Shown here: positions 1-64,000 of the stretch, one piece after another | How the letters are laid out: every line of letters begins with the position of its first letter | Position numbering within the stretch: position 1 is the first letter of the stretch | Origin: Candidatus Deferrimicrobiaceae bacterium | GTDB taxonomy: Bacteria; Desulfobacterota; Deferrimicrobia; Deferrimicrobiales; Deferrimicrobiaceae | Reading direction: 5' to 3' | DNA length: 64,000 nucleotides | Assembly: GCA_036504035.1 (NCBI GenBank) | Contig: DASXVV010000014.1 | Span: 62,001-126,000, forward strand | The notes under the pieces: model-generated | What the model saw: only the letters and a program-made list of their open reading frames with translations | Told to the model about the DNA's origin: nothing | Database searches by the model: none | Position numbers and translations under genes: made by a program

Positions 1-1895
1 TGCGCAAGGTGCCCCGGGAAAAGCTGCCCGAGGTCGCCGCCGAACTGCGCGAGGCGATCGTGCAGACCGTGGCGCAAACGGGCGGCCACCTGGCCTCGAG
101 CCTGGGCGTGGTCGAGCTGACGCTCGCGCTCCATTACCAGTTCGACAGCCCGCGTGACAGGATCGTCTGGGATGTCGGGCACCAGGCCTACGCGCACAAG
201 ATCCTGACCGGCCGGCGCGGCCAGTTCCCGACGCTGCGCACGCTCGACGGCATCTCCGGATTCCCCCGCATCTCCGAAAGCCCGCACGACGCCTTCGGCG
301 TCGGGCACTCGGGCACCTCGATCTCCGCGGCGCTCGGCATGGCGGCGGCGCGCGACATGTCGGGCAGGGACAACAAGGTGATCGCCGTGATCGGCGACGG
401 GTCGCTGTCGTCCGGCCTGGCCTTCGAAGGGCTCAACGACGCGGGGCACCAGGACCGGAACCTCATCGTCGTGCTCAACGACAACGAGTGGTCGATCTCG
501 CAAAACGTCGGGGCGCTCTCCGGCTACCTGAACAGCATTATGACCGGCCGCTTTTACACAGGGCTCCGCCGCCGGATCGAGACGTTCCTCAAGTCGCTGC
601 CGCACGGGCAGCTCATGGCCCGCATCGGCAAGAAGGCCGAGGAGCTGGCGAAAGGCTTTATCGTCCCGGGGATCCTGTTCGAGGAGTTGGGATTCACATA
701 CATAGGCCCCATTCCCGGGCACGGCATCGAGGATCTTCTTAGGACGTTCGAGAACCTGGCCAATCTCGAGGGGCCGCTGCTGGTGCATGTCCTGACCTCC
801 AAGGGAAAGGGGTTTGCCCCGGCCGAGTCGAACCCCGAGTATTTCCATGGCGTAGGCAGCTTCGATCCCAAGACGGGCGAAGGCAAGGCGAGCAAGGCCG
901 CCCCGTCCTACACCGACGTCTTCGGAGAGACGCTGGTCGAGATCGCGGCCGACAACCCCGATGTCGTGGGGATCACCGCCGCCATGTGCGGCGGGACCGG
1001 CCTGACGGCCTTCAGCGAGCGCTTCCCCGACCGGTTCTTCGACGTAGGCATCGCCGAGGGGCATGCGGTCACGTTCGCCGCGGGCCTGGCCCGCGAAGGC
1101 AAGATCCCGGTCGTCGCGATCTACTCGACCTTCCTGCAGCGGGCCTACGACCAGATCATCCACGACGTCTGCCTCCAGAACCTGCCGGTGGTTTTCGCCG
1201 TCGACCGGGGCGGCCTCGTCGGCGCCGACGGCGCGACGCACCAGGGGCTTTTCGACTTGTCTTTCCTTCGGCATATTCCCAACCTGACGGTCATGGCGCC
1301 CGGCGACGAGCATGAGTTGCCGGTGATGCTTCGCGCCGCCGTGAATTCGGGCAGGCCCGTCGCCATCCGCTTCCCGCGGGGTGCCGGCGCGGGGACGCCG
1401 AAACCCGCCGAGCCGCCGCAGCTGCACTGGGGAAAGGCCGAGCTCGCCGTCGACGGGAAAGACATTCTCATCGTCGCGATCGGCGCCACGGTCGTCCCCG
1501 CACTCTACGCGGCGTCCGAGCTCGGGCGGCGCGGCATCTCTGCCGCCGTCGTCAACACCCGATTCGTCAAGCCGCTCGACGTCGATCTCATCCTGCCGCT
1601 GGCAAACCGGATCGGGCATGTGCTGACCGTCGAGGAGAACGTCCTGGCGGGAGGTTTCGGCGCCGCCCTGCTCGAGGCGTTCGAAGAGGCCGGCACGTTC
1701 CCGCACCAGATTCGGCGGCTCGGCGTCCACGACGCTTTCGTCGAGCACGGGAGCCCGGCACAGCTTCGGGCCGCGCTGGGACTCGACGGCGATGCCATCG
1801 TCGAAGAGGCCATCCGGATGCTCGCGGGCAGCGGGAAATCGCTGTTCCCCTCGATCCTCAGCGGCATCAAGTCGCGATTCGAAAAGATTGTCTGA
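1..1895 (+). CDS. dxs: 1-deoxy-D-xylulose-5-phosphate synthase, 5' end cut by window
   Basis: This enzyme condenses pyruvate and glyceraldehyde 3-phosphate with thiamine diphosphate, the first step of the MEP isoprenoid pathway, in the cytoplasm. The frame is open to the left edge, and the first visible residues correspond to about residue 20 of normal DXS, so the true start lies outside the window; the GTG at 9 is not the start. Counting from that GTG, the TGGHL...SLGVVELTLALH segment, VWDVGHQAY, the thiamine motif GDGS (about 129) with its Asn near 157, and the GIAEGHA catalytic segment are all present. The C-terminal transketolase domain is complete. The tlyA-type gene overlaps its stop. 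Confidence 0.96.
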   Translation, partial: RKVPREKLPEVAAELREAIVQTVAQTGGHLASSLGVVELTLALHYQFDSPRDRIVWDVGHQAYAHKILTGRRGQFPTLRTLDGISGFPRISESPHDAFGVGHSGTSISAALGMAAARDMSGRDNKVIAVIGDGSLSSGLAFEGLNDAGHQDRNLIVVLNDNEWSISQNVGALSGYLNSIMTGRFYTGLRRRIETFLKSLPHGQLMARIGKKAEELAKGFIVPGILFEELGFTYIGPIPGHGIEDLLRTFENLANLEGPLLVHVLTSKGKGFAPAESNPEYFHGVGSFDPKTGEGKASKAAPSYTDVFGETLVEIAADNPDVVGITAAMCGGTGLTAFSERFPDRFFDVGIAEGHAVTFAAGLAREGKIPVVAIYSTFLQRAYDQIIHDVCLQNLPVVFAVDRGGLVGADGATHQGLFDLSFLRHIPNLTVMAPGDEHELPVMLRAAVNSGRPVAIRFPRGAGAGTPKPAEPPQLHWGKAELAVDGKDILIVAIGATVVPALYAASELGRRGISAAVVNTRFVKPLDVDLILPLANRIGHVLTVEENVLAGGFGAALLEAFEEAGTFPHQIRRLGVHDAFVEHGSPAQLRAALGLDGDAIVEEAIRMLAGSGKSLFPSILSGIKSRFEKIV

Positions 1896-2664
1896 TCCCC
1901 AAAAGACGAAGGCTCCCCGCGCGCGACTCGACGTGGCGCTGGTTGACCATGGGCTTGCCGAGACGCGCGCGAAGGCGCAGGCGCTGATCCTGGCCGGTCG
2001 CGTCCTGGTCGACGGGGTTCCGGTCGACAAATGCGGCACTCCGGTCCGAGAGGGGCAATCAATTTCCCTCAAGGAAGCCCGCCGCCCCTTCGTTTCCCGC
2101 GGCGGGGAAAAGCTGGACGGCGCGCTCGACGACCTCGGAGTCCCGGTCGAGGGTGCAATCGCGCTCGATGTCGGCGCCTCGACGGGCGGGTTCACCGACT
2201 GCCTCCTGCGGCGCGGCGCCGCCCGGGTTTACGCCGTCGACGTCGGCGAGCGGCTGATCGACGAGCGGCTCCGGCACGACCCGAGGGTGACCGTCATCGA
2301 GCGGGTCAATTTCCGCCATGCGACGCCCGGGCTGATCCCCGAAAAGGCCACCCTCGCGACGGTCGACGTCTCCTTCATCTCGCTCCGCCACATCCTGATC
2401 CCGCTGCGGGAGCTGCTGGCTCCCGTCGCCCGGGTGCTCGCGATGGTGAAACCGCAATTCGAGGTGGGACGGGAATCGGTCGGGAAGGGCGGGGTCGTTC
2501 GCGACGATACCCTCCGGGCTCTCGCGGTCGACGGCGTTTCCGCGTTTGCCGAGGCGCACGGTTACCGGCTTCTGGGGAAGGCCGAAAGTCGCGTCTCCGG
2601 GCCGAAAGGGAACCGCGAGGTGTTCATCCTGCTGGAAGTCGTATCGCCGGCAGAATGCCCATGA
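1888..2664 (+). CDS. tlyA: TlyA-family rRNA 2'-O-methyltransferase (S4 + FtsJ-like)
   Basis: This is a 258-residue protein with an N-terminal S4 RNA-binding domain (RLDVALVDHGLAETR, then ALILAGRVLVDG) and a Rossmann methyltransferase with the SAM loop DVGASTGGFTD and the MVKPQFEVG catalytic segment. TlyA proteins 2'-O-methylate ribose in rRNA; the exact target here is not known. I chose the TTG at 1888, overlapping the dxs stop by 8 bases, because it keeps the conserved RLDV start of the S4 domain and gives the usual family length. The longer ATG at 1792 would lie deep inside dxs. Adjacency of dxs and tlyA is common in bacteria and suggests co-transcription. Confidence 0.9.
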   Translation: MSDPQKTKAPRARLDVALVDHGLAETRAKAQALILAGRVLVDGVPVDKCGTPVREGQSISLKEARRPFVSRGGEKLDGALDDLGVPVEGAIALDVGASTGGFTDCLLRRGAARVYAVDVGERLIDERLRHDPRVTVIERVNFRHATPGLIPEKATLATVDVSFISLRHILIPLRELLAPVARVLAMVKPQFEVGRESVGKGGVVRDDTLRALAVDGVSAFAEAHGYRLLGKAESRVSGPKGNREVFILLEVVSPAECP

Positions 2665-2719
2665 ATATTTTCCGCGATATTGCCGAAAAGGATTGAGCGA
2701 CCGCAAGACGTCGATATCC

Positions 2720-2748
2720 TTGACTTCCCGGGGGTCGAAAGGTACTTT
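2720..2748 (+). promoter_or_regulatory. Possible sigma-70-type promoter for LysM gene
   Basis: TTGACT at 2720 is followed after 17 bases by TACTTT at 2743. The -10 box is poor. A second AT-rich box, TATAAA, begins at 2754 without a well-spaced -35. The site lies in the gap between tlyA and the LysM gene. Confidence 0.35.
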
Positions 2749-2783
2749 TTCTTATAAAGAGCGTCCGAAGCGAGGTGCGTGGC

Positions 2784-3890
2784 ATGAAAAGACGGGTTGC
2801 TGTTCTGGCGCTGTTCGCCGTTCTGGGAGTCGGTTTTCTCCCGGGGGCGTTGCGTGCCGCCACCGATGGGCAGGATGCCCCGAAGGGAGCCGCCGCCTGG
2901 CCGGATGGCTTGCGTTACAAGGTGGCCGCCGGCGATACCCTGTGGGATCTGTCGGCGAAATATCTGGGGTCCCCCTGGAAGTGGGTCGAACTGTGGGAGC
3001 GCAACCGCTTCCTGACCAATCCCCACTACATCTATCCCGGCACGGAGATTACGATCTTCCCCCCGCCCGAGCGGGACTACCAGGTGGCCGGCGCTCCACC
3101 GCCGCGGCCCGTCCCCGTCGCCTCGGCCCAGAACCCCGAACCGCTGCCGGCCGAACCCGAGCCGGTCAGGGCACCGGCCATCCGGTCCAAGCCTGCCCCG
3201 GCCGGCCCCCGGATGCTCAACATCAAACCGGCGGATTTCATCCACACCGGAGAGTTCACCCGGGCCCTTCCCAAGACGATCGCCACGATCCGGGGCGGTG
3301 AAGGCCGCCAGCAGGAATTCGCGGAGGGCGACAAACTCTACCTGACGATGAAGAATCCGCTGCCCGACGGCCAGCTGCTGGGCGTCTACCGGGTGCGGGG
3401 GCCGATCACCATCCCTTCCGCCCGGCCCTTCGCCGGGTACGTGAAGTACCTCGTCGGCGTCATCCAGGTGACCGGAACCGAGGACGGATCCACGACCGGC
3501 AAGGTCCGCTTTTCGTTCGAGGATATCGTGCAGACCGACTTGATCACCGACGAGATTCCTGCCTACAAGCCCGTGGCGATCAACCCGGGAGACGCGGGAC
3601 TCAAGGGCGTCGTCATCACCGGCCGCCGCGAGAATCGCGAAATGGCAACCGGCGATTCCATCTACCTCGACCAGGGCGAGAAGGCGGGCGTCGCGGTAGG
3701 CAACGTCTTCCGCATCTTCAACGAGGAGGCGGGAAAGATGGACGAGGCGACCCAGGAAGTCGCTCCGCGCATCGAGGTGGCGCGTGCGGTCGTCATCAAC
3801 ACCACGCAGACGTTCTCGACCGCCTACGTGGTCGAGAGCCGGCAGTCGTTCCCTGCGGGGGTCGGCGTAGTCCGGGGAGTTCCCCGCTAG
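2784..3890 (+). CDS. LysM-domain envelope protein
   Basis: This 368-residue secreted protein has a signal peptide (KRRVAVLALFAVLGVGFLPG, cleavage near ALRAA) and one LysM domain at about 45-95 (YKVAAGDTLWDLSAKYLG ... IYPGTEITIF), which binds peptidoglycan glycan strands. A Pro-rich linker and a C-terminal beta-rich region of about 230 residues with no enzyme motif follow. The ATG at 2784 has a GAGGTG ribosome site six bases upstream; the GTG at 2775 would overlap it. It probably acts in the periplasm as a wall-bound structural or scaffolding protein. LysM proteins next to dprA occur in related genomes, but the role is unknown to me. Confidence 0.88.
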   Translation: MKRRVAVLALFAVLGVGFLPGALRAATDGQDAPKGAAAWPDGLRYKVAAGDTLWDLSAKYLGSPWKWVELWERNRFLTNPHYIYPGTEITIFPPPERDYQVAGAPPPRPVPVASAQNPEPLPAEPEPVRAPAIRSKPAPAGPRMLNIKPADFIHTGEFTRALPKTIATIRGGEGRQQEFAEGDKLYLTMKNPLPDGQLLGVYRVRGPITIPSARPFAGYVKYLVGVIQVTGTEDGSTTGKVRFSFEDIVQTDLITDEIPAYKPVAINPGDAGLKGVVITGRRENREMATGDSIYLDQGEKAGVAVGNVFRIFNEEAGKMDEATQEVAPRIEVARAVVINTTQTFSTAYVVESRQSFPAGVGVVRGVPR

Positions 3891-3974
3891 CATCAACGGC
3901 ACGAGGTTTGATGAGATCGATGCGCCGGCCCTGCCACCCAGGGTCGGCGCACCTCATTTGCCCTCGGGGGAATC

Positions 3975-5033
3975 TTGTCCACGCCAGAATCGCCGGCGCT
4001 CGACCTGCTGCTTCGCCTGTCCACGATCGAAGGCTTCACGATCCGCCAATTGCGTCGATTGCAGGCCGGATCGCCGCTGCGCCTGGCGGGGCCGCCCGAT
4101 GTTCTGCCGTCCACGACCCTTCTCGAAAAGGGATATGACGCGGTGGTTTCCCGTGTCGCGGGCGAGCAGGTCGATCGCATCCGGAACGATTGCGCCAAGG
4201 CCGGCATCCAAATCATTCCGGCCGGCTCGCCCGAATATCCGACGCGCCTTCTCGAAATCGCCGATGCCCCCTTGGTCCTGTTTCGCCTGGGCCTTTCCGT
4301 CGACACGGATGGGGGCGCGGCCGTCGTCGGGAGTCGAGCCCCGACCGCTCCCGGAAAGGCGTTCGCGAAAGAATTGTCGGCGGACCTCTCGGCCGACGGG
4401 GTCGTTATCGTCAGCGGGCTGGCGCGGGGGGTCGACACGGCGGCGCACGAGGGGGCGCTCGAAGGCGGGGGGCCGACCGTCGCGGTGCTCGGTTGCGGCG
4501 TCGATGTCGTCTATCCGCCCGAATCGGGTCGATTGCGCGAACGGATCCGCGAGCGGGGGGCGATCATCTCCGAATACGCCCCCGGAAGCGCGCCGGTTGC
4601 CTGGCGATTCCCCGCAAGGAACCGGATCGTCAGCGGAATGACGCGGGCGACGATCGTCGCAGAGGCGTCGCTTCGAAGCGGCGCCCTTATCACCGCCCGG
4701 CTGGCGCTCGACCAGGGACGCGAGGTGATGGCGGTGCCGGGAAGCCCTTTTTTCCCGCACACGGCCGGCAGCAACCGGCTGCTTCGAGATGGCGCCGCGC
4801 CGGTGACCTGCGCGGGCGACGTGCTGCTCGCGCTGGGGAGGCCGCCGGGTCCCGATCCCTCGACGCCCGAAGGAAAAGTGGTTCGATATCTCCGGAAGGC
4901 GAGGCACGTCGAAGAGATCGCCAGGGGGCTCCGGTTGCCGGCCTGCGACCTGCTGCCACTCCTCCTCCGGATGGAGCAGACGAATTTGATTAGGAAAACC
5001 GCGGGCAACTATTATATAAGAATGACCGTTTGA
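3975..5033 (+). CDS. dprA: DNA-processing protein DprA
   Basis: DprA binds incoming single-stranded DNA during transformation and loads RecA. The 352 residues include the Rossmann-like core with VVGSRAPTAPG (about 117-127), VSGLARGVDTAAHEGAL, AVLGCGVDVVYPPE and the later RNRIVSGM segment. The C-terminal 65 residues form the winged-helix region found in many DprA proteins. Translation begins at TTG 3975 behind a GGGGGAA ribosome site. topA follows 40 bases after the stop, the usual dprA-topA order. No other competence gene is visible, but the type IV pilus genes downstream could serve DNA uptake. Confidence 0.94.
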   Translation: MSTPESPALDLLLRLSTIEGFTIRQLRRLQAGSPLRLAGPPDVLPSTTLLEKGYDAVVSRVAGEQVDRIRNDCAKAGIQIIPAGSPEYPTRLLEIADAPLVLFRLGLSVDTDGGAAVVGSRAPTAPGKAFAKELSADLSADGVVIVSGLARGVDTAAHEGALEGGGPTVAVLGCGVDVVYPPESGRLRERIRERGAIISEYAPGSAPVAWRFPARNRIVSGMTRATIVAEASLRSGALITARLALDQGREVMAVPGSPFFPHTAGSNRLLRDGAAPVTCAGDVLLALGRPPGPDPSTPEGKVVRYLRKARHVEEIARGLRLPACDLLPLLLRMEQTNLIRKTAGNYYIRMTV

Positions 5034-5073
5034 ACAAGTCTTCCCGGCAAAGATGCCCGGGTGCGGAGGAACG

Positions 5074-7415
5074 ATGTCAAAATCTCTCGTCGTGGTCGAA
5101 TCGCCGGCCAAGGCCAAGACCATACAAAAGATACTGGGGCGCGGATTCCAGGTGCTTTCCTCGATGGGGCACGTGATGGATCTTCCCAAGAGCCGGATCG
5201 GGGTCGACGTCGACAACGGCTTCGAGCCTTCCTACGTCGTCATCAAGGATCGCAAGAAGGTTCTCGGTGAGATCCTCGAGGCCTCCCGGACGGTTTCCAC
5301 CGTCTATCTGGCGCCCGACCCCGACCGCGAGGGGGAGGCGATCGCGTGGCATATCGCCCAGGCCATCCGGGCCGACGCGCTCAAAAAGAAGGGGCGCAGC
5401 AAGAAGGCCGAGGCCGCCAAGCCGAAGACGCCCGTCGAGATCCGCCGCGTCATGTTCCACGAGATCACGAAGAAGGGCATCACCGAGGGGATGGCCAATC
5501 CGCTCGAGCTCGACCGGCAGCGGTTCGACGCCCAGCAGGCCCGCCGGATCCTCGACCGGCTCGTCGGCTACACGCTCAGCCCCCTGTTGTGGAGCAAGGT
5601 CCAGCGGGGCCTTTCCGCCGGGCGGGTCCAGTCGGTCGCCGTCAAGATCGTCTGCGACCGCGAAAAGCAGATCAATGCGTTCGTTCCCGAGGAATACTGG
5701 TCGCTGACCGCGCGCTTCAATGCGGCATTGCCGCCCTCGTTCCTGGCCAAGCTCACCGAAGCGGGGGGAGAGAAGGTGCGTCCCCGCACGGGCGACGAGA
5801 CGCAAGCGCTGAAGGAAGCGGTCCTGAACGGCCCCTTCGTGGTCAAGGAGGTCAAGAAGAAGACGCGCCGCCGTACCGCACCGGCGCCGTTCACCACCTC
5901 CAAGCTCCAGCAGGAAGCGTCGCGCAGCCTGCGCATGCAGCCCTACAAGACGATGATGGTGGCCCAGTCGCTCTACGAAGGGGTCGATATCCCGGGCGCA
6001 GGCCTCGTGGGCCTCATCACCTATATGCGTACCGACTCGATGCGCGTGGCCGACGAGGCGCTCCTCGCCGTCCGGGACCACATCCGGTCCACCTACGGCG
6101 AAGCCTGGCTCCCGGAAGTCCCCAATCAGTACAAGAACCGGAAAAGCGCCCAGGACGCGCACGAAGCGATCCGTCCCACCTCCATGGAATATTCCCCGGA
6201 GGCGGTCCGGTCCATCCTGTCGCGCGACCAGTTCCGGCTCTACGAGCTGATCTGGAAGCGGTTCGTCGCATCGCAGATGACGCCGGCCGAATTCGAGCAG
6301 ACCACGGTCGATATCCGGTGCGATCCGGCGGGCGCACCGGCGGGCGGCTACCTGTTTCGCGCATCCGGCTCGGTGCCCCGCTTTTCGGGCTACCTCGAGG
6401 TCTACCAGGAATCGGTCGACGTCGACGCGACCACATCGGCCACCGATCCCGACAAGGAAGATGCCGACACGCTCCTTCCCGCCCTGACCGAGGGCGAGAA
6501 GCTTGCGCTGGCCGAGTTGCTCCCCGCCCAGCATTTCACCCAGCCTCCGCCCCGTTTCAGCGAAAGCTCCCTCATCAAGGAGCTCGAAGAGCAGGGGATC
6601 GGCCGCCCGTCGACCTATGCTTCAATCGTCAAGACCATCAAGGACCGGCACTACGCCAAGCTCGAAGAGGGGCGCTTCCGGCCGACCGAGCTCGGCAACG
6701 TCGTCACCGACCTGCTCGAGGCCAGCTTCCCCAGGGTGATGGAGGTGGCGTTCACGGCGCAGATGGAAGAGGAGCTCGACCAGGTCGAAGACGGCGAGCG
6801 CGAGTTCCGGCAGACGCTCGACGATTTCTACCAGCCATTTTCCGAAGAGCTCGAGCGGGCGAAGATCGCCATGCCCAAGGTCAAGGACGAGCTGATCGCG
6901 ACGGGCATCCCGTGCACCGCCTGCGGCGGCGAGATGGTCATCCGGTTCGGCCGTGCGGGCCGCTTCCTGGCCTGTCGCAACTATCCCGAGTGCAAGAACA
7001 CCGCAAACTTCCGCGAGACCGAGGACGGCAAGGTCGAGATCCTTCCCGACGAAGAGGCGGGCGTCGACTGCGACAAGTGCGGCAAGCCGATGATCGTGCG
7101 CCGCTGGAAGGGGGCGCGCTACATCGCCTGCTCGGGTTATCCCGAGTGCCGGAACAGCAAGCCTTGGCCGACCGGCGTCAAGTGCCCCGAGTGCCATGAG
7201 GGCGACATGGTCGAGCGCGTCTCGCGGTTCGGCAAGATGTTCTACAGCTGCTCGCGCTATCCCGACTGCAAGTTCGCCTCGTGGACGAAGCCGTTGGCGC
7301 TGACCTGCCCCGAATGCGGATTCCCTGCGATGACCGAGCGGACCCGCAAAGGGGGCGAAACGGTGATCGCCTGCCTCCGCAAGGGATGCAAGGGGCGATT
7401 GGTATCTGAGGGCTG

Positions 7416-7416
<1 letters not shown>
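5074..7416 (+). CDS. topA: DNA topoisomerase I (type IA)
   Basis: This enzyme relaxes negative supercoils by a transient single-strand break. From the ATG at 5074 (GGAGGA ribosome site) it is 780 residues. The Toprim domain carries Glu9 in VVVESPAKA and the acidic cluster PDPDREGE at 81-88. LSAGRVQS is near 180 and the nucleophile is Tyr317 in ITYMRTDS. The C-terminus has four Cys4 zinc-ribbon repeats (CTACGG, CDKCGK, CPECHE and CPECGF starts), one more than the three of E. coli TopA. The ATG at 5053 is upstream of the ribosome site and was rejected. The stop overlaps the pilR start (TGATG). Confidence 0.97.
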
Positions 7417-8939
<1,523 letters not shown>

Positions 8940-8988
8940 TTAAATGCGCTAAAGTTTGCCCGTCGGCTTCCGATAAGTTACTCGCATG

Positions 8989-9004
8989 TGGCACGTAGCG
9001 TGCT
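8989..9004 (+). promoter_or_regulatory. Sigma-54 promoter of pilA
   Basis: TGGCACG-N4-GTGCT matches the -24/-12 consensus TGGCACG-N4-TTGCW at all but one position, with exactly ten bases between the invariant GG and GC. Transcription should begin near 9015, leaving a leader of about 38 bases with an AAAGGAG ribosome site before the pilA ATG. The activator gene just upstream belongs to the family that needs sigma-54. Confidence 0.88.
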
Positions 9005-9052
9005 GTATCTTGTGGCAACAAGAGATCCCCACTCCAGAAAGGAGACGAAACA

Positions 9053-9553
9053 ATGTTGAACAGCAAAAAAGGCTTTACCCTGATCGAACTGATGATCGTC
9101 GTCGCGATCATCGGCATCCTGGCGGCCATCGCCATCCCGAACTTCATGAAATTCCAGGCCAAGTCGCGCACTGCCGAGGCCAAGACCAACCTGGGCGCCA
9201 TCTTCACCGCCGAGACCTCCTATTTCGGCGACGCCAACAAGTTCGGCGATTTCACGCAGGTCGGCTGGAAGCCGACGGGGATCACGCGCTACCAGTACAC
9301 TCAGGATGGCGCCGTCCAGGCCACGCTTGACTTAATGCATGAGGGCAAACCCGGCGTGCAGGCAGACGGCACGGCACCAGGTTGGCTCGGCGACATTACC
9401 AACACCGGCGTCGCAGGCGAGGCGCCTTCGGTCACGGTCAACACCTTCACGATCGGCGCGGCGGGCAACCCCAACAACAGCACCACCGATCCGCTCGACT
9501 GCTGGGAAATGAACGACGTCCGCATCCTGCGCTACACGCAGACCGGCATCTAA
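9053..9553 (+). CDS. pilA: Type IV major pilin-like protein PilA
   Basis: This is a prepilin of 166 residues. The leader MLNSKKG is cleaved before Phe8 by prepilin peptidase, and the mature protein starts [20 protein letters not shown] with the essential Glu at +5. This helix forms the pilus core. A C-terminal globular region of about 110 residues follows, with no obvious disulphide pair (a single Cys near the end, in LDCWEMND). It is longer than the about 60-90 residue pilins of some Geobacter species, so it is closer to a conventional pilin or to a fused N- plus C-domain form. It is expressed from the sigma-54 promoter upstream and followed by a strong terminator. Confidence 0.93.
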
Positions 9554-9562
9554 ATCACCGGA

Positions 9563-11485
9563 TTGAACCGGGTACCGTTCAGGGGGGGCTTTGCGCCCCC
9601 CCTTTTTTTTGTCGTCCTGCTGCTCCCCGCGCTCGTCGGCGAAGGGGGGGACTGGCCGCCTGCCACGCTCCTGATCCGCCTGCTCCTGTTCGGCGTCTCC
9701 GCAGCATGCCTGTTCCGACGCGACCGTCTCGTCTTTCGGCCGGCGCTGCCCGACCTGCTTGTACTTGCCCTCTGGCTGCTGTCGGCGGTCTGGGTCGTCC
9801 GTCCGGGTTATGCGTGGCTGACCTACCAGTGGCTGCTCAACTTCACACTTGGATTGCTGCTGTATTCGCTGGTCCGGGGGATGGGAGACGAGCCCGGGCG
9901 GGCGACGGCGCGGCCGTTCCTGATGGCACTCCTCGCGGTATCCATGGGGGAGGCACTTCTCGCGCTCATCCAGCGCTTTGGATTCGGGATTCCGCGTCCT
10001 GCGGGAACGATGGGGAACGCCAACGAACTCGCCGAGCTTCTGCTCTACGGATGCGCAGCCGCGTGGGGTCTGCTGCCCCTGATCGTCGAAACTCCCAGGC
10101 GTCGCGTCGTTGCGGCTGTGGTGACAGTCCTTCTGACCGGGGCACTGCTGGCCACCCGTTCCCGGGGCGCCCTGCTCGTGGCGCTGGTCGCCGTTTCCGT
10201 CCTGCTGATGCGACGCTATGGCCGTTGGCGTGTCATGGCCGGGGTGGCGGTCCTTCTGCTGGTTTTTTTGACCGTTCCCAATCCGCTATCCGAGCGGTTT
10301 ATGGGAAAGGGCGACCCGTACGCCTTCGACCGGATCGCGATTTGGCGCGCGGCCACGCGCATCGCCGTGGCGCATCCGCTCGGGGTCGGTCCCGGACACT
10401 TCCAGTTCTACTGGCCCGCCTACCGCGGTCCTTCGTCGGGCGCGATCGTCCGGTTTGCCAAGCAGGCCAACACCGCACACAGCGAGTTCTTTTCCGCGCT
10501 GTCGGAACAGGGTTTCCCCGGCGCCGTCCTGTTTCTCGGCCTGGGGGTCGTCGCGGTCGTTTCATGGCGGCGTGCGATCTCCTCGAACGACCCGAATCTC
10601 CGTGCCGTTGCGATGTTGCCCTTCATCTCCGGGCTCCACGCCGTGGTCGAATGCAACTACCACATCCTCGGGCTGCTGTTGATCAATGCCACGGCTTTCG
10701 CGATGGTGTGCGGCCGGACCTGGAAACCGTTCGCGGAAATCCCCGTGCGGATCGGTGGGGCAATCAAGTGGGCGGGTGCAACGCTCCTCACCGTGTTGGT
10801 TGTCCTTTCCGGGCTGACGTTTGCCGGCTGGTGGTTCGAACGACAGGGAAACGACGCCTTATTGGCGGGCGACCCCGTAACCGCGGAAAATCGATACCTG
10901 CTGGCCGTCGCCTCGGATCCATTGCGGGCTTCTTTCGCCGACAAGGCGTCCGCCGCCGCGTTCCGGACCGGCTCGACCGGCGCCGGCGGGGGAAACTTCG
11001 CCCGGGCGATCGAACTGGAAATCGAGGCCGCCCAACGGAATCCGCTCGAGGCGCAGTACCCGACGCGGCTTGCCTTTCTCTACAGCCGGTCGACGGCCAT
11101 GGTGCCGCCTGCTCGACGGGGATGGCTGTACGATGGCGCCCTGGCGGCGTGCGACCGTGCGATTTCCCTGAATCCGCACGCCGTGGATGTGCGATATCTG
11201 AAGGCGGTCATCCTCAACGAACTGGGACGACCGGACACCGCGCGCCGGGAAATCTCCCTGGCGCTTCAGGACGAGCCTCGCTATGCAAAAGGATGGGTGC
11301 TGCTCGGCGACCTGTGGCGGTCGCACGACCCGGCAAGGGCGATCGAAGCATACGAAAAGGGGCTTCTTCTGTATTACACTTACAGGGGTGTCGCTAGCGA
11401 ACCGGAGGAAAAAGCATTCCTGCAGGTGGACGTCGTGAGGGTGACCTCGATTCTGGAAGCTTTGAAGGGTGTCGCGGGGCCGTGA
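9563..11485 (+). CDS. O-antigen-ligase/Wzy_C-type membrane protein with C-terminal TPRs
   Basis: The protein has 640 residues. About ten hydrophobic segments cover the first 430, and the Wzy_C region includes HSEFFSALSEQGFPGAVLF, typical of enzymes that move lipid-linked glycans onto lipid A, proteins or growing polymers. Residues about 470-610 form tetratricopeptide repeats (NPHAVDVRYLKAVILNELG, YAKGWVLLGDLW). The only usable start in frame is TTG 9563, just after the pilA stop; the first membrane helix is encoded across the pilA terminator, so no later start preserves it. Position behind pilA recalls pilin oligosaccharyltransferases (TfpO type), but the exporter genes downstream favour a cell-surface polysaccharide. 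Substrate unknown. Confidence 0.85.
   Translation: MNRVPFRGGFAPPLFFVVLLLPALVGEGGDWPPATLLIRLLLFGVSAACLFRRDRLVFRPALPDLLVLALWLLSAVWVVRPGYAWLTYQWLLNFTLGLLLYSLVRGMGDEPGRATARPFLMALLAVSMGEALLALIQRFGFGIPRPAGTMGNANELAELLLYGCAAAWGLLPLIVETPRRRVVAAVVTVLLTGALLATRSRGALLVALVAVSVLLMRRYGRWRVMAGVAVLLLVFLTVPNPLSERFMGKGDPYAFDRIAIWRAATRIAVAHPLGVGPGHFQFYWPAYRGPSSGAIVRFAKQANTAHSEFFSALSEQGFPGAVLFLGLGVVAVVSWRRAISSNDPNLRAVAMLPFISGLHAVVECNYHILGLLLINATAFAMVCGRTWKPFAEIPVRIGGAIKWAGATLLTVLVVLSGLTFAGWWFERQGNDALLAGDPVTAENRYLLAVASDPLRASFADKASAAAFRTGSTGAGGGNFARAIELEIEAAQRNPLEAQYPTRLAFLYSRSTAMVPPARRGWLYDGALAACDRAISLNPHAVDVRYLKAVILNELGRPDTARREISLALQDEPRYAKGWVLLGDLWRSHDPARAIEAYEKGLLLYYTYRGVASEPEEKAFLQVDVVRVTSILEALKGVAGP
9582..9610 (+). 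terminator. Intrinsic terminator of pilA
   Basis: The stem GGGGGGGC (9582-9589) pairs perfectly with GCCCCCCC (9595-9602) around a five-base loop and is followed by eight T. It begins 28 bases after the pilA stop and lies inside the first codons of the next reading frame. Confidence 0.9.
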
Positions 11486-12348
11486 GCGGCTTGTCGAGAG
11501 CAGGGACGCTTGCTGCCGCCATCCTGCTCCTCGGCGCGTCGGCGCTGCTGTCCTCCCGGCTGTCGCCTGGCCTTGCGTCCTCCGGCGGACAGGACGGCGC
11601 CGTGGACAACCTGGCGGTCGCGATCAGCCGGCACCCGTCCCTGGCGATCGGCTTCCGGAACGCGTGCGCCGACCTGGTCTGGCTGGGCGCCATCCAGGTG
11701 GCGGGAAACCGGAAGATGGCTCCGGCGGACTACGACCGTCTCGCATTGCTGCTCGATACGGCGGCCAATTTCGACCCGCGGTTCGAGACGATCTACCTGC
11801 TTGGCGGCCTCATTCTCGGGGAGTCGCCCGCGCACGCACGGTGGGCGGTCGCGCTGCTCGAGCGCGGCCGGAAGAGCCATCCTGAAAGTTGGCAGATCCC
11901 CTTTTACCTCGGGTTCACCCATTACTTCATCCTCGGGCAACCGATCGAGGGAGGGCGTTCGATGGCCGATGCGTCGCGCCTTCCGGGAAGCCCGGAATAT
12001 CTTCCTCGGTTGGCCGCAAGGATGCTGGTCGAAGGAAAAGACCCGGAGACGGCGCTTTCCTTTCTCGCGGTCATGATCCGGCAGGAACAGGACCCGGCGA
12101 GACGTGCCGTGCTGGAGCGGCGGGCGGCCGATGTGGCGATCGAGCGCGATCTCCAGCGGCTTGAGCGCGCCGTCGATTCTTACCGCTCCACGAACGGCAA
12201 GTTGCCCGCGTCGCTGACCGACCTCGTGCGGGCCGGGATATTGTCCAGGCTTCCCGTCGAGCCCAACGGTGGCGCCTATCGCATCGACCAGGAGGGGAAT
12301 GTGTTCAGCAATCGCTCCGGAAGAAGGATCAAGGTGTTCGTGAAATGA
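11482..12348 (+). CDS. TPR-like anchored protein with pseudopilin-like C-terminus
   Basis: This 288-residue protein begins at GTG 11482, overlapping the upstream stop by four bases. It has an N-terminal membrane anchor or signal (RAGTLAAAILLLGASALL), then helical repeats of TPR type (YDRLALLLDTAANFDPRFE, LGGLILGESPAHARWAVAL). The last 70 residues (SYRSTNGKLPASLTDLVRAG ... GGAYRIDQEGNVFS) resemble the globular ends of GspG-type pseudopilins. It is translationally coupled to the ligase-like gene and to the ABC transporter gene, so it probably belongs to the same envelope-polysaccharide machine, perhaps as a periplasmic scaffold. I do not recognise a named family. Confidence 0.8.
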   Translation: MSGLSRAGTLAAAILLLGASALLSSRLSPGLASSGGQDGAVDNLAVAISRHPSLAIGFRNACADLVWLGAIQVAGNRKMAPADYDRLALLLDTAANFDPRFETIYLLGGLILGESPAHARWAVALLERGRKSHPESWQIPFYLGFTHYFILGQPIEGGRSMADASRLPGSPEYLPRLAARMLVEGKDPETALSFLAVMIRQEQDPARRAVLERRAADVAIERDLQRLERAVDSYRSTNGKLPASLTDLVRAGILSRLPVEPNGGAYRIDQEGNVFSNRSGRRIKVFVK

Positions 12349-13304
12349 CGGCCCCGGCACCGATCATCAGCGTGGAGAACCTATCGAAGTCGTACCCCAT
12401 GGGATTCTGGCGCAAACGGGTGCCAGTGCTTTCCGGTTTGTCGTTTACCGTCATGCCCAACGAGATCGTCGGTTTCCTCGGCCCCAACGGGGCCGGGAAG
12501 ACCACCACCATCAAGATCCTGAACCACCTTGCGTTCCCCGACGCCGGGCGCGTGACGCTGTTCGGCGAAGAGGCGGGGAAATCGGTCGACCTTCGCCGCC
12601 GCATCGGATTCATGCCCGAGCAACCGTACTTCTACGAATACCTGACCGGCCGGGAGTTCATTGCGCTTTGCGGGCGGCTGTGCGGGATGGGGCGGGATGC
12701 CATCCCGGCGAGGTCGCGGGAAATGTTCGCCCGGGTCGGGCTCGAGGGAGCCGAGGACAAGGCGATCCGGAAATATTCGAAGGGGATGATGCAGCGTCTC
12801 GGGCTTGTGCAGGCGCTGCTGCACGATCCCGAGCTGGTGATTCTCGACGAGCCGATGTCGGGACTGGATCCCATGGGACGCATGGAAGTCAGGAACGTGA
12901 TCCGCGATCTCAAGGCTGCCGGCAAGACGGTGTTCTTCAGCTCCCACATCGTGTCCGACGTCGAGGCGCTGTGCGACCGCGTCATCATGCTGCTCAAGGG
13001 CAGGAAGGTCGCCGAGGATACGGTAGGCGAGCTGATGGGCCGCGAGATCCGGTACGTCGAAATCGTTTTGTCGCCATCTCCTCCACCGGCAGTTTTGAAT
13101 GAATGCGGCATCCCCCCGGAAGCGGTCTCGATTCAGGGGAACGCCGTGGTGCTGAGGGCGCCCGACATCGACGAGGCCAACCGGTGGGTCGACCTGTCCC
13201 GCGCCGCCGGCGCAAGGGTCTGCTCCGTGACCCCGGCCAAGCGGCATCTTGAGGACGTTTACGTGGCCCAGGTGGAAGCCGGAAGAAGGGAGGGGAACCG
13301 CTGA
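12345..13304 (+). CDS. ABC transporter ATP-binding protein
   Basis: This 319-residue ATPase has Walker A GPNGAGKT at 46-53, a signature region reading YSKGMMQRLGL, Walker B LVILDEPMSGLDP and the switch His in SSHIVSD. A C-terminal accessory domain of about 90 residues follows. The shape is that of ABC-2 exporter ATPases (CcmA-like). Its partner permease is the next gene, overlapping by one base. Placement among glycosyltransferase genes suggests export of a lipid-linked glycan or polysaccharide, but multidrug-type exporters share this architecture. Confidence 0.93.
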   Translation: MTAPAPIISVENLSKSYPMGFWRKRVPVLSGLSFTVMPNEIVGFLGPNGAGKTTTIKILNHLAFPDAGRVTLFGEEAGKSVDLRRRIGFMPEQPYFYEYLTGREFIALCGRLCGMGRDAIPARSREMFARVGLEGAEDKAIRKYSKGMMQRLGLVQALLHDPELVILDEPMSGLDPMGRMEVRNVIRDLKAAGKTVFFSSHIVSDVEALCDRVIMLLKGRKVAEDTVGELMGREIRYVEIVLSPSPPPAVLNECGIPPEAVSIQGNAVVLRAPDIDEANRWVDLSRAAGARVCSVTPAKRHLEDVYVAQVEAGRREGNR

Positions 13305-14080
13305 TGCTGGAAGGCATGCTGCCCGTCGCGGCCAACACGTTCCGCGAGACCATCCGAAACAAGATTCTCTACGCGATCCTCGCATTTGCCCTGTTCGTCA
13401 TCGGCATGACGAACTTCCTTGCGAATCTCTCCTTCGGCGACCTCGCCCGGATCATCATCGATCTCGGCCTCTCCAGCATCCACATCTTCGGGGTGGTCAT
13501 GGCCATCTTCATCGGCATCACCCTCGTCAGCCAGGAGATCGACCGCAAGACGGTCTACATCATCCTGTCCAAGCCGGTGCCGCGGTGGGAGTTCGTCGTC
13601 GGCAAGGCGCTCGGGCTGTGCGCCACGCTAGGGCTGATCACGCTCTTCATGACGATCGTCCTTTTTATCGTGCATGCGGGTTACCGGTACGGCGGCAGCA
13701 TGGAGCCCGGGATCTTCGTCGCCGCCACCGGGATCTACATGGAACTCGTCCTCCTCACCTGTCTCGCCTCGCTTTTTTCGACGTTCACGACGCCGGTGTT
13801 GAGCGCAATATTTACCCTGTCGATGTTCCTGATCGGGCATATCACCCGCGACCTGCTGTTCTTCGGGGCACAATCCGGGTCGCGGGCGGTAGCGGTGATG
13901 GGGAAGACGGTCTATTTCCTGCTGCCAAACCTCGAACTGTTCAATTTCAAGAACAACGTCGTCTACGGGCAGGCCCGCTCCGTCTCCCTGCTGCTGGCGC
14001 CGGCCGGTTATATGGTCTGCTATTGCGCCGCGGTCCTGTCGCTGGCGTGCTTCCTGTTTTCCCGGAAGGATTTCAAATAG
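13304..14080 (+). CDS. ABC-2 type transporter permease
   Basis: This 258-residue integral membrane protein has about six hydrophobic segments, with the SQEIDRKTVYIILSKPVPRW segment characteristic of ABC-2 permeases. It starts at ATG 13304 inside the stop of the ATPase gene (TGATG). In Geobacter sulfurreducens the xap locus near pilA contains, as I recall, an ABC-2 permease whose loss disrupts an extracellular polysaccharide that anchors cytochromes; the similar position here makes this a candidate counterpart, by inference from gene order only. Confidence 0.9.
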   Translation: MLEGMLPVAANTFRETIRNKILYAILAFALFVIGMTNFLANLSFGDLARIIIDLGLSSIHIFGVVMAIFIGITLVSQEIDRKTVYIILSKPVPRWEFVVGKALGLCATLGLITLFMTIVLFIVHAGYRYGGSMEPGIFVAATGIYMELVLLTCLASLFSTFTTPVLSAIFTLSMFLIGHITRDLLFFGAQSGSRAVAVMGKTVYFLLPNLELFNFKNNVVYGQARSVSLLLAPAGYMVCYCAAVLSLACFLFSRKDFK

Positions 14081-15105
14081 TGGCCGACACGTCGCCGCTC
14101 GCCAGTCCCCTGGCTGCCGGTACTGCCGCGCTGGCGGTTTCCCTGCTGCTGTCGCTCTACCTGACGCCGCTGTTCCGCGACTCCGCGCGCCGGTTCGGAA
14201 TCGTCGACCGTCCCGACGGGGGACTCAAGACGCAGGAGAAGGCCGTGCCCTATTTCGGCGGGCTTGCCGTGTACCTGGCGATGCTCCTCCCCGGGGCCAT
14301 TTTCATCCAGCTCAGCGACACCGTCATGGGGCTATTGCTCGCCTCCTCGATCATCATCCTGCTGGGGCTGGTCGACGACATCTGCGGCCTTTCCCCCCGG
14401 ATCAAGCTGCTCGGCCAGGTCATCGCGGTGTTCCTGCTGATCAAGTCGGGCATCCGGATCCGGATCGAGCAGTTCCCGCCGATTATCAACATTGCCCTGA
14501 CGTTCCTGTGGATGATCGTCTTGACGAACGGGTTCAACCTCATCGATGTGATGGACGGCCTTTCGGGAGGCGTCGCCTGCGTGTCGACGGCGGCGATGGG
14601 GTTCGTCTTCCTGTCGAACGGCAACCGGATCGGCTTCGTGCTCTGTGCGGCGCTATTGGGGAGCCTGCTCGGGTTCCTGCGCTTCAACCGCCCCCCGGCA
14701 CAGATCTATCTCGGGGATACCGGATCGCTTTTCCTCGGCTTCTTCCTGGGCGGTCTCGCGATCCGCGGCGACTACACCGACTACAACCCGCTCGGCTGGC
14801 TGACTCCCCTGGCGCTGTTCTCCGTGCCGCTCTTCGAGATCGCCTTCGTGTCCTGGCTCCGGATGTGCCGGGGAGTCTCCATCATGACCGGCAGCCGGGA
14901 CCACTTCGGCCTCCGGCTTCGCCGCTGGCGCCTGACGACCGGCCAGACCGTCCTGGCCAGCTGCGCGGCTGCCGCCGTCTCTTCCGGGATCGGCCTGGCC
15001 GCGATGCACATGACGCCGACCGTGTCGATCGCCGCGTACGGGAGCGGCGTGCTGCTCCTGGTCGGAATCGCCCTTTGGCTCAAGGCGATCGACATGGGAA
15101 TGTGA
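14080..15105 (+). CDS. Polyprenyl-phosphate sugar-1-phosphate transferase (WecA/MraY family)
   Basis: The enzyme adds a sugar-1-phosphate to undecaprenyl phosphate in the inner membrane, starting a lipid-linked glycan. The 341 residues hold about ten membrane helices and the family motifs: LVDD at 97-100, NLIDVMDG at 153-160, YLGDTGSLFLG and the HFGLRLRRW loop, corresponding to the carbohydrate-recognition loop. The GTG at 14080 overlaps the previous stop (TAGTG), and a much longer upstream extension in the same frame lies in other genes. It resembles WecA/WbpL/TagO more than MraY, because it sits among polysaccharide genes rather than mur genes. Sugar specificity cannot be read from sequence. 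Confidence 0.92.
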   Translation: MADTSPLASPLAAGTAALAVSLLLSLYLTPLFRDSARRFGIVDRPDGGLKTQEKAVPYFGGLAVYLAMLLPGAIFIQLSDTVMGLLLASSIIILLGLVDDICGLSPRIKLLGQVIAVFLLIKSGIRIRIEQFPPIINIALTFLWMIVLTNGFNLIDVMDGLSGGVACVSTAAMGFVFLSNGNRIGFVLCAALLGSLLGFLRFNRPPAQIYLGDTGSLFLGFFLGGLAIRGDYTDYNPLGWLTPLALFSVPLFEIAFVSWLRMCRGVSIMTGSRDHFGLRLRRWRLTTGQTVLASCAAAAVSSGIGLAAMHMTPTVSIAAYGSGVLLLVGIALWLKAIDMGM

Positions 15106-15113
15106 GCGGGCCG

Positions 15114-16421
15114 ATGATCCTCGTCCTGGGGGCAGGGGTAGCGGGGCTCGCCGCCGCCGAGACGCTGCGGCGTGCGGGCCGCGAGTTTCTCGTCCTCGAA
15201 AAGGAGGATGCGCCCGGGGGATGGTGCCGGTCGTCCCTGGTGGGTGGTTATCGGTTCGACATGAGCGGCCACTTCCTGCACACGGCGGATCCCGTCCTTC
15301 GCACCGAGCTGCAGGCGCTGCCCGGCTTGGGCTGGTCCAAGGTCACACGCCGGGCGCGTGTCTTCCTGGAAGGACGGTTGACCCCTTTCCCATTCCAGGT
15401 CAACCTGCACGGCCACGACGCCGCGCTGGTCGGGCGCTGCCTCAAGGATTTCGCGGCCGAGCGGATTCGGGAGGCGCTATCCGGCAGCGCGCCTCCGGCC
15501 AACCTCGCCGAATGGTTCGAGCGGCGGTTCGGCGCCGCGATGTGTCGGGCCTTCTTTTCTCCCTACAACCGAAAGATGTGGCGCCGCCCGCTTTCGTCGA
15601 TGACTTACGAGTGGACCGACTGGTCCGTGCCGGTCCCCACGTTCGACGAGGTGCTGGCCGGCGCGCGCGGGGAAGGCCGCCGCGACGGCGGGTACAACGC
15701 GACGTTCCTTTACCCGCGCCGCGGCGGCATCGGGGCGTTGCCGGCCGCAATGGCCGTCCCGCTTTCCGGCCGGGTCCGGACGCGCGCCGAGGCGCTCTCG
15801 ATCGACCTCCGGCATAAGACGGTCACGACCTCTGCGGGCGACACGATCCCTTTCTCCGCGCTCATCTCGACGATTCCGCTGCCCGAGCTCGCCCGGCGGT
15901 CCCGGGGCGGCGCCGCTTCGATCGGCGAGGCGGGGCGCCGCCTTTCCTGGATCAAGGTGCTCGCCCTCAATGTCGGGGTGCGCCATCCGGGTCGCTTCGA
16001 CGGCCACTGGCACTACGTTCCCGGGGGCGACTTTCCGTTTTTCCGGGTCGGCTGCCTCTCCAACGTCTCCCCGCGCGTCGCCCCGAAAGGGTGCGCTTCG
16101 TATTTCGCCGAGAAGAGTTTTCGGGCGGGAAGTCGGCTGGATGTCGAGAAGGAAACCGGCGCCATGCTCGATGGGCTGGCGCGCCTGGGTGCGATCGGCT
16201 CCCGGAGCGTGGTCGAGGCCGTGTCGCCGGTCGTCCTCGATCCCGGCTATGTCGTGTTCGACCGGGCACGCCAAGAGGCCGTGCCGCGGCTCCGGTCGGC
16301 GTTCGCGCGGCGGGGGGTGTTTACCGCGGGACGATACGGGGCGTGGGACTATTTCGGCATGGAGAAATCGATCGCCGACGGGCGGCGCGCGGCGAAGGAA
16401 GCGGCTTCCTTTCGTGGGTGA
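15114..16421 (+). CDS. FAD-dependent amine-oxidase-type protein (UDP-galactopyranose mutase-like)
   Basis: This 435-residue flavoprotein starts with the dinucleotide fold ILVLGAGVAGLAAAETLRR and LVLEKEDAPGGWCRS. The middle (YNRKMWRRPLSSMTYEW) and the C-terminal FTAGRYGAWDYFGMEKSIAD segment fit a group of UGM/protoporphyrinogen-oxidase-like proteins found in polysaccharide clusters. The substrate may be a nucleotide sugar or a lipid-linked sugar; this is inference. ATG 15114 puts the Rossmann strand at the N-terminus as usual; GTG 15102, overlapping the previous stop, is also possible. Confidence 0.85.
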   Translation: MILVLGAGVAGLAAAETLRRAGREFLVLEKEDAPGGWCRSSLVGGYRFDMSGHFLHTADPVLRTELQALPGLGWSKVTRRARVFLEGRLTPFPFQVNLHGHDAALVGRCLKDFAAERIREALSGSAPPANLAEWFERRFGAAMCRAFFSPYNRKMWRRPLSSMTYEWTDWSVPVPTFDEVLAGARGEGRRDGGYNATFLYPRRGGIGALPAAMAVPLSGRVRTRAEALSIDLRHKTVTTSAGDTIPFSALISTIPLPELARRSRGGAASIGEAGRRLSWIKVLALNVGVRHPGRFDGHWHYVPGGDFPFFRVGCLSNVSPRVAPKGCASYFAEKSFRAGSRLDVEKETGAMLDGLARLGAIGSRSVVEAVSPVVLDPGYVVFDRARQEAVPRLRSAFARRGVFTAGRYGAWDYFGMEKSIADGRRAAKEAASFRG

Positions 16422-17583
16422 GCGGATCCGCGTCGTCCATGTCATCACGCGCCTCGAATGGGGCGGCGCCCAGGAGAACACCTTGTTCACGGTCGGCGCG
16501 CTCGACCGGAAACGATTCGAGCCGGTGCTCGTCAGCGGCGTGGGCGGGTTGCTCGACGGAAGGGCGGGGACCATTCCGGGGTGCCGCTGGTTTCCCGTCC
16601 CGTCGCTGGTCCGGGACCTACGCCCGATCGCCGATGTTCGTGCGGTGCTTGCGCTGCGGCGGCTGTTCCGGGAGATCAAGGCCGAGAGTCCCGCACCGCT
16701 CATCGTCCACACGCACAGCTCCAAGGCCGGAATCCTGGGCCGGGCCGCCGCCCGGATGGCGGGCGCCGACGTCGTCATCCACTCGATCCACGGGTTCGGG
16801 TTCCACGGCGGGCAGACTCCCGCGCTCCGGTCGCTCTATGTCGGGCTCGAGCGGATGGCTGCGGGCCGAACCGATGCGTTCATCGCCGTCTCGGAGGAAA
16901 ACATCCGGACGGGCGTCCTCGAAGGCATCTTCGGGCCGGAAAGGTGCCGGCTGATCCGGAGCGGATTCGACACGCGGCGCTTCCTCCTGGGTGAACGGGC
17001 GCGCGGCCGCGGTCTGTTGGGAATCCCCGAAGGGGTGCCTGTCGTGGGGACCGTGGCCGTCTTCAAGTCGCAGAAGGCACCGTTGGACTTCGTGGCCGTG
17101 GCGCGGCGGCTGGCCGGGGAAGTGCCCGAGGCGCGGTTCGTCATGGTCGGGGACGGGGAAGAGCGCCCGGCTGTCGAGAAGGCGATCCGGGAGGCGGGGC
17201 TTTCAGAGCGGTTCGTCCTGGCCGGGTGGCGGGAGGAGGTGCCCGACCTGTTGCGCGCCTTCGACGTGTTTCTTCTGACGTCCCGCTGGGAAGGGCTTCC
17301 GAAGGTCGTTCCCCAGGCGCTGATCGCCGGGATTCCGGTCGTGGCCACGGCCGTCGACGGGACGTCCGAGATCGTCGACGACGGGATCGACGGCTTCCTC
17401 GCACCGCCCGGCGATATCGAGTCGCTTTCCGACCGCGTGGCGGCGGTAATCCGGGGAGACAGCGGTCTTCGTCCCGGGTTCAAGCGGGAGGCGCTGATCC
17501 GCGCGTTCGATCAGGACGAGATGGTCCGGGACCAGGAAAAGCTCTACAACGAACTACTCGACAAGAAGGGAATCGGCGGATGA
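16414..17583 (+). CDS. Glycosyltransferase family 4
   Basis: This 389-residue GT-B enzyme has the N-terminal acceptor domain opening RIRVVHVITRLEWGGAQENT, the THSSKAGILGRAAARMAG segment, and a C-terminal nucleotide-sugar domain with VVGTVAVFKSQKAPLDFV, FVMVGDGEERPAVEK and SRWEGLPKVVPQALIAG. In the E-x7-E motif the second acid is replaced by Gln, a variant seen in some GT4 groups. The GTG at 16414 overlaps the FAD gene by eight bases; the same frame extends far upstream only as a shadow. It probably extends the lipid-linked glycan started by the gene at 14080. Confidence 0.9.
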   Translation: MGERIRVVHVITRLEWGGAQENTLFTVGALDRKRFEPVLVSGVGGLLDGRAGTIPGCRWFPVPSLVRDLRPIADVRAVLALRRLFREIKAESPAPLIVHTHSSKAGILGRAAARMAGADVVIHSIHGFGFHGGQTPALRSLYVGLERMAAGRTDAFIAVSEENIRTGVLEGIFGPERCRLIRSGFDTRRFLLGERARGRGLLGIPEGVPVVGTVAVFKSQKAPLDFVAVARRLAGEVPEARFVMVGDGEERPAVEKAIREAGLSERFVLAGWREEVPDLLRAFDVFLLTSRWEGLPKVVPQALIAGIPVVATAVDGTSEIVDDGIDGFLAPPGDIESLSDRVAAVIRGDSGLRPGFKREALIRAFDQDEMVRDQEKLYNELLDKKGIGG

Positions 17584-18401
17584 TTTTCGTGATCGCGGCC
17601 GCGGGCGTGCTCGGCCTTTGCCTCGGCAGCTTCTTCAACGTCCTGATCTATCGGCTGCCGCTGGAGCAGTCCATCGTGTCGCCCGGCTCCCGCTGTCCGG
17701 GCTGCGGTCGGGCGATCCGGGCCTGGGAGAACATCCCGGTGCTGAGTTTCATCCTGTTGCGGGGGCGTTGCGCCGGCTGCGGCGTCGCCATCTCCTGGCG
17801 CTATCCGCTGGTCGAATTGCTGACCGGCGCGGGCTTCGCCCTGCTCGCCTGGGCCGACCTCCCTGCCGGAACCGTGATTCCCCATGACGGAATTGCCTTT
17901 TTCCCGCCCGGCGCCCTTGCGGCGCTCCTGCGGGACCTCGTCTTCTTCTCCTTCCTGGTCCCGATCGTGTTCATCGACATCGACCATCGGATCATCCCCG
18001 ACGAGTTTTCACTCGGCGGGCTGGCGGCGGGGCTGGCGCTTTCCTTCCTCCCGGCCGGAGGAACCGGCCTTCCTGGCTGGGAAGGCAGTTTCGGCGGGGG
18101 GCTCCTCGGCGGCGGGATTCTCTATGCGACCGCCTGGGGGTATGAGCGGGCCACGTCCCGGGAGGGCATGGGCGGCGGCGATATCAAGCTGATTGCGATG
18201 ATCGGGGCTTTCATCGGCTGGCGCGGGGCACTGCTGACGATCTTCGGCGCGTCGATTGCAGGGGTCGCGGGGGGCATGATCGCCATGCGCAAGGGGGAGG
18301 AGGGGCTCAAAACCGCGATCCCGTTCGGGCCCTATCTCTGTCTTGCCGCTCTGGTATCGCGCTATGCAGGGGAAGCGTTCTGGTCGTTTCTTCTACGTTA
18401 G
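17580..18401 (+). CDS. pilD: Prepilin peptidase / N-methyltransferase
   Basis: PilD cleaves the leader of PilA and pseudopilins at the inner membrane and methylates the new N-terminal Phe. The 273 residues contain the cytoplasmic CPGC (39-42) and CAGC (64-67) pairs, the first catalytic Asp in FIDIDHRIIPDE, and the second in GMGGGDIKL, within about eight membrane segments. It begins at ATG 17580 inside the stop of the glycosyltransferase gene (ATGA), so it is the last member of the chain that starts behind pilA. No terminator follows before the next promoter. Confidence 0.96.
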   Translation: MIFVIAAAGVLGLCLGSFFNVLIYRLPLEQSIVSPGSRCPGCGRAIRAWENIPVLSFILLRGRCAGCGVAISWRYPLVELLTGAGFALLAWADLPAGTVIPHDGIAFFPPGALAALLRDLVFFSFLVPIVFIDIDHRIIPDEFSLGGLAAGLALSFLPAGGTGLPGWEGSFGGGLLGGGILYATAWGYERATSREGMGGGDIKLIAMIGAFIGWRGALLTIFGASIAGVAGGMIAMRKGEEGLKTAIPFGPYLCLAALVSRYAGEAFWSFLLR

Positions 18402-18448
18402 CGTTAATGACGCATAGTTATGGCCCAAATAAACGTTTTTATTTTTGC

Positions 18449-18476
18449 TTGACACCGATTGCATCAAAGTTATTAT
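18449..18476 (+). promoter_or_regulatory. Sigma-70-type promoter for HTH-pilMNOPQ
   Basis: A perfect TTGACA (18449-18454) is followed after 16 bases by TATTAT (18471-18476, five of six matches). It lies in a conspicuously AT-rich stretch (about 18410-18480). Transcription would start near 18483, which excludes the ATG at 18407 as a start for the downstream regulator. Confidence 0.75.
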
Positions 18477-18532
18477 TGGCATTGGCTGCGAGCCCAAGCG
18501 GAAACATCGGCGGCAGCAGAGGTCTGAAGAGA

Positions 18533-18772
18533 GTGGCGGCAGGTCAACCAGTGGGAACAGCGGATCTCAAGCTCGAGACGAACAACGTCAAGAAGATTCG
18601 TGAAGGTCTTTTGTTGAGCAAGGCGGAGCTCGCGCGCCGCGCCGGCATCTCGGTCCTGACGCTCGACCGGGTCGAAAAAGGGATGAACTGCCGCATGGAT
18701 ACCAAACGGAAGATCATCCTTTCGCTCGGCCTCCAGTTGACGGATCGGGATAAAGTTTTCAGCAACCCCTGA
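18533..18772 (+). CDS. Small helix-turn-helix regulator upstream of pilM
   Basis: This protein of about 79 residues has an Xre/Cro-type helix-turn-helix (VKKIREGLLLSKAELARRAG followed by ISVLTLDRVEKG). GTG 18533 or GTG 18551 could be the start; both lie downstream of the predicted promoter, while the ATG at 18407 lies upstream of it. The gene ends 16 bases before pilM, so it should be co-transcribed with pilMNOPQ and may autoregulate that operon. I recall a similar small HTH gene before pilM in Geobacter relatives. Confidence 0.8.
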   Translation: MAAGQPVGTADLKLETNNVKKIREGLLLSKAELARRAGISVLTLDRVEKGMNCRMDTKRKIILSLGLQLTDRDKVFSNP

Positions 18773-18788
18773 CGATAAGGGTAAGGTG

Positions 18789-19850
18789 ATGGGAATCTTC
18801 GGATCAAAAGAAGTCATCGGTCTCGACATCGGGTCCAGCTCGATCAAGCTGGCGCACCTCAAGATGGTGGGCGCCGAGTGCCGCCTGCGCAAATTCGGGG
18901 CGATCCCCCTCCCGTCCGACGCCATCGTCGACGGGGCCATCATGGATCACGCCTCGGTGATCGAAGGCATCAAGACCGCTCTGCGCGACCTGAAGGTGCA
19001 CGAAAAGGAAGTGATCACCTCGCTCTCGGGCCACTCGGTCATCATCAAGAAGGTGGTCCTGCCCACGACGACCCCCGAAGACCTCGAGGAGTCCATCCAC
19101 TGGGAGGTCGAGCAGTACATCCCGTTCGACATCAAGGACGTCAAGATCGACTTCCAGGTGATCGGCCCCCTCAAGGAAGATCCCGCCAAGATGGATGTCC
19201 TCCTGGTCGCCGTCAAGAGCGACCTGGTCAACGACTACATCTCGGTCGTCAAGGACGCGGGTCTGACGCCCACCGTGGTCGACATCGACTCGATCGCCGC
19301 CGGCAACGCCTTCGAATTCTGCCATCCGGTCTCCGAAGACCAGGTGCCAATGGTGATCAACGTGGGTGCCTCTTTCATGAACATCAACATCCTTCACGGC
19401 GGAGTTCCTCTGTTCACACGCGATGTCCCGATGGGGGGCGGCATTTACACCTCCGAGATCCAGAAGCAGCTGGCCGTCAGCTTCGAGACCGCCGAAGAGC
19501 TCAAGACGGGCAGGAAAGAGGCGGGTGACCGGTCCGACAGACTGACCGAGATCATGCGTACCGTCTCGAACATCCTTTCGACCGAGGCACAGCGCTCCTA
19601 CAACTTCTTTTCTGCGACCTACCCCGATCGGCTGGTTACCAAGGTCTACCTGACCGGCGGTGCCGCCGGCTCGCAGTTCCTCAAGGAGTTGCTTGCCGAG
19701 AAGATCGGGGTCGAGGTCGAGCTGTTCGATCCGCTGCAGGGGCTCGTCGTGGAAGAGCGAACGGTCGACCCGGCGGTGGTGGCGCAGTACAGCATGGCGG
19801 CCACGGTGGCCATCGGCCTCGCGCTGCGCAATGTGGAGGATCGTCGATGA
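18789..19850 (+). CDS. pilM: Type IV pilus inner-membrane platform protein PilM
   Basis: PilM is an actin/FtsA-fold cytoplasmic protein that binds the N-terminal tail of PilN. The 353 residues open with GSKEVIGLDIGSSSIKLAHL (phosphate-1 motif), then VVLPTTTPEDLEESIHWEVE and YLTGGAAGSQFLKELLAEK. ATG 18789 has an AAGG-rich ribosome site; the GTG three bases earlier is less likely. The stop overlaps pilN by four bases. First of the five assembly genes pilMNOPQ. Confidence 0.96.
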   Translation: MGIFGSKEVIGLDIGSSSIKLAHLKMVGAECRLRKFGAIPLPSDAIVDGAIMDHASVIEGIKTALRDLKVHEKEVITSLSGHSVIIKKVVLPTTTPEDLEESIHWEVEQYIPFDIKDVKIDFQVIGPLKEDPAKMDVLLVAVKSDLVNDYISVVKDAGLTPTVVDIDSIAAGNAFEFCHPVSEDQVPMVINVGASFMNINILHGGVPLFTRDVPMGGGIYTSEIQKQLAVSFETAEELKTGRKEAGDRSDRLTEIMRTVSNILSTEAQRSYNFFSATYPDRLVTKVYLTGGAAGSQFLKELLAEKIGVEVELFDPLQGLVVEERTVDPAVVAQYSMAATVAIGLALRNVEDRR

Positions 19851-20404
19851 TCCGGATAAACCTGATCCGGGGCAAGCGCAAGAAGGGGCGGGAGCTCAAT
19901 TTCGATTTCCTTTACCTGCTTGTCCCCCTGGCATTTCTGGGTGGCGTGTTCTTCTATCACCAGACGCTGACGGCCCGGCTCGAAAAGTCTGCGACCGATA
20001 TCCAGGCGGCCCAGACCGAGATCATCCGTCTCAAGAAAGAGATCGGCGAGGTCGAGAAGTTCAAGGTCCGCAAGGCCGAGCTTCAGAAAAAGGTGGATAT
20101 CATCTCCAGCCTTCAGGCCAACCGTACCGGTCCCCTCAAGACGTTCGAGGCGCTGACTGCCTCCGTTCCGGAAAAGTGCTGGCTCGAGTCGCTCAAGATC
20201 GAAGGGCGCAAGGTTACGGCGACGGGCATGGCGCTCAACAACAACACGATCGCGAATTTCATGACGGCGCTGGGACAGAGCGGACGGTTCACCGATGTCA
20301 CGCTGGGGTCGGCCGACCAGGCCTCCTACCTCGACACCAAGCTCGTCCGGTTCAATCTGACTTTCCAGACCACGGACAATACGGCGCAGCAGCGCCCGGG
20401 GTAA
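19847..20404 (+). CDS. pilN: Type IV pilus assembly protein PilN
   Basis: PilN is a bitopic inner-membrane protein of 185 residues. The cytoplasmic tail MIRINLIRGKRKKG carries the INL motif that docks into PilM. One membrane helix (about 22-42) follows, then a coiled coil (about 45-85) and a periplasmic ferredoxin-like domain that pairs with PilO. Overlaps pilM by four bases and precedes pilO by four. Confidence 0.95.
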   Translation: MIRINLIRGKRKKGRELNFDFLYLLVPLAFLGGVFFYHQTLTARLEKSATDIQAAQTEIIRLKKEIGEVEKFKVRKAELQKKVDIISSLQANRTGPLKTFEALTASVPEKCWLESLKIEGRKVTATGMALNNNTIANFMTALGQSGRFTDVTLGSADQASYLDTKLVRFNLTFQTTDNTAQQRPG

Positions 20405-20408
20405 CCGG

Positions 20409-21038
20409 ATGGCAATCAATTTGGGGGACCTCTCGAAGGTCCCGGCGAAACAGAAGATCCTCCTTGTTCTCCTCGTTTGCGTCCTGATCGGGGCCGGCTA
20501 TTTCTACCTCTTCTACACGGGGACAGCCCAGCAGATCACCCAGCAGGAAGGCAATCTGGCGGAACTCAACAGCAAGATCAAGGAGCAGGAAGTCATTGCT
20601 CGCAACCTGCCGTCGTTCCGCGCAGAGGTCAAGCGGCTCGAGACGCAGCTCGAGGTCCTGCTCGAGCAGCTTCCGAACTCGGCCGAGATCCCCAATCTCC
20701 TGCGCACCGTTTCCGACCTCGGCAAGGAATCAGGGTTCGAATTCCTGAAGTTTGCGCCCAAAGAGGAATCCAGGAAGGATTTCTACGCGGAGATCCCCGT
20801 CGCAGTCACGGTGCAGGGCGACTATCACAGCTTTGCGCTGTTTACCGACAAGGTGGCCCACCTGCCCCGGATCGTCAACATTTCCAACATCGATTTCACG
20901 GCCCCGAAGGTCAGCCCGGACGGAGCGGTTGCGGTAAACGTCTCGTGCACGGCGACGACCTATCGGTTCCTCGAGCAAGCGGCAAAGCCGGCCGGGACCG
21001 ACAACACTGCCGGCTCCGCAAAAGGAAAGGCAAAATGA
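20409..21038 (+). CDS. pilO: Type IV pilus assembly protein PilO
   Basis: This 209-residue bitopic protein has a membrane helix at about 16-36 (ILLVLLVCVLIGAGYFYLFY), a coiled coil with repeated Glu/Leu to about residue 95, and a periplasmic domain with the typical PNLLRTVSDLGKESGFEF segment. It forms heterodimers with PilN that link the PilM ring to PilP and PilQ. The stop overlaps the pilP start. Confidence 0.95.
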   Translation: MAINLGDLSKVPAKQKILLVLLVCVLIGAGYFYLFYTGTAQQITQQEGNLAELNSKIKEQEVIARNLPSFRAEVKRLETQLEVLLEQLPNSAEIPNLLRTVSDLGKESGFEFLKFAPKEESRKDFYAEIPVAVTVQGDYHSFALFTDKVAHLPRIVNISNIDFTAPKVSPDGAVAVNVSCTATTYRFLEQAAKPAGTDNTAGSAKGKAK

Positions 21039-21592
21039 GGCGAAACTGCTTGCGCCTCCCGGCGCTGCTGATGTCGATCCCCTTCCTGGTTGCGGCTTAT
21101 TCCGGATGCGCCAAGGAAGAGAACGTCGCGAATCAGCCGATCGTTCGGAAGGCGGTCCCGAAAAAAACGGCTGAAGCCGTTGCCGCCCATAGCGGCGGGG
21201 ACAACACGGTTGCGGTAAAAGCTGCGGAAGCCCCTGCCTACAATCCGGCGGGAAAGCGCGACCCGTTCATGCCGTTTCTAAGGCCCGTCGTCAAGGTGCC
21301 GGTGACCGTCGAAGTTCCCACGGGCCCCCCGACGCTGCTGACCCAGGATCTTGGGGCGTTCAAGTACGTCGGCATGATCTGGACTCCGCGTGCCGTCCGT
21401 GGACTCGTCGAGGATGTCGATGGCAAGGGGTACACCGTGACCGTGGGATCCCACCTTGGGCGCGGGGGCGCTGTCGTGACCCGCATCAACGACAAGGAGA
21501 TCGTGGTCAAAGAATCGTCCAGGGACTACGCCGGCGCCGAGGTCGTGCGCGAGACTTCCCTCAAGCTCAAGAGCGCAGGAGGAAAAAGATGA
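21035..21592 (+). CDS. pilP: Type IV pilus lipoprotein PilP
   Basis: PilP is a 185-residue inner-membrane lipoprotein with a lipobox ending YSGC (Cys near 25), a Pro/Ala-rich linker, the KRDPFMPF motif and a small beta domain (LTQDLGAFKYVGMIW, VTVGSHLGRGGAVVTRI). It connects PilNO to the secretin PilQ across the periplasm. ATG 21035 overlaps the pilO stop (ATGA); the longer frame upstream is a shadow of pilO. Confidence 0.94.
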   Translation: MRRNCLRLPALLMSIPFLVAAYSGCAKEENVANQPIVRKAVPKKTAEAVAAHSGGDNTVAVKAAEAPAYNPAGKRDPFMPFLRPVVKVPVTVEVPTGPPTLLTQDLGAFKYVGMIWTPRAVRGLVEDVDGKGYTVTVGSHLGRGGAVVTRINDKEIVVKESSRDYAGAEVVRETSLKLKSAGGKR

Positions 21593-23883
21593 TGAAGCTG
21601 TCCCGGGGGGTTTGCAGAGGCGGGCGTCGTCCAGCCTGGCTGGCCGCCCTGATCCTGTTGCCGCTGGCTGTCGCAGTACCGTCCCGGGTGCCGGCCGCGG
21701 AGGCCGACGTGCCGGCGGCCGTCAAGCCCGCCGAATCGCAGGCCGTCAAGGTGAAGGACGTCACCGTTTCCAAGACGCCCTACAGCACGGTCGTCGAAGC
21801 CGTCGTCGACGGGAAGATCGAAAACTACAATTCCTTCAAACTGAACGACCCATTCCGGATCGTGGTCGATATCTGGGGCGTCCAGCAAGGCAGCGCGGCT
21901 CCCGAGATTCAGGTCGGCACCCCTCAGGTGAAATCGGTCAAGCTTTCCCAACAGGACAACAAGCTTCGTCTGCTGGTAGAGACGCCCAACGGGCGCCCGA
22001 TGCCTTTCCTTGTGACCACCGACGGCGGGAAGCTCTCGCTCTCCATCGGCGGGAGCATGGAAGAAAAGGTCACCAGCCTCGACCGGAACGGAAAGGCCGA
22101 ATCGGGCAAGGCTTCCATCGTCGGAGTCGATCTCGAGGATCTACCGGAGGCGTCTCGGGTCGTCATCACGACATCGGGGAAGCCGGCCCACAAAACCATC
22201 AAGAAAAAGGGCGATGTGACGCTGCTGTTTCCCGGCACCGTGATCGCTCCCGGACTGCAGAGGGCGATCGACGCCCGGACGCTCGGGTTGCCCGTTCGGG
22301 AGATCATCCCCGCCGGCGGCAAGAAAAATGTCGCTTCCATCTCGGTTCGTTATAACCAGGGCGCCGCCTTTTCGATCGATGAGCGCGAGAACGCAGTCGT
22401 CGTCAGCTTCCCTCGAAAGGGAGCGATCGCCAAATCGACCGTCGTCGCCCGTGTGACCGAGAACAAGGAGCCCGCCGCGGAAACTGCCCCGTCGGTCCCC
22501 GAGGTCCCGGCGACCCCCGTCTTCGATTCCCCGGTTGCGCCCGGAGCGCCTGCGGGAAAGTGGGGCTTCGTGACCGCCGAGGGCGCCAGCGTCAAGAAGT
22601 ACCGGGGCCAGCGCATTTCGATGGACTTCAAGGATGCGGATCTCCAGAACGTGTTCCGGATCCTGGCCGAGGTCAGTAATCTCAACATCGTCACGACCGA
22701 CGACGTCAAGGGCAAGGTGACGCTCCGGCTGGTGAACGTGCCCTGGGACCAGGCGCTCGACCTGGTGCTCCAGTCCAAGGCGCTCGGCGCCTCGATGGAA
22801 GGCAACATCCTGCGCGTCGCGCCGTTGGTCACGCTTCGTGCCGAAGAGAAATCCCGGCTCGAGAACCTCAAGGAAAACGAGAAGCTGAAGGCGCAGCTCG
22901 AGTCCGAGACCGAGACCATCCCGGTCAACTACGGGAAGGCCGGCGATCTTCAGGACAAGGTCAAGGGGATGCTTTCCGAGGGCGGGAAGGTCCAGATCGA
23001 CGACCGGACCAACATGCTCATCGTCCGTGACTTGCGCAAGAACATCGACGACGTCAAGGCGCTCCTGGGGCAGCTCGATACGCCGATCCCGCAGGTTCTG
23101 ATCGAGGCGCGCATCGTCGAGGTCGACACCTCGTTCGCCAAGGATATCGGCGTACAGTGGGGCGGTTCCTGGAACAGCCAGGGGAGCACCAAGATCGGCA
23201 TCGGCGGCTTCCAGGACACGTCTGGGGCGCCCGTGCCCGGCCAGCCGTTGAACAACACGACGCCGTACACTTCCGCGACGCTCCCGACCTTCGCCATCAA
23301 CCTTCCGGCCGCGGTCGGCGCCGGCGCGGGCGGCGGCATCAACTTCGGCATCCTCCGCGACAATATCCGTCTGGACCTTTCACTCTCCGCGCTCGAGTCG
23401 GCCGGCAAGCTCAAGATCGTTTCCTCGCCCAAGGTCGTCACGATCGACAACAAGGAAGCGCTGATCGAGCAGGGCACCCAGATCCCCTATTCTACGGTCT
23501 CCGCCTCAGGCACGCAGACGCAGTTCATCGACGCGACCCTGAGCCTCAAGGTGACGCCCCACATCACCCCCGAGGGAAGCGTCATCATGAAGCTCGAGGC
23601 CAAGAACGACTCCCAGGGCGAGCTCGGCATCGACGGGAAACCGGCCATCAACAAGAAAAAGGCCACGACCGAGGTGCTCGTCAAGGATGGCGATACGGCC
23701 GTTATCGGCGGCATTCTTCAGGTCAGCCGGAATGAAAGCACCTCCGGAGTTCCCTGGTTCTCCCGCATCCCCATGATCGGCTGGATGTTCAAGCGCGAGA
23801 CCGGGAGCGCCAGAAACAGGGAGTTGCTGATCTTCGTGACCCCGCGGGTCATGAAAGGGGAGCCCTCCCAGGCCGCAAGATGA
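21589..23883 (+). CDS. pilQ: Type IV pilus secretin PilQ
   Basis: PilQ is the outer-membrane channel for the pilus, 764 residues. A signal peptide is followed by AMIN domain(s) at about 50-300 that bind peptidoglycan, an STN domain at about 340-410 (ISMDFKDADLQNVFRILAE), a secretin N domain (about 435-505) and the C-terminal secretin barrel from about 510 with VEVDTSFAKDIGVQWGG and the end region FSRIPMIGWMFKRETG. A GGAGGAAAAAG ribosome site precedes the tandem ATGs at 21589/21592. Last gene of the pilus operon, closed by a terminator. Confidence 0.96.
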   Translation: MMKLSRGVCRGGRRPAWLAALILLPLAVAVPSRVPAAEADVPAAVKPAESQAVKVKDVTVSKTPYSTVVEAVVDGKIENYNSFKLNDPFRIVVDIWGVQQGSAAPEIQVGTPQVKSVKLSQQDNKLRLLVETPNGRPMPFLVTTDGGKLSLSIGGSMEEKVTSLDRNGKAESGKASIVGVDLEDLPEASRVVITTSGKPAHKTIKKKGDVTLLFPGTVIAPGLQRAIDARTLGLPVREIIPAGGKKNVASISVRYNQGAAFSIDERENAVVVSFPRKGAIAKSTVVARVTENKEPAAETAPSVPEVPATPVFDSPVAPGAPAGKWGFVTAEGASVKKYRGQRISMDFKDADLQNVFRILAEVSNLNIVTTDDVKGKVTLRLVNVPWDQALDLVLQSKALGASMEGNILRVAPLVTLRAEEKSRLENLKENEKLKAQLESETETIPVNYGKAGDLQDKVKGMLSEGGKVQIDDRTNMLIVRDLRKNIDDVKALLGQLDTPIPQVLIEARIVEVDTSFAKDIGVQWGGSWNSQGSTKIGIGGFQDTSGAPVPGQPLNNTTPYTSATLPTFAINLPAAVGAGAGGGINFGILRDNIRLDLSLSALESAGKLKIVSSPKVVTIDNKEALIEQGTQIPYSTVSASGTQTQFIDATLSLKVTPHITPEGSVIMKLEAKNDSQGELGIDGKPAINKKKATTEVLVKDGDTAVIGGILQVSRNESTSGVPWFSRIPMIGWMFKRETGSARNRELLIFVTPRVMKGEPSQAAR

Positions 23884-23914
23884 TTCCCTGAGGCGCGCCC
23901 GACATTTTGCCGGT

Positions 23915-23958
23915 ACGGAGCAGCAGAACCGACAAGGTCTGCTGCTCCGTTTTCTTTT
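23915..23958 (+). terminator. Intrinsic terminator after pilQ
   Basis: A perfect 13-base-pair stem pairs ACGGAGCAGCAGA (23915-23927) with TCTGCTGCTCCGT (23938-23950) around a ten-base loop, followed by TTTCTTTT. It ends the pilus operon only a few bases before the ribosome site of aroC. Confidence 0.93.
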
Positions 23959-23977
23959 CCCCGAAAGGAGAATCGTC

Positions 23978-25177
23978 ATCGCACCCTTCACATTCAGGAC
24001 CGCAGGCGAGACGCATGGCCCCGCGCTCGTCACATTGGTCGATGGGATGCCGGCCGGAGTCCCGGTCAGGACGTCCGACATCGACCGGGAGCTGGCGCGC
24101 AGGCAGGTAGGGTACGGCCGCGGCGGACGCATGAAGATCGAGCGCGACCAGGTCGAGCTGCTTTCCGGTATCCGGTTCGGACAGACGCTGGGCGGGCCGG
24201 TCGCGATGATGATCCGGAACCTCGACTGGCCCAACTGGACGAAGACGATGGCACAAACGGGAGGGCGGGGCGATGTCCCACCGCTTGATACCGCGCGCCC
24301 AGGGCACGCCGACCTTTCCGGCGTTCTCAAGTACGGGCACGACGACGTCCGCAATGTGCTCGAGAGGGCCAGTGCCAGGGAAACCGCGGCGCGGGTCATG
24401 GCCGGGACGCTGGCCCGCCTGTTGCTCGAGCCTCTCGGCGTGCGCGTCATGGGGCAGGTACTCTCCATCGGCAAGGTGCGCGTACCGGAAGGCATAGCCG
24501 GCGATCCGGCACGCGCGGCCTCCTCGGAAAAAAGCGAGTTGCGGCTGGCCGACTCCGTCTCGGAAGAAAAGGCGCGTCGGTTGATCGATCGCGCGATCCG
24601 GACCGGGACCAGCGTCGGCGGGGTCGTCGAGGTGATCGCGCTCGGTGTTCCGCCCGGGCTTGGCTCTTTCGTTTCCTGGGATCGGAAGCTCGACGCGCGC
24701 CTCGCGCATGCCGTCATGAGCATCCAGGCGATCAAGGGGGTCGAGATCGGCGACGGCATGGCCGGCGCCGATCTTCCCGGGAGCGGCGTCCACGACGAGA
24801 TCTTTCCCCGCAGCCGCCGCGGCAACCCGCTCATGGGCGGGTTCGCGCTGCCCTTCCACCGGAAGACCAACCGGGCAGGAGGCGTGGAGGGCGGCATGAG
24901 CAATGGGGAACCGGTGCTTATCCGGGCGGCGATGAAACCGATCCCGACGCAGGCGGCTCCGCTTCGCACGATCAGGACAGGCGACTGGAAGGCGGTCTTG
25001 GCCCACAAAGAACGCAGCGACGTCTGTGCGGTCCCGGCCTGTTCCGTCGTGGCCGAGGCAATGGTTGCCATCGTCCTGGCCGACGCGTTCCTCGAAAAAT
25101 TCGGGGGCGATTCGCTGTCCGAAATCCAATATAATTACAAGGGTTATCTGGATTCGATCTTCGGGCGGCGCCCTTGA
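23978..25177 (+). CDS. aroC: Chorismate synthase, probable ATC start
   Basis: The enzyme converts EPSP to chorismate with reduced FMN, the last shikimate step. Motifs seen: TAGETHGPAL near the N-terminus (its His is catalytic in the family), RRQVGYGRGGRMKIE, RPGHADLSGVLKYG, RASARETAARVMAG, GSGVHDEIFP and NRAGGVEGGMSNGEP. No ATG, GTG or TTG lies in frame between the pilQ terminator and the essential GETHG motif; the first usual start, TTG 24035, would delete it. An AAAGGAG site at 23964-23970 is ideally spaced (seven bases) from ATC 23978, giving I/M-APFTFRTAGETHG and 399 residues. So either a rare ATC start or a base error is present. The 3' end overlaps aroK. Confidence 0.9.
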   Translation: MAPFTFRTAGETHGPALVTLVDGMPAGVPVRTSDIDRELARRQVGYGRGGRMKIERDQVELLSGIRFGQTLGGPVAMMIRNLDWPNWTKTMAQTGGRGDVPPLDTARPGHADLSGVLKYGHDDVRNVLERASARETAARVMAGTLARLLLEPLGVRVMGQVLSIGKVRVPEGIAGDPARAASSEKSELRLADSVSEEKARRLIDRAIRTGTSVGGVVEVIALGVPPGLGSFVSWDRKLDARLAHAVMSIQAIKGVEIGDGMAGADLPGSGVHDEIFPRSRRGNPLMGGFALPFHRKTNRAGGVEGGMSNGEPVLIRAAMKPIPTQAAPLRTIRTGDWKAVLAHKERSDVCAVPACSVVAEAMVAIVLADAFLEKFGGDSLSEIQYNYKGYLDSIFGRRP

Positions 25178-25707
25178 CGGGCAGTCCCTTCGGCGTCGTT
25201 CTGGTCGGCTTCATGGGGGCGGGCAAGACCGCCGTCGGAAAGACGGTCGCTCGCCTGACCGGAGCCGAGTTCGTCGATATCGATACGCTCATCGAGGCCG
25301 AGGCGAGCATGCTGGTTTCAGAGATCTTCCACGCGCTCGGCGAGGCCGGGTTCCGGGAGATCGAGCGGCGGCTTGTCGGGCAGGCCGTATCGACGCCCGG
25401 ACGGATCATCGCGACGGGCGGCGGCGCGTTCCTCGACCCCGGGAACCGCGCCCTGCTGAAGGGATACGCCCCCGTGGTCCATCTCGACGTCTCGCCCGAA
25501 AACGTGCTCAAGCGCGTGGGAAAGGACACCCGGAGACCCTTGCTCCAGGGCGAAGACCGTGAGAGAAAGGTTCGTGCGCTGATGGCGCACCGGCGGACCA
25601 CCTACGAGGAGGCCGACATCACCATTTCCACAGACAGCAGGTCCGTCGCCGAAGTCGCGGCGCTCGTCGTCTCGCGCGTCACGGGCGTCCGGGGGGCCGC
25701 GCGGTGA
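25174..25707 (+). CDS. aroK: Shikimate kinase
   Basis: It phosphorylates shikimate at O-3 with ATP. The 177 residues hold the P-loop GFMGAGKT (12-19), the shikimate-binding DIDTLIEAEA segment, GFREIERR, GGGAFLDPGNR and the lid RRPLLQGEDRERKV. TTG 25174 overlaps the aroC stop (TTGA), and the stop overlaps aroB (GTGA), so the three genes are translationally coupled. Confidence 0.95.
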   Translation: MTGSPFGVVLVGFMGAGKTAVGKTVARLTGAEFVDIDTLIEAEASMLVSEIFHALGEAGFREIERRLVGQAVSTPGRIIATGGGAFLDPGNRALLKGYAPVVHLDVSPENVLKRVGKDTRRPLLQGEDRERKVRALMAHRRTTYEEADITISTDSRSVAEVAALVVSRVTGVRGAAR

Positions 25708-27524
25708 TCTCAGAGAACATCACGGTTGCCCTGGGCGACCGTTCCTACGACATCTACTTCGGCCCCGACATCTACCCTTTCTTCCAGGAGTGGATCTGCA
25801 GGTTCTATCCGGGCGGATCCGTTTTCGTCGTGACCGATCAAAATGTTTCCTCGATCTATCTCGACGACATCAAGCGCTGGCTTGCGGGCATCCCCCACGC
25901 CATCCTCGAGCTTCCGGCGGGCGAGGAAAACAAGGGGTTCGAGACCGTCCGCGACATCTACCGGTTCCTCGCCGAAGGTGGCGCCGAACGAGACTCGCTG
26001 CTGGTCGCGTTCGGGGGCGGGGTCGTGGGGGATCTGGCGGGGTTCGCAGCGGCCACATATCTCCGGGGCATTCCATTCGTCCAGGTGCCGACGACCCTGT
26101 TGTCCCAAGTCGACAGCAGCGTCGGCGGAAAGACCGGTTTCAACCTCCCCGAAGGGAAAAACCTGGTAGGGGCGTTTTACCAGCCGCGTGCCGTATTCAT
26201 CGACCACACCTTCCTGCGGACGCTCGACGACCGGAACGTCCTGTCCGGGATGGCCGAGGTCGTCAAATGCGCCCTGACGGGCGATCCCGACATGTGGATG
26301 CGGCTGGGGCGCGACGCGGCGCGCTGGAAGGAATTCAGCGGCGCGGAGTGGCAGTGGTTCACGAAGCGTTCGGTGGCTTTCAAGGCCTCGGTCGTCGAGC
26401 AGGACGAGAAAGAGGCGTCCATCCGCAAGGTGCTCAACCTTGGGCACACCGTCGGGCATGCTTTCGAGCAGGCGGCGGGATACGGCCGCCTGCTGCACGG
26501 CGAAGCCGTGGCGATCGGAATCTGCTGGGAGGCGATCCTCGGGCGACGCCTGGGGATTACCCCGGCCCCGCTCGAGGCGGAGATCTTCGCGATGCTGCTC
26601 GACCTGGGATTCCGCCTCGACGATCCCGAGATCCCGGTGACGTCGCTTGCCTCGGCCGCCGGCCAGGACAAAAAGCGGACCGCGACCGACCTGGTGATCC
26701 CGTTCGCGACGGCCCCCGGGGAATACGTTCTCGAAAAAGTGCCGCTGGCCCGGTTGCGCAGCGAGCTGCCGGGCATCCGCGCCGAGATCAGGGAGCGAGT
26801 CGTCAGCCGCGAATCCGGCGGCCAGGGGGATTCCGAACTGTTCGCCCGGATCGCGCGCGGAGAGAGCCGCGAAGCGGTGGCCGAGCTCGAGGCCCGCATC
26901 GCCCGGTCCCCTTGGGATCTCCCGACGCTGTCGCTCCTGGCGACCGCCTATCGCCAGGAAGGAAACCTGTCCGCCGCGATCGACACCATCAAGGAAGTGC
27001 TCGCGCGCAACCCGTCCGACATCCATGCCCAGCGGCTGGCGCGGGAGATCGAGGGGGCGATCGGAACCGCTTCCCCCTCCGACGCCGACATCGAGTCGTC
27101 GGCCGGGGTGCTCGAGCGGACGCTGATACTCGACGAAGGCGCATTCGAGCTGCGACCGGCCGACGCCCACGAGCCGGCGGCACCGTCCCTCGAGCCGGTC
27201 CCGCCCATGATCGATGTGGTACCGGATGATCCCGTCCGGTACGAAGACGTGGAGATCGAAGACGTCGTCGAACCGGCTGCAACCGAGCCGCCAGCCGTAC
27301 TCACGGTGACGATGGCCAACCTTTACTGGGAGCAGGGCGATCGCAAAACGGCGCTCGGCATCGTCGATGGAATCCTCGACGCCGATCCCGACGACGAGCG
27401 CGCACTCGCCTGGAAGGCGGCGCACAGGGACGCCCCGGATCGAACCGGGGAGCAAAGCGCCTTGGTTGCATTTCTCGAACGGATCACGAAGGAGTATGGG
27501 CATGGCATTCCGCGAGATCATTGA
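25704..27524 (+). CDS. aroB: 3-dehydroquinate synthase with C-terminal TPR extension
   Basis: The first about 355 residues are a complete AroB that converts DAHP to 3-dehydroquinate with NAD and a metal. They contain FGGGVVGDLAGFAAATYLRG, TTLLSQVDSSVGGKTGFN, AEVVKCALTGD (metal Glu), NLGHTVGHAFE and LHGEAVAIG (metal His residues). About 240 further residues follow in the same frame: a TPR-like block (LPTLSLLATAYRQEGNLSAA), an acidic linker with repeated Glu/Asp/Pro, and another TPR-like unit (MANLYWEQGDRKTALGIVDG). Normal AroB is about 360 residues, so this is a fusion. I see no internal start that would separate the parts. The TPR part may tether partners or another shikimate enzyme; that is inference. 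Confidence 0.93.
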   Translation: MISENITVALGDRSYDIYFGPDIYPFFQEWICRFYPGGSVFVVTDQNVSSIYLDDIKRWLAGIPHAILELPAGEENKGFETVRDIYRFLAEGGAERDSLLVAFGGGVVGDLAGFAAATYLRGIPFVQVPTTLLSQVDSSVGGKTGFNLPEGKNLVGAFYQPRAVFIDHTFLRTLDDRNVLSGMAEVVKCALTGDPDMWMRLGRDAARWKEFSGAEWQWFTKRSVAFKASVVEQDEKEASIRKVLNLGHTVGHAFEQAAGYGRLLHGEAVAIGICWEAILGRRLGITPAPLEAEIFAMLLDLGFRLDDPEIPVTSLASAAGQDKKRTATDLVIPFATAPGEYVLEKVPLARLRSELPGIRAEIRERVVSRESGGQGDSELFARIARGESREAVAELEARIARSPWDLPTLSLLATAYRQEGNLSAAIDTIKEVLARNPSDIHAQRLAREIEGAIGTASPSDADIESSAGVLERTLILDEGAFELRPADAHEPAAPSLEPVPPMIDVVPDDPVRYEDVEIEDVVEPAATEPPAVLTVTMANLYWEQGDRKTALGIVDGILDADPDDERALAWKAAHRDAPDRTGEQSALVAFLERITKEYGHGIPRDH

Positions 27525-27861
27525 ACAGATGCACCGGTTCGATCCGTCCATCAGAGGCGGAGCGCTGGCCGGGACCGACGGCCTCACCGTCGAGGAATGG
27601 TGCGCCGAGGACGGGGCGGTAGACCTCCCGGCTCTTTGCGCGGAAATGGGGCAGTTCTTCAAGGAAAGCGGCCGGATCGCGCGCGAAAACGGGATGGGCG
27701 AGACCGAGGAACTCACGCTGGCAACCTCCGGCGGCCTGCTCTTCCTCTACAAGGTGACGGAGGAATACTTCTTCCTGGTCGTGACCGAATCGGGTGCCAT
27801 TCCAGGCAAGTGGCGCTTCCTGTTGCGGCAGGGGGCACGCAGGGCGAGGGAAGCGCTATGA
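27502..27861 (+). CDS. Roadblock/LC7-like small protein
   Basis: This 119-residue protein has a mixed alpha/beta pattern (LTVEEWCAEDG, LTLATSGGLLFLYKVTEEYF) like roadblock/LC7 (MglB-type) proteins that regulate small GTPases or scaffold signalling. ATG 27502 lies within the end of aroB behind a GAAGGAG site; the longer frame upstream is a shadow. It is coupled at both ends to shikimate genes (stop overlaps aroQ), yet no MglA-like GTPase is in the window. Assignment to the superfamily is by pattern only. Confidence 0.7.
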   Translation: MAFREIIEQMHRFDPSIRGGALAGTDGLTVEEWCAEDGAVDLPALCAEMGQFFKESGRIARENGMGETEELTLATSGGLLFLYKVTEEYFFLVVTESGAIPGKWRFLLRQGARRAREAL

Positions 27862-28316
27862 CGTCGCCCGCCCCGTTCCGCATCCTGTTCGTCGACGGAC
27901 CGAATCTCAATGTGCTTGGGAAGCGGGAGCCGGGCGTCTACGGCAAGAAGTCGCTCGAGGATATCCGAAAGGCGGTGTCCGAAGCGGCCGCCGAGGAAGG
28001 CGTCGACCTCGCCTTCTTCCAGTCCAACAGCGAGGGAGACATAGTGACGCGTCTCCAGGAGGCGCGGGAGGATGCCGACGGTCTGGTCATCAATCCCGGT
28101 GCGTATACGCACACGAGCATCGCCATCCGGGATGCGCTGCTTTATTCCGGCCTCCCCGCGATCGAAGTGCACCTGAGCAACCCGCACCGCCGGGAGCCGT
28201 TCCGGCACGTTTCGACCGTGGCGGACGTCGTCGTCGGCCGTATCGCGGGCTTCGGGGGGTTCGGTTACCTGCTGGCCCTCCAGGCCATCCTGCACCACCT
28301 TCGCGGAGAGGGCTAG
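27858..28316 (+). CDS. aroQ: 3-dehydroquinate dehydratase, type II
   Basis: It dehydrates 3-dehydroquinate to 3-dehydroshikimate as a dodecamer. In 152 residues: DGPNLNVLGKREPGVYG with the catalytic Arg/Tyr loop, FFQSNSEGDIV, VINPGAYTHTSIAIRDAL and EVHLSNPHRREPFRH with the catalytic His. ATG 27858 overlaps the preceding stop (ATGA). With aroC, aroK and aroB this places four shikimate enzymes in one operon. Confidence 0.95.
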   Translation: MTSPAPFRILFVDGPNLNVLGKREPGVYGKKSLEDIRKAVSEAAAEEGVDLAFFQSNSEGDIVTRLQEAREDADGLVINPGAYTHTSIAIRDALLYSGLPAIEVHLSNPHRREPFRHVSTVADVVVGRIAGFGGFGYLLALQAILHHLRGEG

Positions 28317-28326
28317 GGAGATCGCG

Positions 28327-29400
28327 TTGTTGCCGTACGAATCCCGAATCCGCCGCCTGCTGGCCGACATGGCGCGCAGGCGGGAGGATGCTTTCCTCTG
28401 CGCCCGGATGTCCAATATCCGCTACCTGACCGGGTTCACCGGAAGCGATGCCGTCCTGGCGGCATCGCCCGGCGGCGTCTTCCTCATTACCGACGGGAGA
28501 TACACCGAGCAGGCACGGGCGGAGGTCCAGTCCGCCGAAGTCGTCATCGCAGACCGGAAGTGGCGGGAGGCCGCCCGCCGGATCCGGCGGATGCGTCCTG
28601 CCCGGGTCGGCTTCGAGTCACGCTGGCTTTCGGTCGAGCAATACGCCGCGGTTTCGAAAGGGTGGGCGGAACGGTGGTCGCCTTCTCCCGACCCGGTCGA
28701 GGCGCTGCGGATGCGCAAGGACGCCGGGGAGCTGCGCGACATGGAGGCCGCGGCCGTCATCGCCTCCGAGTCCCTCCTTTCCGGCGTGTCCCGGGGCGTT
28801 TTCGGCCGGGCGGAAACCGACCTGGCGGCCGACATCGAGTCCGTCATGAAGCGATTGGGGGCCGGAGAGCCCTCCTTCCGGACGATCGTGGCCTCCGGGC
28901 CCCGCTCCGCGATGCCGCACGCCGAGCCGATCGACTCCCCGATCGATCCCGCCGGCCCTGTCGTGCTCGACTTCGGGGCCCGATACCGCGGCTACTGCTC
29001 CGACGAGACGGTTACGCTGATGCCCCGCAAGCCGTCGCGCACCCTGATGCGCATTTTCGACGCTGTCCGGAAGGCGCAGACGGCCGGGATCGCGGCCGTC
29101 CGGCCCGGGGTTCCCTGCCGGGACGTCGATGCCCGGGTGCGGGAATCGCTGGACCGGTCCGGCTATTTGAAGTATTTTGTTCATTCCACGGGACACGGGG
29201 TGGGGCTCGACATCCACGAGCGTCCGACGCTCTCGCCGGGGTCGAAGGACCGGCTGGCCGACGGGATGGTGGTCACCGTGGAACCCGGGGTGTATATTCC
29301 CGGGGTGGGGGGCGTTCGTCTCGAAGACACCGTGGCCGTGGGGGCGACCTCGTCCTCCCGTGTCACTTTCCTCCCCAAATCCCCCTTGCCGTTGCTTTGA
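28327..29400 (+). CDS. M24-family aminopeptidase (Xaa-Pro type)
   Basis: This 357-residue pita-bread metallopeptidase probably removes N-terminal residues preceding proline. The N-terminal creatinase-like domain (SNIRYLTGFTGSDAVL) is followed by the catalytic domain with all five metal ligands: two Asp in VLDFGARYRGYCSDET, His in STGHGVGLDIHERP, Glu in VTVEPGVYIPG and Glu in GVRLEDTV. Start is TTG 28327 or the next codon TTG 28330. It directly precedes efp, a common pairing. Confidence 0.92.
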   Translation: MLPYESRIRRLLADMARRREDAFLCARMSNIRYLTGFTGSDAVLAASPGGVFLITDGRYTEQARAEVQSAEVVIADRKWREAARRIRRMRPARVGFESRWLSVEQYAAVSKGWAERWSPSPDPVEALRMRKDAGELRDMEAAAVIASESLLSGVSRGVFGRAETDLAADIESVMKRLGAGEPSFRTIVASGPRSAMPHAEPIDSPIDPAGPVVLDFGARYRGYCSDETVTLMPRKPSRTLMRIFDAVRKAQTAGIAAVRPGVPCRDVDARVRESLDRSGYLKYFVHSTGHGVGLDIHERPTLSPGSKDRLADGMVVTVEPGVYIPGVGGVRLEDTVAVGATSSSRVTFLPKSPLPLL

Positions 29401-29417
29401 ATATCAGGAGGAAATGA

Positions 29418-29975
29418 ATGTATACGACCAGCGACTTCAGAAACGGCCTAAAGATCGAGTTCGAAGGCATCCCGTACGCCATCACCTATTTTCAGCACGT
29501 CAAGCCCGGCAAGGGCAGCGCCTTCGTCCGCACCAAGCTGAAGAACATGAAGACCGGCTCCGTCATCGAGCACACGTTCCGTAGCGGCGACAAGGTCGAC
29601 AAGCCCGACCTCGACAACAAGTCGATGACGTTCATGTACCTGGAAGGCGGGCATTATCACTTCATGGACACGAAGACCTACGAGCAGATCTACCTCGATG
29701 CCGACCACGTCGGCGACGCGGGGCAATGGCTCATCGAGAATCTGCCCGTCGACATCCTGTTCTACAAGGGCGAACCGATCGGGATGGACTTGCCGTTTTT
29801 CATCGACTACACGATCACCGAATCCGATCCGGGCGTCCGGGGCGACACGGTCAGCGGCGCGAGCAAGCCCGCCAAACTCGAGTCCGGGGCCGTTGTCATG
29901 GTCCCGCTTTTCCTCAATCCCGGCGACCGGATCAAGGTCGACACCCGCACCGGCACCTACATCGAAAGAGTGTAA
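29418..29975 (+). CDS. efp: Translation elongation factor P
   Basis: EF-P relieves ribosome stalling at polyproline. The 185 residues form the three-domain protein: KOW-like N-domain with the exposed loop VKPGKGSAF (Lys32 is the position modified in EpmA-type organisms), then the EYIDLD-like [10 protein letters not shown] segment and the S1-like C-terminal domain ending [18 protein letters not shown]. An AGGAGG site lies just upstream of ATG 29418. Confidence 0.96.
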
Positions 29976-29985
29976 GGGGGAACCC

Positions 29986-30438
29986 ATGAACGCAAAGGAA
30001 ATAAAGGAAATCCTCGAACTGCTCAAGGGCACCGAAGTGCGCGAGCTCGAGCTGGTCCGCGGCGAAAATACGCTGCGCGTCAAGCTCGGGACCGCGGTCG
30101 AATATCACACCGTGGCCCTTCCTGCCGCCCCCGCGGCGGCCGTGGCCGGCGCACCGGTCCTCGCGGCCGATCCCGTCGCCGCCGCGCCTCCCGCCAACTA
30201 CAAAGAAGTCGTTTCCCCGATCGTCGGGACCTTCTACCGGGCGCCTGCGCCCGATGCGGCCCCCTTCGTCGAGGTCGGCTCGCGCGTGGTCAAGGGACAG
30301 ACGCTGTGCATCGTCGAGGCCATGAAGATCATGAACCAGATCGAGTCCGATACCACGGGCACGGTCAAGGCGATCCTCGTCGAGAACGCGGCGTCGGTGC
30401 AGTTCGGACAGCCGCTGTTCCACATCGTCGCGGACTAG
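29986..30438 (+). CDS. accB: Biotin carboxyl carrier protein of acetyl-CoA carboxylase
   Basis: It carries biotin for fatty-acid synthesis. The 150 residues have an N-terminal docking region ([20 protein letters not shown]), an Ala/Pro-rich flexible linker and the biotinyl domain with [12 protein letters not shown], Lys114 being the biotin site. The GGGGGAA site lies six bases before ATG 29986. Next to efp and accC in a usual order. Confidence 0.96.
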
Positions 30439-30449
30439 AAGGGGCGGGC

Positions 30450-31790
30450 ATGATCAACAAGGTACTGATCGCAAACCGGGGCGAGATCGCCGTTCGCATC
30501 ATCCGCACCTGCCGCGAGATGGGGCTGCGCACGGTCGCCGTCCACTCGACCATCGACAGAGACGCTCTCCACGTCCGGATGGCCGACCAATCGGTCTGCA
30601 TCGGGGGGCCGCCCAGCTCCGAGAGCTATCTCAACGTTCCAGCGCTGCTCAGCGCGGTCGAGATCACCGACGCCGACTCGGTCCACCCCGGCTATGGCTT
30701 CCTCTCCGAAAACTCGGCGTTCATCGAGAAGTGCGAGAGCCACGGCGTCCGCTTCATCGGGCCGTCCTCCGAATGCGTCCGGACGATGGGCGACAAGATC
30801 GAGGCGCGCAAGGCCGTCCAGAAGTTCAAGGTGCCCGTCGTCCCCGGCACCGACGGCGCGGTCGCCGAGGCGGAAGAAGGGCTGAAGATCGCGAAAGGGA
30901 TCGGCTTCCCGGTCATCGTCAAGGCGGCGGCGGGCGGAGGCGGCCGCGGCATGAAGGTCGTTCACAGCCCCGCGGCGTTCATCAACGCATTTCTCACCTC
31001 CTCGTCCGAGGCGCTTTCCGCCTTCGGCGTCCCCGACGTCTATATCGAGAAATACTTCGAGGAGGCGCGCCACGTCGAGGTGCAGATCATGGCCGACAAG
31101 TTCGGCAACGTGATCCATCTCGGCGACCGGGACTGCTCCATCCAGCGGCGGCACCAGAAGCTGATCGAGGAGGCGCCGGCGCCCAATATCCCGTCGCGCA
31201 TCCGTCAACGCATGTGGAAGGCCGCGTGCGACGCGGCGGCAGCCGTCAAGTACAACAGCGTCGGGACGGTCGAGTTCCTCTACGTGCCGGCCACGCACGA
31301 GTTCTACTTCCTCGAGATGAACACCCGCATCCAGGTCGAGCACCCGGTCACCGAAATGATCACAGGGATCGACATCGTCAAGGAGCAGATCCGGATTGCC
31401 GAGGGGAAGAAGCTCCGATTCGACCAGAAAAAGGTGCAGTTCCGCGGGCACGCGATCGAGGTGCGCATCAACGCCGAGGACCCCGAGAAATTCCTGCCGA
31501 GCCCGGGCATGATCACGTCGTGCATCTTTCCGGGCGGCTGCGGCGTTCGCGTCGATACGCATATCTACCCCGGCTACACGGTGCCTCCGACCTACGATTC
31601 GCTGCTCGGGAAGCTGATCGTCCATGCCGAAGACCGCAACACGGCCATCCAGCGGATGCGCCGCGCGCTCGAGGAACTCAAGATCGAAGGCATCAAGACC
31701 ACCACCGATTTCCACCGGAAGATGATGACCAATTCCGAGTTCGCCGCGGGGAGGGTATCCACCAACTTCCTCGAAAAGAACAGGGCTTGA
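30450..31790 (+). CDS. accC: Biotin carboxylase of acetyl-CoA carboxylase
   Basis: This ATP-grasp enzyme carboxylates biotin on AccB. The 446 residues include INKVLIANRGEIAVRIIRT, the glycine-rich loop KAAAGGGGRGMK, HLGDRDCSIQRRHQKLIEE, EMNTRIQVEHPVTEMITG and the C-terminal YDSLLGKLIVHAEDR. ATG 30450 is preceded by GGGGCGGG. The carboxyltransferase genes accA and accD are not in the window. Confidence 0.96.
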   Translation: MINKVLIANRGEIAVRIIRTCREMGLRTVAVHSTIDRDALHVRMADQSVCIGGPPSSESYLNVPALLSAVEITDADSVHPGYGFLSENSAFIEKCESHGVRFIGPSSECVRTMGDKIEARKAVQKFKVPVVPGTDGAVAEAEEGLKIAKGIGFPVIVKAAAGGGGRGMKVVHSPAAFINAFLTSSSEALSAFGVPDVYIEKYFEEARHVEVQIMADKFGNVIHLGDRDCSIQRRHQKLIEEAPAPNIPSRIRQRMWKAACDAAAAVKYNSVGTVEFLYVPATHEFYFLEMNTRIQVEHPVTEMITGIDIVKEQIRIAEGKKLRFDQKKVQFRGHAIEVRINAEDPEKFLPSPGMITSCIFPGGCGVRVDTHIYPGYTVPPTYDSLLGKLIVHAEDRNTAIQRMRRALEELKIEGIKTTTDFHRKMMTNSEFAAGRVSTNFLEKNRA

Positions 31791-31828
31791 GTGGAAAGTA
31801 TGCACACGGCATACGGGGGGCAGCCAGG

Positions 31829-33196
31829 TTGACGTTTCTCGGTTCGTTCAAGAAGATGTTCGGCTCCAACGGCGGGGACGAGCGCACCGAACTCGAAAAA
31901 AAGGTCAGGGCGATGCCGAACGACCCCCAGCTTCGCCAGAAGCTGGCGCTCGTGCACCTAAAGCAGCGCCATGTGGTCGAGGGGGTGGCCGAGCTCGCCA
32001 AGGCCGCCGAGCTGTACGAAAAGGACGGTTTTGCCGGCAAGGCCATCGCGGTCCTTCGTCAGCTTCTCAAGTACGACATCGAGAACGTCGAGATGCAGCA
32101 GCGTCTCATCGGATTGCTGGCCCGCCAGGGGCTCGCCGGGGATGCCCAGGCCGAGTTCGATAAATTCGTCAAGGGGCTCGCCGACAAACTGACCGACGAT
32201 CAGAAGATCGAGTTCTACTCGGCCGTCGCGGAGGATCTCCCCAATAGCGCGCAGCCCCGCCTTCATATCGTCGATATCCTGATCGCCAGGCACAAGCTGT
32301 TCGAGGCGGTCGGCGAGCTCGAGAAATCCGCGGATGCAGCCGTGGCCGCCGGCGATCAGGCGCCTTACTCCGCGCGGCTCAAGGCCGTGGTTTCCGCGGC
32401 CGAGGATTCGGTCGAGTATCTCGAACCGTGCGGATTCCTCTGTTTCCGCATCGGGGATCCCGCCCAAGGTACCGCCTTGTTGACGAGGGTTCGCGATGCG
32501 ATCTCCGGTTCCGGCGATGCCGATCGGACCGCCGTCATCGACCGGGTCCTGGCCGCTCTTGCCGGCGGATGGGCCCCCGGAAGCGACAAGGTCTTCAGTT
32601 TCGTCGAGGCCGACCACAAACTTGCGGAAGTCCCGGCACCGTCCCCGGACCAGCCGCCGTCGACTAACGGTCCCGAATCCGTCTCCGCTGCTGTCGAGCC
32701 GATCGGCGGCCCGGCGCCCGATGCGGCCGAGGCGGTCGCCGACGAAGGCCGGCAAGAGGCCGAGGAAGATGCCTCGATGGTTCAGGACGCTCTAGGGCGA
32801 CTGCAGGCGAAGGTCGACGAGGAGATCGGCGATTCCGATCTCGACACCCGCTACAACCTCGGCATCGCCTACAAGGAGATGGGGCTGCTCGACGAGGCCT
32901 CGAAGGAATTCCGCATCGCGGCCCGCAAACCCGAACTCCGGCTGGGGGCGACTACGCTACTGGCCGATGTGCTCGCCGACCAGGGAGATCTCGGGTCCGC
33001 GCTCGCAGAGCTGGACGGCCTGATCGCGTCCGGCGACATCGATCCAGACGGGATCCGGGACGTCCTGTACCACAAGGCGATCCTGCTCGAAAAGACCGGC
33101 CGCGCAGGGGATGCCGCCGATTTGCTTCGCGCTATCGCGACAGAGGCACCTACCTATCGGGACGTCCGGGCTCGCATCGAACGGTTGGTAAAATAA
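31829..33196 (+). CDS. TPR-repeat protein of unknown role
   Basis: This 455-residue cytoplasmic protein starts at TTG 31829 (TFLGSFKKMFGSNGG). It has helical repeats at about 20-210, a low-complexity Ala/Pro/Glu linker (about 275-325) and C-terminal TPRs (LDTRYNLGIAYKEMGLLDEA, GIRDVLYHKAILLEKTGRAG). No signal peptide or enzyme motif. It follows accC by 38 bases and may belong to the same transcript. TPR regulators of this layout occur next to pilus and motility genes in related bacteria, but its function is not evident from sequence. Confidence 0.82.
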   Translation: MTFLGSFKKMFGSNGGDERTELEKKVRAMPNDPQLRQKLALVHLKQRHVVEGVAELAKAAELYEKDGFAGKAIAVLRQLLKYDIENVEMQQRLIGLLARQGLAGDAQAEFDKFVKGLADKLTDDQKIEFYSAVAEDLPNSAQPRLHIVDILIARHKLFEAVGELEKSADAAVAAGDQAPYSARLKAVVSAAEDSVEYLEPCGFLCFRIGDPAQGTALLTRVRDAISGSGDADRTAVIDRVLAALAGGWAPGSDKVFSFVEADHKLAEVPAPSPDQPPSTNGPESVSAAVEPIGGPAPDAAEAVADEGRQEAEEDASMVQDALGRLQAKVDEEIGDSDLDTRYNLGIAYKEMGLLDEASKEFRIAARKPELRLGATTLLADVLADQGDLGSALAELDGLIASGDIDPDGIRDVLYHKAILLEKTGRAGDAADLLRAIATEAPTYRDVRARIERLVK

Positions 33197-33228
33197 CACG
33201 ATCCGGTTTCGTCGCGGCCGATCCCGTG

Positions 33229-33258
33229 TTGCCATTTCGGGCGCTCTCGTGGTAAAAG
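33229..33258 (+). promoter_or_regulatory. Promoter of tRNA-Gly
   Basis: TTGCCA (33229-33234, five of six) and TAAAAG (33253-33258, four of six) are separated by 18 bases, placing the transcript start about five bases before the tRNA. Confidence 0.55.
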
Positions 33259-33269
33259 GTTAGGTTCAT

Positions 33270-33344
33270 GCGGGCGTAATTCAGGGGTAGAATGTCAGCT
33301 TCCCAAGCTGAACGTCGCCGGTTCGAATCCGGTCGCCCGCTCCA
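33270..33344 (+). tRNA. tRNA-Gly (anticodon CCC)
   Basis: A complete cloverleaf: acceptor arm GCGGGCG/CGCCCGC, D arm ATTC/GAAT, anticodon stem TCAGC/GCTGA with loop TTCCCAA, T arm GCCGG/CCGGT with TTCGAAT, and encoded CCA. The anticodon CCC is at 33302-33304 and reads GGG. Confidence 0.97.
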
Positions 33345-33377
33345 TTCGCTCATCCGGGATCGCACCATAGATCGAGA

Positions 33378-33415
33378 AGAGAGCCTCTCCACAACCGGAG
33401 GGGCTCTCTCGTTTT
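33378..33415 (+). terminator. Intrinsic terminator after tRNA-Gly
   Basis: AGAGAGCCTCTCC (33378-33390) pairs with GGAGGGGCTCTCT (33397-33409) with one G-T wobble, followed by CGTTTT. Confidence 0.85.
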
Positions 33416-33430
33416 GAAGAAAAATTCTTA

Positions 33431-33436
33431 TATAAT
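33431..33436 (+). promoter_or_regulatory. -10 box just before the tamB-like gene
   Basis: A consensus TATAAT ends only eight bases before the ATG at 33445 and no convincing -35 box is visible. If used, the transcript would begin about two bases before the start codon and have no ribosome site. Confidence 0.35.
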
Positions 33437-33444
33437 GGTCGGTC

Positions 33445-36400
33445 ATGAGGCGATGGGCGTGGTGGACAGCAATCGGCATCCTGGTAGCCGTCCTCGCCGG
33501 TCTCGGGGCTTGGCGTATCAAGCTTGAGCTTCCGGACCAGCTCCGCCGGATCGAAGACGCCCTTCGCGAAGAGGCAGCCCGCTACGGGATCGGCGTGTCC
33601 TGGAGGAGCCTTCGGTTCCACCCGTTCTACCTGAGCATCACCTTCGACGACGTACGGCTGCGCGACACGATCGCGAACCTGCCGCTCGGAAGCGCCCGAA
33701 CGGTCGACGTCTCGCTTTCCCCACGCCTGCTGCTCTTCGGCGAATCGCCGGTCTCCAAGATTCGTGTCCGTGGTTTTACGTTCCGTTTCGGGGAAGCCGA
33801 CCTCCCGATTCTGGACCGGATCCGAGCCGCCCCGTCCGGGGGCGGCACCCTCCCCGACATCTTTCTGTTCGATGGGACCACTCAGGTGGGCCCATTCGGG
33901 AAGCTCGAGCAGGTCCGGATGCGGATTCCCTCCGCCCGCATTCGTCACGTCCGGTTTTTCGGAACTCGGGTGACCTTCGCCGTCGACAACGTGTCCGCGG
34001 CCGTCGAGTACCCGGTCGTGGGGCCGGGTATGTGGCCGTTCCCGTCCTTGTCCGGAGACCTGCTCATCAAGGAAAAGATCGTGAGCGTTCGACGCTTCCG
34101 GGCCGATGGCCCTTCCGCGTCGCTGAAGGGGTCCGGCTCGATCGATCTCGCCCGCGTAAAAAACGATCTCAAGATTTCAGGCGCCGTCGACATGGCGCGC
34201 TGGATCGCCATCGACGCTCCGGGGGCGCGATGGATCGCGCGGTTCATGCACGAAGGGAAAGGCGAGTTTTCGGCTTCCTTGAAAGGGGCGCTTTCCGATC
34301 CGTCGGGGGCCGTCAAAGCGAGCCTCCGGAATGGACGATTCGAGGGACTTGATGCTGCCGACTTCGAACTTTCTGCAACACTCAAGGAAAGGCAGCTGCG
34401 CATCGGCGGTCTCAAGGGGACGCTTTGGCGCGGGTCGCTTACCGCGACCGGCAGCTACGATATCCCGAAACGGCAAGGGACCCTCACGGCCTCTCTCGAG
34501 CGGGCATCCCTGAAGGCCCTCCCTTGGCCGGCGGCGGCGGGCGGTTGGCGCCCGTCCGGGCTGGGGAACCTGACGGTCGCGGCATCGGGCAACCTCGACA
34601 GCCTCGCCGGTTCCATCGGTCTGGCCGTTCCCGAAGGATTCGAGCGCGCGGTTCCCGGCACGGGGCAGGAGCGCATCCGAATGCCGCTCTTGGCAGGCCT
34701 CGCGGGAAAGGTGATGATCGCGTCGAAAAGGGCGGAAATCGGAACTGCCAGGATCCAGCTCGGCCGGACCGACTTCACCGCAGCCGGGACCGTCGACTGG
34801 GGCCGCCGTCGGCTGTCCGCCTCCGGAACGGCCTCCTCGCCCTTCGGCCGGACGGCCGATTTCGGCATTCGCGAACCCGTCTCATGGCGGCGCCTCGCCG
34901 GGCAGTGGAGTCTGGATGGCGATTTCACTGCGCCGGAGATCAAGGCCCAGCTCTCCGCGGAATCGATCGGCGTATCGGCGTTTCCGCAGGTACCCGTCTC
35001 GGCCAAGGTCGAAGGAAACCTGGCCGACGTCGTCCATTTCGTCGCCGATGTCCCTTCGGACCTGGCCAAGGCCACGGCGACCGGAACGGTCACGGGCCCG
35101 CTTGCGCACAAACCGCTCCAGCTCGACGCCGCCGTCACGGCCCGCGACATCGATTTTTCGAGGCTGTCGAGCTGGATCGCATCCGCATCGTCGCCACCCG
35201 AGGTCGACACAGCGGCAGCGGCGCGCTACCTCGAGACGCTGGCGGGACGCGGAAGTGCCGAGCTCGAACTGGCTTATTCCGATGTTGAAAAAACGGTCAC
35301 CGGATCGGTCCATTCGGGTTCGGTCTCGCTCCGGGGCGTCACGGTACAAGCGGTGTCCGCCGATGGGAACTGGCGCGGCGGCCCGCGTGGGGGGCACTGG
35401 CAAGGAGCTGCATCCGGCGATATCGCGGGCGGCCGCATCCAGGTCGGCGGGACGGGAGAAGGGATGCGGGCCGAGCTCAAGGGGTCCGCGGACCGGATCG
35501 ACATCGCCCGGGTGGCGGCGCTCTTGCCGGGGCGGCAGCTCGACGGGATTCAGGGCGCGGTTTCGCTCGATCTCCTCGCCCGGGTCGACGCCGGAGGGCG
35601 GTTCGAACTCCCGGATGTTCGCCTTTCGATCTCCGATTTGGTGGCCGCAGGGGTTTCGTGGGGTCGAGTGACCGGCAACGGGAAGCTGGGCGCGGAGACA
35701 GGCTCCTTCGGTTTCGCGTCCGAATCGCCGGCGTTAAGGTTAACCGGTGGGATCTCCCGCGGGCAGGGAATTCCCGTCACTTTTCGCCTGTCGGGCGCGC
35801 AGCTCCCGACCTCTCTCATTGCATCCATGGCGGGGAAGTCGTCGCTTCCTACCGAGGGGAAATGGGACTTCGAAGCCGACGGTCAGCTCAAAGCGTCGGA
35901 GCTGGCAGGAGGGATCCGGTCGGTCCCATCGGCCACTTCGGCATTCCACTTCCGGTTGTCGGGAACTTCCCCGTCGGTTTCCGAGGTCGGATTCGAATCG
36001 GTTTTAGCGGAGGGACGAAAGGAAGGCGCAGCACTCGTCGGCGAGATCCGGACCGGCGCTCCCGACGGAAGGCTTGCCTGCAAGATCGGCCTCCAGGGAC
36101 CCTATCCCTTTCACGCCGAAGGACCATTCTCCTTCGGGAACCGAAAATCGGTCGGGAAGGAGGAGATGCGCAATCCCTTCTCGATGTCGGGGCGGATCGA
36201 GCTGACCGGCACGCTTCAGTCGTTCGACAAGACGACCGGATCGATCCAGGTCGACCAGCTTCGTTACAAGCAAGGGGGGATCGATCTCTTCGGCAAGGAG
36301 CTCGCGGCGAAGCTTGGCGCTGACGGAATTCGCTGGTCCGGAGGGACGGTCGTCGCTTCCGGGAACCCGATCTCTGTTTCGGGGAAGGTCTCGTGGAAGG

Positions 36401-37728
36401 GAGAGATGGATGCGCGGGTCGAGGGAAAGATGCCCGCCGCGATGGTCCGCCTGGCGACCGACATCTTCGACCGTCTCGACGGGACGGTGACCATGAACAT
36501 CCGCGTCACCGGAAAGCTCGACAACCCGAACATCGTCGGGACGGGCCACCTGGAAGGGGGGGTCTTTTCCTTCAAGGGGTACGGACAGCTTTTCGAGGAA
36601 ATGAAGGCCGACGCGATCATCAGCCGGGAGAAGATCGTGTTCGAGCATTTCGACGGCCGGAGCGGCGGGGGATTCCTCGACGGCCGGGGCGAGTTGCCGC
36701 TGCAGTTCGACGCGGGGCAGCGGATGTTCTTCTCGGTCGATTTCCTCGACATGCGCTACCCTTACCCCGACGATTTCCGCCCGGTGCTCCAGGGGCATGC
36801 CGAGCTGATCGGTCCCGTCGAAAACCTCCTGGTGACCGGCGACATCGAGATCCAGTCGGCCCGCTATACGCGAACGATCCGTCCCCAGAAGTTGATGCTT
36901 GATTTCAAGCGCCGGCTGGCGGACGTGACGGCACGAAGGCAGAAGGACGAGTTCCGGGTCCGCCTTGATATCAACGTCGTGGCGGACGGGACGCTCGAGA
37001 TCCGGAACAACCTGGCTACGGCGACGGCCAAGGGAGAGTTCAAGGTCGTCGGGGATACCAGCCGCATCATCGTGCTGGGCGCCTTCGACGTCCTCGAGGG
37101 CAAGATCGAGTTCCAGGGCGACGCCTACGACGTCAAGCATCTGAGCATCGATTTCAACGACCCTCGTCGCAACAATCCCCGGATCGACGGTCGGGCCGAA
37201 GTGAAAAAGAACAACTACCTCGTCACGATCCTGGTCACGGGGACGCTCGACAAGTACGAGGTCGACCTGGCGTCCGACCCCCCGCTCAGCAAGAACGACA
37301 TCGTCAGCCTGCTTTCCCTCGGTGTCACCTCGCAGTCGCTCGCGGGGCAGGAAGGGTCGGTCGGGGCGTCGCTGGGCGCTTCCATTGCGCTCGGCCCCTA
37401 CAAGGGGCGTGTCGAGGAGGGCATCCGCAACCTGGTCGGGCTCGACAAACTGGCGCTCGAGGCGGCATTCTCCTCCGCCACCAAGTCGTTCGAGCCGCGG
37501 TTCGTCGTCGGCAAGACGTTCGGCGAGCGGATCACCGTCTCCGTCTCGACGCTTGTCGGCGCGACGTCCGACAGCAGCGCCAGCATCGAGTTCAAGCTGC
37601 TCGAAAACGTGTTTCTCCAGGGGGCGTGGCAAAGTGCGACGACCCAGAAGACCGGCGACTTGGGGGCCGACATCAAGTTCAAATATCGATACCGGACATT
37701 CAGCGATTTCCTGGGCGGGCGCGACTAG
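33445..37728 (+). CDS. tamB: TamB-like outer-membrane translocation/assembly protein
   Basis: This is a 1427-residue bridge protein with an N-terminal membrane anchor (WWTAIGILVAVLAGLGAW) followed by a very long, beta-rich periplasmic stretch of AsmA/DUF490 character. The C-terminal about 350 residues match the TamB domain (FSFKGYGQLFEEMKADAIIS, SDPPLSKNDIVSLLSLGVTS, VVGKTFGERITVSVSTLVG). TamB proteins span the periplasm and help insert outer-membrane proteins or move lipids. The Omp85 gene starts one base after its stop, the standard partner arrangement. No ribosome site precedes the ATG. Confidence 0.92.
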   Translation: MRRWAWWTAIGILVAVLAGLGAWRIKLELPDQLRRIEDALREEAARYGIGVSWRSLRFHPFYLSITFDDVRLRDTIANLPLGSARTVDVSLSPRLLLFGESPVSKIRVRGFTFRFGEADLPILDRIRAAPSGGGTLPDIFLFDGTTQVGPFGKLEQVRMRIPSARIRHVRFFGTRVTFAVDNVSAAVEYPVVGPGMWPFPSLSGDLLIKEKIVSVRRFRADGPSASLKGSGSIDLARVKNDLKISGAVDMARWIAIDAPGARWIARFMHEGKGEFSASLKGALSDPSGAVKASLRNGRFEGLDAADFELSATLKERQLRIGGLKGTLWRGSLTATGSYDIPKRQGTLTASLERASLKALPWPAAAGGWRPSGLGNLTVAASGNLDSLAGSIGLAVPEGFERAVPGTGQERIRMPLLAGLAGKVMIASKRAEIGTARIQLGRTDFTAAGTVDWGRRRLSASGTASSPFGRTADFGIREPVSWRRLAGQWSLDGDFTAPEIKAQLSAESIGVSAFPQVPVSAKVEGNLADVVHFVADVPSDLAKATATGTVTGPLAHKPLQLDAAVTARDIDFSRLSSWIASASSPPEVDTAAAARYLETLAGRGSAELELAYSDVEKTVTGSVHSGSVSLRGVTVQAVSADGNWRGGPRGGHWQGAASGDIAGGRIQVGGTGEGMRAELKGSADRIDIARVAALLPGRQLDGIQGAVSLDLLARVDAGGRFELPDVRLSISDLVAAGVSWGRVTGNGKLGAETGSFGFASESPALRLTGGISRGQGIPVTFRLSGAQLPTSLIASMAGKSSLPTEGKWDFEADGQLKASELAGGIRSVPSATSAFHFRLSGTSPSVSEVGFESVLAEGRKEGAALVGEIRTGAPDGRLACKIGLQGPYPFHAEGPFSFGNRKSVGKEEMRNPFSMSGRIELTGTLQSFDKTTGSIQVDQLRYKQGGIDLFGKELAAKLGADGIRWSGGTVVASGNPISVSGKVSWKGEMDARVEGKMPAAMVRLATDIFDRLDGTVTMNIRVTGKLDNPNIVGTGHLEGGVFSFKGYGQLFEEMKADAIISREKIVFEHFDGRSGGGFLDGRGELPLQFDAGQRMFFSVDFLDMRYPYPDDFRPVLQGHAELIGPVENLLVTGDIEIQSARYTRTIRPQKLMLDFKRRLADVTARRQKDEFRVRLDINVVADGTLEIRNNLATATAKGEFKVVGDTSRIIVLGAFDVLEGKIEFQGDAYDVKHLSIDFNDPRRNNPRIDGRAEVKKNNYLVTILVTGTLDKYEVDLASDPPLSKNDIVSLLSLGVTSQSLAGQEGSVGASLGASIALGPYKGRVEEGIRNLVGLDKLALEAAFSSATKSFEPRFVVGKTFGERITVSVSTLVGATSDSSASIEFKLLENVFLQGAWQSATTQKTGDLGADIKFKYRYRTFSDFLGGRD

Positions 37729-40497
37729 ATGCATCGACTTGGCACAGTCCGGCCGACGCTTTCGGTACTCGCGTTTTGCCTCGCCTCGATGGCATTTCCC
37801 GCGTGGGTGATGGGCGCAACGGACAACGCGTCTCCGGTCGTCCGCGCTGTCTCGTTCCAGGTTGCCTCCCCCTACCTCATCTCCTATCAGGAATTGACGG
37901 CGCTGGTGACGGTGCACCCCGGCGACCGGTTCGATCCCCAGGCGATCCGTGAATCCATCAAGGGGCTCTATGCCAAATCGGCGTTCCGGGATATATCCGC
38001 CTGGGAAAGGGTCGAGGGCGGCGCCGTGGAAGTCGTTTTCTTCATGCGCCCGATCGCGACGATCTCCGATATCGAAGTGAAGGGACAGGATCTTGTCAGC
38101 CCGGCCCAGATCCTGACCATGTCGCGTCTCAAGCGGGGCGCCCCCATCGAGACGCGCGACCTGCCTGCCGCCGAGGAATCGATCCGGGAAGGCCTTCGGC
38201 AGAAAGGATTCCCCGATGCCACGGCTTCCATTCGCGCGATCTGCAGCATCGAGAACGGTTCCGGCAAGCTGGTCGTGACGGTGAAGGAAGGGGAGCGGGG
38301 ACGCATCGCGCACCTGGCGGTCGACGGCGCCTCCTTCTTCCCGCCGGAGAAGGTGAGGGACCTCCTGGGCTTCGAGGAGGGAGACCGCTTCGACTTCCGA
38401 AAATGGGACGACGGCGTGAAGCAGCTTCGTCGCGCATTCAAGCGGGAGGGGTTCCTCACGGTCCACGTCTCCGGCGTCTCGATCACGGGAACCGGCACCG
38501 ACGGCCTGTCGCTTTCCGTCACGGTCGAGCCCGGAACGCGTTACGACGTCCGGTTTGACGGCGCATCCGAATACTCCGTCGGTCGGCTTGAAAAGGCATC
38601 GGGCCTGTACGGAGACGACGAGGCGACCGAAGGAGGGCTGATCTACGACGTCCGGGACCGCCTGCTGGCGTTCTATCGAACGCGCGACTACAGCCGCGCG
38701 CGAGTCGACGTGACGGTGGGCGACCGGGTCGACGACCGGGTCCCCCTGCGCATTGCCATCCGGGAGGGCGAAAAAGGTTACCTGAAGGAGATCCGCTTCG
38801 AGGGGAACGCCTCGCTGTCTTCCGCCAAGCTGCGCACCCAGATGACGAGCCGGGAGCGCGGTTTCTTCCACCTGCTGACCGGTTCCGGCGATTTTCAGGA
38901 AGAAGAGTGGGCCGACGACGTGAACGCGATCCTCGGGCTGTACCAGCAGGAGGGATTCGTCCGGGCACGCGTGTCGTCGATCGACACGGACTGGGACGAG
39001 CGTGGACGGATCACCAAGACGATCCACGTGGTCGAGGGCGCAAGGTATCGCCTCCGGGAGATCCGCTTCCACGGGAACGATCATTTCCTCCGTTCCGAAC
39101 TGCTCGCGAAGATGGACAACAAGGAGGGGGCAATCGTCGATTACGTCGCCCTCGAGCGGGAACAGGAGACGATCGCGACGAGATATCGCGATGGGGGCTA
39201 TCTCGACGCCGATGCCGAGGCGACGCTCGACTTCGACCCGGGGACCGACAATACGGTCGTGGCCCGCTTCGAGATCCACGAAGGAACCCGCTACCGGCTC
39301 GGGAAAACGGTCGTCCGCGGCGATATCCTGACCGACGCCATCGTCGTTCTCCGCGAGCTGCCCGTGCGCGAGGGGGCTCCCATCGGCGAGAAAGAGCTGC
39401 TGAAATTCCAGCAGGCCGTCTTCGGCACCGGGCTTTACAAGAGCGTTCGCGTGCAGCGGGTCAAGCAGCCGAACGGGATCCTCGACCTCGTCGTCGAAGT
39501 CGAGGAAGGTTACTTCTTCGAGATCGAATACGGGGTCGGCTACGGGACCGATACCGGAGTCCGCGGCTTCGTCGGGTCAAAGTTGCTGAACCTCGACGGC
39601 AAGGGCAGGAACCTATCCGGGCGGATCCTCGAAAGCCAGCGGGAGCAGAATTACATCTGGGACCTGCGCGAGCCCTGGATCTTCGGCAACCAGTGGAAGT
39701 GGGAAGGGGGGCTGACCGGTTCCTATCTCGCGGCGGAACGGGAAAGCTTCAAGTTCAAGAAGACGGCGCTGCTGACCAGCATCAACCGGACGATCTTCGA
39801 CCGCTCTACGGTGTCGTTCCAGTACGAGCTCTCGCGCGACCGCGTCTACGACGTGGTTCCCGGCGCCGTACTCTCGGTCGAGGACCAGGGGACCGCCAAC
39901 ATCGCCGCTGCCCGCACCGTGCTCGTCTTCGATTTCCGGGACGATCCGTTCAACCCGACCAAGGGATCGTTCAATTCGGGGACGGTCGAGGGCGCCTCGG
40001 TCTACCTGGGGTCGGAAATCGAATACTACAAGCTCGCCGCGCAATCGAGCTGGTATTTCCCCCTTATCCGGGGGAACACGATCGTGGTCTCCGCTCGGGC
40101 CGGAATGATCCGGCCCACCGGGAAAACGAGCGAGGTCCCGATCCAGAAGCGCTTCTTCCTGGGGGGACGAACCACGGTTCGCGGCTTCAAGGAGGAAACG
40201 CTCGGCCCGAAGGCCGCCGACGGGACCTCCACGGGCGGCGACTACATGGTGAACACCAACGCGGAATTGCGGGTTCCGTTGCAGCATGGCTTCCTGCTCG
40301 CGGGCTTCTTCGACACGGGAAGCGTCTGGTTCCCTCACAACCAGGAAAGCGGCTTCGACCTTCGGAAAAGCGCAGGGGCCGGCTTGCGCTACCTGACCCC
40401 CGTCGGTCCACTTTCGCTGGATTTCGGCTGGAAGCTCGACCGGCGGCAAGAAGAATCGCCCTACGAATGGCACTTCACGATCGGCGCGATTTTCTGA
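37729..40497 (+). CDS. Omp85-family outer-membrane assembly protein (TamA/BamA-like)
   Basis: This is a 922-residue protein with a signal peptide, about five or more POTRA repeats up to about residue 590 (for example IAHLAVDGASFFPPEKVRDL and LREIRFHGNDHFLRSELLAK), then a C-terminal 16-strand-type barrel. The barrel carries the Omp85 motif TTVRGFKEETLGP and the end segment GPLSLDFGWKLDR, finishing in a C-terminal Phe. Directly downstream of the TamB-like gene it most likely acts as TamA. BamA itself is usually found with skp, lpxD and fabZ, which are absent here. Confidence 0.92.
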   Translation: MHRLGTVRPTLSVLAFCLASMAFPAWVMGATDNASPVVRAVSFQVASPYLISYQELTALVTVHPGDRFDPQAIRESIKGLYAKSAFRDISAWERVEGGAVEVVFFMRPIATISDIEVKGQDLVSPAQILTMSRLKRGAPIETRDLPAAEESIREGLRQKGFPDATASIRAICSIENGSGKLVVTVKEGERGRIAHLAVDGASFFPPEKVRDLLGFEEGDRFDFRKWDDGVKQLRRAFKREGFLTVHVSGVSITGTGTDGLSLSVTVEPGTRYDVRFDGASEYSVGRLEKASGLYGDDEATEGGLIYDVRDRLLAFYRTRDYSRARVDVTVGDRVDDRVPLRIAIREGEKGYLKEIRFEGNASLSSAKLRTQMTSRERGFFHLLTGSGDFQEEEWADDVNAILGLYQQEGFVRARVSSIDTDWDERGRITKTIHVVEGARYRLREIRFHGNDHFLRSELLAKMDNKEGAIVDYVALEREQETIATRYRDGGYLDADAEATLDFDPGTDNTVVARFEIHEGTRYRLGKTVVRGDILTDAIVVLRELPVREGAPIGEKELLKFQQAVFGTGLYKSVRVQRVKQPNGILDLVVEVEEGYFFEIEYGVGYGTDTGVRGFVGSKLLNLDGKGRNLSGRILESQREQNYIWDLREPWIFGNQWKWEGGLTGSYLAAERESFKFKKTALLTSINRTIFDRSTVSFQYELSRDRVYDVVPGAVLSVEDQGTANIAAARTVLVFDFRDDPFNPTKGSFNSGTVEGASVYLGSEIEYYKLAAQSSWYFPLIRGNTIVVSARAGMIRPTGKTSEVPIQKRFFLGGRTTVRGFKEETLGPKAADGTSTGGDYMVNTNAELRVPLQHGFLLAGFFDTGSVWFPHNQESGFDLRKSAGAGLRYLTPVGPLSLDFGWKLDRRQEESPYEWHFTIGAIF

Positions 40498-40552
40498 TCC
40501 TGCTTTCTGGAACCGCCTTATTCGTGTAAATTCAAAGGCGGGGAGGTGGGCG

Positions 40553-41173
40553 ATGTCGAACGACCTGACAGGCCGGGTCCTGATGAGCGCCGCCCTGGTG
40601 GCCGGGGCGGGCTGCGTTCTCCTTCTTCTTTCTCGCGCGCGTGCCGAGCGACGCTATCGTTTCATGAAAACCCTGGCAGAAAAAGATTCCCTGACGCTCC
40701 TCTACAATCACGGCGCCTTCCACGAACGACTCGTCGTCGAGATCGAGCGCGCCGCCCGGTACGAACGCGACCTGTCCGCCATCATGATCGATCTCGACGG
40801 GTTCAAGTCCATCAATGACACGTTCGGGCACCTGGTCGGCGACGAGGTCTTGCTGCTGACCGCATCCATCCTCGGCACCTACCTGCGCAAAAGCGACATC
40901 GCCGCGCGATACGGGGGCGACGAATTCGCCGTGATCCTGCCCGAAACCGATCTCGAGGCCGCGGGCGCCATTGCCGGTCGAATCTCCAGCGGGATCACCG
41001 AGGCATCGGTCAAGTCGAGAACGGGCGAGGTCGTGCGATTCACCGCCAGCATCGGCTACGCCGTCTGCCGCCCCGAATCCAGCCGGCGCGGGGATATCCT
41101 CGGGGAGGCCGATCGCCTGATGTTCGAATCCAAGCGTCACGAGAAGGGCGGCGTCCGGGGAATGCAGATCTAG
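40553..41173 (+). CDS. Diguanylate cyclase (GGDEF) with one membrane anchor
   Basis: This 206-residue protein has one N-terminal membrane segment (about 9-26) followed at once by a GGDEF domain that makes cyclic di-GMP from two GTP. Motifs: DSLTLLYNHGAF, IDLDGFKSINDTFGH, the active site RYGGDEF and an inhibitory RxxD site (RKSD) five residues before it. No sensor domain is visible. An AGGTGGGCG site precedes ATG 40553. First of three coupled signalling genes. Confidence 0.93.
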   Translation: MSNDLTGRVLMSAALVAGAGCVLLLLSRARAERRYRFMKTLAEKDSLTLLYNHGAFHERLVVEIERAARYERDLSAIMIDLDGFKSINDTFGHLVGDEVLLLTASILGTYLRKSDIAARYGGDEFAVILPETDLEAAGAIAGRISSGITEASVKSRTGEVVRFTASIGYAVCRPESSRRGDILGEADRLMFESKRHEKGGVRGMQI

Positions 41174-41174
41174 G

Positions 41175-42443
41175 ATGAAAGCGCTGCTGCGGCGAATGCA
41201 ACTCGCTTCCGGCGAGATTCCGACTACCGAGGAACTCGACCTGATCAACGAGTCGCGGGAGCGCGTCGAACTCGTCATCCGGGCTCGTTGGGCGCTCCTC
41301 GCGATCATGGCCCTGTTCGGGGGGATCGCCTTCGTTTTTTTCCAGTTCGCAAGCGCGCGAGAAGAGGAGGTCCCGCTAGCCCAGAAAGTCGTCCCCGTCG
41401 TCGCGCTCCTCTTCGTCCTGGGCTACAACGCCCTGTTCTCCTGGCTGTCCAATCGGCTGGTCGGCATTCGCGGCCTCAACATGCTCCAGCTGCTGTTCGA
41501 TCTCGTGTTCGTGACGGTGCTGGTCCATTTCAGCGGCGGGGTCCTCTCCTGGTTCTGGGCCATGTACCTGGTCTTGACGCTGGAGGCCGCCCTCATCATG
41601 GAGAAAAGGGGCGACTGCCACATCATCGCCGCCACCGCTTCGCTGGCTTTCGGCGGGCTTCTGATCGCGGAATTCTCCGGCCTCCTCCGGCCGGTGCCCA
41701 TGCCCTTCTACGCCGACACGACGCTGCAGCACAACTTCTCCTACGAGATGATCAAATGGGCCTGGATGTCGATCGCCTGCTTCTGCGTCGCCCACATCGG
41801 CTCCTACATGATGGACACCATTCGGACGCGGGAGGCGCAGCTCCACGTGCTGGTCAACCGGGATCCGCTCACGTCCCTCTACAACCGTCGTCATTTTTTC
41901 CTGCGGCTCAATTCCGAGATCCAGCGCGCGCGTCGATATGGCCGCACGCTTTCGTTGCTCATCATCGACGTCGACCACTTCAAGCGCTACAACGACGCCT
42001 TCGGGCACCCTGCCGGCGATCAGCTCCTGAAGGATCTCTCCGCGCTGTTGATGACGGGCATCCGGCGCAGCGACCTGAAGCCGTCCTACGAAGTCGACAT
42101 CGGGTGTCGCTACGGGGGGGAGGAGTTTGCCATCATCCTGCCCGAGGCGGCCTCGGTGCAGGGGGAAGTCGCGGCCGAGCGGCTCCGGGCAAGCGTCGAG
42201 ACGCGCGGGGCGATCGTCGTCGCCGAAAGAATCAGGCAACTGATCGAAAAGGCGAAGTGGGACGGGAGGACGGTGACCGTCAGCATCGGCGTCGCCAGCT
42301 TCCCCGAGCACGGGGCGGAGATCGAGCCGTTGCTCAAGGCGGCCGACGATGCGCTTTATGCCGCCAAGGCGCAGGGGCGCAACAGGGTGATGGTCGCGGA
42401 CTCCGGGAACCCGGGGCAGAGGGAGGAGCAGGGGCGTGGATAG
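41175..42443 (+). CDS. Multi-pass membrane diguanylate cyclase (GGEEF)
   Basis: This 422-residue protein has about six membrane helices (38-215, opening WALLAIMALFGGIAFVFFQF) and a C-terminal GGDEF domain (DPLTSLYNRRHFF, IDVDHFKRYNDAFGHPAGD, RYGGEEF). Two insertions are visible in the catalytic domain: about eight residues between RRSD and the active site, which moves the would-be RxxD inhibitory site away, and about twenty after EAASVQ. It probably makes cyclic di-GMP in response to a membrane signal, possibly without product inhibition. It starts one base after the preceding stop and overlaps the kinase gene by eight bases. Confidence 0.92.
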   Translation: MKALLRRMQLASGEIPTTEELDLINESRERVELVIRARWALLAIMALFGGIAFVFFQFASAREEEVPLAQKVVPVVALLFVLGYNALFSWLSNRLVGIRGLNMLQLLFDLVFVTVLVHFSGGVLSWFWAMYLVLTLEAALIMEKRGDCHIIAATASLAFGGLLIAEFSGLLRPVPMPFYADTTLQHNFSYEMIKWAWMSIACFCVAHIGSYMMDTIRTREAQLHVLVNRDPLTSLYNRRHFFLRLNSEIQRARRYGRTLSLLIIDVDHFKRYNDAFGHPAGDQLLKDLSALLMTGIRRSDLKPSYEVDIGCRYGGEEFAIILPEAASVQGEVAAERLRASVETRGAIVVAERIRQLIEKAKWDGRTVTVSIGVASFPEHGAEIEPLLKAADDALYAAKAQGRNRVMVADSGNPGQREEQGRG

Positions 42444-43125
42444 GATATCCATCGAGCGGTTTCGTCTGGCGCTGTTCGGGCGCATGATCATGGGCGTCGC
42501 CCACGAGGTCGATAATCACCTCAGCGTGGTGCTCGGATTTGCCGAGCTGCTCCAGTTCGCGGGGGGCAACGAAAAGAAGGTCCAGGACAGCGCGGGCAAG
42601 ATCATGGCCGCGGGCGACCGGATCAACCGGATCGTGAAGCAGTTTTCCCACTACGTCCGGCCCCACGAGCCTTCCGTCGAACCGTTCTCCCCGTCAGAGA
42701 TGCTGCCGGAGGTCTACGTGTTCACGAAATACGACCTGGGGCGCGGCAACGTGACGGTGGCGTTTCCCGAAACCGTGCCTCCCGGCCTGATCAACGGGGA
42801 CCGGCGCGACCTGGGGCTCGCGCTGACTTGCCTCCTGCTCAACGGATCCGAGGCGATGGCCGACCGGGGGGGAACGCTGACGCTCGACGTCGTGAAGGAT
42901 GGGGCGTCCTGGCGCTTCCGGGTGGCGGACCAGGGGCCCGGGCTGGGCGTCGAGGCGGGGGAGCGGGCCTTCGAGGAGGGATTCACGACCCGGGAGGGTG
43001 CGGCGCACGCGGGCCTGGGACTTCCGGTGGCCCGTTTCCTGGCCGAGGCCGCGGGGGGAGAGGTGTCGGTCGAAAACGCCCCCGGGGGGGGCTGCGTCGC
43101 GGAGCTGCGCGTCCCGGTCCGGTGA
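42436..43125 (+). CDS. Soluble histidine-kinase-like ATPase
   Basis: This 229-residue protein holds only transmitter parts: a dimerisation helix with MGVAHEVDNHLSVVLGFAE (phospho-acceptor His about 18) and a HATPase domain with N-box LLLNGSEAMADRGG, G1 VADQGPGLG and G2 AHAGLGLPVARFLAE. No sensor or membrane segment is present. Starting at GTG 42436 inside the cyclase gene, it probably shares that protein's input or receives signals by partner binding. No response regulator adjoins it. Confidence 0.88.
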   Translation: MDRISIERFRLALFGRMIMGVAHEVDNHLSVVLGFAELLQFAGGNEKKVQDSAGKIMAAGDRINRIVKQFSHYVRPHEPSVEPFSPSEMLPEVYVFTKYDLGRGNVTVAFPETVPPGLINGDRRDLGLALTCLLLNGSEAMADRGGTLTLDVVKDGASWRFRVADQGPGLGVEAGERAFEEGFTTREGAAHAGLGLPVARFLAEAAGGEVSVENAPGGGCVAELRVPVR

Positions 43126-43137
43126 CGCGAACGTTCT

Positions 43138-43737
43138 TCAGGCGCCGGCGGGAAGCGGCGACAACCGGGTGAATTCCCGTGCCGGCGATTGATCCGTATC
43201 TTTTCGTCCGCTGAGGTAGATCTCGATCTCGGCGGGACCAGGCGAAGGCGGACTGCCCCCTGACGACACCGTTACCTGGTCGGTGATGTCGGTTGCCAGC
43301 GCATCGAGCTCTTGGGAAGGTTCTCCGGCGGGGTTGCCGGCGGGAAGCCCGTTCCGGGCATAGACGGCCTGCCCCGCCAAATCGGCCTGCCGGGCACCGG
43401 AAAACGTCACCCGGTCTGCGACCGCGTCGGCCATTTCGGACAGCGTCTGCGCAACGGGGGTTCGGGTCGTCGGCGTTGCCAACGGCTGCTTTCGCCGGAT
43501 GGCGCGCTCGGGAGTCGGCGGCCGGCGAACTCGCGTCGACAGCGTGACACGGTCCTGGATCGACTCGGAGATCGATGTGGCATCGACTCCCGATTGGACA
43601 GAAGGCGGAGTCTGGGAGGATGAAATGCCGATCGCACGCGGGTCGGCATAGGGAAGGACGCTTCCGGGACCGGGAAATGGAATGCGCGCATGAACCGTGG
43701 GGTATGCGCCGGTGATGGCAAGAGACATGGACGACAT
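43138..43737 (-). CDS. Orphan protein with three VT[LFV]S repeats
   Basis: I do not recognise this 199-residue protein. It has no signal peptide or membrane helix and is rich in Pro, Ser, Thr and Arg. A short motif occurs three times: ISESIQDRVTLS, MADAVADRVTFS and ATDITDQVTVS. Such D-x-V-T-hydrophobic-S tails are seen in some flagellar/FlgM-like and small motility proteins. The start at 43737 is chosen for its GGGAG site; an ATG at 43776 lacks one. It faces the signalling operon tail to tail with a 12-base gap. Confidence 0.55.
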   Translation of the reverse strand: MSSMSLAITGAYPTVHARIPFPGPGSVLPYADPRAIGISSSQTPPSVQSGVDATSISESIQDRVTLSTRVRRPPTPERAIRRKQPLATPTTRTPVAQTLSEMADAVADRVTFSGARQADLAGQAVYARNGLPAGNPAGEPSQELDALATDITDQVTVSSGGSPPSPGPAEIEIYLSGRKDTDQSPAREFTRLSPLPAGA

Positions 43738-43818
43738 GCCGACTCCCGCTGGCGGTTGGAAACGGTCGAGCAACATAGAATCCCGGAATTATGATTCTAC
43801 CACAAAGGAGAAATGTTC

Positions 43819-44109
43819 ATGATCGTCCATATCGTTCTCTTCAAGCTCAAGGATGGGTCGCCGGAAAGCGTTGATTCGGCGCGCGGGGTGCTCGAGGGGC
43901 TTCGGGGCAAGATCCCGGTCCTGCGGTCGCTCGAGGTCGGTGTCGACATCCTGCGCACCGAGCGCTCATACGATCTCGCCCTGACCGCCGTCTTCGACTC
44001 GCTCGACGATCTGCAGGCGTATCAGGTCCACCCCGCGCACCAGGAGGTGATCGCGTACATGGGGCGGGTGCGGGAATCCGCGGTGGCCGTCGATTATCGG
44101 CGTCCCTAG
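43819..44109 (+). CDS. Dabb (stress-responsive A/B barrel) domain protein
   Basis: This 96-residue dimeric ferredoxin-like protein has the family opening IVHIVLFKLKDG, the middle YDLALTAVFDSLDDLQAYQV and HPAHQEVIAYM. The biochemical role of Dabb proteins in bacteria is mostly unknown. The AAAGGAG site is eight bases before ATG 43819 but only two before ATG 43813, so 43819 is preferred. Its stop overlaps the stop of ilvN in the sequence CTAG. Confidence 0.85.
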   Translation: MIVHIVLFKLKDGSPESVDSARGVLEGLRGKIPVLRSLEVGVDILRTERSYDLALTAVFDSLDDLQAYQVHPAHQEVIAYMGRVRESAVAVDYRRP

Positions 44110-44378
44110 AAGAATTCCTGAAGACGGGTGAACGCCTCATGGCCGGCGTCGTGGCGCCGGACCTCCTCGACGTCCACGAGTTTCCGGACCTGGCGCACCA
44201 CCTGCTCCAGGCGGTCGTCTTCATTGACGAGCAGCCAGATCCGGCTCTTCCCGTCGTCGTGTCGCAAGGGCATGCAAAGGATCCCCTCGACGTTGTAGGC
44301 GCGCCGCGAGAAGAGGCCGCAGACGTGGGATATGACGCCCGGATGGTTGGAGACGGTCAGTTCGAGGACGGCGTTCAT
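44106..44378 (-). CDS. ilvN: Acetolactate synthase regulatory subunit
   Basis: This 90-residue protein is a single ACT domain (LELTVSNHPGVISHVCGLFS, RRAYNVEGILCMPL, IWLLVNEDDRLEQVVRQVRK). It matches E. coli IlvN in length and sequence rather than the longer IlvH type, and mediates valine feedback on the catalytic subunit. Its ATG overlaps the ilvB stop. Confidence 0.94.
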   Translation of the reverse strand: MNAVLELTVSNHPGVISHVCGLFSRRAYNVEGILCMPLRHDDGKSRIWLLVNEDDRLEQVVRQVRKLVDVEEVRRHDAGHEAFTRLQEFF

Positions 44379-46048
44379 TGCGGCTCCCCTCCGATCATTG
44401 TCGTGTTGGCGGCGCCCGGCGGCACCATCGGGTAGACGTTGTCCGACGCGTCGACGGGGACCCGGACCAGGCAGGGACCGGTTCGTTCAAGGAGGCCGGC
44501 CAGCGCATCACGGGGGTTCCCCGCGGTCGAAAGGTCGATTGCCGGGATCCCGAACCCCTCCGCGATCTTGACGAAGTCGGGTTTTGCCTTGAAGTCCGAC
44601 GCGAAATACCGACCTCCGTAGAACAGCTCCTGCTGCTGGTGGACAAGCCCCAGCGCCCCGTTGTCGGCCAGCAGCACCTTCACGTTCAGCCCCTCTTCGG
44701 CAGCCGTCGCAAGTTCCTGGATGTTCATCAGGAGGCTGCCGTCCCCGGTGAAGCAGGCCACGGTGCGGTCCGGCGCGGCCAGCGCGGCGCCGATGGCCGC
44801 GGGAAGGCCGAACCCCATGGTCCCGAGCCCCCCCGAAGTGAGCCACTGGCGCGCTTTCGAAAAAGGCCACGCCTGGGCGGTCCGCATCTGGTGCTGGCCG
44901 ACGTCCGTCGCCACGATCGCGTCGTCTCCCAGGATGCGGGCGGTTTCCGAGATCAGGCCATAAGCCGTCAGGGGATCCCCTTGCCCGGGCAGCCTGATCG
45001 GGTGCGAAGACCGCAGCTCCCGCACGCGTTCGAGCCACGCTCCCCGGGCAGGGGACGCCGCTATCGGCAGCCACGCCTCCAGCACTTCCCGCGCGTCGCC
45101 GACGATCCCGATGTGCGCCGCCCGGATCTTGTCCAGCTCGCTTTCGTCGATGTCCACATGGATTATTCGCGCACCGGGGCAAAATTCATTGACCCTCCCG
45201 GTGGCCCGGTCGTCGAAGCGGGCGCCGACCGCGATCAACAGGTCGCATTCCTGGAGCAGCATGTTGGTGAAGCGCGCGGCGTGCATGCCCAGCATGCCGA
45301 TCGACAGCAGGTGATCGGCGGGGATCGCCCCCAGCCCCAAAAGCGACGTGGTGACCGGGATGGCGCACGATTCCGCGAGGCGCTTCGCGGCCGGGGCCGC
45401 GCCGGACTGGATCACGCCGCCGCCGAGATAGAGAACGGGGCGTTCCGACCCGGCGATCCAATCGGCGGCCCGGACGGCGGCGGCCCGATCGAAGGGAGGC
45501 GGCCCTTCGGGCGCGCCGGGCTCCGGCCAGCTCAGGAATTCGACCGTCCCGGCCTGGACATCCTTCGGCACATCGATGACGACCGGTCCGAGGCGGCCCG
45601 AGGACGCGATCCGGAAGGCGGCGGGGATCACGTCGAACAGCTCCGCGACCGACCGGACCAGGAAGTTGTGCTTCGTGATGGGGACGGTCAACCCGTAGGT
45701 GTCGATCTCCTGGAAGGCGTCGGTGCCGATCAACCCGGTCGGCACCTGCCCCGTGATGCAGATGACGGGGACAGAATCGAGCTTCGCATCTGCGATCGCG
45801 GTCAGCGCATTGACCGCTCCGGGTCCCGATGTGGCGAAGAAGACCGCGGGGCTTCCGGTAACGCGCGCCATGCCCTGCGCCATGAACCCGGCGCCCTGCT
45901 CGTGGCGTGCCAGGATGTGGCGGATCCGCCGGCTTCGGGACAGGGCGTCGTAGAGCGGGAGGTTCGCGCCGCCGGGGATGCCGGCTACCGTCCGGATCCC
46001 CTGGCGTTCCAGCAATTGGACGATGATCTGTGCGCCGTTCAGTCGCAT
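44375..46048 (-). CDS. ilvB: Acetolactate synthase catalytic subunit
   Basis: This enzyme makes acetolactate or acetohydroxybutyrate for branched-chain amino acids, using thiamine diphosphate and FAD. The 557 residues include TVAGIPGGANLPLYDALS, the catalytic Glu50 in ILARHEQGAGF, ITGQVPTGLIGTDAFQE and the thiamine motif GDGSLLMN to LADNGALGLV. Start 46048 has a GGAGGAGAAGG site; the ATG at 46087 is upstream of it. Pairing with a short ilvN marks the IlvBN isozyme. An upstream Val-rich leader peptide and terminator indicate control by attenuation. Confidence 0.95.
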   Translation of the reverse strand: MRLNGAQIIVQLLERQGIRTVAGIPGGANLPLYDALSRSRRIRHILARHEQGAGFMAQGMARVTGSPAVFFATSGPGAVNALTAIADAKLDSVPVICITGQVPTGLIGTDAFQEIDTYGLTVPITKHNFLVRSVAELFDVIPAAFRIASSGRLGPVVIDVPKDVQAGTVEFLSWPEPGAPEGPPPFDRAAAVRAADWIAGSERPVLYLGGGVIQSGAAPAAKRLAESCAIPVTTSLLGLGAIPADHLLSIGMLGMHAARFTNMLLQECDLLIAVGARFDDRATGRVNEFCPGARIIHVDIDESELDKIRAAHIGIVGDAREVLEAWLPIAASPARGAWLERVRELRSSHPIRLPGQGDPLTAYGLISETARILGDDAIVATDVGQHQMRTAQAWPFSKARQWLTSGGLGTMGFGLPAAIGAALAAPDRTVACFTGDGSLLMNIQELATAAEEGLNVKVLLADNGALGLVHQQQELFYGGRYFASDFKAKPDFVKIAEGFGIPAIDLSTAGNPRDALAGLLERTGPCLVRVPVDASDNVYPMVPPGAANTTMIGGEPQ

Positions 46049-46110
46049 TTCCTTCTCCTCCCTGATGGAGCGATGTGCCCGGGGCATTGGTCGAGGCCGC
46101 TTAGGGGGAG

Positions 46111-46151
46111 AAAAAAGAAAACCCCCCGACGGCGCCTCGCGCCGCGGGGGG
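46111..46151 (-). terminator. ilvBN attenuator terminator
   Basis: On the minus strand a GC stem of CCCCCCG plus CGGCGC pairs across a GAG loop with GCGCCG and CGGGGGG (one bulged T), followed by TTTTCTTTTTT. It lies 33 bases after the leader-peptide stop and 63 bases before the ilvB ATG. Seven bases of its 5' arm (46138-46144) are complementary to the last codons of the leader (46188-46194), giving an alternative antiterminator pairing. Confidence 0.88.
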
Positions 46152-46184
46152 TGTTGATGACTCCGGATTCGACCGGATACCCGC

Positions 46185-46286
46185 TTACGGCGCGCACGCC
46201 TCGGCTACGCATACGGATACGGATACGGATAGGACAACGGTGGAGCCGCTGGCCGGGGAAAAACCGTCGTTTGCGTAGTGCGCCAT
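46185..46286 (-). CDS. ivbL: ilvBN leader peptide
   Basis: This is a 33-residue reading frame (ATG 46286, TAA 46185) between the predicted promoter and the attenuator. Residues 17-27 read VVLSVSVSVCV: six Val and one Leu in eleven codons, four of the Val codons being GTA, which is unusual in this G+C-rich sequence. It ends EACAP, like the NAP end of the E. coli ilvB leader. Ribosome stalling at scarce Val-tRNA would uncover the antiterminator and allow ilvBN transcription. A GGAG lies 13 bases before the ATG, rather far. The gene symbol is by analogy. Confidence 0.8.
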   Translation of the reverse strand: MAHYANDGFSPASGSTVVLSVSVSVCVAEACAP

Positions 46287-46330
46287 TGCGGGATCGGTTC
46301 TCCGTGCTTGTTTTACTGACTGGTAGTAAA

Positions 46331-46359
46331 ATGATGACAGATAAAACAAAGTGGGTCAA
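46331..46359 (-). promoter_or_regulatory. Promoter of ilvBN
   Basis: On the minus strand TTGACC (46359-46354) and CATCAT (46336-46331) are separated by 17 bases. Transcription would start near 46324, 38 bases before the leader-peptide ATG. Confidence 0.6.
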
Positions 46360-46384
46360 TCGGATTTTGGGGGGGAGGCTCGCC

Positions 46385-47388
46385 ATGCGTTGCTTTGCCA
46401 TGGACCAGGCGTTCGGCATCGAAGGACTGAAGATGAAGGAGAGGGAGGTTCCAACGCCCGGCCCCGGCCAGATCCTGCTGCGGATGAAGGCCGCGTCGCT
46501 CAATTATCGCGACCTGCTCGTCGCGTGCGGCAACTATTCGCGGAGCCTTCCGTTCCCGCTGGTGCCGCTTTCCGACGGCGCGGGAGAAGTGGCCTCGACC
46601 GGCCCGGGCGTGACGCAGTGGAAGCAGGGAGACCGGGTGGTCTCGACCTTCTTCCAGGACTGGGAAGGGGGCGAGATCGGAGAGCGGGCCGCGAAATCGG
46701 CGCTCGGAGGGGCGCTCGACGGCGTCCTGTCCGAATACGTCGTTCTCGGGGAGCGGGGGGTCGTGGCGCTTCCGGCGGGCCTGACCTTCGAGGAAGGCGC
46801 CACGCTGCCGTGCGCCGCGCTGACCGCCTGGCACGCGCTCCGGAGCGGCGACCTGGCCTGCGGGGAGAGCGTGCTGACGATGGGATCGGGCGGCGTCTCG
46901 GTCTTCGCGATCCAGTTCGCTAGAGCTTCAGGCGCCCGGGTGATAGCCACGACCGGGAGCGAGGCCAAGATCGCCCGGCTGCAGGCGCTCGGCGCCTCCG
47001 ACGTCATCAATTACAAGACGGAGCCGAACTGGGAAGCGAATGTGCTCAAGGTCACCGGCCACCGGGGAGTCGACCAGGTCGTCGAGGTGGGAGGTGCGAA
47101 AACGCTGGGAAAGTCGCTTAAGGCCGTTCGCCCCGGAGGACATGTCAGCCTTATCGGGGTGCTGGCAGGCGGGGGGGGAGAGGTCAATCCGTTGCCGGCG
47201 GTCATGAAGGGCGTCCGGATCCAGGGGATCTTCGTCGGGTCGCGCGAGATGTTCGAGGCGATGAACCGGGCGATCGTACTTCACGGAATCAAGCCCGTCG
47301 TCGACCGGGTATTCCCGATGGCCGAGGCGCCGGAGGCCTATCGGTATATGGAGAGCGGCGCGCATTTCGGAAAGGTCGTGATCGCGAT

Positions 47389-47392
<4 letters not shown>
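46385..47392 (+). CDS. Zinc-type alcohol dehydrogenase / quinone oxidoreductase (MDR family)
   Basis: This 335-residue MDR protein has an N-terminal GroES-like domain (PGPGQILLRMKAASLNYRDL, SDGAGEVASTGPGV) and a Rossmann domain (VLTMGSGGVSVFAIQFARAS, ARVIATTGSEAKIARLQALG). The residues that bind catalytic zinc in classical alcohol dehydrogenases are not evident, which favours a zinc-free NAD(P)H quinone/enone reductase. ATG 46385 follows a GGGGGAGG site. In-frame ATGs at 46331/46334 lie in the divergent ilvBN promoter and were rejected. Its stop overlaps the uup stop in CTAG. Confidence 0.88.
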
Positions 47393-49332
<1,940 letters not shown>

Positions 49333-49444
49333 GGATGCTCCTCGATCGGTTAATTTTTCATTTTCCATCGCCCAGGCCGATTTCGCAACTCGACGTCGAA
49401 AGGAATAATGTGCGGTATTCTGCATCGCGTGACCCGAACAGGAC

Positions 49445-49450
49445 TATAAT
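49445..49450 (+). promoter_or_regulatory. -10 box upstream of cytochrome gene
   Basis: A consensus TATAAT in the divergent 144-base gap between uup and the cytochrome gene. No good -35 box at proper spacing was found, so an activator may be required. Confidence 0.4.
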
Positions 49451-49476
49451 TAATCTGCCGGAATTGGAGATGCGAG

Positions 49477-50163
49477 ATGGCCAGAATCGCGATCGTCGTC
49501 GTTTGCCTGTTCCTGCTGGCGCTGCCGGTGGCCGGAGCCGGGGATCCCGGCGACAACGAGATCCGGGCGAGCGGGTTCGTTTGCCGCACCATCTCGGTTC
49601 GCTCGGTCGCGGTCGTCACCCCGTTGACCGGCGTCTTCATCCCGGGGGCGCAGATCCGGTTCTTCGACGACACAGGGAACGTGTGCGGCACCGGGACGGT
49701 TCGTAGCGCCTATTCGGACCTGGCCTACGTCGCCGTCGATAACGTCTCGGTCGAGGCGCTCAAGAAAGGCTTCATCGCATCCGCCGGCAGCGGCGACAAT
49801 GAAGCAAAGATGCTCTGCGGGTACTCGATGAACCTGCCCATGGTGATCGAGAAGGGGAAGGAGGGGGGGCACACCGTTCCCCCCAACGTCGTGCGGATCA
49901 AGTACCACGACGACTCGACCAAGCCGGTCTGGTTCCGGCATTTCAAGCACGACATGGAGTGCCGGACCTGCCACCACCGGGTGCTCGACGCGAAGTGCGA
50001 TTCGTGTCACCCGATCGCCCGGCGGACCGGTAATCCCGAAAAGTGCCTCCGGGAGATTTGCACGGGCTGCCACAAGGAGCATGAGGACAAGACTTCCGAG
50101 TGCGGGTGGTGCCACAAGGACAAGCCCCCCTCTTCGAAGAACGGCAAGAACGGGGGGAAGTAG
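49477..50163 (+). CDS. Secreted tetrahaem c-type cytochrome
   Basis: This 228-residue periplasmic protein has a signal peptide (IAIVVVCLFLLALPVAGAG). Residues about 25-150 form a domain without haem motifs and with four scattered Cys. The C-terminal 70 residues carry four CxxCH haem sites (CRTCH, CDSCH, CTGCH, CGWCH) plus His ligands in FRHFKHD and KEHEDK, like class III cytochrome c3. It should carry electrons in the periplasm, in keeping with a metal- or sulphur-reducing lifestyle. The tail KDKPPSSKNGKNGGK is basic. Confidence 0.9.
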   Translation: MARIAIVVVCLFLLALPVAGAGDPGDNEIRASGFVCRTISVRSVAVVTPLTGVFIPGAQIRFFDDTGNVCGTGTVRSAYSDLAYVAVDNVSVEALKKGFIASAGSGDNEAKMLCGYSMNLPMVIEKGKEGGHTVPPNVVRIKYHDDSTKPVWFRHFKHDMECRTCHHRVLDAKCDSCHPIARRTGNPEKCLREICTGCHKEHEDKTSECGWCHKDKPPSSKNGKNGGK

Positions 50164-50178
50164 CCTTCCTGCCCGAAG

Positions 50179-50871
50179 TCAGTCGTTCTTCTTCAGCCGC
50201 TCAAGGAAGAAGGCGGCGCGCTCGCGAAGCGCCGGATCGGGGTCTTCGAGAAGCTTTTCGAGCGGCGAGAGTTCTTTGGGCGCGTTGTTCTGGATCGCCA
50301 GGGCGGCGGTTATCCGGACGATCGGGTTCTCGTCGGAAAGCGCCTTCCGCATCACGTCGAGCGCTTCGGGAAATTTCGAGAGAGTAAGGATGTTCGATGC
50401 CCGGACCTTGACGTCAGGGAATGGGCTCTTGAGCGCCGCGAGCAGGATTTCGACGGAGCGGTTGACTCCGATCATGCCCACAGCCTCGGTCGCGATCTCA
50501 CGGACGTTCCATTTGTCGTCCTTCATCGTCACTGCAAGGCCTTCGAGCGCCTCGGGGTTCTTCAGCTCTCCCAGAAGGCGCGCCGCGTTCATCCGGTTGT
50601 ACCAGTTCGGATCCTTCAACGCGGCGATTGCGTATTTCAGCGATCCGGGCGCTTTTCTTTCCTGCACAAGCTTGGTCAGCGCCCGGCTCCGGGCCAAAGA
50701 ATCGGGGCTTTCGAGCGTTTCCGTCAACTCTTCGATGGTCTGTTCCGCCGGGGGCGGGGCAGCTGCCGGGGCGGTTGTGGCGCAAAGGGCCACGAGCAGC
50801 GAGATGAGGATGGATGTCAGCCGGGCACGACTTCGGGGTGTGGCTCTCATGTCGGTTGAGTGAAATCGCAC
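50179..50871 (-). CDS. Secreted HEAT-repeat protein
   Basis: This 230-residue protein starts at GTG 50871 behind a GGAGG site. A signal peptide (TSILISLLVALCATTAPAAA) is followed by about five HEAT/PBS-lyase-like helical repeats (LKDPNWYNRMNAARLLGELK, VTMKDDKWNVREIATEAVGM, KSPFPDVKVRASNILTLSKF). It is probably a periplasmic scaffold. It converges on the cytochrome gene with a 15-base gap. No enzymatic function is implied. Confidence 0.82.
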   Translation of the reverse strand: MRFHSTDMRATPRSRARLTSILISLLVALCATTAPAAAPPPAEQTIEELTETLESPDSLARSRALTKLVQERKAPGSLKYAIAALKDPNWYNRMNAARLLGELKNPEALEGLAVTMKDDKWNVREIATEAVGMIGVNRSVEILLAALKSPFPDVKVRASNILTLSKFPEALDVMRKALSDENPIVRITAALAIQNNAPKELSPLEKLLEDPDPALRERAAFFLERLKKND

Positions 50872-50967
50872 AGGGTCCTCCATAAATATCGGTTGGCCTG
50901 ATCCTACAGCAAATCCCGTTCCCGTCAAATCCCCCGGGCGGCAAATTGCGACCCTAGACCCGGATTT

Positions 50968-50988
50968 GAGGTCACAATCTGTGACTTC
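50968..50988. repeat. Palindrome copy A (GTCACA-N3-TGTGAC)
   Basis: The core GTCACAATCTGTGAC (50971-50985) is a perfect six-base inverted repeat with three central bases, extended to nine base pairs with one mismatch. The same core occurs inverted at 51665-51679. Confidence 0.8.
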
Positions 50989-51014
50989 AAACACAGGGTG
51001 CGGACGTAATCGGA

Positions 51015-51035
51015 AAGATTACAATCTGTGATCTT
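51015..51035. repeat. Palindrome copy B (variant)
   Basis: GATTACAATCTGTGATC with flanking AA/TT: a nine-base-pair inverted repeat with one mismatch and the same ACAATCTGTGA centre as copy A, 47 bases from it. It lies upstream of the antitoxin promoter region. Confidence 0.7.
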
Positions 51036-51075
51036 AGACGTCGGGGGCGGCTGTATGACCCTTGAGATTGTCCCG

Positions 51076-51081
51076 TATAAA
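51076..51081 (+). promoter_or_regulatory. -10 box of the antitoxin gene
   Basis: TATAAA lies 33 bases before the antitoxin ATG and two bases before the paired TGTACA operator. The -35 region is poorly matched. Confidence 0.45.
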
Positions 51082-51082
51082 A

Positions 51083-51097
51083 TGTACACTATGTACA
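51083..51097. promoter_or_regulatory. YefM-type operator (paired TGTACA)
   Basis: TGTACA-CTA-TGTACA. TGTACA is the core hexamer bound by the YefM-YoeB complex of E. coli, and the two copies here (centres 9 bases apart) sit between the -10 box and the ribosome site of a YefM/Phd-family antitoxin gene, the expected place for autorepression. Confidence 0.7.
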
Positions 51098-51114
51098 GAT
51101 TTGGGAGGTGACAC

Positions 51115-51369
51115 ATGAAAATTGTATCCACGGTGAAGGCAAGGGAGACGTTTTCCGAAGTCGTTAACCGGGCGGCATTCGGCAAGGAAAGGGTAGTCCT
51201 CACCCGGCACGGCAAAGGGCTCGCGGCGGTCGTTCCCATCGAGGACCTGCGACTACTCGAAGCAATCGAAGACGAACAGGACATTCGAGACGCGCGGAAG
51301 GCACAGCGGGAGATTGCCAAGAAAGGCACGGTTCCTTTCGCTGACGTTAAAAAGGAACTCGGGCTGTAA
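51115..51369 (+). CDS. Type II antitoxin, Phd/YefM family
   Basis: This 84-residue protein has the YefM-type DNA-binding half MKIVSTVKARETFSEVVNRA with VVLTRHGKGLAAVVPIEDL, and a charged C-terminal tail that would wrap the toxin. A GGGAGGTG site precedes ATG 51115. The cognate RelE-family toxin frame begins three bases after the stop but is interrupted. The antitoxin looks intact and may now act only as a repressor or as protection against related toxins. Confidence 0.88.
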   Translation: MKIVSTVKARETFSEVVNRAAFGKERVVLTRHGKGLAAVVPIEDLRLLEAIEDEQDIRDARKAQREIAKKGTVPFADVKKELGL

Positions 51370-51372
51370 CCG

Positions 51373-51630
51373 ATGGCCTAATCGGTCGAACTTTCCCCGG
51401 CGGCTGTCCGGCAACTTCGGAAACTGTCCGAACCCGCGCGCAAACAAGTCGGGAAGGCAATCGACAAGATAGCGGAATCCCCCCGGCGTCGGGGCGTAAA
51501 GAAGCTGGCGGGAACGGAGGACCTCTACCGGTTCCGCGTCGGGGATTACCGCGTGGTGTTCACGGTCGAAGGCGAAAAGCTGATTGTCGTCGTGGTGAAG
51601 ATCGGCGACAGGAAAGAAGTGTATCGGTAG
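51373..51630 (+). pseudogene. RelE/ParE-type toxin with stop at codon 3
   Basis: The reading ATG GCC TAA then continues open for 82 codons as SVELSPAAVRQLRKLSEPAR ... GVKKLAGTEDLYRFRVGDYR ... KIGDRKEVYR and a TAG stop, a full RelE/ParE fold of usual length. The third codon, normally Tyr or similar (MAY-), is TAA. No alternative start lies before about codon 57. Everything after the nonsense codon is intact, so inactivation is recent or the base is an error. Confidence 0.85.
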
Positions 51631-51663
51631 GCGGAAGGCCTCGGCGCAAGAGAAAACGGAACT

Positions 51664-51680
51664 GGTCACAGATTGTGACC
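51664..51680. repeat. Palindrome copy C, inverted relative to A
   Basis: GGTCACA-GAT-TGTGACC, a perfect seven-base-pair inverted repeat. Its 15-base core is the exact reverse complement of copy A, so the antitoxin-toxin pair is bracketed by oppositely oriented copies. Confidence 0.8.
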
Positions 51681-51858
51681 GGCTCCCCATTCCGGGGATG
51701 GGCCGCCGCTGATCCCGGTGGCCGACAAGCGGGGTACCTCACCCCGTTTCCCCGGATCACCTTCGAGGATCGCAAGGAGGAAGCGGAACCGATTCCCCCC
51801 CCCAACAATACCCCCAGCAAGGAACCTCTTCCCGTGCCTTGGCCCCGCTTGCTCCCCC
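51681..51858. other. Degenerate stretch before the integrase remnant
   Basis: No convincing gene is seen. Short open frames (for example from 51675 and 51718) give Pro- and Arg-rich translations without family features. The sequence contains a run of nine C near 51800 and probably represents scrambled or deleted ends of the mobile-element remnant. Confidence 0.5.
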
Positions 51859-52256
51859 CGTAATTCTTACTCCGAACCATCGGGCCGGAACTTCTTCCTT
51901 TCTGTCGAGGAAGCCGGGGCGCTGCTGGCGGCCTGCCATTCGCACCATCGGCCCGTCGTGCTTTGCGCGCTCGAGACCGGCATGCGGAAGGCGGAAATTT
52001 TCGGGCTGCGATGGTCCGACATTCGAAACGGGATGGTCTACCTGCCGGGGGACCGGACGAAGAACGGGAAGCCGCGTGAGATCCCCGTCTCGAACCGGCT
52101 GGCGGAGGAGCTGAAACGGCTTCGGCGCCGCCAGGCTGAAAGATGAAGCGGTATGCGCACCTGACGCCGGAGCACAAACGGAAGGCCGTCGAGATGTTGC
52201 CGGAATGGAAGACGGCGGAAGTTACATGCCCCAAAACTGCCCCAAATGCGGGATGA
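51859..52256 (+). pseudogene. Tyrosine integrase remnant (internal deletion and frameshift)
   Basis: The first frame encodes the start of the catalytic domain of a phage-type tyrosine recombinase: GRNFFLSVEEAGALLAAC, then LETGMRKAEIFGLRWSDI with the first catalytic Arg, and TKNGKPREIPVSNRLAEEL. It stops at 52146. In another frame from 52143 comes MKRYAHLTPEHKRKAVEML, the C-terminal segment with the nucleophilic Tyr. The part between, about 70-80 residues with the H-x-x-R and H/W boxes, is missing, as is the N-terminal arm-binding domain. It points toward the tRNA-Leu, the usual integration arrangement. Confidence 0.85.
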
Positions 52257-52257
52257 C

Positions 52258-52294
52258 AAGAAAAAAGGGCCACGGGGGGAACCCCGTAACCCTT
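52258..52294 (-). terminator. Terminator-like hairpin beside att copy 1
   Basis: On the minus strand AAGGG-TT-ACGGGG pairs with CCCCGT-GG-CCCTT around TTCC and is followed by TTTTCTT. It would terminate transcripts leaving the truncated tRNA-Leu copy at 52304, so it may be the original downstream flank of the tRNA. Confidence 0.6.
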
Positions 52295-52303
52295 GGATTT
52301 ACT

Positions 52304-52324
52304 TGGTGCCGAAGGGGGGATTTG
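52304..52324 (-). repeat. Direct copy of tRNA-Leu 3' end (att-like)
   Basis: 21 bases identical to 52509-52529, the 3' end of the tRNA-Leu gene including CCA. This is the signature of site-specific integration into the tRNA. The remaining tRNA arms are absent here. Confidence 0.85.
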
Positions 52325-52431
52325 CCTCCGCGGCCCGCACATCCTGTGCGCGCCGCTCCGGCCCGGGTCGCCGGCCTTCCGCCTGCATCCATGCAGGCTG
52401 ATCCTCGCTATTCGCTCGGCGGCGGTCTCCC

Positions 52432-52453
52432 GTTCAAATCCCCCCCTTCGGCA
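52432..52453 (+). repeat. Inverted copy of tRNA-Leu 3' end
   Basis: GTTCAAATC followed by a C run and TTCGGCA repeats the T-arm and acceptor end of the tRNA-Leu in the opposite orientation, with one extra C. It lies between the two direct copies. Confidence 0.7.
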
Positions 52454-52460
52454 TAGGGAA

Positions 52461-52498
52461 AACGAAAAAGAGCCCCGCGATTTTCGTCGTGGGGCTCT
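52461..52498 (-). terminator. Terminator downstream of tRNA-Leu
   Basis: On the minus strand AGAGCCCC pairs with GGGGCTCT around a 14-base loop, followed by TTTTCGTTTT. It lies 11 bases past the tRNA CCA. Confidence 0.82.
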
Positions 52499-52508
52499 CA
52501 ACATTTTC

Positions 52509-52597
52509 TGGTGCCGAAGGGGGGATTTGAACCCCCACGAGCTTGCACTCACCAGACCCTGAATCTGGCGCGTCTGCCAGTTCCGCCACTTCGGCAC
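52509..52597 (-). tRNA. tRNA-Leu (anticodon CAG)
   Basis: A class II tRNA read on the minus strand: acceptor GTGCCGA/TCGGCAC (with one further pair), anticodon stem CCAGA/TCTGG with loop TTCAGGG, long variable arm, T arm with GTTCAAATC and encoded CCA. The anticodon CAG occupies 52559-52561 and reads CUG, likely the most used Leu codon here. Confidence 0.96.
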
Positions 52598-52759
52598 GCT
52601 TGGAAAGCGGGATTAACGATTATAGCAAACGATTTATCCGATTCAAGCGATAAGTTGGGAATCGAATCGCGCCCTGCGCAATCCGGCAGGGATGCCGGTA
52701 TGATTGTCTGGAAACGCAGCCCCTCCCGGAATGGCAACGGGTGCTGCGAAGGGGGAAGC

Positions 52760-55012
52760 GTGACGAGGGACCAGGCTTACTGGGAACGGTGGCTCAAGGC
52801 CAATGCCGACCGGCTTCGGGGCGATATGCAGACGGCCAGGGACTGGTACAAGGCGGCTGAGGTCGAGAAGGGGGAGCGGCGTGCGTTCAAGGCGGCGCTG
52901 CGCGGCCTCGGGGAAGAAGGCGTGCGGAGCCGCAAGGGCCACAATGTCACCGGCCCCCGGAATGCGCGCGGCGCAAAAACGCATGGCGGAACGGCCGCGA
53001 CCGGGGAGTCGGGGGGCAGGAAAAATGAGGCAAGCGACGGCGCCGTATGGGAGGGGCACCTTCGCGTGACGCGGGAAGGGCGCTTTCTCGTCGTTCCCGA
53101 ATTGCCGGATGCCCCCGCCGTGCGCGTGTCGGGCGACGACCTGGGGGACGCGTTGCCGAAGGACCGGGTCCAGGTCCGGCTCGAGTCCCCGCGCCGCCGG
53201 GGGCCTGCCGCCGCGCCGCAGGGGCGCATCGTCCGCGTCGTCGAGCGCGGCATCCGCACGTTCGTCGGCCGGTTCGCCCCGGTCGGCACGCGCAGCTTCG
53301 TCCGTTACCGGGACCGGGAGGCCGATCTTCACCTCCCCGTCGAGGTGCCGCGCGGGCTTTCGCCCGAAGCGAACGACCTGGTGCTGGCCGAGATCACCGA
53401 CTACCCGTCGAAGGGGCGGGAAGGCCGCGCGACGTTGATCCGCGTGCTGGGACGCGAGCACACGATGGACACGCTCTTCCTGGCCGTGACGCACGCACGC
53501 GAGCTGCCCGTCGAATTTTCCCGGGAGGCGCTCCGGGAGGCGGACGCCCTGCCTCCCGAGGTGCACTACTCCCCCGGCGCGGACGCGGAAGCCCTCCCGC
53601 GCGTCGACCTGCGCCACCTTCCATTCGTCACGATCGACGGAGACGACGCCCGCGACTTCGACGACGCGGTGTGCCTCGTCAAGGAAGGGAAACGGCGCAC
53701 GCTCTACGTCGCGATCGCCGATGTGGCCCATTATGTGCGCGTCGCCTCCCCGATCGACCGCGACGCGTACGCCCGCGGCACCAGCGTCTATTTCCCCGAC
53801 CGCGCAGTTCCGATGCTGCCGCCAGCGCTGTCCGAAGGGTTGTGCAGCCTCAAGCCCGGCGTGGACCGGCTGACCATGACGGCCGAGATCCCGATCGACG
53901 CCGAAGGGAAGACGGGCAAGCCCTCGTTCTGTGCCTCCGTCATCCGAAGCCGCGAGCGTCTCACCTACGCCCGGGTCCACGACTTCCTCGCAGGGAAACC
54001 GGAGGCGCGGGAAAAGGCGGCGATTCCGCCGGAGGTGGCGCCGATGCTTGGCGATATGGCCGCGCTGGCGGACGCGCTGACCCGTCTCCGGTCCGGCCGC
54101 GGGTCGCTCGATTTCGATCTGCCCGAGGCGCGCATCGGCGTCGAAGGGGGGAAGCCGGTGTCCATCTCGGTCGACCCGCGCTGGGAATCGCACCGGCTCA
54201 TCGAGGAGTTCATGCTGCTGGCGAACACCGCGGTCGCCGAATTCCTTTCCGACCGGGGGCTGCCGTTCCTATTCCGGATCCACGAGCCGCCGACCGAGGA
54301 GAAGATCGAGGCGTTCGAGAACGCCGCTGCGAAGTTGCTGAAGCGCGTCCGCGTCACCGAGCGCAAGGACCTGGCCGCCCGGCTGCAGGCCTGGGTCGCG
54401 CTGGCCAAGGGCGGCAAGTACGAGAAGCACGTCAGCATGCTGATGCTCAGGAGCCTCATGCTCGCCAGGTACACCCCGGAGCGCATCGGCCACTTCGGAC
54501 TGGCGCTCGCCCGGTACACCCATTTCACCTCGCCGATCCGGCGCTACCCGGACCTGATCGTCCACCGGATGCTCATGGCCGCCCTGGGCGACCGGGAACA
54601 GACCGACTACGTCCGGCATCTCGAGGAAAACGGGGAAAGCGTCGGGGAACAGCTGTCCGGCCGCGAGCGGGCGGCGACCGATGCCGAGCGCGACCTCGAG
54701 CGGCGCGCCAAGGCGCTCTTCATGGCCGGGCACATCGGGGAGACCTTCACAGGAGTCGTCTCCTCCATCGTCCGTTTCGGTTTCTTCGTGGAGCTCGACG
54801 CGCTGCTCATCGACGGGTTCGTCCACGTCTCGACGCTGCGGGACGACGATTACCGCTATTCCGCCGACGCGAACGAATGGGTCGGCAGCTATCGCCGCCG
54901 CCGGTTCGCGCTGGGCGACCGTGTTTCCGTCCGCGTACGGCGAGCCGATCCGGACCGGGGGGAGATCGACCTGCTCCTCGATCAGCCGACCGCGGGGATA
55001 ATGGCGCGATAG
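52760..55012 (+). CDS. rnr: Ribonuclease R
   Basis: This 3'-5' exoribonuclease degrades structured RNA and helps trans-translation. From GTG 52760 (GGGGGAAGC site) it has 750 residues: an N-terminal region (helical, then cold-shock-like folds to about 220), the RNB catalytic domain with the acidic cluster IDGDDARDFDDAV near 291-303 and HFTSPIRRYPDLIVHRML, and a C-terminal S1 domain (FTGVVSSIVRFGFFVELDAL). The frame is open back across the tRNA-Leu gene, which is an artefact; ATG 52700 is a possible alternative start. No basic C-terminal tail is present. Confidence 0.94.
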   Translation: MTRDQAYWERWLKANADRLRGDMQTARDWYKAAEVEKGERRAFKAALRGLGEEGVRSRKGHNVTGPRNARGAKTHGGTAATGESGGRKNEASDGAVWEGHLRVTREGRFLVVPELPDAPAVRVSGDDLGDALPKDRVQVRLESPRRRGPAAAPQGRIVRVVERGIRTFVGRFAPVGTRSFVRYRDREADLHLPVEVPRGLSPEANDLVLAEITDYPSKGREGRATLIRVLGREHTMDTLFLAVTHARELPVEFSREALREADALPPEVHYSPGADAEALPRVDLRHLPFVTIDGDDARDFDDAVCLVKEGKRRTLYVAIADVAHYVRVASPIDRDAYARGTSVYFPDRAVPMLPPALSEGLCSLKPGVDRLTMTAEIPIDAEGKTGKPSFCASVIRSRERLTYARVHDFLAGKPEAREKAAIPPEVAPMLGDMAALADALTRLRSGRGSLDFDLPEARIGVEGGKPVSISVDPRWESHRLIEEFMLLANTAVAEFLSDRGLPFLFRIHEPPTEEKIEAFENAAAKLLKRVRVTERKDLAARLQAWVALAKGGKYEKHVSMLMLRSLMLARYTPERIGHFGLALARYTHFTSPIRRYPDLIVHRMLMAALGDREQTDYVRHLEENGESVGEQLSGRERAATDAERDLERRAKALFMAGHIGETFTGVVSSIVRFGFFVELDALLIDGFVHVSTLRDDDYRYSADANEWVGSYRRRRFALGDRVSVRVRRADPDRGEIDLLLDQPTAGIMAR

Positions 55013-55078
55013 CATACCTGCGGAACCGGAACAGGAGATCGGCGGGCCTATCGCCTTCTGCAATGTGCAGCGGCATAT

Positions 55079-55087
55079 TGCTATAAT
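55079..55087 (+). promoter_or_regulatory. Extended -10 promoter of the ArnT-like gene
   Basis: TGC-TATAAT is a perfect extended -10 element. The -35 region (about 55058) matches weakly, which extended -10 promoters tolerate. Transcription would start near 55094, 80 bases before the ATG. Confidence 0.65.
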
Positions 55088-55173
55088 TTCCTTTGCCGGA
55101 TTGTTAAAGTGATTCGTCCCCTGACCTCTACGTTGCATGACAATCGCCGGGCCCGAATTATTCAGGGAAACCA

Positions 55174-56889
55174 ATGCTGAAATCCGTCCGGAAATCCGCT
55201 TTTCTCTGTTTCCTTTGCGCCTGCTGGGTCCTTCCCGGACTTTTCAACCATGAACCATGGAAGGCAGACGAACCGTATTCTTTCGGGATCGTCCATCACA
55301 TCCTTCAGACTGGCGACTGGGTGGTCCCGACCGTGGCCGGCGAACCGTTCATGGAAAAACCGCCCCTCTATTATCTGACGGCTGCCTTGTTCGCACGTTT
55401 CTTTTCCCCCCTGCTCCCGCTCCACGATGGCGCTCGTCTTGCGAGCGGTTTCTTCCTCTTCCTTGCGTTCCTGTTCGCCGGGCTCGCGGGGAAACGACTG
55501 TGGGGAAAAGGGCAGGGAGCGACGACCGTTGCCTTGCTTCTCGGATCCGCGGGCCTGTTGCTGAATGCCCACCAGATGATCACGGATACCGCCTTGTTCG
55601 CCGGGTGCTCCATCGCGATCTTCGGTCTCATCCTCTCGGAAGAGCGGCCGGTCGCGGGCGGGGGATGGTTGGGCCTGGGCGTCGGAATCGGGTTTCTGTC
55701 CAAGGGGCTTCTGGCCCCGGGGATCTTCGGTCTGTCGTCGCTTCTTCTCCCTGCCTTGTTTCCATCCTGGAGGACGCGGAGGTACGCGCTCTGCCTCGCT
55801 ATCGCAACGTTGTCAGCCCTTCCTTTTCTGGTGGTTTGGCCCGTTGCCTTGTACTTGCGGTCACCCGATCTGTTCCGGGGCTGGCTGTGGGTGAACAACT
55901 TCGGCAGGTACTTTGGGTTCTCACACCTTGGTCCCCGAAAAACTGGAACCTATCTCCTGCTGCTCTTCTATTTCGCGTTCCCCGCGTACCTCTTTGCCGC
56001 TTGGGCTCTTTGGCGGAAAGCGCGCGGCGGAAGGCGGGAACTGGCATCCATCGCGGTTCCCCTGGTGGTGTTTCTCGTGATGCTGGCAGTACTGGAGCTT
56101 GCATCGGATGGTCGGGACCTGTACGCGCTCCCCTTGTTGCTCCCTCTTTCGATGCTGGCCGCCTCGCTCGTCCCTGCGCTCCCCCCATGGTCTTCCGCGA
56201 TCCTGCACAGACTTAGCACGGTTGTTTTTCTGATTGTGATCCTGACGTTATGGGCCGGGTGGTTCGCACTGAACACGGGGCATCCGATGGCGCTTTGGGA
56301 TTGGCTGCATCGCACCCATCCTGCGTATATTCCTTCCTTCCGTCCTCTTGCCATCGTCGTTGCGGCCTTCTTCACCGTGTCATGGCTCCTGCTGGTGCTG
56401 GTCCCCCGTAACTCCGGGATACCCGACGGCGAGCGGGCTGTGGGCTCCTGGGCAACCGGCATGTCGCTATCGTGGGGAATAGCGATGGGAATCCTGCTCC
56501 CGTGGCTCGACGCGGGAAATTCATATCGGGACATGATGGTCTCGTTGGGCAAAGCCATTCCGGCGGGAACGCAGGAAATCGCAGGAATCTCGGTATGGGA
56601 AAGCTCGCGTGCGATGCTTGATTATTACATCGGAGTAAAAGTCCGGCAGGTCGCACCGAAAGATCGGGATCAGTACGACTTTCTGTTGGTGAGAGACAAT
56701 CCAGACGGGAATGAGCAGGCCGGCGCTGGCTGGAACAAGATTTGGGAAGGTGCAAGACCGGGCGATACAAAAGAGGTATTCCGCCTGTACAGCAGGAATG
56801 AAGAACCGGACAAGAGATTTTCGATCACGTCAATCCGCATGAAGACAAAACCGAAAAAGGTGCAGCGGATTCAAGGAACCGGAAAATGA
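55174..56889 (+). CDS. GT39/ArnT-like membrane glycosyltransferase
   Basis: This 571-residue protein has about a dozen hydrophobic segments. The N-terminal periplasmic loop HEPWKADEPYSFGI and the WVVPTVAGEPFMEKPPLYY segment are hallmarks of ArnT/PMT-type enzymes that move sugars from polyprenyl phosphates to lipid A, glycans or proteins; the Asp/Glu pair in ADEP is the catalytic site in the family. The acceptor is unknown. It has its own promoter and somewhat lower G+C, with more varied codon use than its neighbours, possibly a sign of transfer. It ends 101 bases before the response regulator gene. Confidence 0.88.
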   Translation: MLKSVRKSAFLCFLCACWVLPGLFNHEPWKADEPYSFGIVHHILQTGDWVVPTVAGEPFMEKPPLYYLTAALFARFFSPLLPLHDGARLASGFFLFLAFLFAGLAGKRLWGKGQGATTVALLLGSAGLLLNAHQMITDTALFAGCSIAIFGLILSEERPVAGGGWLGLGVGIGFLSKGLLAPGIFGLSSLLLPALFPSWRTRRYALCLAIATLSALPFLVVWPVALYLRSPDLFRGWLWVNNFGRYFGFSHLGPRKTGTYLLLLFYFAFPAYLFAAWALWRKARGGRRELASIAVPLVVFLVMLAVLELASDGRDLYALPLLLPLSMLAASLVPALPPWSSAILHRLSTVVFLIVILTLWAGWFALNTGHPMALWDWLHRTHPAYIPSFRPLAIVVAAFFTVSWLLLVLVPRNSGIPDGERAVGSWATGMSLSWGIAMGILLPWLDAGNSYRDMMVSLGKAIPAGTQEIAGISVWESSRAMLDYYIGVKVRQVAPKDRDQYDFLLVRDNPDGNEQAGAGWNKIWEGARPGDTKEVFRLYSRNEEPDKRFSITSIRMKTKPKKVQRIQGTGK

Positions 56890-56990
56890 GGCTCCAGCGG
56901 GGGTTTTAACTCATTGGATTGCCTGCGCCTTGTCCTAATCGTTGAAAAGCTTCCGGATTCACTCTAGAATTGATAGATTCCGGAGGGACC

Positions 56991-58265
56991 ATGCCCAAGA
57001 AAATCCTGCTCGCCGAAGACAGCCTTACAATCCAGAAGGTATTCGAGCTGACGTTCGCCCAGAGCGATTTCGCGTTGACGATGGTCGACAACGGCGTCGA
57101 TGCCGTCCGTCTCGCGGCCGAGATCTTGCCCGACCTGGTGATCGCCGACGTCACGCTCCCGGGCAGGACCGGGTTCGAGGTGGCGAGCGACCTGTCCGGC
57201 GTCCGGGGATGCCCCGTCCTGGTCCTTTCGGGAAGCCTCGGCCCCTTCGACGAGGAAACCTTCAAGAGCAGCGGCGCCAGGGGTGTTCTTTTCAAACCCT
57301 TCGAGTCCCAGGAACTGATCGACAAGGTCAACGAGATGCTGTCGGCCGCCGAGGTCGCCACCGAGGCGAGCGCCGGGCAGGCTGCGGCGCCCGGCACCGA
57401 GGAGTGGGATTTCAGCGATGTCCTCGAGGAGGTCGAGGGCGGGCCCGGCAAGCCGCCCGCCGCGTTCCTCCAGCGCGACGTCCCGCCCGGCGCCCCCGTC
57501 GCCGGCGATGCGATCGAGCTCGACGAGTTCGATGTGTCTCTGGAAGAAATCGAAGCACCAGAGCAACCGCCGGCTCCGGAATCCGGAAATGCCCCCGGCC
57601 TCCTCGAAACCGAAGCGGTGGTCGCCGAGCCGCCATTCACCATCGAGACGCCCTGCGAAGACGAGCCCGCCGGCATCACCGACATCTCTCCCGCGCTCGC
57701 CTCTGTCGAGGAACTCGAAGAGATCGAGGACCTCGAAGAGATGGAGCTGCTCCACAAGGAGACCGAGGGTCCGCTGGCGGTCGAGCCGCCTCCGGCGCCC
57801 GCTGCGGCGCCCGAATCCGAGGCCGTTGTCGAAGAGGAAGCGGAACTGGCGCTCGAGGCGCTCGATGCCGACTTCGAGTCCTGCGCGATGGACGAGGGCG
57901 AGCCCGAGCACGATCCCGAGGTCGCCTTGCAACCCGAGGAAGACCTCGAGGCGATCGCGGAACCTGCGCCCGTGGCTGTTCCGGTTCCGCCTGCCGGCGC
58001 AAATGCCGAGATCGCAGCCGCCGAAGCGTTGCGCGAGCAGTTTTCGGCGCGGGCCCGCGAGATCGTCGAGAAGGTCGCCACCGAGGCCGTCGAAAAGGTG
58101 ATGTGGGAGTGGATGGACCGGCTGTCCATCGAGTTCACCGAGCGCATCCGGGAATCGGTCGAATCGGTGGCGTGGGACGTCATCCCGAAGACGGCCGAGG
58201 CGCTGATCCGCGACGAGATCGCGCGGATCCGGCAACAGGAAGGAAAGCAGGGCGAATCCAGATGA
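56991..58265 (+). CDS. Response regulator with long acidic linker
   Basis: This 424-residue protein begins with a CheY-like receiver (KKILLAEDSLTIQKVFELTF, IADVTLPGRTGFEV, phospho-acceptor Asp near 53; VLFKPFESQELIDK). Residues about 125-340 are a low-complexity Glu/Ala/Pro region (EELEEIEDLEEMELL). The C-terminal 75 residues are helical and amphipathic (FSARAREIVEKVATEAVEKV ... VAWDVIPKTAEALIRDEIAR). There is no DNA-binding output, so signalling by protein contact is likely. Start ATG 56991 has a GGAGGG site. It overlaps valS by four bases; I recall a similar gene before valS in Geobacter. Confidence 0.85.
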   Translation: MPKKILLAEDSLTIQKVFELTFAQSDFALTMVDNGVDAVRLAAEILPDLVIADVTLPGRTGFEVASDLSGVRGCPVLVLSGSLGPFDEETFKSSGARGVLFKPFESQELIDKVNEMLSAAEVATEASAGQAAAPGTEEWDFSDVLEEVEGGPGKPPAAFLQRDVPPGAPVAGDAIELDEFDVSLEEIEAPEQPPAPESGNAPGLLETEAVVAEPPFTIETPCEDEPAGITDISPALASVEELEEIEDLEEMELLHKETEGPLAVEPPPAPAAAPESEAVVEEEAELALEALDADFESCAMDEGEPEHDPEVALQPEEDLEAIAEPAPVAVPVPPAGANAEIAAAEALREQFSARAREIVEKVATEAVEKVMWEWMDRLSIEFTERIRESVESVAWDVIPKTAEALIRDEIARIRQQEGKQGESR

Positions 58266-60907
58266 CCCAGGAACTCGACAAGGCGTATGACCCCAAGAAA
58301 GGCGAGGAGCGCTGGTATCCGTACTGGACCAGTCTCGGGCTGTTCCACGCCGACCCCGCGAAGGAAGGCAAGCCCTACACGATCGTTATTCCGCCCCCCA
58401 ACGTCACCGGGTCGCTCCACATGGGGCACGGGCTCAATATCACGCTTCAGGACGTATTGGTGCGTTACCACATGATGCAGGGCGACAACACGCTCTGGCT
58501 CCCGGGCACCGACCACGCCGGCATCGCGACCCAGAACGTGGTCGAGAAGCTGCTGGCGAAGGAAGGGAAAAGCCGTCAGGACGTCGGGCGCGAGGCGTTC
58601 ATCGAGCGCGTCTGGCAGTGGAAGGCCGAGAGCGGCGGCACCATCATCAAGCAGCTCAAGCGGCTCGGCGCGGCGTGCGACTGGGACCGCGAGCGATTCA
58701 CGATGGACGCGGGGCTGTCCCGGGCCGTGCGCGAGGCGTTCGTCCGCCTGTACAAGAAGGGGCTCATCTACCGCGGCAACTACATCATCAACTGGTGCCC
58801 CCGGTGCCATACGGCGCTCTCCGACCTCGAGGTCACCTTCGTCGAGACCAAGGGCACCCTCTACCACATCCGCTACCCCGAATTCGGCGGCAACGGCTAC
58901 GTGGTCGTCGCGACGACCCGGCCAGAGACGATGCTGGGCGACACCGGCGTGGCCGTCCACCCGAAGGACGAACGGTACGCGGGGCGCATCGGCACCACGC
59001 TCCGCCTGCCGCTGGCCAACCGTCCCATCCCGCTGCTGGCCGACGAGATGGTCGACCGCGAGTTCGGCACCGGCGCGGTCAAGATCACCCCGGCGCACGA
59101 CGCCAACGACTTCGAGGTGGCGCGCCGCCACGAGCTCCCGTCCGTCCGCGTCATCGACGAGTCCGGGAAGATGACCGCCGAGGCCGGGGAGTTCGCCGGC
59201 ATGGACCGCTTCGCCTGCCGCGACACGGTGGTCGAGACGTTGCGGATGCAGGGGCTCCTCGAGAAGGAAGAGCCCTACCTGCACAACGTCGGTCACTGCT
59301 ACCGATGCAACACGGTCGTCGAGCCGTATGAGAGCCTCCAGTGGTTCGTCAAGACCAAGCCGCTGGCCGAGCCCGCGATGGCGGCGGTCCGCTCGGGAGA
59401 AACGCGCATCGTTCCGGCGCAGTGGGAGAAGACCTACTTCGAATGGATGGAGAACATCCGCGACTGGTGCATTTCCCGCCAGATCTGGTGGGGGCACCGC
59501 ATTCCGGCGTGGCACTGCAACAAGTGCGGCGCGGTCATCGTCGAGATGGAGGATCCGACCGCGTGCCCGCAATGCGGCACGGCCGACATCCGCCAGGAGG
59601 ATGATGTTCTCGACACCTGGTTCTCCTCGTCGCTGTGGCCTTTCTCGACGCTCGGTTGGCCCGAAAAGACGGCCGAGTATGACCGATATTACCCGACCTC
59701 CACCCTCGTCACCGGCTTCGACATCCTCTTCTTCTGGGTCGCCCGAATGATGATGATGGGCATCGAGTTCACCGGCAAGGCGCCGTTCGCCGACGTCGTC
59801 ATCCACGCCCTGGTGCGCGACGCCAAGGGCGAGAAGATGAGCAAGACGCGCGGGAACGTCATCGACCCGCTCGAGGTGATCGACCGGTTCGGAACCGATG
59901 CGTTCCGCTTCACGCTGGTCGCGCTGGCCGCTCAGGGACGCGATATCCGGATGTCCGACGAGCGGGTCGAGGGCTATCGCAATTTCATGAACAAGCTCTA
60001 CCAGTCCGGCCGATTCGTCCGGATGCACGTCGACGAGGACACCGCGCTTTCGCTGCCGGAAAAGCTGTCGGTGGTCGACCGCTGGATCCTGTCCCGGCTG
60101 CAGCGCGCCATCGACGCGGTCCGGAAGGGAATCGACGAATTCCGCTTCAACGAGGCGGGGTCTGCGTTCTACCAGTTCGTCTGGCACGAGTTCTGCGACT
60201 GGTACCTCGAGATGATCAAGCCGTCGCTCATGCCCGAGGCCGACGCCCAGGTGCGCCAGGACCAGCGGGCCGTGCTGCTCCATGTGTTCGAATCGATCCT
60301 CGCGCTCGGGCATCCATTCATCCCGTACCTCACCGAGGAAGTGTGGCAGTCGCTTCCGGGCCGCCGGGGCACGATCATGAAACAGTCCTACCCCTCGGCC
60401 GATGCCGACCTGGTCGACGTGAACGTCGAAGACGACATGGGGCACCTGATGGAGGTGATCCGGGCCGTCCGCAACATGCGCAGCGAGCTCAACATCGCGC
60501 CTGCACGCAAAGTCGAGGTGCGCCTCAAGGGTGAGACGGAATCGCTCGATTTCCTGCGCGACCACGAGGAGATCCTGGACCGTCTCGCCCGGGCCGAGAA
60601 GGTTTCGTACATGGATCCCGACTACATCCCGGTCCAGGACGCCACTGCGGTCGTCGACGACATCGAGGTATGCCTGCCGCTGGCGGGCCTGATCGACTTC
60701 GCCGTCGAGGCGGCTCGCCTGCGCAAGGAGATCGAGAAGGCCGAGGGCGAGCTCAAGGTGCTCACGGCCAAGCTCGGGAACGAGCAGTTCGTCGCCAACG
60801 CGCCCGCCGACATCGTCGGGGCGCACCGGCAGCGCCGGGAGGAGCTCGACGAGAAGCGCGCCAAGCTCTCGAAGAACCTCGACCTGGTGTCGCGCTACCT
60901 GTCGTGA
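58262..60907 (+). CDS. valS: Valyl-tRNA synthetase
   Basis: This class I synthetase has 881 residues. The HIGH motif is HMGH at 54-57 in PPNVTGSLHMGHGLN and the KMSKS motif is KMSKT at 525-529. The editing domain (VATTRPETMLGDTGVAVHP) and C-terminal coiled coil (LRKEIEKAEGELKVLTAKLG) are complete. It overlaps the response-regulator stop (ATGA) and the nadC start (GTGA), so the three genes are coupled. No T-box or other leader is visible. Confidence 0.97.
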   Translation: MTQELDKAYDPKKGEERWYPYWTSLGLFHADPAKEGKPYTIVIPPPNVTGSLHMGHGLNITLQDVLVRYHMMQGDNTLWLPGTDHAGIATQNVVEKLLAKEGKSRQDVGREAFIERVWQWKAESGGTIIKQLKRLGAACDWDRERFTMDAGLSRAVREAFVRLYKKGLIYRGNYIINWCPRCHTALSDLEVTFVETKGTLYHIRYPEFGGNGYVVVATTRPETMLGDTGVAVHPKDERYAGRIGTTLRLPLANRPIPLLADEMVDREFGTGAVKITPAHDANDFEVARRHELPSVRVIDESGKMTAEAGEFAGMDRFACRDTVVETLRMQGLLEKEEPYLHNVGHCYRCNTVVEPYESLQWFVKTKPLAEPAMAAVRSGETRIVPAQWEKTYFEWMENIRDWCISRQIWWGHRIPAWHCNKCGAVIVEMEDPTACPQCGTADIRQEDDVLDTWFSSSLWPFSTLGWPEKTAEYDRYYPTSTLVTGFDILFFWVARMMMMGIEFTGKAPFADVVIHALVRDAKGEKMSKTRGNVIDPLEVIDRFGTDAFRFTLVALAAQGRDIRMSDERVEGYRNFMNKLYQSGRFVRMHVDEDTALSLPEKLSVVDRWILSRLQRAIDAVRKGIDEFRFNEAGSAFYQFVWHEFCDWYLEMIKPSLMPEADAQVRQDQRAVLLHVFESILALGHPFIPYLTEEVWQSLPGRRGTIMKQSYPSADADLVDVNVEDDMGHLMEVIRAVRNMRSELNIAPARKVEVRLKGETESLDFLRDHEEILDRLARAEKVSYMDPDYIPVQDATAVVDDIEVCLPLAGLIDFAVEAARLRKEIEKAEGELKVLTAKLGNEQFVANAPADIVGAHRQRREELDEKRAKLSKNLDLVSRYLS

Positions 60908-61728
60908 TCGTTCCCGTCGAGTACGAGGGACTCGTCCGCGCCGCCCTGGCCGAAGACGCACCCTATGGCGATCCGTTCGGGGCGATGTTCCAGGCGCCCG
61001 GCCGGGCGCTCCTCCTCTCCCGGGATGTGGGCGTGTTCTGCGGCGGTCCGGTCGGGGTCGAGGTGTTCCGGCAGCTGTCGCCCGAGGTCTCGGTCAAGTT
61101 CCTTGCCGAGGGGGCTACGATCGGGCCCGACGACGTGGTCGGCGAGATCGTCGGACCCCTGTGGGCGTTGCTGCGCGGCGAGCGGGTCGCGCTCAATTTC
61201 GTCCAGCGCCTTAGCGGCATCGCCACGCTGACTGCACGATACGTCCGGATCGCCGCGCCCCACGGCGTGCGCATCCTCGACACGCGCAAGACAACGCCGC
61301 TGCTTCGCGCCCTCGAGAAATACGCCGTCCGCACCGGCGGCGGCGTAAACCATCGCAACTCGCTCTCGGACGGCGTGCTGATCAAGGAAAACGGCATCCG
61401 GGCGGCGGGCGGCATCGCGGCCGCGGTCGCCGCGGCGCGGAAGGCGGTTCACCACCTTTGCCGCGTCGAGGTCGAGGTCGAGACGCTGGCCGAGGCCGAC
61501 GAGGCGGTGGCGGCGGGCGCCGACGGGCTGCTGCTCGACAACATGTCGCCCGAGAACGTCCGCGATGCGGTAGCGCGCCACGGCGCCCACCTCTTCATCG
61601 AGGCTTCCGGCGGCATCACGCTCGACACGCTCGAATCGTACGCCCGGACCGGTATCGCCAATATCGCGATCGGGGCGCTCACCCATTCGGCGCCGGCCTT
61701 CGACATCTCCTTCGAGGTCGTCGCGTGA
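60904..61728 (+). CDS. nadC: Quinolinate phosphoribosyltransferase
   Basis: It makes nicotinate mononucleotide from quinolinate and PRPP in NAD synthesis. The 274 residues include AEDAPYGDPF, RVALNFVQRLSGIATLT, ILDTRKTTPLLRALEKYAVR, GGGVNHRNSLSDGVLIKENG and the phosphate-binding EASGGITLDT. Start is GTG 60904 overlapping valS. The stop overlaps the next gene. Confidence 0.95.
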   Translation: MIVPVEYEGLVRAALAEDAPYGDPFGAMFQAPGRALLLSRDVGVFCGGPVGVEVFRQLSPEVSVKFLAEGATIGPDDVVGEIVGPLWALLRGERVALNFVQRLSGIATLTARYVRIAAPHGVRILDTRKTTPLLRALEKYAVRTGGGVNHRNSLSDGVLIKENGIRAAGGIAAAVAAARKAVHHLCRVEVEVETLAEADEAVAAGADGLLLDNMSPENVRDAVARHGAHLFIEASGGITLDTLESYARTGIANIAIGALTHSAPAFDISFEVVA

Positions 61729-62396
61729 GAGGCTTCTTTCTCGCCTTGGCTGTGGGGGGGGGCCTGCTGCTGGCTGCGGCAGTTCAGGCTGCAGCGCTTC
61801 CGGCCGACGGGATGAGCAGCGGCGCGTTGACGGGGTTCCGTCTCGTGGACGCGACGGCGGCATCGGTCAACGGGGAGATCATCTTTCTCTCCGACGTTTC
61901 CCGCGAGGCCTGCCTCGAGCGGTGCCGTGCATTCCCGGCCGACGCTTCCGACAACGTCTCGATGGTCGACGCCCGGAAGAAGCTGATCTACAACCGGCTC
62001 ATTCTGCAGGAGCAGCGGAAGCTGTCTCTCGGGGCGGTCGACAACGTCGCGCTCGCGGCCACGACGGCCGATGTGGCGAAGCGCATCGGTGCGTGTTCCG
62101 ATCCGTGCGCGAGAGAATTCAGCGCCTCCGGAGTCCGCGCGATCGTCTCCGACCGCTTCCTCGTAGACGAGTTTCTCGAGAAACGGGTGTCCGTCTTCAT
62201 CGAGATCCCGGACGAAGAAGTCCAGCGCGAGATCGGGAAACGCGCGACGGCCGAAGGGAAAGACCCCGAATCCTATTCCGAGGACGCGGTCAGGGCCGAT
62301 CTCCGGCGCGAGCGGTCCCGGCTCGAAGTGCAGAACTGGTATTACAAGGCGGCGGCGGGCGCCCGGATATTCCTGTCTCCCATGGAGGAGAAATGA
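61725..62396 (+). CDS. SurA-N-like periplasmic protein
   Basis: This 223-residue protein has a signal peptide (GFFLALAVGGGLLLAAAVQA) and a SurA-type chaperone core: ATAASVNGEIIFLSDVSREA, KLIYNRLILQEQRKL and a C-terminal helix (VRADLRRERSRLEVQNWYYK). The parvulin isomerase domain of full SurA is absent. It contains four Cys, in two C-x3-C pairs (CLERC, CSDPC), unusual for the family. GTG 61725 overlaps the nadC stop (GTGA). Likely a small periplasmic chaperone; the client is unknown. Confidence 0.8.
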   Translation: MRGFFLALAVGGGLLLAAAVQAAALPADGMSSGALTGFRLVDATAASVNGEIIFLSDVSREACLERCRAFPADASDNVSMVDARKKLIYNRLILQEQRKLSLGAVDNVALAATTADVAKRIGACSDPCAREFSASGVRAIVSDRFLVDEFLEKRVSVFIEIPDEEVQREIGKRATAEGKDPESYSEDAVRADLRRERSRLEVQNWYYKAAAGARIFLSPMEEK

Positions 62397-62776
62397 GCAA
62401 AGAACTGTACACCCTGACGGTCAAATCCGATTTCGCGGCAGCGCACCGGCTGCGGGAATACGACGGGAACTGCGAGCGGCTCCACGGCCACAACTGGCTC
62501 GTCGAAGTCTCCGTCACGACGGGAACCCTCGATGCCCGTGGCATGGCGGTCGATTTCCGGGTCATAAAAACGGCCCTCAACGAAGTGCTGGGGCAGCTCG
62601 ACCACGCCTACCTGAACGACGTCTCACCGTTTTCCGAGATCAACCCCTCCTCCGAAAACATCTCCCGGTTCATCTACGACGAGGTGACCGGCCGTATGCC
62701 CCCGACGGTCCGCGTCTCAAGCGTAGTCGTCTGGGAATCCACCGATGCACGGGCCGAATATTCCCGCGTCGACTGA
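62393..62776 (+). CDS. queD: 6-carboxy-5,6,7,8-tetrahydropterin synthase
   Basis: QueD converts dihydroneopterin triphosphate in the queuosine pathway. The 127 residues carry zinc ligands His18 (AAHRL), His31 and His33 (RLHGHNW), the catalytic Cys27, the LDHAYLND segment and the Glu in VWESTDARAEY. ATG 62393 has a GGAGGAGAA site and overlaps the previous stop. Other queuosine genes are not in the window. Confidence 0.94.
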   Translation: MSKELYTLTVKSDFAAAHRLREYDGNCERLHGHNWLVEVSVTTGTLDARGMAVDFRVIKTALNEVLGQLDHAYLNDVSPFSEINPSSENISRFIYDEVTGRMPPTVRVSSVVVWESTDARAEYSRVD

Positions 62777-63072
62777 TGGCCTGCCCGCCCGGGCCTCGGG
62801 TTGGCACCGAGTGTTGAATTGTTAAACAAGCCGTTGAATAAATATACACTTCGCAACATGCCGGAATATAAAGACTATTCCAGATCCCCTCCCATCATGT
62901 AAAGAAATGGATACAACCCGCTCCCGCGGGCGTTTTGCCGTCCGGACGAATCGGAACAAATAATCCTTACAAAACGATATGTTATGCCTCGCCTTTTCTG
63001 CAGGCCGTTTTGGGCATGTCCGATGCACAAGAGGAGTGCAGCGGAATGGCCCGCTAAAAGGAGGTGAGAAAA
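62777..63072. other. AT-rich intergenic region before the GcvH-like operon
   Basis: This 296-base gap has no convincing gene. It is AT-rich at about 62812-62875 (TTGAAT, AATAAATATA and TATAAAG elements that could form a promoter). A weak hairpin CCCGC-TCCC-GCGGG then CGTTTT (62917-62936) may end the queD transcript. A second hairpin TGCAC/GTGCA lies at about 63023-63039, just before the strong ribosome site. Confidence 0.5.
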
Positions 63073-63138
63073 ATGGCATATCTCCTGATCGGCATCGTCA
63101 TGTTGCTCGTCGGAACCTCGAACCCTGGCAGGGCGTAG
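63073..63138 (+). CDS. Tiny membrane-peptide gene
   Basis: ATG 63073 follows an AAAGGAGGTGAG sequence that matches the anti-Shine-Dalgarno almost perfectly. The 21 codons encode MAYLLIGIVMLLVG, one hydrophobic helix, then TSNPGRA and TAG. The GcvH-like gene starts 12 bases after its stop. A similar hydrophobic start occurs in the gene at 63920. Function unknown; it could also be a translational leader. Confidence 0.55.
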   Translation: MAYLLIGIVMLLVGTSNPGRA

Positions 63139-63150
63139 CGGGAGGCAACC

Positions 63151-63867
63151 ATGAAAGAAGGTCAGTGTCCATTTCTCGAAGTGACCACAGTGACCTTTTG
63201 CAAGGCTTTTCCGATGCGAAAGATGATCCCTGTGGACAAGAACTCGCCCCAGAAGGGGATGTGCAACGGGACCGGCTTTCGCAAGTGCATGACCTACAAG
63301 GACCGCGGGGGAGGCCGGGTGGAGGAGTGCGAGCGGATCCGGGGATTTTCGCAGAAATCGGACTACTATCTCCATCCCCGGCACGTCTGGGTCTCCCTCT
63401 CCGACGAATGCCGCACGAAGGTCAAGGTGGGGATCGACGATTTCGCCCAGAAGCTCATCGGGAAGGTCGACCGGATCTCCCTCCCCGCCGAAGGATCGGT
63501 CGTCAAGGAGAACAGCATCTGCATGATTCTCCATGCAGGTCCACGGACCGTGCGGATGGTCGCGCCGCTCGACGGGGTGGTGCTTTCGACCAACCCGAGG
63601 TTGACGAACGATCCTTCGGCCGTGAATCGCGCGCCCTACGAGGACGGCTGGATTCTCTCCATGTCGTCCACCGGAGAAGGCATCAAGCGGCTGTTTCATG
63701 GTGGAGCAGCGCGTAGCTGGTTCGAATGGGAAGTGGAAAGGCTGCAACGGCTCCTGTCTCCCGGCGCGGTCGCCACGGCGGCCGACGGGGGGGAATGCCT
63801 GGCGGATCTCGGGAGCCGGATGAACGAAGCGCAGTGGGATGAGTTGTCGGCCCTGTTCTTCGGCTAG
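63151..63867 (+). CDS. GcvH-like protein without lipoyl lysine, Cys-rich N-terminus
   Basis: In this 238-residue protein, residues about 75-175 resemble glycine cleavage H protein (YYLHPRHVWVSLSDECRTKV, FAQKLIGKVDRISLPAEG, MVAPLDGVVLSTNPRLTNDP, PYEDGWILSM). Where H protein has the lipoylated Lys of ESVKA, this sequence reads HAGPRTVRM, so lipoylation there looks impossible. The N-terminal 60 residues carry five spaced Cys (positions about 6, 17, 38, 45, 59) in a metal-binding-like arrangement. No gcvT or gcvP is nearby. It is probably a scaffold or redox-linked protein rather than part of glycine cleavage. A GGGAGG site precedes ATG 63151. Confidence 0.83.
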   Translation: MKEGQCPFLEVTTVTFCKAFPMRKMIPVDKNSPQKGMCNGTGFRKCMTYKDRGGGRVEECERIRGFSQKSDYYLHPRHVWVSLSDECRTKVKVGIDDFAQKLIGKVDRISLPAEGSVVKENSICMILHAGPRTVRMVAPLDGVVLSTNPRLTNDPSAVNRAPYEDGWILSMSSTGEGIKRLFHGGAARSWFEWEVERLQRLLSPGAVATAADGGECLADLGSRMNEAQWDELSALFFG

Positions 63868-63919
63868 CGCCAAAGGGTCGGACGCGCAGGTTCCACTCAC
63901 AGGAGAAGGAGGTCTGGTC

Positions 63920-64000
63920 ATGGTGTTCCTGCTGGTTCTTCTGACGATCGTGGTCGTGATTTGCGTTCAGCAACTGGCCCGCGTGATCGAGCAGCATCGT
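63920..64000 (+). CDS. Small membrane protein, 3' end cut by window
   Basis: From ATG 63920 (AGGAGAAGGAGG site) the 27 visible codons encode a hydrophobic helix (VFLLVLLTIVVVICVQQL) followed by ARVIEQHR, open to the window edge. It lies 52 bases after the GcvH-like gene and probably belongs to its operon. The rest is unseen. Confidence 0.6.
   Translation, partial: MVFLLVLLTIVVVICVQQLARVIEQHR

Follow-up and report, generated by a model that had tools for sequence, protein, structure and literature searches.

A probable ivbL-type valine attenuator upstream of acetohydroxyacid synthase (AHAS) isozyme I genes in a Deferrimicrobiaceae bacterium

In the 64,000-nucleotide stretch of Candidatus Deferrimicrobiaceae DNA analysed here (the window), an ilvBN operon is preceded on its own strand by a short valine-rich reading frame and a terminator-like hairpin. 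What do these elements do? An original prediction, made from the DNA letters, saw in them classical amino-acid attenuation as at enterobacterial ilvB. Reading the minus strand from 46359 to 46048, one meets in turn a candidate promoter, a leader ORF, a hairpin with a U tract and the start of ilvB. The features, with the operon's two genes, are as follows:

46331-46359, minus strand: promoter-like site TTGACC-17-CATCAT, from a consensus scan (9/12 matches, extended -10 with TG)
46185-46286, minus strand: ivbL-like leader peptide ORF of 33 codons, from base-level reading and counterparts in relatives
46206-46238, minus strand: regulatory codons VVLSVSVSVCV, from codon reading
46180-46194, minus strand: predicted antiterminator 5' strand, CGCGCC (46194-46189), bulge GTAA, GCGGG (46184-46180), from duplex prediction
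46138-46148, minus strand: terminator 5' arm segment CCCGCGGCGCG, common to terminator and antiterminator
46111-46150, minus strand: intrinsic terminator, a GC-rich hairpin (46150-46122, -25.0 kcal/mol) with U tract (46121-46111)
44375-46048, minus strand: ilvB, AHAS isozyme I large subunit, 557 aa, starting MRLNGAQ (NCBIfam NF006016 / PRK08155)
44106-44378, minus strand: ilvN, AHAS isozyme I small subunit, 90 aa (NCBIfam NF006036 / PRK08178; Pfam ACT_AHAS_ss)

The leader, the terminator and the operon

The promoter, also part of the prediction, is a sigma-70-like candidate by its match. The leader runs from an ATG at 46286 to a TAA at 46187-46185; the full peptide is MAHYANDGFSPASGSTVVLSVSVSVCVAEACAP and its C-terminal part, up to the stop, ...VVLSVSVSVCVAEACAP. 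The coordinates and codon content first given for it are correct at base level: codons 17-27 (GTT GTC CTA TCC GTA TCC GTA TCC GTA TGC GTA) comprise six valines, four of them GTA, and one leucine, with no isoleucine. GTA is indeed rare, as had been said (4 of 152 valine codons in four window genes). The terminator stem begins where it had been placed, 33 nt beyond the leader stop, and the hairpin is followed by TTTTCTTTTTT.

Both subunits of the downstream enzyme exceed NCBIfam equivalog cut-offs (ilvB, 925.8 bits against 870; ilvN, 143 bits against 128), and the ilvB start at 46048 reads GGAGAAGGAA-ATG. At the threshold used, PRK08155 finds a match only in E. coli among 14 control genomes, and the closest named relatives of the window ilvB include enterobacterial AHAS-I loci (58-61% identity); PRK08155 and PRK08178 are therefore taken as models of E. 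coli AHAS isozyme I. Judged by these matches, the operon that the leader would control is an AHAS-I ilvBN of the E. coli type. The asserted likeness to enterobacterial ilvB thus extends to the enzyme, an orthologue of enterobacterial AHAS-I, and enterobacterial leaders have the same layout. Elsewhere the genome carries another ilvB, 44% identical, directly after an ilvD-like frame and before ilvN- and ilvC-like frames; no Val-rich leader is found at this ilvD-ilvB-ilvN-ilvC cluster. On the other side of the promoter the neighbouring gene (46385-47392) lies on the plus strand, and the ABC-F protein encoded at 47389-49425 (minus strand) is closest to Uup (739 bits, below the NCBIfam Uup cut-off of 900).

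Leaders and terminators across ilvB loci

A sceptic might see in the valine run a GTATCC microsatellite of an untranslated region, with an unrelated terminator nearby by chance. The run is in part a 6-bp tandem repeat (TRF gives five copies at 46202-46231), and the nearest SD-like GGAG stands at a long spacing, 13 nt, from the leader ATG. Against this, valine richness of the same degree (at least 6 per 11 codons) is confined to the leader among the 286 window ORFs of 20-60 aa, and a minus-strand terminator cannot be that of the upstream gene, which is divergent, so that it has no other obvious client.

Comparison speaks against chance. One automatic rule, asking for a leader with at least 6 V/L/I in 11 codons and a terminator after it, was applied to the DNA upstream of 31 AHAS-I loci, which belong to the phylum of the window and to enterobacteria, betaproteobacteria and Opitutaceae, and upstream of 97 further ilvB loci. 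This combination is present at 28 of the 31 AHAS-I loci, which include near-identical enterobacterial and same-genus loci and are not 31 independent cases, and at 10 of the 97 others; these ten are all gammaproteobacterial, have IlvL-like leaders, and serve as a positive control for the rule. Taken singly, a terminator within 400 nt is found at 29/31 AHAS-I loci and a leader with at least 4 Val per 11 codons at 25/31. (A non-redundant set of 21 loci was used for the pairing and codon tests described below.)

The leaders themselves are, for example, VVVRAVVSVVVGH (Azospira), VVAVGVSPVGVVRSVRV (Accumulibacter), LVSLVVVNVVLVLVVKV (Opitutaceae) and, running to the stop, AVVVVRVVVVVGNAP (Escherichia); with diverged enzymes of 50-52% identity come VVLTVVVVVVDAP, again to the stop (Myxococcales), and LVTLVVSVVVVVD (Fibrobacteres). 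Leader plus terminator also occur with the more diverged relatives from Fibrobacteres and Spirochaetes. Nearly every AHAS-I relative thus has a Val-rich leader at this position, free of the repeat, and the comparison of relatives that had been proposed finds valine codons and hairpin kept with the AHAS-I operon across phyla. The microsatellite reading is rejected on this conservation, as extremely improbable. There are exceptions: a Myxococcales locus (L061) has a terminator lacking the T run, and in a Pseudomonadota MAG with AHAS-I (L044) the leader is lost, leader and terminator looking degenerate, while its Accumulibacter sister (L033) retains both. At another locus (L130) two Val/Leu-rich short ORFs lie in tandem before ilvB, each with its own GC-rich hairpin and T run behind it, possibly a double attenuator.

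The AHAS-I model finds matches at E <= 1e-200 in 24 of 395 sampled genomes of the phylum (11 above the cut-off), and AHAS-I is absent from the other genomes of the same genus or family listed in that sample. In a tree the window ilvB groups with proteins of one other family within its phylum (f41; fork support 96/89), and an Opitutaceae protein joins them next (support 97/94). The AHAS-I proteins of betaproteobacteria and enterobacteria fall into a separate group, which also takes in one member of the phylum. Distribution and tree would be explained equally by transfer and by patchy loss.

Rfam has no family at gathering threshold in the window leader and none that is relevant at permissive thresholds; the Escherichia ivbL locus (L038) is likewise without a match above gathering score. 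A Rev39_5p_UTR match at the Azospira leader was discarded (23 bits, far below the gathering score of 88). The loci assembled here, about 30, offer a comparative set for a cis-regulator that has no Rfam model. Elsewhere in the window int-alpA RNA (RF02996) scores above gathering at 51691-51768 (plus strand) and 52512-52595 (minus strand), with a tRNA gene at a distance of about 0.75 kb; the region may mark an end of an integrated element.

Predicted pairing between leader end and terminator arm

The prediction proposed a fold switch through complementarity of the leader's last codons to seven bases of the terminator's 5' arm. The seven bases are there, 46194-46188 (CGCGCCG) being the exact reverse complement of 46144-46138 (CGGCGCG), but the predicted antiterminator is longer. 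It has 11 bp in two segments (6+5; 46194-46189 with 46143-46138, and 46184-46180 with 46148-46144), takes in five bases 3' of the leader stop codon, carries that codon in its GTAA bulge, and has a duplex energy of -21.9 kcal/mol. The window's complementarity alone is unremarkable for its GC content (17% of shuffles are as good); what makes it convincing, as a feature read from sequence, is its position and the comparison with other loci. When a 14-nt window is slid along the leaders of the 21 non-redundant loci and its pairing with terminator 5' arm plus loop is computed, the mean energy reaches its minimum, -13.4 kcal/mol, right at the stop codon of the leader, as against -5 to -7 kcal/mol at 75-110 nt upstream. 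Many loci share the helix form GCGYCG-UA-GCGGG, in which the bulge is the UA of the stop codon. In three loci (L032, L041, L125) the reading frame runs past the pairing site and the RNA segment is nevertheless still there; it is thus the RNA, not the stop, that is conserved. Leaders pair better with their own arms than with swapped ones (mean -22.3 against -18.9 kcal/mol, with 0 of 20,000 permutations as low), a test that is partly confounded by relatedness and in which the window's own pairing ranks 12th of 21 arms.

How the ribosome might enter into this was examined by folding the RNA 3' of it codon by codon, with an assumed footprint of 14 nt. In the pre-terminator RNA, 11-12 antiterminator pairs are predicted with the A site at codons 16-27, three remain by codon 31 and all are gone at codons 32-33; the antiterminator persists up to the last valine codon, V27, and is lost between codons 28 and 32. 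Folding predicts the same course for the Escherichia locus. Once the modelled A site reaches the stop codon, the arm takes up six alternative pairs again in the window fold. A 1:2 protector hairpin is present in the full fold, but the pre-terminator RNA folded without a ribosome shows no clear one that would hold back the antiterminator. When the full-length RNA is folded to equilibrium the terminator wins every time, so the switch would depend on timing during transcription, a view commonly taken of classical attenuators.

The proposed sequence of events is conditional at each step, and we infer transcription start, leader translation, stalling and read-through alike. RNA polymerase would start near 46324 and transcribe the leader with a ribosome behind it. 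With ample charged Val-tRNA, the ribosome would pass the valine codons, reach the stop and cover 46194-46180; the antiterminator being blocked, the terminator (46150-46111) would form and ilvBN would not be transcribed. Should Val-tRNA charging fall, the ribosome would stall at codons 17-27, leaving 46194-46180 to pair with the emerging terminator 5' arm and allowing read-through into the AHAS isozyme I genes.

Would a terminator controlled by a protein, or by an RNA switch independent of translation, with the short ORF incidental, do as well? Folding of the 5' region does beat shuffles (z -4.07), though the terminator hairpin itself explains much of that energy. A perfect 7-bp inverted repeat (TTTTACT-ACCAGTC-AGTAAAA, 46331-46311, minus strand) immediately beyond the -10 of the divergent promoter between ilvB and the alcohol dehydrogenase gene, overlapping the expected transcription start, could be an operator; a genome search for its TetR-like form finds no further copies. 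Such control is very improbable as a replacement for the leader, given the lack of an Rfam family at gathering threshold and the valine codons that relatives share shortly before the switch helix. A protein operator could, on the other hand, act in addition to the attenuator.

We therefore read the element as a transcription attenuator that works through the ribosome, like that of E. coli ivbL-ilvBN, with a probability of roughly 0.93. Sequence and comparison establish what this reading builds on, namely the leader, the terminator, their complementarity at the stop codon, the link to AHAS-I in several phyla and a switch point that folding predicts at the last valine codon. The claim of classical attenuation is supported by conservation across phyla and by the fold-switch tests, and the switch itself is backed by position-specific complementarity, by the own-versus-swapped comparison and by ribosome-position folding. 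The attenuator very probably turns the operon on under valine shortage.

Valine codons and known attenuators

Which amino acids would be sensed? As a refinement compatible with the attenuator, it might respond more broadly to branched-chain amino acids, valine plus leucine, rather than to valine alone. The run holds one rare leucine codon (CTA), leaders of relatives mix both residues, and the E. coli ivbL leader answers to both, lowering reporter expression on valine or leucine feeding (PMC11187965). This broader sensing is possible, if on the unlikely side: one leucine codon stands against six of valine, with no isoleucine, and valine should therefore dominate.

Codon choice is itself distinctive. 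In the 21 loci GTA accounts for 40 of 132 leader valine codons (30%) and for 52 of 775 (6.7%) in the same ilvB genes; the Fisher p value of 6e-13 overstates the case, since codons within one leader are not independent. GTG is depleted (17% in leaders against 52% in the same ilvB genes), and the direction of the bias is widespread among high-GC loci. Constraints of RNA pairing or composition could contribute. That regulatory codons are chosen by isoacceptor charging is published theory (PMC1183508), which the GTA enrichment makes testable in high-GC bacteria; if leaders are selected for particular valine codons, this is the signature expected when isoacceptor charging tunes sensitivity. On balance we lean towards a joint reading, in which the ivbL-type attenuator is an old and widespread companion of AHAS-I that travels with the operon (in several lineages of the window's phylum, betaproteobacteria, Verrucomicrobia, Fibrobacteres, Spirochaetes and enterobacteria) and in which leaders are selected for GTA and GTC over GTG. 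The wider distribution and the codon-choice signature are the parts that merit follow-up.

A 2004 comparative study by Vitreschak and colleagues reportedly covered proteobacterial attenuators, mainly those of gamma- and alphaproteobacteria. Our literature search found no such attenuator for deltaproteobacteria, Desulfovibrio or Geobacter, which is weak evidence, subscription journals being mostly outside its coverage. In Actinobacteria a leader peptide and terminator lie upstream of ilvB (PMC1262725; Corynebacterium ilvBNC, PMC11857589), like the window in these two elements, by description, but in a different phylum. The Caulobacter crescentus ilvBN attenuator, as described in PMC4117421 (citing Tarleton 1994), has a leader with tandem isoleucine and valine codons and a rho-independent terminator; the likeness, again by description, is qualified by isoleucine codons besides those for valine and by an alphaproteobacterial host. 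IlvL of gammaproteobacterial ilvGMEDA works on the same principle, with a mixed Ile/Val/Leu leader (VISLVVISVVVIIIPP) and another AHAS isozyme.

The closest counterpart is E. coli ivbL-ilvBN, with an orthologous enzyme, a leader of about 32 codons ending AP-stop, a valine run just before the leader end, a terminator 20-33 nt past the stop and complementarity between leader end and terminator arm (GCGCCG:CGGCGC). Enterobacterial AHAS-I leaders as a group (AAVVVVRVVVVVGNAP, then stop) resemble the window's in length, AP-stop ending and, roughly, terminator distance. The window differs in that its valine codons are mostly GTA and are interleaved with serine and cysteine, with one leucine, and in that terminator and antiterminator are more GC-rich, the second antiterminator segment (GCGGG) being longer. 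The textbook valine attenuator would extend well beyond the enterobacteria.
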